Made by a program: the position numbers and the translations under genes
Notes under the pieces: model-generated
Database searches by the model: none
Told to the model about the DNA's origin: nothing
Seen by the model: the letters and a program-made list of their open reading frames with translations, nothing else
Shown here: positions 1 through 38,765 of the stretch, one piece after another
How the letters are laid out: each line of letters begins with the position of its first letter
How positions within the stretch are numbered: the first letter of the stretch is position 1
Assembly: GCF_003946545.1 (NCBI RefSeq)
Contig: NZ_RHOA01000016.1
Span: forward strand, 1-38,765
Direction of reading: 5' to 3'
DNA: 38,765 nt
From: Levilactobacillus tangyuanensis
GTDB lineage: Bacteria > Bacillota > Bacilli > Lactobacillales > Lactobacillaceae

Positions 1-86
1 AGATACGTTAGAATCCATGTATTAGAAGCTAGCTAATGGGAGAGGACTTCCATTTACACAAAAAATTTGACACTCCCATTTTTTAG

Positions 87-130
87 GATGAGGGAGGGCT
101 AGTGGTCTAGCTGCTTTCTCATCTTTTTTT
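87..130 (+). terminator. Rho-independent terminator of an upstream gene
   Basis: The arms GATGAG (87-92) and CTCATC (118-123) enclose a second small stem (GGCTAG with CTAGCT) and are followed by seven T. It most likely ends transcription of a gene left of the window. In lactobacilli that gene is often dnaI, but this is inference. Confidence 0.7.
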
Positions 131-151
131 AATCTTTCGGCGGCCTGACCC

Positions 152-180
152 TTGACATCCGTTTGCGGCAAGTGTTTAAT
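152..180 (+). promoter_or_regulatory. Promoter of the thrS T-box transcript
   Basis: A perfect -35 TTGACA (152-157), a 17-nt spacer and a -10 TTTAAT (175-180) lie directly upstream of the T-box leader. Transcription should start near 187. Confidence 0.8.
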
Positions 181-189
181 AGTCTTTAG

Positions 190-436
190 AAACTTAGTAA
201 TAGCTTAGACGAAAGACACGATATTGGTGAGTCTGTTCACAGGAAGAGTTGGCCTAGCTTGGAAGCCGACTTAGCAGTCATCGATATTACCACTTTCCTA
301 GCTGTCGAGAGGAAATTCTTGGCCGGTTCGTTCCGTTATCAACGAGTTGAGTTCACGGGCGTAGTCTCGTGATAAATATCGGGTGGAACCACGTTATTGA
401 CGTCCCCAGTGTCTAGATGACACTGGGGACTTTTTT
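190..436 (+). ncRNA. T-box riboswitch (threonine) upstream of thrS
   Basis: The conserved T-box core GGGTGGAACCACG is at 381-393, followed by a terminator with 12-bp arms GTCCCCAGTGTC (402-413) and GACACTGGGGAC (419-430) and a T run. Its UGGA bulge would pair with a tRNA ending in UCCA. The likely specifier is ACC (289-291), a threonine codon followed by A, on the 3' side of Stem I; the overlapping ACT (292-294) is also Thr. Uncharged tRNA(Thr) should stabilise the antiterminator and switch on thrS. The T-box call is firm; the exact specifier is inferred by eye. Confidence 0.9.
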
Positions 437-476
437 CGTTGGCAGCCCAAAAATTCAGTGAGGGAGATCTTGTATT

Positions 477-2417
477 ATGGCAGATATTTCAATTAAGTTC
501 CCTGATGGCAAAGTTAAGGCTTTTCCAGCAGACACGACGGCAGAAGACGTCGCTAAATCCATTTCAATTAGTTTGGCTAAGAAGGCCGTTGCGGCAAAGT
601 TAGACGGCAAATTAGTCGACTACCTAGCACCACTGGCTGGCGATGGTAGCATCGAAATCGTCACTAAGGACAGCGACGATGGCTTGGCTGTTCTGCGGAA
701 CACGGTTGCCGCATTGTTACGGATTGCGCTGAAGAAGGAATTCCCAGCTATTCGCTTAGGGGAAGTTAGTGCTGACGCCGACGGTTTCTTCGTTGACACC
801 GACAAGGACGACCAACAAGTTAGTGTCGACGAACTCGATGCCCTGGCCGTTGTTGTTGAAAAGTTGGTTAGCGACAAGTTAGCCATCGACCGGATCTCAT
901 TGAGCAAGGCCGACGCCTTAGCCGCTGTTAAGGACGACCCATTCAGCACCGAATTAGTTAATGCTGTCGATGGTGATGCCGTACCATTCTTGAAGATTGG
1001 TGACTACCAAGTCTTAAGCGATGGCGCCCAATTGGTTAATACCGGCGATGTTAAGAAGTTCAAGTTGCTCTCCGTTGCCGGTGCTTACTGGCAAGGAAAG
1101 TCCTCTAACCCAATGCTTCAACGGATTTATGGGACGGCCTTCTACAAGCAAGCCGACTTGGATGCCGACTTGGCTAAGCGGCAAGAAGCTCGTGAACGTG
1201 ACCACCGGGTCATCGGGAACCAACTTGACCTGTTCTTCGTTGACCCTAAGGTTGGGGCCGGCTTACCTTACTGGATGCCAAACGGGGCAACCATTCGTCG
1301 TACGATCGAACGTTACATCATCGACAAGGAAGTTAACAATGGGTACCAACACGTTTACACGCCAGTCTTAGCTAACCTGGATCTGTACAAGCAATCCGGT
1401 CACTGGGCGCACTACCGTGACGACATGTTCCCACCAATGGATATGGGTGATGGCGAACAACTTGAATTACGTCCAATGAACTGCCCAAGTCATATCCAAA
1501 TTTACAACCACCACATCCGTTCTTACCGTGAATTACCATTGCGGATCGCTGAATTAGGGATGATGCACCGTTACGAAAAGTCTGGTGCCTTGAGTGGTCT
1601 GCAACGTGTTCGTGAAATGACCTTGAACGATGGTCACACGTTCGTTGCCCCAGAACAAATCCAAGACGAATTCAAGAGTATCCTGGACCTGATGGTTAAG
1701 GTTTACAACGACTTCGACATCAAGGATTACACGTTCCGTTTGAGCTACCGGGACCCTAAGAACACCGAAAAGTACTTCGATGACGATGAGATGTGGAACA
1801 ACGCGCAAAAGATGTTGAAGGGTGCGATGGATGACCTTGGCCTACCATACGTTGAAGCCGAAGGGGAAGCTGCCTTCTACGGTCCTAAGTTGGACGTCCA
1901 AACCAAGACGGCCCTCGGGAATGAAGAAACGTTATCAACGATTCAATTGGACTTCATGTTGCCAGAACGCTTCGACCTGCACTACGTGGGTGCCGATGGT
2001 GAAGAACACCGTCCAGTTATGATTCACCGTGGCTTGGTTTCAACGATGGAACGGTTCACTGCTTACCTGACTGAAATCTACAAGGGGGCCTTCCCAACTT
2101 GGTTGGCACCTAAGCAAGTCACGATCATCCCTGTTTCCGAAGAAAAGCATGGGGACTATGCCGACAAGTTGGCAGCCGAATTAAAGGCCGCCGATGTTCG
2201 GGTTGATGTGGACAAGCGTGGTGAAAAGATGGGCTACCTGATTCGGGATGCCCAAACCCACAAGATTCCATACACCTTGGTTGTTGGTGAAGATGAAATG
2301 AAGAATGGTTCCGTCTCCGTCCGTAAGTATGGTGAAGATGACAGTGAATCAATGAGTAGCGATGCCTTCGTTAAGGAAATTCTGAGCGATATTGCGTCTT
2401 ACAGTCGCGAAGACTAA
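477..2417 (+). CDS. thrS: Threonyl-tRNA synthetase, editing site apparently degenerate
   Basis: Class II synthetase that charges tRNA(Thr) in the cytoplasm. At 646 aa it is full length. Domains: TGS at about 1-62, N2 editing domain about 63-225, catalytic core about 240-535, anticodon-binding domain about 540-646. The catalytic zinc ligands Cys336 (in RPMNCPSH), His387 (in NDGHTF) and His517 (in VMIHRG) are present, although the usual NCPGH reads NCPSH. The editing domain is odd: where the family has RHSxAH this protein has R74-NTVAA (His to Asn75 and His to Ala79), and where it has LCRGPH it has L180-SDGAQ (Cys to Ser181 and His to Gln185). The ATG start follows GGGAG. The gene has its own T-box and promoter, and is followed by the separately promoted infC operon. 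Confidence 0.97.
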
Positions 2418-2496
2418 TCATTCTCGCTAATCAGTAAAATAGAAGACGGTCATTTGGGGAGCAAGACGACTAGGTCTTTCTTCCTATAAGACTAAG

Positions 2497-2535
2497 AGTA
2501 GCCCAACCATTCTTAACCGAAATGGTTGGGCTACT
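2497..2535 (+). terminator. Perfect 15-bp inverted repeat after thrS, probable terminator
   Basis: Arms AGTAGCCCAACCATT (2497-2511) and its exact complement (2521-2535) enclose a 9-nt loop. The following sequence is only moderately T-rich (TGTGTTC), so termination efficiency is uncertain. Position after thrS and before the infC promoter fits a terminator. Confidence 0.55.
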
Positions 2536-2618
2536 TGTGTTCATAAGGTAAACATGGTTTAATTAATGGTGGAACGCCATGATAGTCGTTAGCTCCGGAA
2601 ACTTTTCAGGATCCGGCG

Positions 2619-2647
2619 TTGACATGGCCTTGGTAGGCTGGTATGAT
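2619..2647 (+). promoter_or_regulatory. Promoter of infC-rpmI-rplT
   Basis: TTGACA (2619-2624), a 17-nt spacer and TATGAT (2642-2647) give a near-consensus sigma-A promoter. The transcript would start near 2654 and enter the attenuated leader. Confidence 0.75.
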
Positions 2648-2653
2648 GGTTAA

Positions 2654-2792
2654 GTTGAGAAATTAAGCAGAGGCTTCCGCTTCTCGCCCTGTGGCTAACG
2701 CTGCTGGGCTGGATATGCACGTTAGTTCGATCTTTTGATTGGATTTCATGCGGGAGCCGTTTGATTGTTGATCAAAGGTTCCCGCATTTTTT
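2654..2792 (+). ncRNA. L20-type autoregulatory leader with attenuator upstream of infC
   Basis: Between the promoter and infC lie a small hairpin (AGAGGC 2669-2674 with GCTTCT 2679-2684), a longer-range stem (CTAACG 2695-2700 with CGTTAG 2720-2725) and a strong terminator (GCGGGAGCC 2750-2758 with GGTTCCCGC 2777-2785, then A and seven T). In Firmicutes this position carries the L20 leader, in which excess L20 protein represses infC-rpmI-rplT by termination. Position and architecture fit; I did not match the L20-binding consensus base by base. Confidence 0.65.
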
Positions 2793-2842
2793 TATGAATG
2801 AGATTTCTGCAGTTCTCGAGATTTTTTTGGAGGTGGATTACC

Positions 2843-3361
2843 ATAGCAAACGACACGATTGTCAACGAGGGGATTCGCGCACGTGAGGTTCGGTTGATTG
2901 CCGGCGACGGTGAGCAACTTGGCATTAAGTCTAAGAGTGAAGCTTTACAGATTGCTGAAGACGCCAGCCTCGATTTAGTTTTGGTTGCACCGAAAGCAAA
3001 ACCTCCAGTAGCCCGCATCATGGACTACGGGAAGTATCGCTTCGAGTTGCAGAAAAAGCAACGTGAAGCTCGCAAGAAGCAAAAAGTGATCAGTGTTAAG
3101 GAAGTTCGTCTTAGCCCAACCATTGATACCAATGACTTTAACACCAAGCTTAAGAATGCTAAGAAGTTCTTGGCTAAGGGTGAAAAGGTTCGAGTATCAA
3201 TTCGTTTCAAGGGCCGGGCAATCACCCATAAAGACATTGGTCGTGAAGTGCTTAACCGAATGGCTCAGGAAACCTCTGATGTCGCTACGGTTGAACAACG
3301 GCCTAAGATGGATGGTCGGAGCATGTTCCTCATGCTTTCACCCATCGCTGAGAATAAGTAA
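2843..3361 (+). CDS. infC: Translation initiation factor IF-3, with non-ATG start (ATA or ATT)
   Basis: IF3 binds the 30S subunit, keeps it apart from 50S and checks start-codon pairing. From the proposed start the protein is 172 aa, the usual family size, beginning [16 protein letters not shown]. It has the N-terminal domain to about residue 75, a basic linker ([12 protein letters not shown]) and the C-terminal RNA-binding domain. The ribosome binding site GGAGGTGG (2829-2836) has no ATG, GTG or TTG at a proper distance: ATA at 2843 lies 9 nt after GGAGG and ATT at 2837 only 3 nt. The nearest in-frame ATG (2798) lies upstream of this site, just behind the attenuator, and would add 15 residues unlike IF3. 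infC is known for AUU or AUA starts that allow IF3 autoregulation. Confidence 0.93.
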
Positions 3362-3411
3362 GAATTGATTGTGGTAGCCAAGCTACCGATTTAAGGAGGA
3401 TATTTCGTATT

Positions 3412-3606
3412 ATGCCAAAGATGAAGACCAACCGCGCCGCAGCTAAGCGTTTCAAAGTAACTGCTAAGGGCGGTATCAAGAGTGCCAACGCTTACACGTC
3501 TCACCGTTTCCACGGTAAGACCAAGAAGCAACGCCGGAACCTTCGTGGTACCCGGATGATGAACGATACGACCTTGAAGACTTACCGTTCTCTGTTACAA
3601 AAGTAA
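3412..3606 (+). CDS. rpmI: 50S ribosomal protein L35
   Basis: Small basic 64-aa protein of the large subunit, beginning [17 protein letters not shown], the L35 signature. It has the conserved central [18 protein letters not shown] stretch. AAGGAGG lies about 12 nt before the ATG. It sits between infC and rplT, the standard bacterial operon order, and shares their leader control. Confidence 0.98.
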
Positions 3607-3676
3607 GCCGGTCACTAATTTTTCGGGTCGACGAAATGTCGACATAATGTTTGAATTGATTTAGGAGGAAAAGATT

Positions 3677-4036
3677 ATGCCACGAGTTAAAGGCGGTACT
3701 GTTACACGCGCACGTCGCAAAAAGGTTTTAAAGTTAGCTAAGGGTTACCGTGGTTCAAAGCACCGTTTGTTTAAGGTAGCTAAGGACCAAGTCATGAAGG
3801 GTCGTCAATACGCCTTCCGTGACCGTAAAGCCACTAAGCGTAACTTCCGGAAGCTTTGGATTGCCCGGATCAACGCCGCAGCCCGGATGAACGGTCTGAG
3901 CTACAGCAAGTTGATGCACGGTTTGAAGTTAGCCAACATCGATGTTAACCGTAAGATGTTAGCAGACTTGGCCGTTAGTGATGCTGCTGCATTCACTGCT
4001 TTAGCTGACCAAGCTAAGGAAGCATTGGCTGCTTAA
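3677..4036 (+). CDS. rplT: 50S ribosomal protein L20
   Basis: 119-aa rRNA-binding protein needed early in 50S assembly. The N-terminal half is a long basic extension ([20 protein letters not shown], then YRGSKHRLF) and the C-terminal half is the globular domain ([20 protein letters not shown]) that in other Firmicutes also binds the operon leader as autorepressor. TAGGAGG lies 8 nt before the ATG. Last gene of the operon, followed by a terminator at 4052. Confidence 0.98.
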
Positions 4037-4051
4037 TTCAGTTAATGAGGG

Positions 4052-4077
4052 GACTTCGCTTAGGCGGAGTCTTTTTT
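4052..4077 (+). terminator. Terminator of the infC-rpmI-rplT operon
   Basis: GACTTCGC (4052-4059), loop TTAG, GCGGAGTC (4064-4071), then a run of T. Confidence 0.85.
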
Positions 4078-4212
4078 ATTAGTAGCAACTGCGTTCACCG
4101 ATAAAAACAAGCAATCTCAACCGTTCAGAGTGGTAAAATACGCTGGGATTGCGTATAATTAAAAGCTAGAAATGTCGGTAACGACAAAAGAACGAAGGGG
4201 GGAGTCACCCAT

Positions 4213-4755
4213 ATGGTTTCTGGATTCAAACCAACCTGGATGGTGACCAACATCTATGATTTGACACCCGCGCAACTAAAGGCAAACGGCATCAAGGCCG
4301 TGTTAACCGACCTGGATAATACCTTGATCGCCTGGAACAATCCGGATGGGACTCCCGAGTTACGACACTGGTTGACCCTGCTAGAATTAGCGGGCATCCA
4401 GGTCATTGTGGTATCAAATAATAGTCGTGAACGTGTCGATCGCGCTGTGGCACCGTTCGATTTACCCTATATTCATCGGGCACTGAAGCCGTTGACGTGG
4501 GGAATGAAGCGGGCGTTGCGGCGCTGGCATTTGCAAAAGTCTGAGGTCGTCATGGTCGGCGACCAATTGTTGACGGACATCTGGGCTGCTAATCACAGCC
4601 GTATCCGTAGTGTTTTAGTACGACCAATTTTAAAGTCAGACGCCTGGATTACCAAGGGTAACCGCTTGTTAGAAAAAGGGGTTATGTGGGAATTACGGCG
4701 CCGTTATCCAGAACTAACTTGGCAGGAGGATCTTAATGAACGAACAACACACTGA
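4213..4755 (+). CDS. yqeG: YqeG family HAD phosphatase
   Basis: 180-aa HAD-superfamily (IIIA) hydrolase. Motif I is DLDNT (33-37), motif II is the Ser of VVSNN (about 67-70), the motif III Lys is near 92 (ALKPL), and motif IV is GDQLLTD (116-122). All catalytic residues are present, so it should be an active Asp-dependent phosphatase; the Firmicute family members act on phosphatidylglycerophosphate-like or unknown substrates, which cannot be decided here. The ATG follows an AGGGGGGAG ribosome site, and a TATAAT at 4154-4159 may be part of its promoter. Its end overlaps the start of yqeH by 20 nt. Confidence 0.9.
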   Translation: MVSGFKPTWMVTNIYDLTPAQLKANGIKAVLTDLDNTLIAWNNPDGTPELRHWLTLLELAGIQVIVVSNNSRERVDRAVAPFDLPYIHRALKPLTWGMKRALRRWHLQKSEVVMVGDQLLTDIWAANHSRIRSVLVRPILKSDAWITKGNRLLEKGVMWELRRRYPELTWQEDLNERTTH

Positions 4756-5878
4756 ACCCATTTTAATTGATGGCGAACCACTACACTGCATTGGTTGTGG
4801 TGCAGAGATTCAGACAACGGACAAGACGGCGCCGGGCTACACGCCACAGTCAGCATTGGACAAGGGCCTTGAGAATCAAGAGGTCTATTGCCAACGTTGC
4901 TTCCGTTTACGGCATTACAATGAAATCGTTCCAGTTGGGTTAACCGACGATGATTTCTTAAGCTTGCTGACGCAGATTCGTGACGCCAACGCGTTGATTG
5001 TTTACGTTGTCGATATTTTTGATTTTAATGGGAGTGTGATTCCTGGGCTCCACCGGTTCGTTGGGGATAACCCAATTCTGTTGGTTGGGAACAAGGAAGA
5101 CATCTTGCCGCGCTCATTGAAGCGGAGTAAATTGAAGGATTGGTTGCGGCAACGGGCTAACGAGGCCGGCTTGCGGCCAATTGATGTCGCCCTGTTAAGT
5201 GCGAAAACTAACCAATCGGTTGATGACTTATTGAAGTTGATTGATAAGCACCGTGGCAATCGGGATGTTTACGTGGTTGGGGTGACCAACGTGGGTAAGT
5301 CCACGCTGATTAACCAGATCGTCCGTCAAAATACGGGTGTGAAGGACCTCATCACCACGTCACGGTTCCCTGGGACCACGTTGGATAAGATTGAATTGCC
5401 ACTGGACGACGACCACGTGTTGGTGGATACCCCAGGGATTATTCAAAATGCTCAAATGGCACACTATTTGACCGGGAAAGACCTCAAACTAGTGACACCA
5501 CAAAAGCCAATCAAGCCCAAGGTTTACCAACTCCAAGACAATCAAACCCTATTCTTGGGTGGCATTGCTCGGTTTGACTACACGAAGGGCCCTAAGAGTG
5601 GGTTTACGGCGTACTTTGAAAATAACCTGTACATTCACCGGACCAAGCTTGAGAATGCCGATGACTTCTACGCTCGGCAATTAGGAGAACTTTTAACCCC
5701 ACCACACGCGGCGGACAAGGATGATTTTCCTGCCTTGGTTAGCCATGATTTCAAGGTCACCGAGAAGAGTGACTTAGTGTTTGAAGGCCTGGGATGGATT
5801 ACCGTTCCGGCTGGAACACACGTGACAGGCTGGGCACCCGCAGGTGTGGGTGTCTTAGTACGACGGGCAATGATCTAG
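4736..5878 (+). CDS. yqeH: Circularly permuted ribosome biogenesis GTPase YqeH
   Basis: 380-aa GTPase for 30S subunit maturation. A four-Cys zinc finger (Cys18, 21, 52, 55) is followed by G-motifs in permuted order: G4 NKED (119-122), G5 SAK (155-157), G1 GVTNVGKST (182-190), G2 Thr near 214, G3 DTPG (231-234). The C-terminal part (about 255-380) matches the YqeH RNA-binding region. It overlaps yqeG and has a GGAGG just before its ATG (AGGAGGATCTTAATG). The neighbours yhbY and rsfS are also ribosome factors, which supports a coordinated assembly operon. Confidence 0.97.
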   Translation: MNEQHTEPILIDGEPLHCIGCGAEIQTTDKTAPGYTPQSALDKGLENQEVYCQRCFRLRHYNEIVPVGLTDDDFLSLLTQIRDANALIVYVVDIFDFNGSVIPGLHRFVGDNPILLVGNKEDILPRSLKRSKLKDWLRQRANEAGLRPIDVALLSAKTNQSVDDLLKLIDKHRGNRDVYVVGVTNVGKSTLINQIVRQNTGVKDLITTSRFPGTTLDKIELPLDDDHVLVDTPGIIQNAQMAHYLTGKDLKLVTPQKPIKPKVYQLQDNQTLFLGGIARFDYTKGPKSGFTAYFENNLYIHRTKLENADDFYARQLGELLTPPHAADKDDFPALVSHDFKVTEKSDLVFEGLGWITVPAGTHVTGWAPAGVGVLVRRAMI

Positions 5879-5895
5879 ACATGGAGGACGATAAT

Positions 5896-6204
5896 TTGTT
5901 ACGAGGGAAACAGAAGCGTTATTTACGCGCACATGCTCATTCAATGCGGCCATTATTTTCCGTAGGGAAGAATGGGTTGACTAAGACCTGGTTAGCACAG
6001 TTAACCGGTGCCTTAGAAAATCGTGAATTGATCAAAATTAATTTACAACAGAGTGCCGATGTCGATGTTGACGATACCAAGGCCTACATCGAAGAGAACA
6101 CGGACATTCAAGTTGTCCAAACCATTGGTCGGGTTTTAGTTTTATACCGGCCAGCTACTAACGAAGAAAATCAAAAGATTTCAGTGATTGTTGAGAACAT
6201 CTAG
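5896..6204 (+). CDS. yhbY: YhbY family ribosome assembly RNA-binding protein (TTG start)
   Basis: 102-aa CRM-domain protein that associates with pre-50S particles. It begins LRGKQKRYLRAHAHSMRPLF and has the loop GKNG, the RNA-contacting GxxG-type turn of the CRS1-YhbY fold. I place the start at TTG 5896 because GGAGG (5883-5887) lies 8 nt upstream; the in-frame ATG at 5881 overlaps that ribosome site and would add MEDDN. It follows yqeH after 17 nt. Confidence 0.93.
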   Translation: MLRGKQKRYLRAHAHSMRPLFSVGKNGLTKTWLAQLTGALENRELIKINLQQSADVDVDDTKAYIEENTDIQVVQTIGRVLVLYRPATNEENQKISVIVENI

Positions 6205-6218
6205 GAGGTCGGTTAGTC

Positions 6219-6851
6219 GTGGTTAAGATTTTAGAACGGACCAGCCCATTAGTGGCCACAGAAATGGCGGCCACTGCTAAGAAACGTCGAGTTGGGATCT
6301 TGGGTGGCACCTTTAACCCGCCGCATCTAGGACACCTGGTCATTGCTGATCAGGTCGCGACACAGTTAGGTCTGGATGAAGTTCGCTTCATGCCGGACGC
6401 CGAGCCACCACATGTCGACCGCAAGTTGGCCATTCCCGCCGCGCAACGCGTGGCCATGGTCAAGGCGGCGATTGCCGATAACCCGTTGTTCAAACTCGAA
6501 TTAACCGAGGTTGAACGGGGCGGGCGTAGCTATACGTATGACACGATGGTGCAGTTAACTCGGGCGCATCCCGAGAATCAGTATTATTTCATCATTGGTG
6601 GCGACATGGTCGCCTACCTGCCAAAATGGTATCGAATCGAGGAACTGGAGAAGCTGGTTCAGTTTGTTGGCGTTTGCCGTGCGGGTTATGCCCGTGAGAC
6701 GCCATATCCGGTTCTCTGGGTTGATATGCCGCAGATTGGTATAAGTTCAACCATGGTTCGTGATCAGGTCCGTAGGGGCCAATCTATCCGGTACCTGGTG
6801 CCAACACTTGTGGATCTTTATATAAAGGAGCATCTGTTATATCGTGACTGA
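6219..6851 (+). CDS. nadD: Nicotinate-nucleotide adenylyltransferase
   Basis: Makes deamido-NAD from nicotinate mononucleotide and ATP. The 210-aa sequence has the nucleotidyltransferase HxGH motif within GGTFNPPHLGH (29-39) and the C-terminal ISSTMVR (175-181). A 23-residue N-terminal extension precedes the core fold. The start is GTG 6219, 10 nt after AGGAGG. The stop overlaps yqeK by 8 nt; nadD-yqeK coupling is standard in Firmicutes. Confidence 0.97.
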   Translation: MVKILERTSPLVATEMAATAKKRRVGILGGTFNPPHLGHLVIADQVATQLGLDEVRFMPDAEPPHVDRKLAIPAAQRVAMVKAAIADNPLFKLELTEVERGGRSYTYDTMVQLTRAHPENQYYFIIGGDMVAYLPKWYRIEELEKLVQFVGVCRAGYARETPYPVLWVDMPQIGISSTMVRDQVRRGQSIRYLVPTLVDLYIKEHLLYRD

Positions 6852-7449
6852 GCTCGAATACAAAGAAAACTTTTTTGCCGGAACACGACAGGACCTATTA
6901 GACCGAATCGAAACGCAGCTTAAGCCGAAACGCTTCAAACACGTTCAACGGGTTGAAGCGACGGCGATTGAGTTGGCGCGTGAGAACGGGGTCGACGTTG
7001 AAAAGGCCAGTATCGCTGGTCTGACCCATGATTATGCCAAGCAACGACCGGACGAAGATTTTATTCAGGCGATTCACGATTATCGTTTGAATCCTGGACT
7101 GCTGGACTATGGTAATGCCATTTGGCATGGGGTCGTTGGCGCAGAATTGGTTAAACGTGAATTAGGCATCACCGACGAGGATATTTTAAATGCCATTCGA
7201 CATCATACGACGGGGGCGGTTTACATGACGCCGCTAGAACAGATCGTCTACATGGCCGACTATATTGAACCGGCACGTGATTTTCCAGGCGTTGAAGAAG
7301 CCCGCCAAATCACGCATCATGATCTGGCCACGGGCGTTGCCTTTCAGGCAAAGCACACGCTGGCCTATCTGGTGGATAAGGACAAGCCGGTTTATCCAAA
7401 ATCAATAGACACGTACAATGCTTGGGTGCCTGAGCACCCCGGTATTTGA
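6844..7449 (+). CDS. yqeK: HD-domain diadenosine tetraphosphatase YqeK
   Basis: 201-aa metal-dependent HD hydrolase. Metal-binding residues are visible as His33 (HVQRVE), His62-Asp63 (THDYAK), His95, His120/His121 (RHHTTG) and Asp139 (MADYIEPAR). The YqeK family cleaves Ap4A symmetrically to two ADP. GTG start with 8-nt overlap of nadD, so translation is likely coupled. Its 3' end is followed by AGGAG and rsfS. Confidence 0.95.
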   Translation: MTELEYKENFFAGTRQDLLDRIETQLKPKRFKHVQRVEATAIELARENGVDVEKASIAGLTHDYAKQRPDEDFIQAIHDYRLNPGLLDYGNAIWHGVVGAELVKRELGITDEDILNAIRHHTTGAVYMTPLEQIVYMADYIEPARDFPGVEEARQITHHDLATGVAFQAKHTLAYLVDKDKPVYPKSIDTYNAWVPEHPGI

Positions 7450-7462
7450 GAGGAGAACATGC

Positions 7463-7819
7463 ATGGACAGCAAAGCAATTCTAGAAATCGCGGTTAAGGC
7501 TGCGGATAGTAAGCGGGCAGAAGAAATAACTGCCTTAGATATGACCAAGGTTAGCCTGATGGCGGATTATTTCCTCATCATGGAGGCTGGCTCAAATCGG
7601 CAAGTCCAAGCGATTGCCGATGAAATTACGGACCAAATGGCCGTTAACGGTGTCGATATCAAGGATGTTGAAGGTAAGGATGGGGCAACCTGGATCTTAA
7701 TTGACTTAGGCGACGTCATCGTGCACGTTTTCCAAAAGGAACAACGGGCCCACTATAACTTGGAAAAGCTGTGGTCTTCAGCTCCCGAAGTTGATTTACA
7801 TCAATGGGTAGAAGCATGA
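7463..7819 (+). CDS. rsfS: Ribosome silencing factor RsfS
   Basis: 118-aa Iojap/YbeB family protein that binds L14 on the free 50S subunit and blocks joining in starvation. Conserved stretches include MADYFLIMEAGSNRQVQAIADEI, the VEGKDGATWILIDLGDVIVHVF core and the C-terminal REHYNLEKLW-like EQRAHYNLEKLW. The start ATG 7463 follows AGGAG (7451-7455); an in-frame ATG at 7418 lies inside yqeK and lacks a site. The stop TGA overlaps the next start. Confidence 0.97.
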   Translation: MDSKAILEIAVKAADSKRAEEITALDMTKVSLMADYFLIMEAGSNRQVQAIADEITDQMAVNGVDIKDVEGKDGATWILIDLGDVIVHVFQKEQRAHYNLEKLWSSAPEVDLHQWVEA

Positions 7820-8559
7820 TTTATCAATCATTTGCTGAGCTTTACGACGAGTTGTTCGATCCAGCCATGTATGACCAATGGCTGGATTTTGTTGCCCAAA
7901 GGGTTACCCCAACGAGCGGCCCCTTGCTTGACCTTGCCTGTGGGAGTGGACGCCTAGGCGTCCAGCTAGCCCAACGTGGCTATGACGTCAGTGGGTTAGA
8001 CCTCTCAGAAGAGATGCTGGCCCTGGCCGCTCAGCACGCTGAGGATGCCGATGTGACGATGCCACTAATGGCGGGGGATATGTTGGATCTGACCGTGTTG
8101 GGAACCTACCAGACGGTCACTTGTTTTGCCGATTCGTTTTGTTATTTGCCGGATTTGGACGCAGTGACCCAAGCCTTTCGTGAGGTTCACGACCACCTGG
8201 CAGTCGGCGGTAAGTTTCTGTTTGATGTGATTACCCCCTATCAGACCGATGAAGTTTATCCGGGGTATATGTATAACTACGTTGATGATACACGGGCCTT
8301 TGTTTGGACCAGCTACGGGACGGAAGACGATGACCATGCCGCGGAGCATGACTTGGCTTTCTTTACGTTGGATGAACAATCGGGGCAATACCGCAAGGTG
8401 ACCGAGCTTCATCATGAACGAACCTATGTCTTAGCCGATTACCAGAAAGCCCTACAGGATGCTGGCTTGAAGCTAGAACGGGTCAGTGCCGACTTTGGCA
8501 ATGAAGAAATTAGTGACAAGACCACGCGGTGGTTCTTTGAGGTTAAGCGGGAGGCGTAA
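7816..8559 (+). CDS. Class I SAM-dependent methyltransferase
   Basis: 247-aa methyltransferase. The SAM-binding motif I is LLDLACGSGRLG (about 37-48), followed by GLDLSEEML (motif post-I) and a CFADSFCYL segment. This family regularly follows rsfS in lactobacilli and other Firmicutes; the substrate is unknown. I use ATG 7816, which overlaps the rsfS stop as ATGA, over the ATG at 7804, which has no ribosome site. Confidence 0.9.
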   Translation: MIYQSFAELYDELFDPAMYDQWLDFVAQRVTPTSGPLLDLACGSGRLGVQLAQRGYDVSGLDLSEEMLALAAQHAEDADVTMPLMAGDMLDLTVLGTYQTVTCFADSFCYLPDLDAVTQAFREVHDHLAVGGKFLFDVITPYQTDEVYPGYMYNYVDDTRAFVWTSYGTEDDDHAAEHDLAFFTLDEQSGQYRKVTELHHERTYVLADYQKALQDAGLKLERVSADFGNEEISDKTTRWFFEVKREA

Positions 8560-8564
8560 GACGG

Positions 8565-9707
8565 GTGCAGGCAGTCGGAATTATTGCGGAGTATAATCCG
8601 TTTCATAATGGGCATGCCTACCAAATCCGGCAGGCCAAACAACAGACTGGTGCCGATGCGGTGGTCGTTGCGATGAGTGGTAACTGGGTTCAACGGGGCG
8701 AACCGGCCTTATTGGACAAGTGGCAACGCGCGCGGACGGCATTGGCTGGCGGCGCTGACCTGGTGGTTGAATTACCGACGGCTAGTGCCATCCAACCGGC
8801 CGACCTGTTTGCACGGGGTGGTGTGGCCATCCTAGCAGCCTTGCAGTGCCATTGGCTGGCCTTCGGCACCGAACACCCCGGGATGGACTATCGGCGGTTG
8901 ATGGACCATTTACCCACCGATCCAGCGACGTTCAAACGCTTTGACCAAACGTACGCCTCACTTTTCCAGGGCTACCTTCGGGAGCAAACCGGGATCATGC
9001 TGAATTCTGGGAATGATATTCTGGGATTCTTCTATGCGTTGGCTAACCGGCGAGCGGGTAATCACCTAAGCCTGGTTCCCTTGGCCCGCAAGGGAAGTGA
9101 TCACAACGACTCGACGATTGTGGCGGGGACAGACTTCGCAAGTGCGACGGCGATTCGCCAAGCCATTCTAGCTGGTGATTTGGCGCAGATTGCACGCGTG
9201 GTGCCTGCCGCCACACTGGCTGCGTTGCGGCAGGGACCACTGGTGGACTGGGAGCAATTGTGGCCGCAGTTACGGTACTTGCTGATGACGTCGGCTCCGA
9301 CCGACCTGGCAAAGATGTATCAGATTACGGAGGGCGTTGAGTACCGTTTGAAACGAGCAGCGGTAAAAAGTTCGTCATTCACGGACTTTATGCAGGCGGT
9401 TAAAACCAAGCGCTACACGTACACGCGCCTCCAGCGGCAGGCTAGTTATCTTTATAACCAGGCCCATCCGACGGAAATGCAGCAGCAACCGCAATATCTG
9501 CGGGTGCTGGGCTATTCGGCCGCGGGACAGCAATATTTACACGCGATTAAGAAGACGGTTGAATGGCCATTGGTTAGCCGGGCAGATCGGGAATGGCAGC
9601 GCGGCGAAGGCGCCCTGGACGTACGAGTCGGGCAGCTCCGCACGCTGTTAACCGGGATTCCGCAAGACGATGGCCGAATTCCCATAAAACTCAGTGATTC
9701 TGAGTGA
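8565..9707 (+). CDS. tmcAL: tRNA(Met) cytidine acetate ligase (YlbM family)
   Basis: 380-aa nucleotidyltransferase-fold enzyme; the family activates acetate with ATP to make N4-acetylcytidine at the elongator tRNA(Met) wobble base. The nucleotide-binding motif IIAEYNPFHNGH is at about 7-18 and a conserved SGNWVQRGEPA follows at about 38-49. GTG start 8565, 10 nt after GGGAGG at the end of the methyltransferase gene. Last gene of the cluster before the yceD promoter. Confidence 0.95.
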   Translation: MQAVGIIAEYNPFHNGHAYQIRQAKQQTGADAVVVAMSGNWVQRGEPALLDKWQRARTALAGGADLVVELPTASAIQPADLFARGGVAILAALQCHWLAFGTEHPGMDYRRLMDHLPTDPATFKRFDQTYASLFQGYLREQTGIMLNSGNDILGFFYALANRRAGNHLSLVPLARKGSDHNDSTIVAGTDFASATAIRQAILAGDLAQIARVVPAATLAALRQGPLVDWEQLWPQLRYLLMTSAPTDLAKMYQITEGVEYRLKRAAVKSSSFTDFMQAVKTKRYTYTRLQRQASYLYNQAHPTEMQQQPQYLRVLGYSAAGQQYLHAIKKTVEWPLVSRADREWQRGEGALDVRVGQLRTLLTGIPQDDGRIPIKLSDSE

Positions 9708-9724
9708 CTATCAAGGAATTTACC

Positions 9725-9753
9725 TTGACATCATAATTTTAGACAGGTATAAT
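9725..9753 (+). promoter_or_regulatory. Consensus promoter of yceD-rpmF
   Basis: TTGACA (9725-9730), exactly 17 nt, TATAAT (9748-9753): a perfect consensus promoter just after the tmcAL stop. Confidence 0.9.
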
Positions 9754-9780
9754 TTATCTCGTTGCATTGGAGGGATTGCG

Positions 9781-10335
9781 ATGAAATGGTCGATGACCGA
9801 GCTCCGCAAGAATTACCGAAGCGAACCCATGATGTTCGATGAGACGCTGGATTTAAAGGCGGATCTGATGGAACGTTATGGTAATGAAGTGTTAGATTTA
9901 AGTCCCGTCCACGCTAAAGGCATGGTTTCCATCGTGTCTGGCGGAGATGTGGTCGTTGATGCAACGGTGACGGCGGACCTAACCGTTCCGTCTAGTCGTT
10001 CCTTAACACCGGTTCACTTACCCGTAGCGTTTACAATGACGGAATTCTATGTTTCAGATCCAACGGCAACGCAACGGTTTGAAAAGACCGACGTTGTCAT
10101 GGTTATCACCGATGACGTGATCGATTTCGATAAGTCGGTTGGGGATAACATTCTGTTACAGATTCCGATGCACATTCTTTCTGACGACGAACAAAAGGGC
10201 GCTGCAATGCCAACCGGTCAAGACTGGCAGGTTGTTGCGGAAGCCGACTTGGCGGCCGTCGAGAAGGAAAATAAACCAGTTGATCCACGTCTTGCAAAGT
10301 TAAAGGATTTCTTCCCTGATCAGGATGATCAATAA
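9781..10335 (+). CDS. yceD: YceD family protein (DUF177)
   Basis: 184-aa acidic protein, beginning MKWSMTELRKNYRSEP. The DUF177/YceD family sits next to rpmF in most bacteria and has been linked to 23S rRNA processing or accumulation; its exact role is not shown by sequence. The C-terminal end, VDPRLAKLKDFF, is the typical family tail. The usual Cys pair of plant and proteobacterial members is not present. ATG 9781 follows TTGGAGGG; an upstream in-frame ATG at 9694 lies in tmcAL and before the promoter. Confidence 0.92.
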   Translation: MKWSMTELRKNYRSEPMMFDETLDLKADLMERYGNEVLDLSPVHAKGMVSIVSGGDVVVDATVTADLTVPSSRSLTPVHLPVAFTMTEFYVSDPTATQRFEKTDVVMVITDDVIDFDKSVGDNILLQIPMHILSDDEQKGAAMPTGQDWQVVAEADLAAVEKENKPVDPRLAKLKDFFPDQDDQ

Positions 10336-10401
10336 TCCCTTTGTAAGCCTTAAAAATTTTTTCACTAGTGGATATAATTTTATTAAAAGGAGGTGTTTTC
10401 T

Positions 10402-10596
10402 TTGGCTGTACCAGCACGGAAAACGTCTAAGACGAAAAAAGCTATGCGTCGTGGTCACATCAAGTTAACCACGCCTAATTTAACTGCTTGCCCTAACTGT
10501 GGTGAATTACGTAAGTCACACATGGTTTGCCCAAGTTGCGGTTTCTACGATGGCCGTCAGGTCGTTGCGGTTAACAATGCAAGCAACAACAACTAA
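10402..10596 (+). CDS. rpmF: 50S ribosomal protein L32 (TTG start, four-Cys zinc form)
   Basis: 64-aa protein beginning AVPARKTSKTKKAMRR, the L32 signature, with a complete zinc ribbon CPNCGE...CPSCG. TTG 10402 is 8 nt after GGAGG (10389-10393); the GTG at 10393 overlaps the ribosome site and would add three residues. It follows yceD by 66 nt; a TATAAT at 10373-10378 without a good -35 may give some extra transcription. Confidence 0.97.
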   Translation: MAVPARKTSKTKKAMRRGHIKLTTPNLTACPNCGELRKSHMVCPSCGFYDGRQVVAVNNASNNN

Positions 10597-10613
10597 TTTA
10601 TAATTAGTCGAAA

Positions 10614-10650
10614 AACTCTCACGAAGTCCGCGGCTTCTGGGAGTTTTTTT
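10614..10650 (+). terminator. Terminator after rpmF
   Basis: AACTCTCACGAAG pairs imperfectly with CTTCTGGGAGTT, followed by a run of T. Confidence 0.75.
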
Positions 10651-10711
10651 GTGCTTCGACGTCATTTCTCACGTATAATAATAGTCACACAGAGCATTGA
10701 GGAGTGAAATT

Positions 10712-11524
10712 TTGGCAATTAAATTAATCGCCGTTGATCTGAACGGCACCTTACTACACAACGACCAGAGTTTCAACCAGTCGTTGTTCAAAGACACGTT
10801 GGCGGCACTGGACAAACAGGGCGTTCGGCTAGTCCTATCCTCCGGCAACCAGTATGACCATCTGCGTTCGCTGTTTAAGGACGTGATGGCGGACAATTTG
10901 GCCGTGATCGCCGAAAATGGTGCGTCAATTTACTGGCACGATCAATTGTTGTTTGATGGCAGTCTGTCAGCGGAACAGTTGGACCACTTCCTGACGGTTG
11001 ATCGTCAGGCTGATTGTTTGCAAGAGGCGTATATCATCTTGACCGGTGCGCACGGCTCCTATACGGAAAAGGGGGCCCCCAAACCACTCATTGAAGCGGC
11101 CGAAAAGTTTTATGACAACTTGCAACTGGTCGATGATCTGACTCAGGTGAGTGATCAGATTAAGAAGATTAGTGTCTCGGTGTTGCCTGGTGCGGCCGAA
11201 GACACGGTTGCTCAGCTGAATGAGTTGCTGGCCGGTCGGATGCGTGCTCATGACAGTGGTTACGGGGTTGTAGACGTAGTCGCCACCAATGTTGGGAAGC
11301 TTCCTGCCGTGCAGTGGCTCGCCAAGGAATGGCAACTTGAAGCCAACGAGGTGATGGCCTTTGGTGATGGCGCTAACGACGTTCCTCTCCTGGACTATGC
11401 CGGGATTGGGGTTGCCATGCAGAATGCGCCAGCTGACATTCAGGACGTGGCCGATCAGGTGACCACCTGGAATAACGAGCAGGACGGTGTTTTACGAACA
11501 ATTCAGTCCCAGCTGTTGGCATAA
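10712..11524 (+). CDS. Cof-type HAD phosphatase (TTG start)
   Basis: 270-aa HAD IIB (Cof) sugar-phosphatase-like protein. Motif I is DLNGTLL near the N-terminus: the second Asp of the usual DxDGT is replaced by Asn (DLNGT), which may lower activity or alter the reaction. Motif II is VLSSGN, and motif IV is GDGANDVPLL (about 213-222), both typical. Start TTG 10712 is 7 nt after GAGGAGT; another TTG at 10697 lies upstream of that site. Single-gene unit with its own terminator. Substrate unknown. Confidence 0.92.
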   Translation: MAIKLIAVDLNGTLLHNDQSFNQSLFKDTLAALDKQGVRLVLSSGNQYDHLRSLFKDVMADNLAVIAENGASIYWHDQLLFDGSLSAEQLDHFLTVDRQADCLQEAYIILTGAHGSYTEKGAPKPLIEAAEKFYDNLQLVDDLTQVSDQIKKISVSVLPGAAEDTVAQLNELLAGRMRAHDSGYGVVDVVATNVGKLPAVQWLAKEWQLEANEVMAFGDGANDVPLLDYAGIGVAMQNAPADIQDVADQVTTWNNEQDGVLRTIQSQLLA

Positions 11525-11535
11525 AGATAATGAGG

Positions 11536-11563
11536 GCCGTGACGTTCTGTCACGGCTTTTTTT
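11536..11563 (+). terminator. Terminator after the HAD gene
   Basis: GCCGTGAC (11536-11543), loop GTTCT, GTCACGGC (11549-11556), then seven T. The 257 bp from here to 11820 hold no convincing gene. Confidence 0.9.
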
Positions 11564-11820
11564 GTGGTCCACTTGGTTTAGGGGGAAATCTTAGTCGTGA
11601 GGGATTCGATGACCTGCTGGATGATGATCGGTGACGATTGGTCTGATGCCATTAGTGGTTGGCCCCGTGATTCGCTGGCAGTCGGATGAGAAATCTCATG
11701 GGCGGTCAGATAAGGGTTAAGAAAGCGTTGGATTCTGACGTTAAAAAAGTGTTTGCCTGGCAACTCGTCTGATAACTCAGTAAACTAAGCAACAGTCTGA
11801 GAATACTAAGGAGCGAGAAT

Positions 11821-12498
11821 ATGCGGAAGTTTGGGTGGTCGTTGCTACTAGGCGGACTGGTGTTGGGCGGATTACTGGGGCATGGCACGCAGGTCATTAG
11901 ATCGTCGCAACAACGGCTAGGACGGCTGCAGGAACGTTTACCGTTAGTTGGGCGAAAGGCGCACCAGTCGGCGACGCCGATCGAATCCATTGTCACGCCT
12001 AACTCGCTGCGCACCACCTATCATTATCACTTTGGTAAAGGGGTCCCGGCCAAAATAAAGGCGCGCTTCATGCGGGCGATTGCGGTTTACAATGAAACCG
12101 GCGTGGTTAACTTGGTGGCGGGGCGGCCCCTGTGGGGACAGAATGGCATCACGTTATTTGCCTATCATAAGACCGCTAGCGACGCCGGCAGCGACTACCT
12201 TGAACTTGGTAAGGGGGGACCGGAAATTCACGAGGTGAACGGTATAGAGGCGCTCACCGTGAATCGGGCCCGTTCCGGACTTAACTTGGCGAATTCTCCG
12301 CGCTTACGGGATTCCATCGCCGTCCATGAATTGGGGCACGCACTGGGCTTGGACCACAGTGCACAACGGTCCTCGGTCATGTATCCGGTGGACCAGGGTG
12401 TTGACCGGCTGTCCGCGGCGGATCTCCAAGCGTTACGAAAAATTTATCCTTCAGCGAACGCAAAAAAAGGCACTCACCAACTGGTGAGCGCCTTTTAA
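11821..12498 (+). CDS. Matrixin-like zinc metalloprotease, exported or membrane-anchored
   Basis: 225-aa protein with an N-terminal hydrophobic segment (about 6-20, LLLGGLVLGGLLG), preceded by Arg-Lys, that should act as a signal anchor. The metzincin zinc site HELGHALGLDH is at 169-179, followed by the Met-turn SSVMYPV (Met187), the M10 family pattern. There is no cysteine-switch prodomain and the catalytic part is short, about 125 aa. It likely acts outside the membrane; substrate unknown. The ATG follows AAGGAGCGAG. The last codons overlap a bidirectional terminator. In many lactobacilli a similar single gene is found; neighbours give no clue to role. Confidence 0.9.
   Translation: MRKFGWSLLLGGLVLGGLLGHGTQVIRSSQQRLGRLQERLPLVGRKAHQSATPIESIVTPNSLRTTYHYHFGKGVPAKIKARFMRAIAVYNETGVVNLVAGRPLWGQNGITLFAYHKTASDAGSDYLELGKGGPEIHEVNGIEALTVNRARSGLNLANSPRLRDSIAVHELGHALGLDHSAQRSSVMYPVDQGVDRLSAADLQALRKIYPSANAKKGTHQLVSAF
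12462..12498. terminator. Bidirectional terminator shared by the protease gene and adhP
   Basis: GGCACTCACC (12469-12478) and GGTGAGCGCC (12483-12492) form a hairpin flanked by A7 on the left and T4 on the right. It works for both converging genes and lies inside the last codons of the protease. Confidence 0.85.
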
Positions 12499-12510
12499 TT
12501 ATCAGATTAA

Positions 12511-13527
12511 TTATTTAGTGAAGTCGACAACCATCCGACCAACGATCTTGTTAGCTTTCATTTCGTCGATGATATCGTTAACTTCGTCAAGACGACGAGT
12601 TTGAACGATAGGGTGAACCTTGCCTTCAGCACCGAATTGGAAGGTTTCAGCTAAGTCTTGACGGGTACCAACTAAGGAACCGCGAACTGAGATACCATCC
12701 AGAACAGTCTTAGCAATGTTCAATTCCATGTCACCTTGAGGTAAGGCAACGGCAACTAACTTACCATCTGGCTTCAAAGCGTTAACGGATTGCGTGAAGG
12801 CATCCTTGTTAACAGCAGTGACTTGGGCATTATTGACACCGCCGACCTTTTCTTGGATTTGTTCGGCAACGTTGTTGTCATGACGGTTGATCAGGACTTC
12901 AGCACCATTTTCCTTAGCAGCAGCCAATTTGTCAGGGTTACCATCAACAGCAACGACGTGGGCGCCAAAGACATTGTGGGCGTATTGAATAGCCAAGTTA
13001 CCTAAACCACCGGCACCAACAACTTCAACCCATTGGCCTGGCTTAGTTTCACCAGTCTTCAAAGCCTTGTACATGGTAACACCCGCACAGGTGAGGGAGG
13101 TTGCTTCAACTGGGTCCAAGCCATCTGGAACCTTAACGGCGTAGTTAGCATCCACGATGCATTCTTCAGCCATGGCACCATCAACGGTGAAACCAGAGTT
13201 TTGAACGTTCCGGCAAAGAGTTTCGCGACCGGTTAAGCAGTATTCACAATGGCCACAGCCCTTGAAGAACCAAGCGATTGAAACACGGTCGCCAATCTTC
13301 AGGTTATCAACGTCATCGGCAACTTGGATAACCTTACCAACACCTTCATGACCGATAATCCGGCCAGGTTGTTTGCCGAAGTCACCGGCAGCAACGTGAA
13401 GGTCGGTGTGACAGAGACCACAGTATTCCATCTTAACTAAAGCTTCACCATGGGTGATTGGACGCAAAGTAACATCTTTAATATCAACGTAACCGTCGAC
13501 TGAATCGCGAATAACAGCAGCTTTCAT
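12511..13527 (-). CDS. adhP: Zinc-dependent alcohol dehydrogenase AdhP
   Basis: 338-aa medium-chain dehydrogenase that reduces acetaldehyde to ethanol or the reverse with NAD(H). Catalytic zinc residues: Cys39 (GLCHTD), His60-Glu61 (GHEG) and the later Cys of LTCAGVT. Structural zinc: Cys91, 94, 97 and 105 (CGHCEYC...C). The NAD motif is GAGGLGNLA. Codon use is highly biased, as in strongly expressed genes. Its ATG follows AAAAGGGGA. The promoter carries a cre and a Rex-like site, which fits a role in fermentative redox balance. Confidence 0.97.
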
Positions 13528-13563
13528 TCAAAAAATCCCCTTTTCTTGTTGTCTACATGCATT

Positions 13564-13591
13564 AGTATACTGCAAACGGTGCCATTTTCAA
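13564..13591 (-). promoter_or_regulatory. Promoter of adhP
   Basis: On the minus strand: TTGAAA (13586-13591), 16-nt spacer, TATACT (13564-13569), about 37 bp before the start codon. Confidence 0.75.
13571..13584 (+). promoter_or_regulatory. CcpA site (cre) inside the adhP promoter
   Basis: TGCAAACGGTGCCA matches the cre consensus TGNAANCGNTNNCA at every fixed position. It fills the spacer between -35 and -10, so CcpA binding should block RNA polymerase: catabolite repression of adhP. Confidence 0.65.
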
Positions 13592-13607
13592 GTGAATTAT
13601 TGCACAA
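13590..13607 (-). promoter_or_regulatory. Rex-like redox operator at the adhP -35
   Basis: The minus-strand sequence TTGTGCAATAATTCACTT matches the Rex consensus TTGTGAAATATTTCACAA at 14 of 18 positions and abuts the -35. Rex senses NADH/NAD and commonly controls alcohol dehydrogenase genes. Call by motif only. Confidence 0.5.
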
Positions 13608-13820
13608 AAAGTTAAAAATTTTAACGGATGTCGAGAAAAATCCTTTAATGGTAGCGATAGATTAAGGAACCCCAGTAACTAAATTATGTGAAGCAACTTA
13701 CTATTAGCCATTTTCAAACGGCTGTACGTCAATGTATACAACCGGTTGCCCTTACATTGGGAATGAATAAAATTTAAATTTCTGTATAAACTGTGGCTTA
13801 AATGTGAAAAGGGGGGTGTT

Positions 13821-13848
13821 TTGTCGTACAATTATGAGAAAATATGAT
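13821..13848 (+). promoter_or_regulatory. Promoter of the two-component system operon
   Basis: TTGTCG (13821-13826), 16-nt spacer, TATGAT (13843-13848). The 5' untranslated part is about 90 nt. The region 13608-13820 between the divergent promoters holds no gene; it contains the nested dyad at 13730-13759. Confidence 0.6.
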
Positions 13849-13943
13849 AAAATTAAAAGTTGAACTGAATATCGGACACCCGGCCGCTAATGGAAGCTTT
13901 TCAGGTCGGATGCAGCTAATTAGCCTAGAGGAGTTAAATCATA

Positions 13944-14630
13944 ATGAGTCGAATTTTAATTATTGAAGATGAAAAAAATCTGGCACGCTTCGTTGAATTG
14001 GAACTTAAACACGAAGGGTACGAGACAAACGTCCAATTCAATGGTCGTACGGGACTAGATGCCGCGTTGTCCCAAGATTTTGACGTCATTTTGTTAGACT
14101 TGATGTTGCCAGAACTTAATGGGATTGAAGTGGCCCGGCGCGTTCGCGAAATGAAGAGCACGCCAATCATCATGATGACCGCCAGAGACTCTGTGATTGA
14201 CCGAGTATCAGGGTTGGACCACGGGGCTGACGATTACATTGTGAAGCCATTTGCGATTGAAGAACTCTTAGCCCGCGTGCGGGCCCTGTTACGCCGGATT
14301 CACTTGGAAGGCGAACAAAAGAGTACCAAGCAGACAACCGTTAAGTTTAAGGACCTAACGATTGAAAAGGAAAACCGGATTGTCCGTCGTGGGGATGAGG
14401 TCATCAACCTGACGAAGCGGGAATACGAGTTATTATTAGCATTAATGGAAAACATTAATGTTGTTTTAGCACGAGATGTGCTGTTAACCAAGGTCTGGGG
14501 TTACGAATCCGAAGTTGAAACCAATGTGGTCGATGTCTACGTTCGTTACCTTCGGAACAAAATTGATGTCCCTGGTCAGAAGAGTTACATTCAGACCGTT
14601 CGTGGGACCGGGTACGTGATGCGCTCGTGA
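13944..14630 (+). CDS. OmpR-family response regulator (ArlR/LisR-like)
   Basis: 228-aa regulator. Receiver domain 1-120 has acidic residues Glu8/Asp9 (IIEDE), phosphoacceptor Asp52 (LLDLMLPE), Thr80 and Lys102 (VKPFA). The C-terminal winged helix (about 130-228) contains NLTKREYELLLALM and the VDVYVRYLRNKID recognition region. ATG after AGAGGAG. The stop overlaps the kinase start by 4 nt. Closest by eye to the ArlR/LisR group, which acts on envelope and stress genes, but the assignment to that pair is a judgement. Confidence 0.95.
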   Translation: MSRILIIEDEKNLARFVELELKHEGYETNVQFNGRTGLDAALSQDFDVILLDLMLPELNGIEVARRVREMKSTPIIMMTARDSVIDRVSGLDHGADDYIVKPFAIEELLARVRALLRRIHLEGEQKSTKQTTVKFKDLTIEKENRIVRRGDEVINLTKREYELLLALMENINVVLARDVLLTKVWGYESEVETNVVDVYVRYLRNKIDVPGQKSYIQTVRGTGYVMRS

Positions 14631-16261
14631 GGAACGATTCAGAAACAATCGTCGCCGATACTGAAACTCAACCTAAAAAGGGTGGCTTCCGGTTTTCATT
14701 AAAGTGGGAATGGGCGCTATCAACGGTGGTCGGTGTCTTGGTTATCTTTGGGGTGATTGTTTACTTAATTTTCAGTAGTTTTATGACGGTTTTGATGCGA
14801 CAGGAAAAGGCCCATGTTAGTGATACCTTGAATGTCGTTCAGGAGCGATTGAGTAACCAGCAGGTGGCGTTGACTAGCCAACAGGTGAATCAGGTTTTAC
14901 GGCCACGGTCCGTGTTTTCGGATAGTCAACAGCCAGGTCGTTCCTACAACAATGCGATCTTAACGAGTTTGTCTCGCGATAGCCAATCTGTCACGGTGTA
15001 CGATCCCCAGAATCGAGCGATCTTCTCAACCAGAAAGAGTCCGATTAAGTTTAAGGCTGTGTCACGGCAAAAGATTGCTGAACAGACCCTGAACGGAAGT
15101 AAGGGCTTGGTTGGTCGGGCACCGATTCGGGCAAAACAAGGCAATCGCGTGATTGGCTATGTATTGGTCACCGATAACTTGCAAGACTATCATGCGACCC
15201 AGGTTAAGTTACTCCAGGTAGAGATTGTGCTTGGCTTGATGGCGGGCTTAGCGGCCGCTGTCCTTAGCTATAGTCTAGCCTCGTTTCTTCTGCGACCGGT
15301 TGAGGCTATCAGGGATACCATTCACGCGGTGCGTGATGACCCCCAGACGGACGTCCGAGTGCCAGAGATGCATCATCAAGACGAGTTGAGTGACCTGGGC
15401 ACCTTGTTTAATGGGATGCTCGATACGACCCAACGATATATGGACCAGCAACAGCAATTCGTCGAGGACGTTTCACATGAGTTGCGGACGCCGGTGGCCA
15501 TTATCCAAGGGCATATGGAAATGTTGGATCGTTGGGGTAAGGATGACCCAGAGATCTTAAACGAGTCGATTAAGGCGTCGTTACAGGAGACTAAGCGGAT
15601 GCAAAGCCTGGTTCAAGAAATGTTGGACCTGCAACGAGCCGAGCAAATCGATGTCAACTTTCCTAATGAGGTCTCGGATGTGACCGAAGTGGTGACGCAG
15701 GTCTTTGATAACTTCAAGATGATTCATCCCGACTACGTGTTTATTCTGGATGATGATGTGGAGCGACCGGTTCAGTCACAGATTTATCGGAACCATCTGG
15801 AGCAAATTCTGATTATCTTACTCGATAATGCCGTAAAGTATTCTCAGAAACGTAAAGAGGTTCACCTGTCCTATGAAAGTGACTCCAGAAGCGTTGAGGT
15901 CGCGGTTCAGGACTTTGGTGAAGGAATTTCTCAGGAGAATCGTAACCGGGTCTTCAACCGGTTCTATCGGGTCGATAAGGCGCGTTCACGAACCAAGGGG
16001 GGCAACGGTCTGGGCTTGGCCATTGCCAAGCGTTTGATCGAGGCCTATCATGGTCGGATTACGATTGAGAGTGCTTTAGGGCATGGCTCGGTCTTTCGAA
16101 TCACCTTGCCCATTCTCTCGGATGCGGACGCGGCAATCCTGAATGACAAGAAGGCGCAAGCTCAGGCAGCGAATGATATTCCGGGCATCAAGTCCGAATT
16201 ATTAGAAACGCCTGCAGCAGAGCAAGATGGCGAGGAACAATCGCGACCTAAACAAGATTAA
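14627..16261 (+). CDS. Sensor histidine kinase (ArlS/LisK-like)
   Basis: 544-aa membrane kinase. TM1 about 30-52, extracytoplasmic sensor about 53-197, TM2 about 198-222, HAMP about 222-275, H box FVEDVSHELRTPVAI with phosphorylated His284, N box LLDNAVKYSQ, G boxes DFGEGIS and GGNGLGLAIAKRL. A 40-residue acidic and Gln/Ala-rich tail follows the ATPase domain. GTG 14627 overlaps the regulator stop (GTGA), so the pair is translationally coupled. Ligand unknown. Confidence 0.96.
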   Translation: MRNDSETIVADTETQPKKGGFRFSLKWEWALSTVVGVLVIFGVIVYLIFSSFMTVLMRQEKAHVSDTLNVVQERLSNQQVALTSQQVNQVLRPRSVFSDSQQPGRSYNNAILTSLSRDSQSVTVYDPQNRAIFSTRKSPIKFKAVSRQKIAEQTLNGSKGLVGRAPIRAKQGNRVIGYVLVTDNLQDYHATQVKLLQVEIVLGLMAGLAAAVLSYSLASFLLRPVEAIRDTIHAVRDDPQTDVRVPEMHHQDELSDLGTLFNGMLDTTQRYMDQQQQFVEDVSHELRTPVAIIQGHMEMLDRWGKDDPEILNESIKASLQETKRMQSLVQEMLDLQRAEQIDVNFPNEVSDVTEVVTQVFDNFKMIHPDYVFILDDDVERPVQSQIYRNHLEQILIILLDNAVKYSQKRKEVHLSYESDSRSVEVAVQDFGEGISQENRNRVFNRFYRVDKARSRTKGGNGLGLAIAKRLIEAYHGRITIESALGHGSVFRITLPILSDADAAILNDKKAQAQAANDIPGIKSELLETPAAEQDGEEQSRPKQD

Positions 16262-16270
16262 TAAACTAAC

Positions 16271-16301
16271 GGTTATCGAGAAATCTCGATAGCCTTTTTT
16301 T
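16271..16301 (+). terminator. Terminator of the two-component operon
   Basis: GGTTATCGAGA, loop AA, TCTCGATAGCC (ending 16294), then seven T. Confidence 0.9.
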
Positions 16302-16326
16302 GTCATGAATTATTTTATGAACAAAC

Positions 16327-16355
16327 TTGACAGTGCCAACTAATTCCAGTATTCT
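16327..16355 (+). promoter_or_regulatory. Promoter of the YxeA-like gene
   Basis: TTGACA (16327-16332), 17-nt spacer, TATTCT (16350-16355). Confidence 0.8.
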
Positions 16356-16365
16356 AAGATAACTA

Positions 16366-16387
16366 GTTAGTTACTATAGTAGCTAAC
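16366..16387. promoter_or_regulatory. 22-bp near-perfect palindrome, candidate operator
   Basis: Half-site GTTAGTTACTA is mirrored by TAGTAGCTAAC with only one mismatched pair. It begins about 10 bp after the -10 and ends shortly before the ribosome site, so a bound repressor would block the start of transcription. The cognate regulator is not identifiable. Confidence 0.6.
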
Positions 16388-16406
16388 CAATATAGGAGGA
16401 GCTATC

Positions 16407-16811
16407 ATGAAAATCATTAAACGACTATTGGGGTTAGCCGCATTATTAATTGGCATTTTGGGATTGACGGCGGCACTTGTCCCGCAGATGACACGCAACC
16501 AACATTCGGAGTGGGCGATGGCCCTAGACAACGTTAATCCATTAGTAAAATCGGAAACGGTTTATGCTTCGACATCGGCTAAGCCGGTTCGCGAGTATAT
16601 TGGTGGTGGTGGCGAGAAAGAGTATACCTATCAGCTTTTGACTTACAACCAGAGCGGAACATCGCGGACGTTAACCTTTGATTCCCAGTGGCGACTGAAG
16701 CCTAATAAATTTTTGCAAATTGAGACCAAGGGCCAAAACGTTGAATCATGGTCGGCCGTGGTCAGTGATCGGATTCCGGGTGGGGTTAAAAAGAATTTGG
16801 CCACGGTTTAA
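16407..16811 (+). CDS. YxeA family (DUF1093) secreted or anchored small protein
   Basis: 134-aa protein with an N-terminal hydrophobic segment (about 6-26) after KIIKR, then a small beta-rich domain. The pattern YTYQLLTYNQSGTSRTLTF followed by LKPNKFLQIETKGQNVESW and ending IPGGVKKNL fits the YxeA/DUF1093 family (OB-like fold, function unknown). TAGGAGG lies 10 nt before the ATG. It has its own strong promoter with a palindromic operator and follows the two-component system, so it could be a regulated output gene, which is speculation. Confidence 0.75.
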   Translation: MKIIKRLLGLAALLIGILGLTAALVPQMTRNQHSEWAMALDNVNPLVKSETVYASTSAKPVREYIGGGGEKEYTYQLLTYNQSGTSRTLTFDSQWRLKPNKFLQIETKGQNVESWSAVVSDRIPGGVKKNLATV

Positions 16812-16985
16812 GGAACAGTAGGCAAGCAGTGCGTACTGATACTGACCATTTTGTTAATAGCAAGTAATTGCATACAAAAATACCAATGCTCTAGGCTATC
16901 ACTAGGCCAGTGCCGTGAAATTAAACCAGGCTATCGAACAAGATTTTGTTAGATACAAAAAGCGCTTTATCAAGGAAAACAAATA

Positions 16986-17020
16986 AAAAGCCCCTGACCT
17001 AATGGTCAGAGGGCTTTCTT
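16986..17020. terminator. Bidirectional terminator after yidC
   Basis: GCCCCTGACC (16990-16999), loop TAAT, GGTCAGAGGGC (17004-17014), flanked by A and T runs. It ends the minus-strand yidC and could also stop reading from the YxeA-like gene. Confidence 0.75.
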
Positions 17021-17023
17021 CGT

Positions 17024-17947
17024 TTAACGACGGTGTTGTTGCTTGCCGGCGTTTCGTTTGTGGTTTTGTTCATGATTAGTTGTTTTAGTTGGTTTGATGG
17101 CCTTTGGCGTTTCAGTTGGCGTCACCGGCTTTGGGGCTGGCTTAACAACTGGTGCTGGCTGATTCTTAACCTGTTCTTCGATTTCTTTACGAATCTTTGG
17201 TCGATAGAAGTTAATGATTAAGGTTTGCAGGCAGGCAAACAATCCACCAACGAAGAAGTAGAGACCTAATCCGGCCGGAGAGCTCATGGTGAAGAATAGA
17301 ATCATCACGGGCGACATCAGGAGGGTAATCATCATTTGCTTCTTCTGATCCTTGGGCATCCCCAATAACGTGATGTAGCCTTGAAGCAGATAAGATAAGA
17401 AGGCCAAGATGGCTAGAATCCAGCTAGACTTCCCAAGTGGGATTCCCATAAAGACGGACCCGCTGAGTTCTGGTGAGTAACGAATTGCTGCGTACAGAGC
17501 GGCGAAGACCGGCATTTGGATTAACAGTGGTAAACAGCCAATTCCACCGGTCATGCTGATCCCATTGTCTTTATAGAGGGCCATCATGGCTTGGCCAGCG
17601 GCAGCCTGTTCGTCGGGTGTCTTGGCGGCCTTTTGCCGTTTTTGCAATTCGGTCATTTGTGGCCGAATCATTGAGATCTTTTCTTGTTGAACCGTTGAGC
17701 TCCGCATTTGGCGGACCATCAATGGTAGCAGCACCATCCGAACAACAACGGTTAACATGATGATTGCCCAACCGTAGCTGCCACCGAAGGCATGGGCGAA
17801 CCAATCCATGACGTGTTGCCCAGGAACGGCTAAGTAGTCGTAGACGAAGCCATAAGGCTTACCATTCTTAGTCTGTACACAGCCGCTTAAGACCAGGGCA
17901 AGCCCTGCAAGAGCAGCAGTGACCGAGACTTTCTTGGAGATTTTCAT
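17024..17947 (-). CDS. yidC: Membrane protein insertase YidC/OxaA, lipoprotein form
   Basis: 307-aa insertase. A lipoprotein signal ends in LVLSGC with lipidated Cys23. The YidC core follows with TM segments at about 57-80, 133-155, 175-195, 205-222 and 225-247; Arg70 (VVVRMVLLP) is the conserved groove residue. The tail (about 250-307) is basic and Pro/Lys/Thr-rich, as in YidC forms that can bind ribosomes. It lies downstream of the acylphosphatase gene on the same strand, a pairing common in lactobacilli, and probably shares its transcript. Confidence 0.97.
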   Translation of the reverse strand: MKISKKVSVTAALAGLALVLSGCVQTKNGKPYGFVYDYLAVPGQHVMDWFAHAFGGSYGWAIIMLTVVVRMVLLPLMVRQMRSSTVQQEKISMIRPQMTELQKRQKAAKTPDEQAAAGQAMMALYKDNGISMTGGIGCLPLLIQMPVFAALYAAIRYSPELSGSVFMGIPLGKSSWILAILAFLSYLLQGYITLLGMPKDQKKQMMITLLMSPVMILFFTMSSPAGLGLYFFVGGLFACLQTLIINFYRPKIRKEIEEQVKNQPAPVVKPAPKPVTPTETPKAIKPTKTTNHEQNHKRNAGKQQHRR

Positions 17948-18049
17948 TTTATGTTTTGAACCCCTTTATTTTCGCGATGTAGAGCACACAGCCCCCGACG
18001 ACGAAAACGCCGTCAACATCAAACATATTACTTGATCTGAGTGGGTTTT

Positions 18050-18322
18050 TCAAATAATTATCTGAAAGTCAGCAAAATGGTGGGTGGGCAGGTCAGTCTT
18101 CGAAATATCGGTGACCGTGATCCACGGGGTGAGTCCCCGGTGAAGCCGATCCGCGAAGGCCGCTAGCTGATCGGGTTCGCCGGTGATCACAATGGCCACC
18201 TGACCGGTTCTTAGATTCTGCACCGTACCCGTGACGCCCAGACGATTGGCGAGCTGCTGTGCCGACCAGCGGAAGCCAACGCCTTGAACCTGACCTGAAA
18301 TCAGCCACTTTTGTGTCATCAT
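18050..18322 (-). CDS. acyP: Acylphosphatase
   Basis: 90-aa enzyme that hydrolyses acyl phosphates. The signature SGQVQGVGFRW holds catalytic Arg18, and Asn36 (TVQNLRTG) is the second catalytic residue; the usual DG after it is TG. I choose ATG 18322 (MMTQKW) since an AAGGGA lies 9 nt upstream and the size fits the family; an upstream in-frame ATG at 18361 would add 13 unrelated residues. Confidence 0.93.
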   Translation of the reverse strand: MMTQKWLISGQVQGVGFRWSAQQLANRLGVTGTVQNLRTGQVAIVITGEPDQLAAFADRLHRGLTPWITVTDISKTDLPTHHFADFQIII

Positions 18323-18356
18323 ACAATCGCTTCCCTTCGTGTGAACTTTTTCTACT

Positions 18357-18385
18357 ATCATAAGCCAAGTCCGTCAGTCTGCCCA
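18357..18385 (-). promoter_or_regulatory. Promoter of acyP-yidC
   Basis: Minus strand: TGGGCA (18380-18385), 17-nt spacer, TATGAT (18357-18362). Confidence 0.5.
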
Positions 18386-18430
18386 GGGGTATGGTAAACT
18401 TAGGAAAACGAGTCGATAGGAGTAATCAGT

Positions 18431-19201
18431 GTGAGAGAAAAAATAACGTCCGGTCAAAATAAGCGAGTTAAGCAGTGGCGGTCATTGAGCAGTAAAAAGG
18501 GTCGTCAGGCAACGCAAAGCTACCTATTAGAAAGCTGGCATTTGGTGCAAGAGGCCATTAAGGCTCGCCAACCGATGACGGCCATCATGGGCACGGCCGA
18601 GGAACTCGCCGCGCATGAGGTTCAATTACCGCAGTCGGTCCCAACCTTTGAATTGACCGATAGTATTGCGAAGACGATTGGCGATACCGGAACGCCACAA
18701 GGCATCTTTGCCACGCTGCCAATGCCAAGCGAAACGGTCGTTGATCCAGAAACGGCTGCGGGCACGTGGTTGTTCTTAGACTATGTTCAAGATCCCGGCA
18801 ACATTGGCACCATGGTCCGTACGGCGGATGCCGCCGGACTCACCGGTGTTGTCTTTGGTAAGGGGACGGCCAGCCGCTTTCTGCCAAAGGTCCTGCGTTC
18901 GATGCAGGGGAGTCAGTATCATTTACAACTGGTTGAAGCCGACCTCCATGACTGGATCAAGGCCTTTACCAAGCGGGGCCTACCGGTCTATGGGACGAAT
19001 CTTGATCCCCATGCCAAGGATTATCGTGACGTCAAGCCAATGGCTGCCGGCGCGATTGTGATGGGGAATGAAGGCAACGGGATGGCCCCAGACCTACAGG
19101 CCATGACCACCATGAACCTGTATATCCCGATTAAGGGTCAGGCCGAGTCACTGAACGTGGCGATTGCCGCCGGTGTCGTGATGTTTCGCGTTATCGAATA
19201 A
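18431..19201 (+). CDS. TrmH/SpoU family RNA 2'-O-methyltransferase
   Basis: 256-aa SPOUT methyltransferase. An N-terminal substrate-binding domain (about 1-100, with SGQNKRVKQWRSL) is followed by the knotted SAM-binding domain: motif 1 NIGTMVRTADAAG (about 123-135), motif 2 IVMGNEGNG, motif 3 IPIKGQAESLNVAIAAG. All motifs are intact. It probably methylates a ribose in 23S rRNA or tRNA; the target is not clear. GTG 18431 follows AGGAGT. Divergent from acyP, a conserved arrangement in lactobacilli. Confidence 0.94.
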   Translation: MREKITSGQNKRVKQWRSLSSKKGRQATQSYLLESWHLVQEAIKARQPMTAIMGTAEELAAHEVQLPQSVPTFELTDSIAKTIGDTGTPQGIFATLPMPSETVVDPETAAGTWLFLDYVQDPGNIGTMVRTADAAGLTGVVFGKGTASRFLPKVLRSMQGSQYHLQLVEADLHDWIKAFTKRGLPVYGTNLDPHAKDYRDVKPMAAGAIVMGNEGNGMAPDLQAMTTMNLYIPIKGQAESLNVAIAAGVVMFRVIE

Positions 19202-19244
19202 AGGTTAAGAATCGCTAAACAGCGGGGATCCTGAATCATTATGG

Positions 19245-19272
19245 TTGCATTTTGGCCAAAAGAAAGTATGAT
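19245..19272 (+). promoter_or_regulatory. Promoter of the HD-domain gene with a palindromic spacer
   Basis: TTGCAT (19245-19250), 16 nt, TATGAT (19267-19272). The perfect 12-bp palindrome TTTTGGCCAAAA (19250-19261) sits in the spacer. Confidence 0.5.
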
Positions 19273-19327
19273 ATAGGGTAACTAAGAGTAGAAGACCAAA
19301 CCATACTAAATGAAAAGGAAGCATTTT

Positions 19328-19825
19328 ATGACCAAACTGACTTGGCGCGATGACCCCGAGTACCTTGCTTTAGTTTCTGATCTGTTGGAAAAGGAGCCGG
19401 TTCAACGCCTGGCAAATTACACCCAGCACCACCATTCAAACCGACTGGACCACTGTATTTCAGTTTCCTATAATAGTTATTTGATTGCGAAGAAACTTGG
19501 TTTGAATACCCGGGCAACCGCACGGGGCGGGTTGTTACATGATTTGTTTTATTATGACTGGCGGACAACCAAGTTTGACTTGGGTTCGCATGCGTTTATC
19601 CATCCACGGGTCGCCTTGCGGAACGCTGAAAAGCTGACTGATCTGAGTCCCATGGAAAAGGATATCATCCTGAAACATATGTGGGGTGCTACCTTGGCAA
19701 CGCCTAAATACCGGGAAAGTGCGATTGTTTCTCTGGTGGATGATTACGAAGCCGTTCACGAATTTTGTGGACCCATGCGTAAGCGGGTAGAAGCCCTTAA
19801 AGAACGGATGACACCTAACGCATAA
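19328..19825 (+). CDS. HD-domain phosphohydrolase-like protein
   Basis: 165-aa HD protein. Metal-binding residues can be seen as His of LDHCISVSY, His-Asp of GGLLHDLFYYDW, His of LKHMWG and Asp of SLVDDYEAV. This family is widespread in Firmicutes without a firm substrate. Start ATG 19328 has AAAAGGAAG just upstream; the in-frame ATG at 19310 has no ribosome site. The regulator gene follows closely and may be co-transcribed. Confidence 0.88.
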   Translation: MTKLTWRDDPEYLALVSDLLEKEPVQRLANYTQHHHSNRLDHCISVSYNSYLIAKKLGLNTRATARGGLLHDLFYYDWRTTKFDLGSHAFIHPRVALRNAEKLTDLSPMEKDIILKHMWGATLATPKYRESAIVSLVDDYEAVHEFCGPMRKRVEALKERMTPNA

Positions 19826-19857
19826 GAATGACTAGAGAAGGATTGGGGGCAGAAAAT

Positions 19858-20226
19858 TTGCAAATGATGACGTCAAAAAGTGACGAAGACTCATCGGTCG
19901 ACTTCACACTGTGTCCCCGATTTGAGCAGACTTTTTCCTTTTTGGGGAAGAAGTGGAACGGCTTAATCATTGATGTCTTGCTTCACGAAGGGCCACAGCG
20001 GTTTCGTGACTTGGCACGTAAGGTGCCGCGTTGCAGCGACCGGGTTTTAGTGGAACGGCTCAAGGAATTGGAAGAGAATGGGGTTATTGTCCGCCAGACT
20101 TTTCCCGACAATTCCTTAATTGAATATGAGTTAACGCAAAAGGGGCAAGAATTTGAAGCCGTGATGAATGCGGTTCACGCTTGGTCAGACAAGTGGTATT
20201 GCTCAACAGAAACCGACCAGAAGTAG
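19858..20226 (+). CDS. HxlR family winged-helix regulator (start uncertain)
   Basis: About 122 aa from TTG 19858, or 132 aa from ATG 19828. The HxlR domain is clear: CPRFEQTFSFLGKKWNGLIIDVLLHEGPQRFRDL, then a recognition helix CSDRVLVERLKELEENG and a wing VRQTFP...IEYELTQKG. One Cys at the head of the domain (LCPRF) is the position that senses thiol stress or quinones in some HxlR members. I favour TTG 19858, 8 nt after GGGGG; ATG 19828 lies 2 nt after the previous stop without a ribosome site. The target genes are unknown. Confidence 0.88.
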   Translation: MQMMTSKSDEDSSVDFTLCPRFEQTFSFLGKKWNGLIIDVLLHEGPQRFRDLARKVPRCSDRVLVERLKELEENGVIVRQTFPDNSLIEYELTQKGQEFEAVMNAVHAWSDKWYCSTETDQK

Positions 20227-20246
20227 TTGACAGGTCGGTTTTTTTC
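20210..20246 (+). terminator. Terminator overlapping the end of the HxlR gene
   Basis: AAACCGACC (20210-20218) pairs with GGTCGGTTT (20233-20241), with T5 following. The left arm is within the last codons. Confidence 0.8.
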
Positions 20247-20284
20247 GGCTAACCTTAGTGAATGTAATAATCAAATACGATGAT

Positions 20285-20520
20285 AGAAAAGCAGTAATCG
20301 ATGGAATTTGTTAGGAAGGGTTGGCCGTGACTGGAAGCGAGCCTCTAAGACCATCGGTGAATTCAGTTCTTGAGTAGGCATCGGAATTCGTGAAAACGAT
20401 GAATGATTGTCCGGTAAGTGACCGTTATCACGTCTGAGTGTGGTGTAGCTTTGGTTACACTGAATCAGGGTGGTACCGCGATGCTTCGTCCCTAATCTAG
20501 GGGACGGGGCTTTTTTATTT
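20285..20520 (+). ncRNA. T-box riboswitch (phenylalanine) upstream of pheS
   Basis: T-box core AGGGTGGTACCGCG at 20467-20480, whose UGGU would pair with ACCA, fitting tRNA(Phe). Terminator: GCTTCGTCCC (20483-20492) with GGGACGGGGC (20501-20510) then T6. The Stem I AGTA turn is at 20292-20295 and a stem CGATGG/CCATCG is capped by the rest of the arm. The specifier TTC (20362-20364), within GTGAATTCAG, encodes Phe and is followed by A. Fully consistent with control of pheST by uncharged tRNA(Phe). No clear promoter was found upstream. Confidence 0.93.
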
Positions 20521-20592
20521 GCCCAGTCTTAGGAAAATCCATACTCAGTTAGCAGAGAGTCCGTCGTAGAAAATATAATTGGAGGATGTCGT

Positions 20593-21639
20593 ATGTCGTT
20601 AAAAGATAAGCTGGACGAGCTACAGAAACGTGGCTTGGACGAAATTAAGAAGTCAAACGACCTCAAGGACGTTAATCAAGTCCGGGTTAATTTGTTAGGT
20701 AAGAAGGGACCCATCACGGAGGTCCTTCGGGGGATGCGTGATTTAGATGCCGAAGAACGGCCAAAGGTTGGGGCATTTGCGAACAAGGTTCGTGATGACT
20801 TAACTGCCGCTTTAGAGGGCCGTCGTGAGGAATTGGAACGGGCCGTCTTGAATGCCCGGTTGGCCAATGAGGCGCTGGATGTGACATTACCGGGGACGCC
20901 AGTTGCCAAGGGTGAACCACATGTTATTCAACAAATCATTGACCAGATCGAAGATCTCTTCTTGGGCATGGGTTACCAGGTTTTAAGTGGCCCAGAAGTT
21001 GAAGAGGACAAGTATAATTTTGAGATGATGAATATCCCTAAGAACCATCCCGCTCGTGACATGCAGGATACGTTCTACATTACTAAGGAGATCTTGATGC
21101 GGACTCAAACGTCACCCATGCAGGCGCGGACGTTGGAAAAGCATGACTTCAGCCAAGGCCCATTAAAAATGATTTCCCCAGGGGTTGTGTACCGTCGTGA
21201 TACCGACGACCCAACGCACTCCCACCAGTTCCATCAAGTGGAAGGGTTAGTCATCGACAAGCACATTACCATGGCAGACCTGAAGGGAACGTTGCAGGTC
21301 TTAGCCCACGAATTATTTGGTGACAAATTCGATGTGCGCTTGCGGCCAAGTTACTTCCCATTTACCGAGCCATCAGTTGAGGCTGATATTACTTGTTTCA
21401 ATTGTGGTGGTAAGGGTTGCGGCGTTTGCAAGAATACGGGCTGGATTGAAGTGCTGGGTGCCGGAATGGTTCACCCTAACGTCCTGAAGATGGCCGGCGT
21501 TGATCCTGATGTCTATGGTGGTTTTGCCTTTGGTGTTGGACCCGACCGGTTTGCTATGTTGAAGTACGGTGTCGATGATATTCGGAACTTCTACCTCAAT
21601 GACGTGCGTTTCCTCAAGCAATTCACGAAGAAAGGATAA
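20593..21639 (+). CDS. pheS: Phenylalanyl-tRNA synthetase alpha chain
   Basis: 348-aa catalytic subunit of the (alpha-beta)2 class II enzyme. The N-terminal coiled-coil (about 1-85) binds tRNA; the catalytic core has motif 2 [19 protein letters not shown], the Cys-rich [17 protein letters not shown] and motif 3 [20 protein letters not shown] follows GGAGG. pheT follows after 9 nt. Confidence 0.98.
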
Positions 21640-21648
21640 TCGCCAACC

Positions 21649-24057
21649 ATGAAGATTTCATATAACTGGATTAAAGAATATTTAGACTTAAACGTCTCAC
21701 CCGCAGACTTAGCGGAAAAAATTGAACGGACCTCGGTCGAAGTTGACGGGGTTACCCAACCTAGCGCTGGCCTGAAGAAGATCGTGGTTGGTCATGTGCT
21801 TGCCATCGAGATGCACCCAGACTCTGATCACTTACACATTTGCCAGATTGATGTTGGCGAAGACGAACCTCTACAAATCGTTTGTGGCGCGCCTAACATT
21901 GCCAAGGGTCAGAACGTCATCGTGGCCCTGCCGGGTTCTCGAATCGCCGACAACGTTAAGATCAAGAAGTCTAAGATGCGTGGCGTCCCTTCAGCCGGGA
22001 TGGTCTGCGCCTTACAAGAAATCGGCTTCAGTGAGGACGTCGTTCCCAAGGATTATGTCGATGGGATCTATGTCTTGCCTGCCGACGCAACGCCTGGCGA
22101 TGATGTCTACGATTACCTGGGTATGAACGACAGTCTGATTGATCTCGACGTGACGCCTAACCGTGGGGACATGCTCAGCTTAAACGGGACCCTCCATGAC
22201 TTAGCAGCCATCTATGATCAACCCGTTGAGTTGGACCAACCTAACGTTAAGGAGACGGGCGATGCCATCGATTCCGAATTGACCTTACACGTGGATGCCG
22301 ACTTAGCACCGCAATACCGCATGCGCCTGGTCAAGCAGGTTAAGATCGCCCCAAGTCCAATGTGGCTACAGATTCGGCTTTGGAACGCCGGTTACCGGCC
22401 CATTAACAACGTGGTTGATATCACCAACTACATCATGCTGAAATATGGTCAACCCCTGCATGCCTTTGACTATGACAAGTTTGATGGGCAGGATGTTTAT
22501 GTCCGGACGGCGACGCCCGGTGAACCCTTGACGACCTTGGATGAAGGGGAACATGAACTGACGGACCAAGACATCGTGATTGCCGACAGCAATCGGCCCA
22601 TTGGGTTGGCCGGGGTCATGGGTGGCTTGGACGCCTCCATTACCGACCAGACGAAGACGGTTGCCATTGAGGCGGCGGTCTTTGAACATGACCATATCCG
22701 TAAGGCAGCGCAACGCCATCATTTACACACGGATGCTTCACAACGCTTCGAACGTGGCGTTAACCAGGCCGGCGTTCAGGATGCCCTGGATGCTGCCGCT
22801 CAAATGATGAATGAATTGGCCGATGGGGCCGTTCAAACGGGGACTGCCGTGGGATCCGACAACGAACCCGAACCAGCCGTGATTACCATTACAATGAGTC
22901 ATATTAATGCGGTACTGGGTACCGACTTGACGCAAGACCAAGTCACCCATATCCTGGAAAGCCTCGGCTTTACGGTCGTTGCTTCCGGGGAATCATTGAC
23001 GGTGACGGTCCCAATTCGCCGCAATGACATTCACATCCCAGCCGACTTGCTGGAAGAAGTCGCCCGGATTTACGGTTATGATGAATTGCCAACGACCTTA
23101 CCGACGGGTCGGATGACGATGGGGACCTTAACGGCTGCACAGAAACTAATGCGGGCCACCCGGCATTCCCTTGAGGGCTTAGGCCTGAACCAGGCCATCT
23201 CATATGCGTTAACCACGGAAGACAAGGCTAAGATGTTCACCATGCAGGCTAGCGAAACGACTAAGCTGGCTTGGCCAATGAGTGTCGACCATGCGGTCTT
23301 ACGGATGAATGTGATTACTGGGTTGTTGGATGACATTGCCTACAACACCGCCCGGAAGGTGAAGGATGTGGCCTTGTATGAACAGGGTCGGGTCTTTTAC
23401 CGTGAGGACGGAACTGACCGGCCTAGCGAAGAGGAACATATCGCGGGGGCCATTACGGGGACGCTAATGCCAGCTGGCTGGAATCAACCAGCGCAGGCGG
23501 TCGATTTCTTCCAAATGAAGGGCATTGTCGAGGCTTACCTGCAAGACATGGCCGTCAATGGGGATGTTTCCTTTGTTGCCAATGCCGACATGCCAGAAAT
23601 GCACCCAGGCCGAACCGCCGATGTCTTGGTTCATGGTCATCGCATTGGGTTCATTGGCCAAATCCATCCTTCAATCGCTAAGCAATTCAAGATTGGGGCA
23701 ACTTACGTCTTTGAATTAAACCTGCAGGCCATTATTGATATGCCTAAGCAGGAGAATCAATACGATTTGATTTCTCGTTACCCTGCCATCACGCGGGATA
23801 TTGCCATGTTAGTTAGTGATGAAACCACTAACGAAGAAATTGTGGCCCTGATCGAGAAGCGGGGCGGCGCTTATCTCCAATCCGTCAAATTGTTCGATGT
23901 TTATGATGGGGTGAAAGTACCGAAGGGCAAGAAGTCTTTGGCTTACACCTTAACGTATCAAGACAAAAAGGGAACGTTAGTCGATGACGACGTGAACCAG
24001 GCCTTTGATAAAGTGACGAAGCGGCTTCAGGACGACCTGAACGCTGAAATTCGTTAA
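21649..24057 (+). CDS. pheT: Phenylalanyl-tRNA synthetase beta chain
   Basis: 802-aa subunit. Domains: tRNA-binding EMAP-like about 40-150, B3/B4 editing domain about 210-400, B5 about 410-475, catalytic-like core about 500-690, ferredoxin-fold anticodon-binding domain about 708-802. Unlike ThrS, the editing domain keeps its conserved residues (GQPLHAFD, GLAGVMGG, IEAAVF), so Tyr-tRNA(Phe) editing should work. Ends with a hairpin at 24067. Confidence 0.98.
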   Translation: MKISYNWIKEYLDLNVSPADLAEKIERTSVEVDGVTQPSAGLKKIVVGHVLAIEMHPDSDHLHICQIDVGEDEPLQIVCGAPNIAKGQNVIVALPGSRIADNVKIKKSKMRGVPSAGMVCALQEIGFSEDVVPKDYVDGIYVLPADATPGDDVYDYLGMNDSLIDLDVTPNRGDMLSLNGTLHDLAAIYDQPVELDQPNVKETGDAIDSELTLHVDADLAPQYRMRLVKQVKIAPSPMWLQIRLWNAGYRPINNVVDITNYIMLKYGQPLHAFDYDKFDGQDVYVRTATPGEPLTTLDEGEHELTDQDIVIADSNRPIGLAGVMGGLDASITDQTKTVAIEAAVFEHDHIRKAAQRHHLHTDASQRFERGVNQAGVQDALDAAAQMMNELADGAVQTGTAVGSDNEPEPAVITITMSHINAVLGTDLTQDQVTHILESLGFTVVASGESLTVTVPIRRNDIHIPADLLEEVARIYGYDELPTTLPTGRMTMGTLTAAQKLMRATRHSLEGLGLNQAISYALTTEDKAKMFTMQASETTKLAWPMSVDHAVLRMNVITGLLDDIAYNTARKVKDVALYEQGRVFYREDGTDRPSEEEHIAGAITGTLMPAGWNQPAQAVDFFQMKGIVEAYLQDMAVNGDVSFVANADMPEMHPGRTADVLVHGHRIGFIGQIHPSIAKQFKIGATYVFELNLQAIIDMPKQENQYDLISRYPAITRDIAMLVSDETTNEEIVALIEKRGGAYLQSVKLFDVYDGVKVPKGKKSLAYTLTYQDKKGTLVDDDVNQAFDKVTKRLQDDLNAEIR

Positions 24058-24066
24058 ACCATGAGC

Positions 24067-24107
24067 GACGCGCTTGATTTCTGTAAATGAGATCAGGCGC
24101 GTCTTTT
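24067..24107 (+). terminator. Terminator after pheT
   Basis: GACGCGC (24067-24073) with an extended imperfect arm pairs with GCGCGTC (24097-24103), then T4. Confidence 0.75.
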
Positions 24108-24140
24108 GGTGAAAGCGGCTTAAACATTACATTTTTATCA

Positions 24141-24154
24141 AAGTAGCGCTTTCA
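24141..24154 (-). promoter_or_regulatory. cre-like site before mltG
   Basis: Minus strand TGAAAGCGCTACTT follows the cre pattern except for the last two bases (TT for CA). It lies beside the mltG -35 region. Confidence 0.35.
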
Positions 24155-24156
24155 TG

Positions 24157-24185
24157 TTTCCGTAACCTCATAAATTCTGTATAAT
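24157..24185 (+). promoter_or_regulatory. Promoter of mltG-udk
   Basis: -10 TATAAT (24180-24185) is perfect; the -35 TTTCCG (24157-24162) at 17-nt spacing is weak. Confidence 0.5.
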
Positions 24186-24219
24186 AGAGAAGATTATGGC
24201 AAAGAACGGAGGAAACAAG

Positions 24220-25353
24220 TTGGAGAATGGCACAGATCCCACCCCTACGCGGCAGGACTCAGGAAATAAACGGTCATTTGGCCGCAGGATTATGATTGGT
24301 GTGGCCAGCCTGCTAGTTGTTCTGGCGGTCATTATTGGTTTCTTTGGGTATCACTACTTCCAGACGGCCTTAAAACCGATGGACACCAGTAATCACGAGG
24401 TGGTTCAGGTGCACGTACCGATGGGGGCAACATCCAACAAGATTGGTCAAATCTTACAGGATAAAAAAGTTGTCAAAAGTGGCATGGTCTTTAACTACTA
24501 CGTTAAGTCGAATAAATTTACGAACTTTCGAGCCGGCTACTACCAGTTAACACCGGCGATGACCCTTAAGCAGATTGCTAAGCAGCTGCAACAAGGCGGG
24601 TCTGCGGAACCGATTCAGAGTACAACGGGTAAGCTGTTAGTCAGAGAAGGCGAGACGGTCGACCAGCTGGCCACCGAGGTGCCGATTCAGACGGACTTTA
24701 CCAAGAAGGAATTCCTGAGTCTGATGAAGGATCAGGCCTTCTTTAATGAATTAGCGGCCAAGTATCCACGGTTACTGGGCTCGGCCAAGCAGGCTAAGAA
24801 TGTTCGTTATCGTCTTGAAGGCTATTTAGCCCCAGCCACGTATCAGGCGGGCAAGAAGATGACGCTTAAGGACATTGTGACCCAAATGGTTGCCAAGAGC
24901 GATCAGAATCTGGCCGGTGACTATTCGACAATTAAGAAGCAAAAGCTGACGGTTCAAGAAACCTTGACGCTGGCATCCTTGGTTGAACGCGAAGGGGTCA
25001 CACAGTCTGACCGCAACAAGATTTCGGGGGTCTTCTTCAACCGATTGAAGGCGGGGATGGCGTTACAATCTGATATCTCGATTCAATATGCCTTGAAGTC
25101 AACCAAGAAAAATTTGACCTACAAGGATCTTAAGGTGAAGTCGCCTTATAACCTGTACGTCCACACGGGGTATGGTCCTGGACCGTTTGATAATCCAAGC
25201 ACGGATTCGATCAAGGCGGTTCTGCATCCTGCTGATAAGAGCAAGGGGTATTACTACTTCATTGCGAACAGCAAGACCGGGAAGGTTTACTTCTCGAAGA
25301 CGTATGACCAGCATCAAAAATTAACCAGTTCACTAGCAAGCGATAATAAATAA
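24220..25353 (+). CDS. mltG: Endolytic murein transglycosylase MltG (TTG start)
   Basis: 377-aa YceG/MltG protein that cuts nascent peptidoglycan glycan strands. One TM segment (about 24-45) is followed by a LysM-like domain and the catalytic domain with Glu in LTLASLVEREG and the conserved SDISIQYAL and SPYNLYVHTGYGPGPFDNPS. I use TTG 24220, 7 nt after GGAGG; the in-frame ATG 24196 is only about 11 nt from the -10 and has no ribosome site. udk follows closely, as in related lactobacilli. Confidence 0.96.
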   Translation: MENGTDPTPTRQDSGNKRSFGRRIMIGVASLLVVLAVIIGFFGYHYFQTALKPMDTSNHEVVQVHVPMGATSNKIGQILQDKKVVKSGMVFNYYVKSNKFTNFRAGYYQLTPAMTLKQIAKQLQQGGSAEPIQSTTGKLLVREGETVDQLATEVPIQTDFTKKEFLSLMKDQAFFNELAAKYPRLLGSAKQAKNVRYRLEGYLAPATYQAGKKMTLKDIVTQMVAKSDQNLAGDYSTIKKQKLTVQETLTLASLVEREGVTQSDRNKISGVFFNRLKAGMALQSDISIQYALKSTKKNLTYKDLKVKSPYNLYVHTGYGPGPFDNPSTDSIKAVLHPADKSKGYYYFIANSKTGKVYFSKTYDQHQKLTSSLASDNK

Positions 25354-25368
25354 AGGATGGCGACAAAG

Positions 25369-26040
25369 TTGGCAAACAAAAAGCGACCGATTATTATTGG
25401 AGTTACCGGGGGTTCCGGGAGTGGGAAGACGACCGTTAGCCGGGCAATCTTTGACCAGTTGATCGGGCATTCAATTATGATTTTACAACAAGATTCGTAC
25501 TACAACGATCAGTCGGAGATGACGATGGAAGAACGGGCAGCCGTGAACTATGACCACCCATTGGCCTTCGATACCGACCTGTTAATTTCTCAACTGAAGA
25601 CGTTGTTGAATTACGAACCCATTGAAAAGCCGGTTTACGATTACACACTTTCAACTCGAAGTGACAAGACGATTCATCAAGAACCACGCGACGTTATCAT
25701 CCTGGAAGGCATTTTAATTCTTGACGATGAACGCTTACGTGACCTGATGGACATCAAGGTCTTCGTTGATACCGATGATGATATTCGGATTATCCGCCGG
25801 ATTGAACGCGACATGAACGAACGGGGCCGGACATTAGATTCAATCATCCAACAATATTTGGCGACTGTTAAGCCAACTTACCATCAGTTCGTTGAACCAA
25901 CCAAGCGTTATGCCGACCTGATTGTTCCTGAAGGTGGCGAGAACCAAGTCGCTATCGACCTCTTGGTTACCAAGATTCGGGCAATCCTGGAAGCTAGCGG
26001 AAATAAAGAAGTTTTTGACAATCCAGATACAACCATATAG
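25369..26040 (+). CDS. udk: Uridine kinase
   Basis: 223-aa P-loop kinase that phosphorylates uridine or cytidine for pyrimidine salvage. The P-loop is [12 protein letters not shown] (about 11-22), with YDHPLAFD and the R-rich [15 protein letters not shown] lid. TTG 25369 has GGATGG 8 nt upstream; ATG 25357 (four residues longer) lacks a site at a good distance. Starts 15 nt after mltG, so one transcript. A hairpin at 26050 separates it from greA. Confidence 0.95.
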
Positions 26041-26049
26041 AATAGGACG

Positions 26050-26075
26050 GGTTAGCCGATGAGGCTAGCCTTTTC
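26050..26075 (+). terminator. Terminator after udk
   Basis: GGTTAGCC (26050-26057), loop GATGA, GGCTAGCC (26063-26070), then T4. Confidence 0.75.
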
Positions 26076-26138
26076 TAAAATCATAAATTAAGTTGGCCAG
26101 GCCAACATGAAAAAATTTGCGTAAAAGGGGTGGCCAAT

Positions 26139-26615
26139 GTGGCACAAGATAAAATGTATCCAATGACTGAAGAAGGCAAGGAGAAGCTCCAAGCCGAATT
26201 AGAAAACTTAAAGATGGTTAAACGACCAGATGTTATCGAACGGATTAAGATCGCCCGTTCATACGGGGACTTGTCTGAAAATTCTGAATACGAATCAGCC
26301 AAGGACGAACAGAGTATGTTAGAAACGCGGATTAGCACCGTTGAACGGATGTTGCAGTATGCTGAAATCATCGACAACGATGGCACCGACAAGGACCAAC
26401 TGACGGTTGGTAAGAAGGTTGTCTTCAAGGAATTACCCGATGAGGAACCAGAAGAATATACCATCGTGGGTGCCGCCGAGGCCGATCCCATGGTTGGTAA
26501 GATTTCTAACGATTCCGCCATTGCTAAGGGCCTGTTAGGTCACCGCAAGGGTGAAGAAGTCACCTTTGAAACGCCAGGTGGCGACATGTCTGTTAAGATT
26601 TTGGATGTCGAATAG
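26139..26615 (+). CDS. greA: Transcription elongation factor GreA
   Basis: 158-aa factor that rescues backtracked RNA polymerase by stimulating transcript cleavage. The N-terminal coiled-coil has the acidic tip [14 protein letters not shown] and the C-terminal FKBP-like domain ends near VKILDVE. GTG 26139 lies 8 nt after AAGGGG and gives the family length; GTG 26130 overlaps that site. Confidence 0.96.
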
Positions 26616-26623
26616 CGTCCCGT

Positions 26624-26655
26624 AAGCGTCGCCCAGATTGGGTGGACGCTTTTTC
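26624..26655 (+). terminator. Terminator after greA
   Basis: AAGCGTCGCCCA (26624-26635) pairs with TGGGTGGACGCT (26639-26650), then T5. Confidence 0.8.
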
Positions 26656-26669
26656 TTTGAGCAGATAGT

Positions 26670-26698
26670 TTGTTTTGCACAATTCAATCGGGCATAAT
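26670..26698 (+). promoter_or_regulatory. Probable promoter of the HesB-like gene
   Basis: TTGTTT (26670-26675), 17-nt spacer, CATAAT (26693-26698). Confidence 0.45.
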
Positions 26699-26797
26699 CT
26701 AGATAGTGAAGCAATACTTGCTAAATGGAAGCTAAACGTGTTATAAATGAACTATGAAAACGGATTCATAGACCGTGCGAAGAGGAGTCTTGTGAAG

Positions 26798-27103
26798 ATG
26801 AAAATTACTGTGACTGATAAGGCAAGCGAATGGTTTCGTAACGAAATGGGCATGACCGGCCGGGGAATTCGTTTCTTTGGTAAGGTTTACGGTAAGACGC
26901 CCGTGCATGAAGGATTTTCCTTGGGCATGACGCCAGACGATAACCCTCGTGATCCCATCGTGGCGGAGAAAAAGGATAATGTGACCTACTATATCACGGA
27001 GGGCGACCAATGGTTCTTCGTGGGATACGACTTGACGATTGATTATGACCCGGTCACGGATGGGCCAACCTATATCTATAAGGACAACGGGGAACTTGGT
27101 TAG
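26798..27103 (+). CDS. HesB/YneR-like protein lacking cysteines
   Basis: 101-aa protein with the HesB-like fold pattern (MKITVTDKASEWFRNEMG, GFSLGMTPDDNPRDP, WFFVGYDLTIDYD). There is no Cys at all, whereas A-type Fe-S carriers need three, so this branch (as YneR-like proteins) cannot bind a cluster by itself. Function unknown. Start ATG 26798 is 10 nt after AGGAG; an in-frame GTG at 26792 is possible. Confidence 0.85.
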   Translation: MKITVTDKASEWFRNEMGMTGRGIRFFGKVYGKTPVHEGFSLGMTPDDNPRDPIVAEKKDNVTYYITEGDQWFFVGYDLTIDYDPVTDGPTYIYKDNGELG

Positions 27104-27141
27104 CTGATTTTAAAATAGTACTCCGACTATTTGTCCATAGC

Positions 27142-27177
27142 AAAAAGCGTTACGACGGTTGTCGTAACGCTTTTTTA
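27142..27177. terminator. Bidirectional terminator between the HesB-like gene and the YfhO-like gene
   Basis: AGCGTTACGAC (27146-27156), loop GGTT, GTCGTAACGCT (27161-27171), with A5 before and T6 after. Confidence 0.92.
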
Positions 27178-27195
27178 ATGGCTATTTAAATCCAG

Positions 27196-29826
27196 TTAAT
27201 GGCGCCGATGGAAGAGCCACCAGCCGCCGGAAAGGACGACGAGCGTCCCTGCACTAATGGCTAAGCCGAGATTCAGTAATGGTGGCCAGTAGGATAGGGT
27301 GACGTGGCTCTTACCCTTAGGCAGCTTCACAGCCGTGAACATGCCAACGGTCTTGTAGGTCTTGACCCGTTGGCCATCGATGGTGGCGTGCCATCCCTGT
27401 GAATAAGGGATGGAGGTGTTGAGCACCTGGCCAGAATGCGTTGTCGTTATCGATCCACTAAAGTAACGATTGGACTGCTTGGTGAGTTGCCAAGGTTGCG
27501 ACCTGAGCTGGTTAACCGCCGATTTGAAGCGATTGGTATTGAGCTGATACAGGGTAAAGTTATCTAGCCACAATGATCCTTTCTTCAATTGAATCGTTAG
27601 GGTTTGTTTCTTCCCCTTGGCATGGTCGGCGACGCTGACCATGATGGTGTTTCGGTAGGTCTTGTATTGGTTCAAGGCCTGTCCATTGAGGACGAAATCG
27701 GCGTTGTCAGAATTGACGGTCGACCCAAAGGTGAGGTAATAAGCATCATTTGTGGTTGGCGTGAAGGTTAGTGTCATCTTGGCTGGCTTCAGCAGGTTCT
27801 TCTTCTGTAGCACGGCACCGGTAATTTTCGATTGCTGGCCGATATTTTGGAAAGTGACCTGATCGAAGTTTTCTGCGGTGTAAAGGTGTTTGTCCGCCGA
27901 ATTACCGGTCAATGCGGCTAACCAATTGGCCTGGTATTGTGAGGGATCAGCGGTCTTGTTCTTGAGCGTCAAGATGGCGTTGCTGGCCGTATAGCCCATA
28001 GGCAACGCATAGGGATTCTTGTAGGTTGTCGCCCAGTGGTCTTGGCTAACCGAACGGTAATCTGCCAGGTCAGCCTTGTTCGTCGAGGCCGGCAACATGC
28101 TCTTGCCACTCAGTGCGCCTGCCAGTTGCTTTTGTTGGAAATAATACTTCATGTTGAGCAGTGAATCGGTGACCAGCGTGCCGTTACTATACTCGACGAA
28201 GCCATCACCATCGGGATTCCCAGTGTTGCCGAAGAAGGTTGGGACCGATTTAGGTAACACCGAGGAGAACACGCCACCACCGTTGAAGCCCGTTTGAAAG
28301 GCATCGCCCTTGGTTCTGAGGAAGGTCTTACCCATCCGATAGAAGCCGGTGTCGTTCTTCTGAACGCGATTAACCAGTCGCTGGAGCTCGTTGGTGTAGT
28401 TGCCATATTCACTCTGAGAGACATAACTAATATTGTTTAGGGACATGAAGGCATTGGCAGATATTTCGGTTGCGCCAATGACAAAGAAGGTCAGCGGATA
28501 GATCCAGTGTTTCTTCACGGGTAACGTGATCAGGCCCAATGCCAGAATCACGAATAGTAGTCCTAGCAAGACCTGATTCATCTGCAGATACTTGAAATGC
28601 TTGATGTTGAGGGCCACATAGCCACTGCCGACCGCGACGATCAGGGTGACAATGGCGATGGCTAACCAGCCGGGTTCGAAGTCATCCGTCAACGTTTGTG
28701 CGGCCAACCAGATGAGCCAGAAGGCGACCACAAAGGAGAAGCGGTAAGGATACCAGACCGGGAACTGGCCGGCGTGCCACAGTAAATCTAAGGGCTGAAC
28801 ACAGAGGGACAGGCCCAGAAATAGGGTGACCAGGCCGGCAGCCACGCGACTGCGGACCGAGACTCGGTGGTCGGCGAAGAAGAACATAGCACCGAGAAGA
28901 GCGATGGCGCCGATAAACAGATTGGCAGTGCCATCGGGCATCTGGTCAAAGTTGAAGGCGCCCATGAAGAATTTACCGATCATCTTTGGTGGGAAAAATT
29001 CAAACTTCCATTTGAAGGAGGTCACCGTGTATTGCGCCTTACTCTGTGACAGCGACCACCAGGTTGGTAACAGGACAAAGGCCGCGAGTAACCCACTGGC
29101 CAGCGAGCTTAGGGCAAATTGACTGGCTTGCCGAATGAGCTGACGCCAGTTGGTCCAGCGATCAACGGCCAACCAGATAAACGTCAGAATTAAGAAGAGG
29201 CAAATCATGTACGCCATGTAGTAGTTGACGACCAACATGATTGTCAACCAGGTAACATAGAGCCGCCACTTCCCGGCGTGCATCAGTAGGTAAAGACCAT
29301 AGAAGATGAGTGGTAACAGGTACGCGGCATCTAACCACATCACGTTCAGTTGATTGGCGATCGACCAACCCATGAGGGCGTATGCCGTGGCCAGGGTCAC
29401 CGCCCGCAAGCCAGACTGGCTGGTAGTCTTCGTGATCAGCCAGGCAAAGGTTAGTCCGGCCAGGCCGTATTTAAAGACGGTTAGGAAGAAGACGCCCACG
29501 GTTAGTGATGCCCCGGGACACAAGAGAAGTATCCAGTTCAGTGGGCTTAAAAGATAGTAGGACCATGTCCCCAACATTTCCCCGCCGAGGCCGTTACTAA
29601 AGGAATAAAACAGACTGCTGGGATCATGCAGGATGGCCCGTCTAAGATAGGCAAAGAAATCAATATATTGTTGACCGAGATCGACCGTGAGGAGGCTACT
29701 CGATCCAAAGGGGGCCATCTGTCGATAGATAAAATAGGCCGTCATAAGGATAAACGGGGTCATGAACGCCCCAAATAAAGTGAGCTGACGCGTGGTAGGT
29801 TGCCAGCGTCGTTTTTGGTCTTGCAA
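27196..29826 (-). CDS. YfhO family polytopic membrane protein
   Basis: 876-aa protein with about 12 predicted TM segments in the first 460 residues, an extracytoplasmic domain of about 370 residues, and a final TM near the C-terminus ending in RRH. The N-terminal DLGQQYIDFFAYLRR and FYSFSNGLGGEM are YfhO hallmarks. Family members in Firmicutes act in envelope polymer glycosylation, for example of lipoteichoic acid; the role here is inferred from family only. I use TTG 29826, 8 nt after GAGG on the minus strand; GTG 29835 is within the site. Single-gene unit. Confidence 0.93.
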   Translation of the reverse strand: MQDQKRRWQPTTRQLTLFGAFMTPFILMTAYFIYRQMAPFGSSSLLTVDLGQQYIDFFAYLRRAILHDPSSLFYSFSNGLGGEMLGTWSYYLLSPLNWILLLCPGASLTVGVFFLTVFKYGLAGLTFAWLITKTTSQSGLRAVTLATAYALMGWSIANQLNVMWLDAAYLLPLIFYGLYLLMHAGKWRLYVTWLTIMLVVNYYMAYMICLFLILTFIWLAVDRWTNWRQLIRQASQFALSSLASGLLAAFVLLPTWWSLSQSKAQYTVTSFKWKFEFFPPKMIGKFFMGAFNFDQMPDGTANLFIGAIALLGAMFFFADHRVSVRSRVAAGLVTLFLGLSLCVQPLDLLWHAGQFPVWYPYRFSFVVAFWLIWLAAQTLTDDFEPGWLAIAIVTLIVAVGSGYVALNIKHFKYLQMNQVLLGLLFVILALGLITLPVKKHWIYPLTFFVIGATEISANAFMSLNNISYVSQSEYGNYTNELQRLVNRVQKNDTGFYRMGKTFLRTKGDAFQTGFNGGGVFSSVLPKSVPTFFGNTGNPDGDGFVEYSNGTLVTDSLLNMKYYFQQKQLAGALSGKSMLPASTNKADLADYRSVSQDHWATTYKNPYALPMGYTASNAILTLKNKTADPSQYQANWLAALTGNSADKHLYTAENFDQVTFQNIGQQSKITGAVLQKKNLLKPAKMTLTFTPTTNDAYYLTFGSTVNSDNADFVLNGQALNQYKTYRNTIMVSVADHAKGKKQTLTIQLKKGSLWLDNFTLYQLNTNRFKSAVNQLRSQPWQLTKQSNRYFSGSITTTHSGQVLNTSIPYSQGWHATIDGQRVKTYKTVGMFTAVKLPKGKSHVTLSYWPPLLNLGLAISAGTLVVLSGGWWLFHRRH

Positions 29827-29849
29827 TGAAGCCACCTCAATCTTTAGAA

Positions 29850-29878
29850 ATTATAAAAGTTAACTGGGACCCTGTACA
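29850..29878 (-). promoter_or_regulatory. Promoter of the YfhO-like gene
   Basis: Minus strand: TGTACA (29873-29878), 17-nt spacer, TATAAT (29850-29855). Confidence 0.65.
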
Positions 29879-29991
29879 TTTATCGTTCCGGTCTCTAGAA
29901 TAGCATAGAATGATTAAATTTCGGTAGTGGGATAGTGACCGGCGGCGAAGTTTGGTAAAATAGTAGCTGTACAATAAGGAGCAGAGCAGTT

Positions 29992-32103
29992 GTGAAGAAT
30001 TTCTATAATCGTATTAGCAACCGGAGCAAGCGGTCTGACGGCCCGACAAAGTCACAGATTCCCTTTCGGTTAAATTTTCTTTTCATTATCGTTGCCCTGT
30101 TATTTGCGGCGTTAATTGGCCAGTTAGCGTATTTGCAGGTAATGTATGGGTCGCAATTTAAGGCGGAGGTCAATCAGACCGATACCACCATTGAAACAAC
30201 GAATGTCCAACGGGGGATGATTTATGATTCCAACGGTAAGGTATTGGTGGGGAACAAGTCTCACCAGGCCATCTCTTATACCAAAGGGGTTAATGTCTTA
30301 TCCACGGACATGTACAAAATTGCGAATCGGTTAGGGACTTACTTAACGGTCTCAACCAGTTCGCTGACGCCACGGCAAGCCATCGATTATTATCTGACGG
30401 ATACTGATAATTTAAAGGCGGTTGAAAAGAAGTTGACGCTGCCAAAGAATTCAACGGCTTCTCAACGGTATGATAAGGCCTTGGCTTATTTGCAAAAGGA
30501 CTCTTCATTCACGTTGACGAAGAGTCAGCGGAACGCCGCCACCATCTTTGCCAAGATGAGTGGGGCCTATGCGTTATCGACCACCTACATCAAGGATTCC
30601 GGCGTCTCGAGTCAAGAAATTGCCGAGATTGGCGAACACTTATCCGCGATGCCTGGGGTTCAGGTTGGAACAAGTTGGTCACGGAACTATCCGAACGGGT
30701 CGTCCATCAAGTCCATCATCGGGACCGTTTCGTCCGAAAAGACGGGGTTACCGAGTGACAAGATTAACGAGCTGTTGGCCCAAGGCTATTCTCGTAATGA
30801 CAGTGTTGGACAGTCTTACTTGGAACAAGAATACGAATCTGTTCTGCGTGGGACCAAGGCGCAGAAGCAGGTCGAGGTTGCTGGGAATAATACGGTGACC
30901 AAGGAAGTTAAGAAGTATGGTGGCCAAAAGGGTGACAACCTACAATTGACCATCAATTCCAGCTTCCAAAGCAAGTTACAATCACTGGTTAAGTCTGCCG
31001 AAGCCGGTGCCGGTGGGAACTCGACCGGGACCTATGCCGTTGTGATGAACCCGAATACCGGGGCCGTCATTGGGATGGCCGGGGTTGACCGTAATCCATC
31101 GTCTGGTAAGACCACTGAAAATGCCCTTGGGACGATTAACAGTGACATTGTTATGGGGTCTGTTGTTAAGGGGGCCATGGTCTCGGGTGCCCTGATGAAG
31201 GGTGTCATTTCGCCAACCAATAGCACCTTAACTGATATGCCAATCACCGTTGGTGGGGTTAAGAAGGCGTCATGGTTTAACCATGGTGGGGGTGCCAACA
31301 TGGCGGTTAACGCTGCCACCGCACTGGAAGTTTCTTCTAACTCCTACATGATGCAATTGGCCATGAAGGAAGCGGGCTTTAATTATTCCGATGGTGCTGC
31401 GTTAACTATGAGTACGAAGGCGTTCGATATCGAGCGTGGCTACTTCAATCAATTTGGATTGGGTGTCAAGACCGGGATTGACCTTCCAGGTGAGAGCACT
31501 GGTTTGGAAGGGTCAAGCTCCAAGGCCCACATCGGGAACGCGTTAGACTTGTCCTTTGGGAACTACGATGCCTACACGGTTATGCAGGTGGCCCAATACA
31601 TGTCAACGATCGCTAACGGTGGGACGCGAATCGCACCACACGTGGTTCAATCGATTCGCGGAACGAAGTCTGACGGGACCCTGGGTGCCGTTAAGTCAAA
31701 CGTTTCGCCCAAGGTCTTGAATACGATTGGCATGACGAAGGCTCAGAAGGCCTTGGTTAAGGAAGGGCTCTATGACGTTGTTCATGGGACCAACACCTAC
31801 AAGACCGGTGCCGAACTGGCCTCGATCTCGCCAGGTATTTCTGCTAAGACCGGGACTGCACAAACGTATTACAAGGGGAACGAAACGGTTACCCTGAGTT
31901 TGGCCTCCTATGCGCCATCGAACCATCCACAAGTTGTGGTTGCCCTGGCTATGCCTAACCTGGGCGTGAACGCCGAAGACAACAACATGAAGCTGGCTAA
32001 GGAGATCTACGCGGCTTACTGGAAGAGTGTTCAGTCGACGTCAACGTTAACGAACCCCACGAAGGCAACCACGGGTGGATCTGCTCAAAACACCAACGGG
32101 TAA
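29992..32103 (+). CDS. Class B penicillin-binding protein (PBP2-type transpeptidase)
   Basis: 703-aa transpeptidase. One TM (about 28-50), a dimerisation/linker domain from about 60 to 300 (QRGMIYDSNG is the class B start), then the transpeptidase domain: S390-VVK393, SSN at 448-450 and K619-TG. All three active-site motifs are intact. A Ser/Thr/Asn tail (NPTKATTGGSAQNTNG) ends the protein. GTG 29992 follows AAGGAGC. PBP2b/PbpA-like proteins act in septal or peripheral wall synthesis; which one is not decided here. A TAAAAT at 29956 may be its -10. Confidence 0.95.
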   Translation: MKNFYNRISNRSKRSDGPTKSQIPFRLNFLFIIVALLFAALIGQLAYLQVMYGSQFKAEVNQTDTTIETTNVQRGMIYDSNGKVLVGNKSHQAISYTKGVNVLSTDMYKIANRLGTYLTVSTSSLTPRQAIDYYLTDTDNLKAVEKKLTLPKNSTASQRYDKALAYLQKDSSFTLTKSQRNAATIFAKMSGAYALSTTYIKDSGVSSQEIAEIGEHLSAMPGVQVGTSWSRNYPNGSSIKSIIGTVSSEKTGLPSDKINELLAQGYSRNDSVGQSYLEQEYESVLRGTKAQKQVEVAGNNTVTKEVKKYGGQKGDNLQLTINSSFQSKLQSLVKSAEAGAGGNSTGTYAVVMNPNTGAVIGMAGVDRNPSSGKTTENALGTINSDIVMGSVVKGAMVSGALMKGVISPTNSTLTDMPITVGGVKKASWFNHGGGANMAVNAATALEVSSNSYMMQLAMKEAGFNYSDGAALTMSTKAFDIERGYFNQFGLGVKTGIDLPGESTGLEGSSSKAHIGNALDLSFGNYDAYTVMQVAQYMSTIANGGTRIAPHVVQSIRGTKSDGTLGAVKSNVSPKVLNTIGMTKAQKALVKEGLYDVVHGTNTYKTGAELASISPGISAKTGTAQTYYKGNETVTLSLASYAPSNHPQVVVALAMPNLGVNAEDNNMKLAKEIYAAYWKSVQSTSTLTNPTKATTGGSAQNTNG

Positions 32104-32232
32104 TTTAGCTGTTAAGTATTTTTCCTTAACATATTTAGGATTATGACTGGTAATTAGGACCGATTAATGGTAATATATTACGAGTTAAGGGCTCTAGCCT
32201 GTAATTTTGAATAAGTTGGGAGGTTACCCACA

Positions 32233-32382
32233 ATGCGTGTACACATCACTTTAGAATGTACAGAATGCCACGAACGCAATTACTTATCCAGCAAGAACCG
32301 GCGTAATAACCCGGACCGGGTTGAATTTAAGAAATACTGCCCACGTGACCGGAAAGTAACTTTGCATCGCGAAACTAAGTAA
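32233..32382 (+). CDS. rpmG: 50S ribosomal protein L33, three-Cys form
   Basis: 49-aa L33 ([18 protein letters not shown]... ending LHRETK). The first zinc pair CTEC is present, but the second is CPRD: the fourth Cys is Asp. It is therefore an intermediate between the four-Cys and the Cys-free L33 types. GGGAGG lies 9 nt before the ATG. Ends with a hairpin at 32383. Confidence 0.96.
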
Positions 32383-32412
32383 GGTACGGGCGAGAGTCCG
32401 CACCTTTTTTTA
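32383..32412 (+). terminator. Terminator after rpmG
   Basis: GGTACGG (32383-32389) pairs with CCGCACC (32398-32404, one mismatch), then seven T. Confidence 0.75.
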
Positions 32413-32440
32413 TTGAATTTTTCTATCAAGGGGGTTAATC

Positions 32441-32992
32441 ATGCCAACTAAATCAGCACTCCGTCAGCAAACGATTCATGACCTGAATGAGATGACCGCC
32501 GATGAACGCCTTGTCGCGGCTGCCGACCTATATCAACAGCTTTGGGACACTCAGGCTTGGAAGTCAGCGGTTAACATTGCGACCACGATTAGCGGCGGTT
32601 TTGAATTGCCGACGAAGCCGATCATCGACCGCGCCCATGCGGAGGGAAAGACGATTGCCGTCCCTGAGACGCTGCCTAAGCGCCAGATGGCCTTTCACGT
32701 TCTAGATGAGCGGACCCACCTGCAACGGACCAAATTTGGGCTGTTAGAGCCAACTGATGGCCGGGTGATTGCTCCCGAAGAGTTCGATTTGATTTTGGTA
32801 CCAGGGCTGATGTTTGCCAGTACTAAGGAACGCTTGGGTTTTGGCGGGGGGTATTATGACCGTTACCTGCCCAAAACAACGGCGACAAAGGTGGCGCTGG
32901 CAATGCCTGGGCAGCAAACACCACACCCACTGTGGCCGGTGGAATCGTTTGACGTTTTACTGGACGCCGTACTGGCCGCTAAGGTAAAGTAG
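32441..32992 (+). CDS. 5-formyltetrahydrofolate cyclo-ligase
   Basis: 183-aa enzyme that converts 5-formyl-THF with ATP to 5,10-methenyl-THF. The family motif RLGFGGGYYDRYLPK at 131-145 is perfect, and the N-terminal basic segment and PGLMF strand agree. ATG after AAGGGGG. Starts a short operon with the rhomboid, yqgQ and glcK genes, the order known from Firmicutes. Confidence 0.95.
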   Translation: MPTKSALRQQTIHDLNEMTADERLVAAADLYQQLWDTQAWKSAVNIATTISGGFELPTKPIIDRAHAEGKTIAVPETLPKRQMAFHVLDERTHLQRTKFGLLEPTDGRVIAPEEFDLILVPGLMFASTKERLGFGGGYYDRYLPKTTATKVALAMPGQQTPHPLWPVESFDVLLDAVLAAKVK

Positions 32993-33018
32993 AACAAGAA
33001 GAGAAAGGGGGCCTAGCG

Positions 33019-33699
33019 GTGACTCAGTGGAAGCAACGACTGAACCGCTTGGACCAGCAACCATTTGTGACGATTGGTTTAATTGCCTTGATGGTTGTCG
33101 TCTACGGGGCCATGACCCTGGCCGGTGGAAGCACGAATATTAACGTGCTCATTACCTTTGGGGCTAAGGTCAATGCCTTGGTTCAACAGGGAGAATGGTG
33201 GCGCCTCATAACCCCCATCTTTCTCCATATTGGTTTCACCCATATTCTGATGAATATGATTACGCTTTACTTTGTCGGGATACAGATCGAGGCGGCCTTT
33301 GGTCATACTCGGTTCCTGATCATGTTTTTAGTGGCAGGGATTGGCGGAAATATTGCCAGCTTCTGTTTTTCCGATAGCCTGTCCGCAGGAGCCAGCACGG
33401 CCATCTTTGGCCTGTTTGGCGCCTTCCTCATGCTTGGGGAATCCTTCTGGGAGAATCCTGTGATTCGGCAGTTGGCGCGAACGTTCTTAGCCTTCGTGGT
33501 GATGAACATTGCCTTTGATGTCTTTACGCCAGGAATCGATATGGCGGGCCATCTGGGCGGACTCGTCGCTGGCTTTTTGGTAGCGTATACAGTTGGGGTT
33601 CCTCGGATTGGTCAAGTCAGCGTCGTTAAGCGAGTTATCGCAACCGTTGTTTTGATTGGCGGTTTGGCTTGGCTCTACATGCAGGGAATGGCGGCTTAA
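33019..33699 (+). CDS. Rhomboid family intramembrane serine protease (GluP-like)
   Basis: 226-aa protease with six TM segments. Catalytic Ser126 (GASTAIFG) and His178 (MAGHLGG) form the dyad, with HILMN (75-79) providing the oxyanion Asn. It lacks the long N-terminal domain and TPR tail of B. subtilis GluP, giving a compact form. GTG 33019 after AAAGGGGG. Next to yqgQ and glcK, a conserved cluster; substrate unknown. Confidence 0.95.
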   Translation: MTQWKQRLNRLDQQPFVTIGLIALMVVVYGAMTLAGGSTNINVLITFGAKVNALVQQGEWWRLITPIFLHIGFTHILMNMITLYFVGIQIEAAFGHTRFLIMFLVAGIGGNIASFCFSDSLSAGASTAIFGLFGAFLMLGESFWENPVIRQLARTFLAFVVMNIAFDVFTPGIDMAGHLGGLVAGFLVAYTVGVPRIGQVSVVKRVIATVVLIGGLAWLYMQGMAA

Positions 33700-33739
33700 A
33701 GTCCAACGGAACGTGCATTTTTAGAGAGGTTGTGGCACA

Positions 33740-33970
33740 ATGAAAACGTTATATGATGTCCAGCAATTATTAAAAAAATATGATATCTATGTCTACGTGG
33801 GACGACGGATGTGGGATATCGAAGTCATGGCATTGGAATTGGACCACTTGCATCAGGCACGGGTCATTGATAATCCAACATTTATTCAGGCAAAGCTGGT
33901 GTTAACCCACGAACACCGGTTAGAAGAAGAGAAAGCAAAACGTAAACACCAATCCATTGGAGGGATCTAG
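33740..33970 (+). CDS. yqgQ: YqgQ family protein (DUF910)
   Basis: 76-aa helical protein (MKTLYDVQQLLKKYDIYVYVG) of unknown function found between the rhomboid and glucokinase genes in Firmicutes. The tail is Lys/Glu-rich. GAGAGG precedes the ATG. The glcK ribosome site is inside its last codons. Confidence 0.93.
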   Translation: MKTLYDVQQLLKKYDIYVYVGRRMWDIEVMALELDHLHQARVIDNPTFIQAKLVLTHEHRLEEEKAKRKHQSIGGI

Positions 33971-33974
33971 CGTT

Positions 33975-34946
33975 ATGGCACGGAATTTGATTGGAATTGA
34001 CTTAGGCGGAACAACCACGAAAATGGCGTTTCTTTCCACTAACGGTGAAGTTTTAACCAAGTGGAGTATTCCCACGGATATTACCGATGAAGGGCAACAC
34101 ATTGTTCCGAACATTGTGGATTCGATTCGCGCCCACATCATTAATTCTGAATTTAGTAAGAGTGATTTCTTAGGGATTGGGATGGGAACGCCTGGTTCCG
34201 TGGATATTGAAAATGGGACCGTCATTGGGGCCTTTAACTTGAACTGGAAGAAGCGCCAACAGGTTCGCGACCAGATTCAAAACGGCATTGGCTTGCAATT
34301 TATTCTGGATAACGATGCGAACGTGGCAGCGTTAGGTGAATACTGGAAGGGTGCCGGTGAAAAGGACGATGACGTGGTCTTCGTTACACTCGGTACCGGT
34401 GTCGGTGGCGGGGTCATTGCTGGCGGTCATCTGCTCCATGGGATCAATGGTGGTGCCGGTGAGTTGGGCCACGTGACCGTTCAACCTAATGGGTACCTGT
34501 GTACCTGTGGCAAGCGCGGTTGTTTGGAACAATACGCCTCGGCAACCGGTGTCGTTCACGTGGCTGCCGACATGGCAAAGGACTTCATGGGGACCTCACG
34601 GTTAAAGGAAATGGAAGATAACCGCGAGAGTGTGACCTCAAAGATGGTCTTCTACCTGGCCGACAATGGGGATATCCTGGCTAACCAAGTGGTTGACCGC
34701 GTCACCTTTTACCTTGGCTTGGCCTTGGCCAACGTCGCCAACATCTTGAACCCAGCCAACATCATCATCGGTGGTGGGGTGTCGAATGCCGGCAACACGT
34801 TGTTGCAACCAACGACGCGTTATTTCCAAGAAAATGCCTTCCCAGCCGTTCGTGACTCAACGAAGCTGAAGTTGGCTCAGTTAGGTAACGACGCTGGTGT
34901 GATTGGTGCTGCCTCATTGGCACTTCGTTTTCAAAAAAGTAACTAG
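33975..34946 (+). CDS. glcK: Glucokinase, ROK family
   Basis: 323-aa glucokinase that phosphorylates glucose with ATP. The phosphate motif GIDLGGTTTK (7-16), catalytic Asp within LDNDANVAALGE (about 111-122), ExGH (163-166) and zinc motif CTCGKRGC (176-183) are present. ATG 33975 follows GGAGGG; an upstream in-frame start at 33957 overlaps that site. It provides glucose 6-phosphate for glucose entering without the PTS. Confidence 0.96.
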   Translation: MARNLIGIDLGGTTTKMAFLSTNGEVLTKWSIPTDITDEGQHIVPNIVDSIRAHIINSEFSKSDFLGIGMGTPGSVDIENGTVIGAFNLNWKKRQQVRDQIQNGIGLQFILDNDANVAALGEYWKGAGEKDDDVVFVTLGTGVGGGVIAGGHLLHGINGGAGELGHVTVQPNGYLCTCGKRGCLEQYASATGVVHVAADMAKDFMGTSRLKEMEDNRESVTSKMVFYLADNGDILANQVVDRVTFYLGLALANVANILNPANIIIGGGVSNAGNTLLQPTTRYFQENAFPAVRDSTKLKLAQLGNDAGVIGAASLALRFQKSN

Positions 34947-34977
34947 AATTTAGTGGTTTAGGAAGGACGATTTAGTT

Positions 34978-35391
34978 TTGGTAATTGGCGAAATCTCAGG
35001 CGGACTGGTGTACAGTATCGTTTTAATTATTTTATTAGTCGCATGGGGGCTGTGGTCATTGATCACCATCATCCGGCGGAACAACGTTGCAACGTTGCTT
35101 GACCAAAAGGATTTCCAGGAGGGCATTCGCACTGCTCAAGTGGTTGACCTACGGGAGAAGAAGGATTTTGACGCGGGCCACATTTTGGGCGCTCGTAACA
35201 TGCCTTATTCAACGTTCAAGGCGAGTCACAGTGGCTTGCGCTCCGACTTACCGGTTTACCTGTATGATCAAGGTAAGGCCTTGAGCACCCGGGCTGCCTT
35301 TATCCTGAACAAGGAAGGCTACAACGATATTTCAATCCTCAAAAAAGGGTTTGTTCGTTGGGAAGGTAAGACTAAAAAGGCTAAGTTTTAG
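34978..35391 (+). CDS. Membrane-anchored rhodanese-like protein, catalytic Cys replaced
   Basis: 137 aa. One TM (about 11-32), then a rhodanese fold with VVDLREKKDFDAGHILGARN and the active-site loop YLYDQGKALS. The position of the catalytic Cys holds Asp97 and the loop carries Lys/Ala in place of the usual Gly/Arg pattern, so sulfur transfer is not expected. TTG 34978 is 10 nt after GGAAGGA. It follows glcK by 31 nt. Confidence 0.9.
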   Translation: MVIGEISGGLVYSIVLIILLVAWGLWSLITIIRRNNVATLLDQKDFQEGIRTAQVVDLREKKDFDAGHILGARNMPYSTFKASHSGLRSDLPVYLYDQGKALSTRAAFILNKEGYNDISILKKGFVRWEGKTKKAKF

Positions 35392-35408
35392 GCTTAAATG
35401 GCCAAATC

Positions 35409-35443
35409 AAAAGGCAGCGGAATTAAATTTCCGCTGCCTTTTT
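35409..35443. terminator. Bidirectional terminator after the rhodanese gene and the DUF3042 gene
   Basis: GGCAGCGGAA (35413-35422) and TTCCGCTGCC (35429-35438) flanked by A4 and T5. Confidence 0.92.
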
Positions 35444-35451
35444 GTGTGCCC

Positions 35452-35628
35452 TTAACCGTTGTGTGCGGCGTGGCTCTTACGATTGGCCCGTTTCCGGTTT
35501 TCTTCAAACCGGGCCTCTTGGTCTTCAATGGGTTGAACGACGGACTTCTTAAAAGAGAAGACTGCGCCGGCCACTGCGCTGGCAGTAGCAACGACCCCGA
35601 AAAAGAATCCTTTAGAGAATGACTTCAT
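35452..35628 (-). CDS. DUF3042 family small membrane protein
   Basis: 58 aa. It starts MKSFSKGFFFGVVATASAV, with one hydrophobic segment (about 8-26) and a charged C-terminal part (PIEDQEARFEENRKRANRKS). This is the DUF3042 pattern of lactobacilli and relatives, function unknown. A GGGAG lies 9 nt upstream on the minus strand. It converges on the rhodanese gene, sharing the terminator, and diverges from miaA. Confidence 0.85.
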   Translation of the reverse strand: MKSFSKGFFFGVVATASAVAGAVFSFKKSVVQPIEDQEARFEENRKRANRKSHAAHNG

Positions 35629-35812
35629 TACACTCGACTCCCATCATTGATTAATTTGGTCTGTTTAACTGTATTATGCTGGTTTCGTTATCAAATTACC
35701 AGTATTTTTCCTGGCGGTCGATCGAAGCAATCCCCCAGGGATTCCGTAGGTGTGGTAATCTTATTAGTAATGAAACCTGACATGAGGGAAACGGAAGGGA
35801 GTGCTTGGCACC

Positions 35813-36727
35813 ATGCAAAAAGTATTGGCCATTGTTGGACCCACGGCCGTTGGCAAGACGGCGTTAGCGATCTCCTTGGCGCAACAGTTTAACGGAGAAA
35901 TTATCTCCGGGGATTCCATGCAGGTCTATCGGCATTTGGATATCGGCACGGCTAAGGCAACGCCGGAAGAACAAGCGCAGGCCGTTCATCACTTGGTGGA
36001 TGTGCGTGAGGTGACGGAACAATTTACCGTGGCCCAGTTTGTTGCTGAGGCTCAAGAGCTCATTGTCGCCATTCATCAGCGTGGCCATCTGCCCATCATT
36101 GCCGGTGGGACCGGTTTCTATTTACAAGCCCTGTTTGATGGCCTGAAGCTGGGCGCGGATGCACCGGGAGATTCGGCGGTTCGCGATCGACTTCATGCTG
36201 AGGCCAAGGAACATGGCAGTCAGGCCCTCTGGGAGCGGCTCCACGGCCTTGATCCGGTGGCGGCGGCCAAGATACCGGTAAGCAATATCCGGCGGACTGT
36301 GCGGGCGCTGGAGGTCATTGAGGTTACCGGTCAACCATTTTCCCACCAGGATAATCAGGGACCGCAGTATGATGAGCGCTATCTAGCCCTTAACACGGAT
36401 CGAGCGTTATTATACCAGCGGATTAATCAGCGGGTGGACCTGATGATGCAGGCGGGACTCCTAGACGAGGTCCGTTGGTTGCAGAAACAGGGGGGCATGG
36501 CGTTGCCACCGGCGACTGGTATAGGTTACCGTGAGCTGTTGCCGGTCCTCGATCAACCCGCTAAAATTCCCGCCGCTGTGGACCAAATCAAACAGGATTC
36601 ACGACATTATGCGAAGCGTCAATTGACCTGGTTCCGGAACCAAACAACAGCCGAATGGTTCGATCTCGTCCAGCATCCGGATGAACGTCAGAAGATCGAA
36701 CATGAAATAACCGCGTGGTTGTCGTGA
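35813..36727 (+). CDS. miaA: tRNA dimethylallyltransferase
   Basis: 304-aa enzyme that adds the dimethylallyl group to A37 of tRNAs reading UNN codons. The P-loop GPTAVGKT (9-16), the GDSMQVYRHLDIGTAKAT region and the PIIAGGTGFYLQAL strand are typical, with QLTWFRNQ near the end. ATG 35813 has AAGGGAG 11 nt upstream; a GTG 35801 in frame overlaps that site. Immediately upstream of glnR-glnA, a common lactobacillus order. Confidence 0.96.
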   Translation: MQKVLAIVGPTAVGKTALAISLAQQFNGEIISGDSMQVYRHLDIGTAKATPEEQAQAVHHLVDVREVTEQFTVAQFVAEAQELIVAIHQRGHLPIIAGGTGFYLQALFDGLKLGADAPGDSAVRDRLHAEAKEHGSQALWERLHGLDPVAAAKIPVSNIRRTVRALEVIEVTGQPFSHQDNQGPQYDERYLALNTDRALLYQRINQRVDLMMQAGLLDEVRWLQKQGGMALPPATGIGYRELLPVLDQPAKIPAAVDQIKQDSRHYAKRQLTWFRNQTTAEWFDLVQHPDERQKIEHEITAWLS

Positions 36728-36770
36728 AATGACCTAAAAAGCGGTTGATTAAAGAAAAATTAACGATTGA

Positions 36771-36787
36771 TGTCATATTTTCTAACA
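36771..36787 (+). promoter_or_regulatory. GlnR operator
   Basis: TGTCATATTTTCTAACA matches TGTNA-N7-TNACA exactly and lies 7 bp upstream of the -35 of glnR. Binding of GlnR should repress its own operon when nitrogen is plentiful. Confidence 0.8.
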
Positions 36788-36794
36788 TTTGTTA

Positions 36795-36822
36795 TTGACA
36801 CCGTTTTTCAGGGTGGTATGAT
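36795..36822 (+). promoter_or_regulatory. Promoter of glnR-glnA
   Basis: TTGACA (36795-36800), 16-nt spacer, TATGAT (36817-36822). Confidence 0.85.
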
Positions 36823-36849
36823 AACGACATGGTTTAGGAGGCCACTTGC

Positions 36850-37233
36850 ATGAAGGAGAAAGAACTGCGTCGCTCACTAGCTGTTTTGCCAATTGGTACG
36901 GTTATGAAGTTAACCGATCTCACTGCGCGACAAATCCGCTATTATGAAGCCCAACAACTGATTCAGCCCGAACGTAACGAAGGGAATCGTCGAATGTATT
37001 CACTGAATGACATCGACCGGTTACTGGAAATTCGGGACTACTTGGCCGAGGGCGTCAACATCGCTGGTATCAAGGCGATCTACGAACAACAGGCTAGTGC
37101 AGCGCAAGCAAAAGAGGAAAACCTAGAGCACCCGTTGACGGATGATGACGTTCGGCGAATCATGCAGGACGAATTTCTACGGCAAGGACGCCTAGGGCAG
37201 ACCCGACCTGGCATACAACAACGTCCTCTATAA
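36850..37233 (+). CDS. glnR: MerR-family repressor GlnR
   Basis: 127-aa nitrogen regulator. The winged-helix domain is [46 protein letters not shown] (about 19-65), followed by a dimerisation helix and a Gln/Arg-rich C-terminal tail ([13 protein letters not shown]), the tail known to sense feedback-inhibited glutamine synthetase. AGGAGG is 8 nt before the ATG. Repeats the standard glnRA order. Confidence 0.96.
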
Positions 37234-37274
37234 CCTCGGCAACTCAGAAGATAATTGACAGGGAGCGATTTTTA

Positions 37275-38618
37275 ATGGCAAAGGCAACGTACAGTAAAGA
37301 TGACATTCGTCAAATTGCAAAGGACGAAAATGTCCAATTCTTACGGTTAATGTTTACGGATTTATTTGGGACCATCAAGAACGTTGAGGTTCCAATCAAC
37401 CAGCTTGAAGAATTGCTCGATAATAAAATTATGTTTGACGGGTCGTCAATCGACGGCTTTGTCCGGATCGAAGAAAGTGACATGTACTTATACCCTGACC
37501 TCTCCACGTGGATGATTTTCCCATGGAATGCCGATAACAAGGGTAAGATTGCTCGGGTCATCTGTGAAGTTCATACGACCGATGGTAAGCCATTTGCTGG
37601 CGACCCACGGAACAACCTGATTCGGGTCCTTGGCGACATGCGCAAGGCCGGCTTCACCGACTTCAACATCGGGCCAGAACCAGAATTCTTCCTGTTTAAG
37701 TTGGATGACAAGGGCAACCCAACCACCGACCTAAACGACAAGGGGAGTTACTTCGATATGGCGCCAATGGACTTGGGCGAAAACTGTCGGCGTGACATCG
37801 TGTTGACCCTTGAAGAAATGGGCTTCGAAGTCGAAGCGGCCCATCACGAAGAAGCACCTGGCCAACATGAAATTGACTTTAAGTATGCCGACGCCTTAGC
37901 TGCTGCCGATAACATCCAAACCTTCAAGTTGGTTGTGAAGTCCGTTGCGCGTAAGCACGGCCTATACGCAACCTTCATGCCAAAGCCATTGTATGGCATT
38001 AACGGTTCAGGGATGCACATCAACATGTCGTTATTCCATGACCAAGGCAATGCCTTTTACGACAAGGATGGCGAACGTGAACTTTCTCAAGACGCCTACT
38101 TCTTCTTGGGTGGTTTGTTGAAGCATGCCCGGAGCTACACGGCAATCTGCAACCCAATCGTCAACAGTTACAAGCGGTTGGTTCCTGGGTACGAAGCCCC
38201 GGTTTATGTGGCCTGGTCCAGTTCAAACCGGTCACCACTGGTGCGGGTACCTAACTCTCGTGGCGTTGGGACTCGTTTGGAATTACGGAGCGTTGATCCA
38301 GCCGCTAACCCATACTTGGCCATTGCGGCGGTTCTGGAAGCCGGCCTGGATGGCTTGAAGAACAAGATCAAGCCAGAAGACGCCGTTGACCGGAACATCT
38401 ACCGGATGGATACCGACGAACGGAAGGAAAACCACATCACGAACTTGCCAGACTCCTTACACAATGCGTTGAAGGATCTCGCAGCCGACGATGTGATTCG
38501 TAACGCCATGGGTGACCGGCTTTGCAAGAACTTTATCGAAGCTAAGAACCTGGAATACGATTCTTACCGGACCCAAGTTTCCGAATGGGAACGCGACACT
38601 TATTTACCATTGTATTAA
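37275..38618 (+). CDS. glnA: Glutamine synthetase type I-alpha
   Basis: 447-aa enzyme that makes glutamine from glutamate, ammonia and ATP. Motifs: [10 protein letters not shown] near the N-terminus, the [11 protein letters not shown] strand, [27 protein letters not shown] and NRSPLVRVP. Length and lack of the adenylylation Tyr loop fit the Gram-positive I-alpha form controlled by GlnR and feedback inhibition. ATG follows AGGGAGCG. High codon bias suggests strong expression. Confidence 0.98.
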
Positions 38619-38641
38619 GCAAATAATCATTCGCTAAGTGA

Positions 38642-38682
38642 GATGCCAGTCAAGGGGAGCCCCTTTGACCGGCATCTTTTTT
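38642..38682 (+). terminator. Terminator of glnR-glnA
   Basis: GATGCCAGTCAAGGGG (from 38642) pairs with CCCCTTTGACCGGCATC with one bulge, then T6. Confidence 0.92.
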
Positions 38683-38765
38683 CAATTAGGCAGATTGCAA
38701 GAAATAACTTGAACAAATTTAGTAACGCAGATCACGCAAAAAGATCTCAATCGGTGTTCGCCAAT

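Follow-up and report, generated by a model that had tools for sequence, protein, structure and literature searches.

Can a threonyl-tRNA synthetase (ThrRS) still proofread when its editing domain is full length and the residues of its editing site seem to be gone? This question is raised by thrS in a stretch of 38,765 nucleotides from Levilactobacillus tangyuanensis, hereafter the window. An earlier note, made from these letters alone, proposed that the N2 domain of this enzyme is dismantled at its catalytic site while charging should still work, and that the species may place serine at threonine codons or rely on a separate trans-editing factor. The question is of interest because free-living bacteria are stated, in an excerpt of a review, to keep editing as a rule (PMC10057733).

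Results

The open reading frame at 477..2417 on the forward strand encodes a bacterial ThrRS of 646 amino acids (TIGR00418, 650 bits against a cut-off of 384) that is 94% identical to the ThrRS of L. brevis. It is the sole thrS copy found in the source genome (2.19 Mb, 99.15% complete), and the second thrS that the earlier note thought worth looking for did not turn up there. The N1 domain, residues 1-62 (477..662), is recognized by a Pfam TGS match over residues 5-63 (47.5 bits) and by fold, and the N2 editing domain, residues 63-224 (663..1148), by a SAD domain match that lies barely above the Pfam cut-off (27.8 versus 24 bits). N1 plus N2 correspond to the region 477-1160 to which the earlier note had drawn attention. 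The class II core and the anticodon domain are matched by PF00587 and PF03129, and the fold of N1-N2 is intact, as judged by its match to canonical ThrRSs.

By alignment to the S. aureus (1nyq) and E. coli (1qf6) enzymes, E. coli residues H73, H77, C182 and H186 face N75, A79, S181 and Q185, which bears out the four replacements originally reported. R74-N75-T-V-A-A79 (696..713) stands in place of the ThrRS motif RHSxAH, and L180-S181-D-G-A-Q185 (1014..1031) in place of LCRGxH, all on the forward strand. Thus, HxxxH and CxxxH, the two marks of an editing-competent N2, are both absent from a domain that has the N2 fold. The GVGP substrate loop, present in 35/36 ThrRSs of the order outside the family and in 6/6 of Periweissella, is replaced by G95-E-V-S98 (759..770). 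The earlier note had allowed that histidine or cysteine might lie at shifted positions, but residues 1-224 contain neither, so the catalytic residues are not merely displaced. Shifted residues were also sought among the family sequences that lack all four, where HxxxH occurs elsewhere in N2 in 8/164 and CxxxH in 0/164. The same N, A, S and Q are found in all 31 genomes of the genus that were read (35 searched), so this is no sequencing error. Misalignment, a pseudogene or an assembly error would be the trivial explanation for such a site; with open frames, an intact fold, a single copy, no histidine or cysteine in residues 1-224 and full agreement within the genus, it has a negligible probability and we regard it as already refuted.

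The catalytic core tells a different story from the editing site. The zinc ligands C336 (1482..1484; E. coli C334), H387 (1635..1637; H385) and H517 (2025..2027; H511) are all kept by alignment, as had been claimed. At the positions that we take to be threonine or zinc contacts, the window enzyme is identical to 14 ThrRSs of the order outgroup that keep editing. Judged from these residues the charging site is kept, and sequence and fold together support the description of a full-length N2 with a dismantled catalytic site beside a preserved charging site. Three residues near the zinc loop in sequence set the family apart: E330 (1464..1466), S338 (1488..1490) and H345 (1509..1511), all on the forward strand. 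All three are fixed in the representatives of every family class that we compared, among them Periweissella, and are seldom or never seen beyond the family. Since they are common to Periweissella, they predate the loss described here.

The loss is real in the species, but the single-species frame in which it was first presented proved too narrow. The four positions were read in the ThrRS of 121 Lactobacillaceae genomes (31 from the own genus, where 35 were searched, and 90 from the 146 other family genomes with a thrS match), covering 40 genus codes, which is every genus drawn. None of the four residues is present in 92 of these genomes from 30 genera. Two genomes from two genera keep the first histidine alone (HQSQ); 22 genomes from seven genera, on the Weissella-Leuconostoc side, have Cys changed to Asp and the last His to Leu (HHDL); and the intact site (HHCH) is confined to five genomes of one genus, Periweissella. 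When duplicates are included, the 213 family sequences comprise 164 lost, 5 HQSQ, 37 HHDL and 6 HHCH, with L336, which ends at the locus edge, omitted from the classes. Outside the family, HHCH is found in 36/36 ThrRSs of the order (from 35 of 103 genomes outside the family in the order draw, and from Vagococcus humatus). It is also found in 69/70 ThrRSs from 68 genomes of other Bacillota, a reading that covers all but two of the 69 matching genomes other than our own, one genome of the draw having no match at the threshold. The exception, L505, has HHCQ for HHCH and MNCPGCM for MNCPGHM. The editing site is thus apparently gone in almost the whole lactobacillus family rather than in one species alone.

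A pattern scan of named genomes, in which 80 of 119 loci were listed, attaches names to these classes. Because a GKSSN motif was part of the pattern, the named set leaves out relatives that lack it. Among the matches listed, the 79 family sequences include at least 60 lost, at least 3 HQSQ, at least 14 HHDL and at least 1 HHCH, plus one incomplete row. Lost genera among these matches are Lactiplantibacillus (including L. plantarum), Lactobacillus, Lacticaseibacillus, Pediococcus, Companilactobacillus, Latilactobacillus, Lentilactobacillus, Secundilactobacillus, Apilactobacillus and Loigolactobacillus; the named HHDL genera among them are Weissella and Leuconostoc. The ThrRS core of P. fabalis is identical in sequence to that of one HHCH family genome.

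Several ThrRSs differ in architecture. In genera g3 and g6, seven sequences (L095, L096, L097, L098, L106, L107 and L299) combine a dismantled N2 with a missing N1/TGS domain, Paucilactobacillus vaccinostercus being the named member among them. One genome of this kind, G075, carries two thrS copies (L095 and L096), each of which lacks N1 and reads QLAV for HHCH, and one genome of the order draw, G258, has three ThrRS-like genes with open frames of 637 to 652 amino acids. We also considered a single PF07973 match as a quick screen for site loss. At E 1e-9 a single match was counted by eye in 5/299 genomes at the phylum level, our own included; of the remaining four, three assemblies lack a complete thrS and the fourth genome is HHCH. 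Within the family about 57/251 genomes (by eye) still give two matches, including some lost genomes of the Lactiplantibacillus and Furfurilactobacillus types. The screen is therefore unclean, and the distribution given above rests on the residues read.

In a tree from the catalytic and anticodon parts of 128 ThrRSs, Periweissella joins Weissella and Leuconostoc (SH-aLRT 94), and beside them the lost and HQSQ sequences form a clade (SH-aLRT 96). On this best tree the family ancestor had the site in full, as Periweissella still does, and two or more separate losses followed. Grouping all defective sequences into one clade is not rejected (p-AU 0.374), so that one initial loss of the cysteine and the second histidine is possible. 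N2 remains under purifying selection (dN/dS 0.086 in Levilactobacillus). The ratio of its dN to that of the core is 3 to 8 in three lost genera, compared with 1.2 to 1.9 in the HHDL group (1.2), Periweissella and two outgroup sets. Across 17 representatives with an intact site the four catalytic positions do not vary. Across 79 lost ones their variability ranks between the 60th and 77th percentile of N2 positions, with the structural residues G95, F104 and D107 fixed or nearly so. The HHDL sequences keep both first histidines, and 35/37 have the GVGP loop; the entropy of D181 and L185 is zero among 12 HHDL representatives, and both residues are kept in 22/22 HHDL genomes. This form is frozen over seven genera in 37/37 sequences (L089, L093, L402-L416, L420 and others). 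From its sequence, HHDL looks like an altered site more than a decayed one.

The homologous editing site of AlaRS, with motifs HTATH and CGG[TN]H, is intact in 9/9 enzymes (our own genome and the eight best-scoring family hits), so that with respect to AlaRS the loss is specific to ThrRS; the AlaRS of our genome (L001) has CGGNH, the other eight CGGTH. The PheRS editing domain in the window had been called normal, and at the domain level, to which our comparison extends, this holds (B3/4 domain, 226 bits; full-length alignment to 2rhs). The SAD domain of the source genome occurs in AlaRS and ThrRS only, and no AlaX was found in that genome. Elsewhere in the family AlaX may be present, as G073 has three PF07973 matches and G109 two strong ones. 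Neither a T-box or other Rfam element nor a tRNA gene was detected in window positions 1-38765. The other parts scanned are ordinary chromosome, with genes for a HAD hydrolase, PheRS beta, YfhO, a PBP, an ArlS-type kinase, a ROK protein and glutamine synthetase.

Discussion

Taking as established the residue loss, its distribution, the retained fold and charging site and the purifying selection on N2, we consider it probable that cis-editing was lost by inheritance across the family, that N2 is kept as structure and that a low level of Ser-tRNAThr is tolerated. In such a scheme thrS would encode the ordinary housekeeping enzyme that charges tRNAThr. The loss would be inherited, the Lactobacillus-side clade having lost all or nearly all of the site and the Weissella-Leuconostoc side Cys182 and His186. 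With all four catalytic residues gone, the known editing chemistry is impossible, and N2 would no longer hydrolyse Ser-tRNAThr by that mechanism. The cost of such changes is suggested by E. coli ThrRS, for which an excerpt of PMC4041444 gives kcat reductions of more than 500-fold for C182A or C182S, 7000-fold for H73A and 70-fold for H186A. N2 itself would be retained because it is part of the enzyme body and probably also of the grip on the tRNA acceptor arm. Ser-tRNAThr would then form at a low level, and the cell would tolerate the resulting Thr-to-Ser substitution with no replacement enzyme, so that serine at threonine codons in the source species is plausible, as first suggested. The HHDL enzymes, with their first histidines and GVGP loop, might retain some editing activity.

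Tolerance of a low error rate appears to us the most likely reading, a trans factor coming next. According to an excerpt of PMC6918089, E. coli with the C182A enzyme, in which editing is lost, grows like the wild type in rich medium, and for lost ThrRS editing an excerpt of a review names a mild defect when serine is in excess (PMC10057733). Counting against easy tolerance, high Thr-to-Ser mistranslation harms E. coli (excerpt of PMC6918089), and in Anabaena the editing-impaired T2 enzyme is unable to replace T1, from which its authors suggest selection against a misacylating ThrRS as the housekeeping enzyme (excerpt of PMC4787780).

A trans factor, such as a YbaK-like protein or another deacylase, could have taken over editing and so freed the N2 site to decay, and this we judge unlikely, though it is the likeliest of the alternatives. 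The source genome does encode a YbaK-like protein (TIGR00011, 161 bits against a cut-off of 153) and a ProXp-ala-like protein (match to PDB 5vxb, E 6e-16), and PF04073 matches occur in 151/151 family genomes, at least two in each. ProXp-ala hydrolyses Ser-tRNA, and ProXp-ST1 and ProXp-ST2 act in vitro on Ser- and Thr-tRNAs (excerpt of PMC11295145). However, none of the known families searched tracks the site loss. Periweissella, whose ThrRS is intact, does not differ from most lost genomes in its two PF04073 matches, and YbaK-type proteins occur also where ThrRS editing is intact. The ProXp-ala-like protein is present in 27/151 family genomes and in 1/6 of the own-genus genomes in that draw, compared with site loss in 31/31 read; this patchiness rules it out as a general compensator. 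With one thrS and a SAD domain confined to AlaRS and ThrRS, the separate factor offered in the earlier note thus found no positive support.

A less probable alternative is that the charging site is selective enough against serine to make editing dispensable, E330, S338 and H345 being an earlier permissive step; that these residues made the loss permissible is our guess. Their fixation throughout the family speaks for it, above all S338, present in 210/213 family sequences (the other three being gaps) where 36/36 of the order outgroup have histidine. Yet the presumed contact residues do not differ from those of outgroup enzymes that keep editing, and serine also carries the hydroxyl that is read by zinc, which makes it hard to exclude (excerpt of PMC4787780). 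We give slightly less credence still to a repurposed N2 that binds or hydrolyses something else. The case is strongest for the HHDL form, with its frozen Asp181 and Leu185, its retained loop and an N2 that is not accelerated relative to the core, but these sites vary like ordinary surface positions in the lost clade, as decay predicts. We know of no partner or substrate for such a domain. The idea that bacteria which make peroxide and are poor in catalase have no use for a cysteine-based site receives low weight, as other families of the Lactobacillales keep the site.

Tolerated loss of cis-editing, our preferred reading, would reach beyond this locus. Our literature search found no report of family-wide loss of the ThrRS editing site in bacteria without reduced genomes, although an earlier survey of editing sites may contain it; where Lactobacillus is mentioned in the papers found, the subject is a different one. 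A whole family with unreduced genomes and without this site therefore seems new, earlier notice being possible. More tentatively, and at somewhat less than even chances, almost an entire family of bacteria, free-living and from food, may translate without ThrRS proofreading, with a standing, serine-dependent level of serine at threonine codons and with a second, frozen Asp/Leu site that may do something new. If true, the rule that only host-restricted organisms lose editing would fall. The site is missing from most members of a large, mostly free-living, food-grade family that supplies its own natural controls, and the intact sister genus Periweissella and the half-changed side branch make it directly testable why ThrRS editing is kept elsewhere. 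Lactiplantibacillus plantarum, for example, offers a harmless and tractable organism for that question, and the loss also bears on proteins produced in lactobacilli.

Among known systems, the T2 ThrRS of Anabaena likewise has post-transfer editing reduced through the evolution of N2. However, T2 still has HxxxH and CRGPH and serves as a stress-related second copy backed by T1, whereas the window enzyme has lost the residues and is the single copy (excerpts of PMC4787780). Canonical bacterial ThrRSs (E. coli 1qf6/1tje, S. aureus 1nyq) share with it the order of N1, N2, catalytic core and anticodon domain, the zinc ligands and the N1-N2 fold, but have the HxxxH and CxxxH motifs that it lacks. 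A human mitoribosomal protein (chain 7/Lm), presumably mL39, also appears in the fold search at ranks 6 to 15; it is not a synthetase and has about 16% sequence identity. In work by Zhou in 2016, Mycoplasma capricolum is said to have a housekeeping ThrRS with N1 kept and a degenerate N2. The window ThrRS is alike in having N1 and N2 present and the catalytic residues lost. Enzymes of the M. capricolum type are further said to form Ser-tRNAThr in vitro and not to deacylate it. Naturally proofreading-deficient ThrRSs are described in Mycoplasma and yeast mitochondria (excerpt of PMC6918089). Those cases come from organelles or from host-restricted organisms whose genomes are very small. The strongly reduced genome by which host-restricted erosion of editing is recognized is not seen here, our genome being 2.19 Mb and those of the genus reaching 3.4 Mb, and the lactobacilli drawn span 1.2 to 3.5 Mb and include food and plant species.
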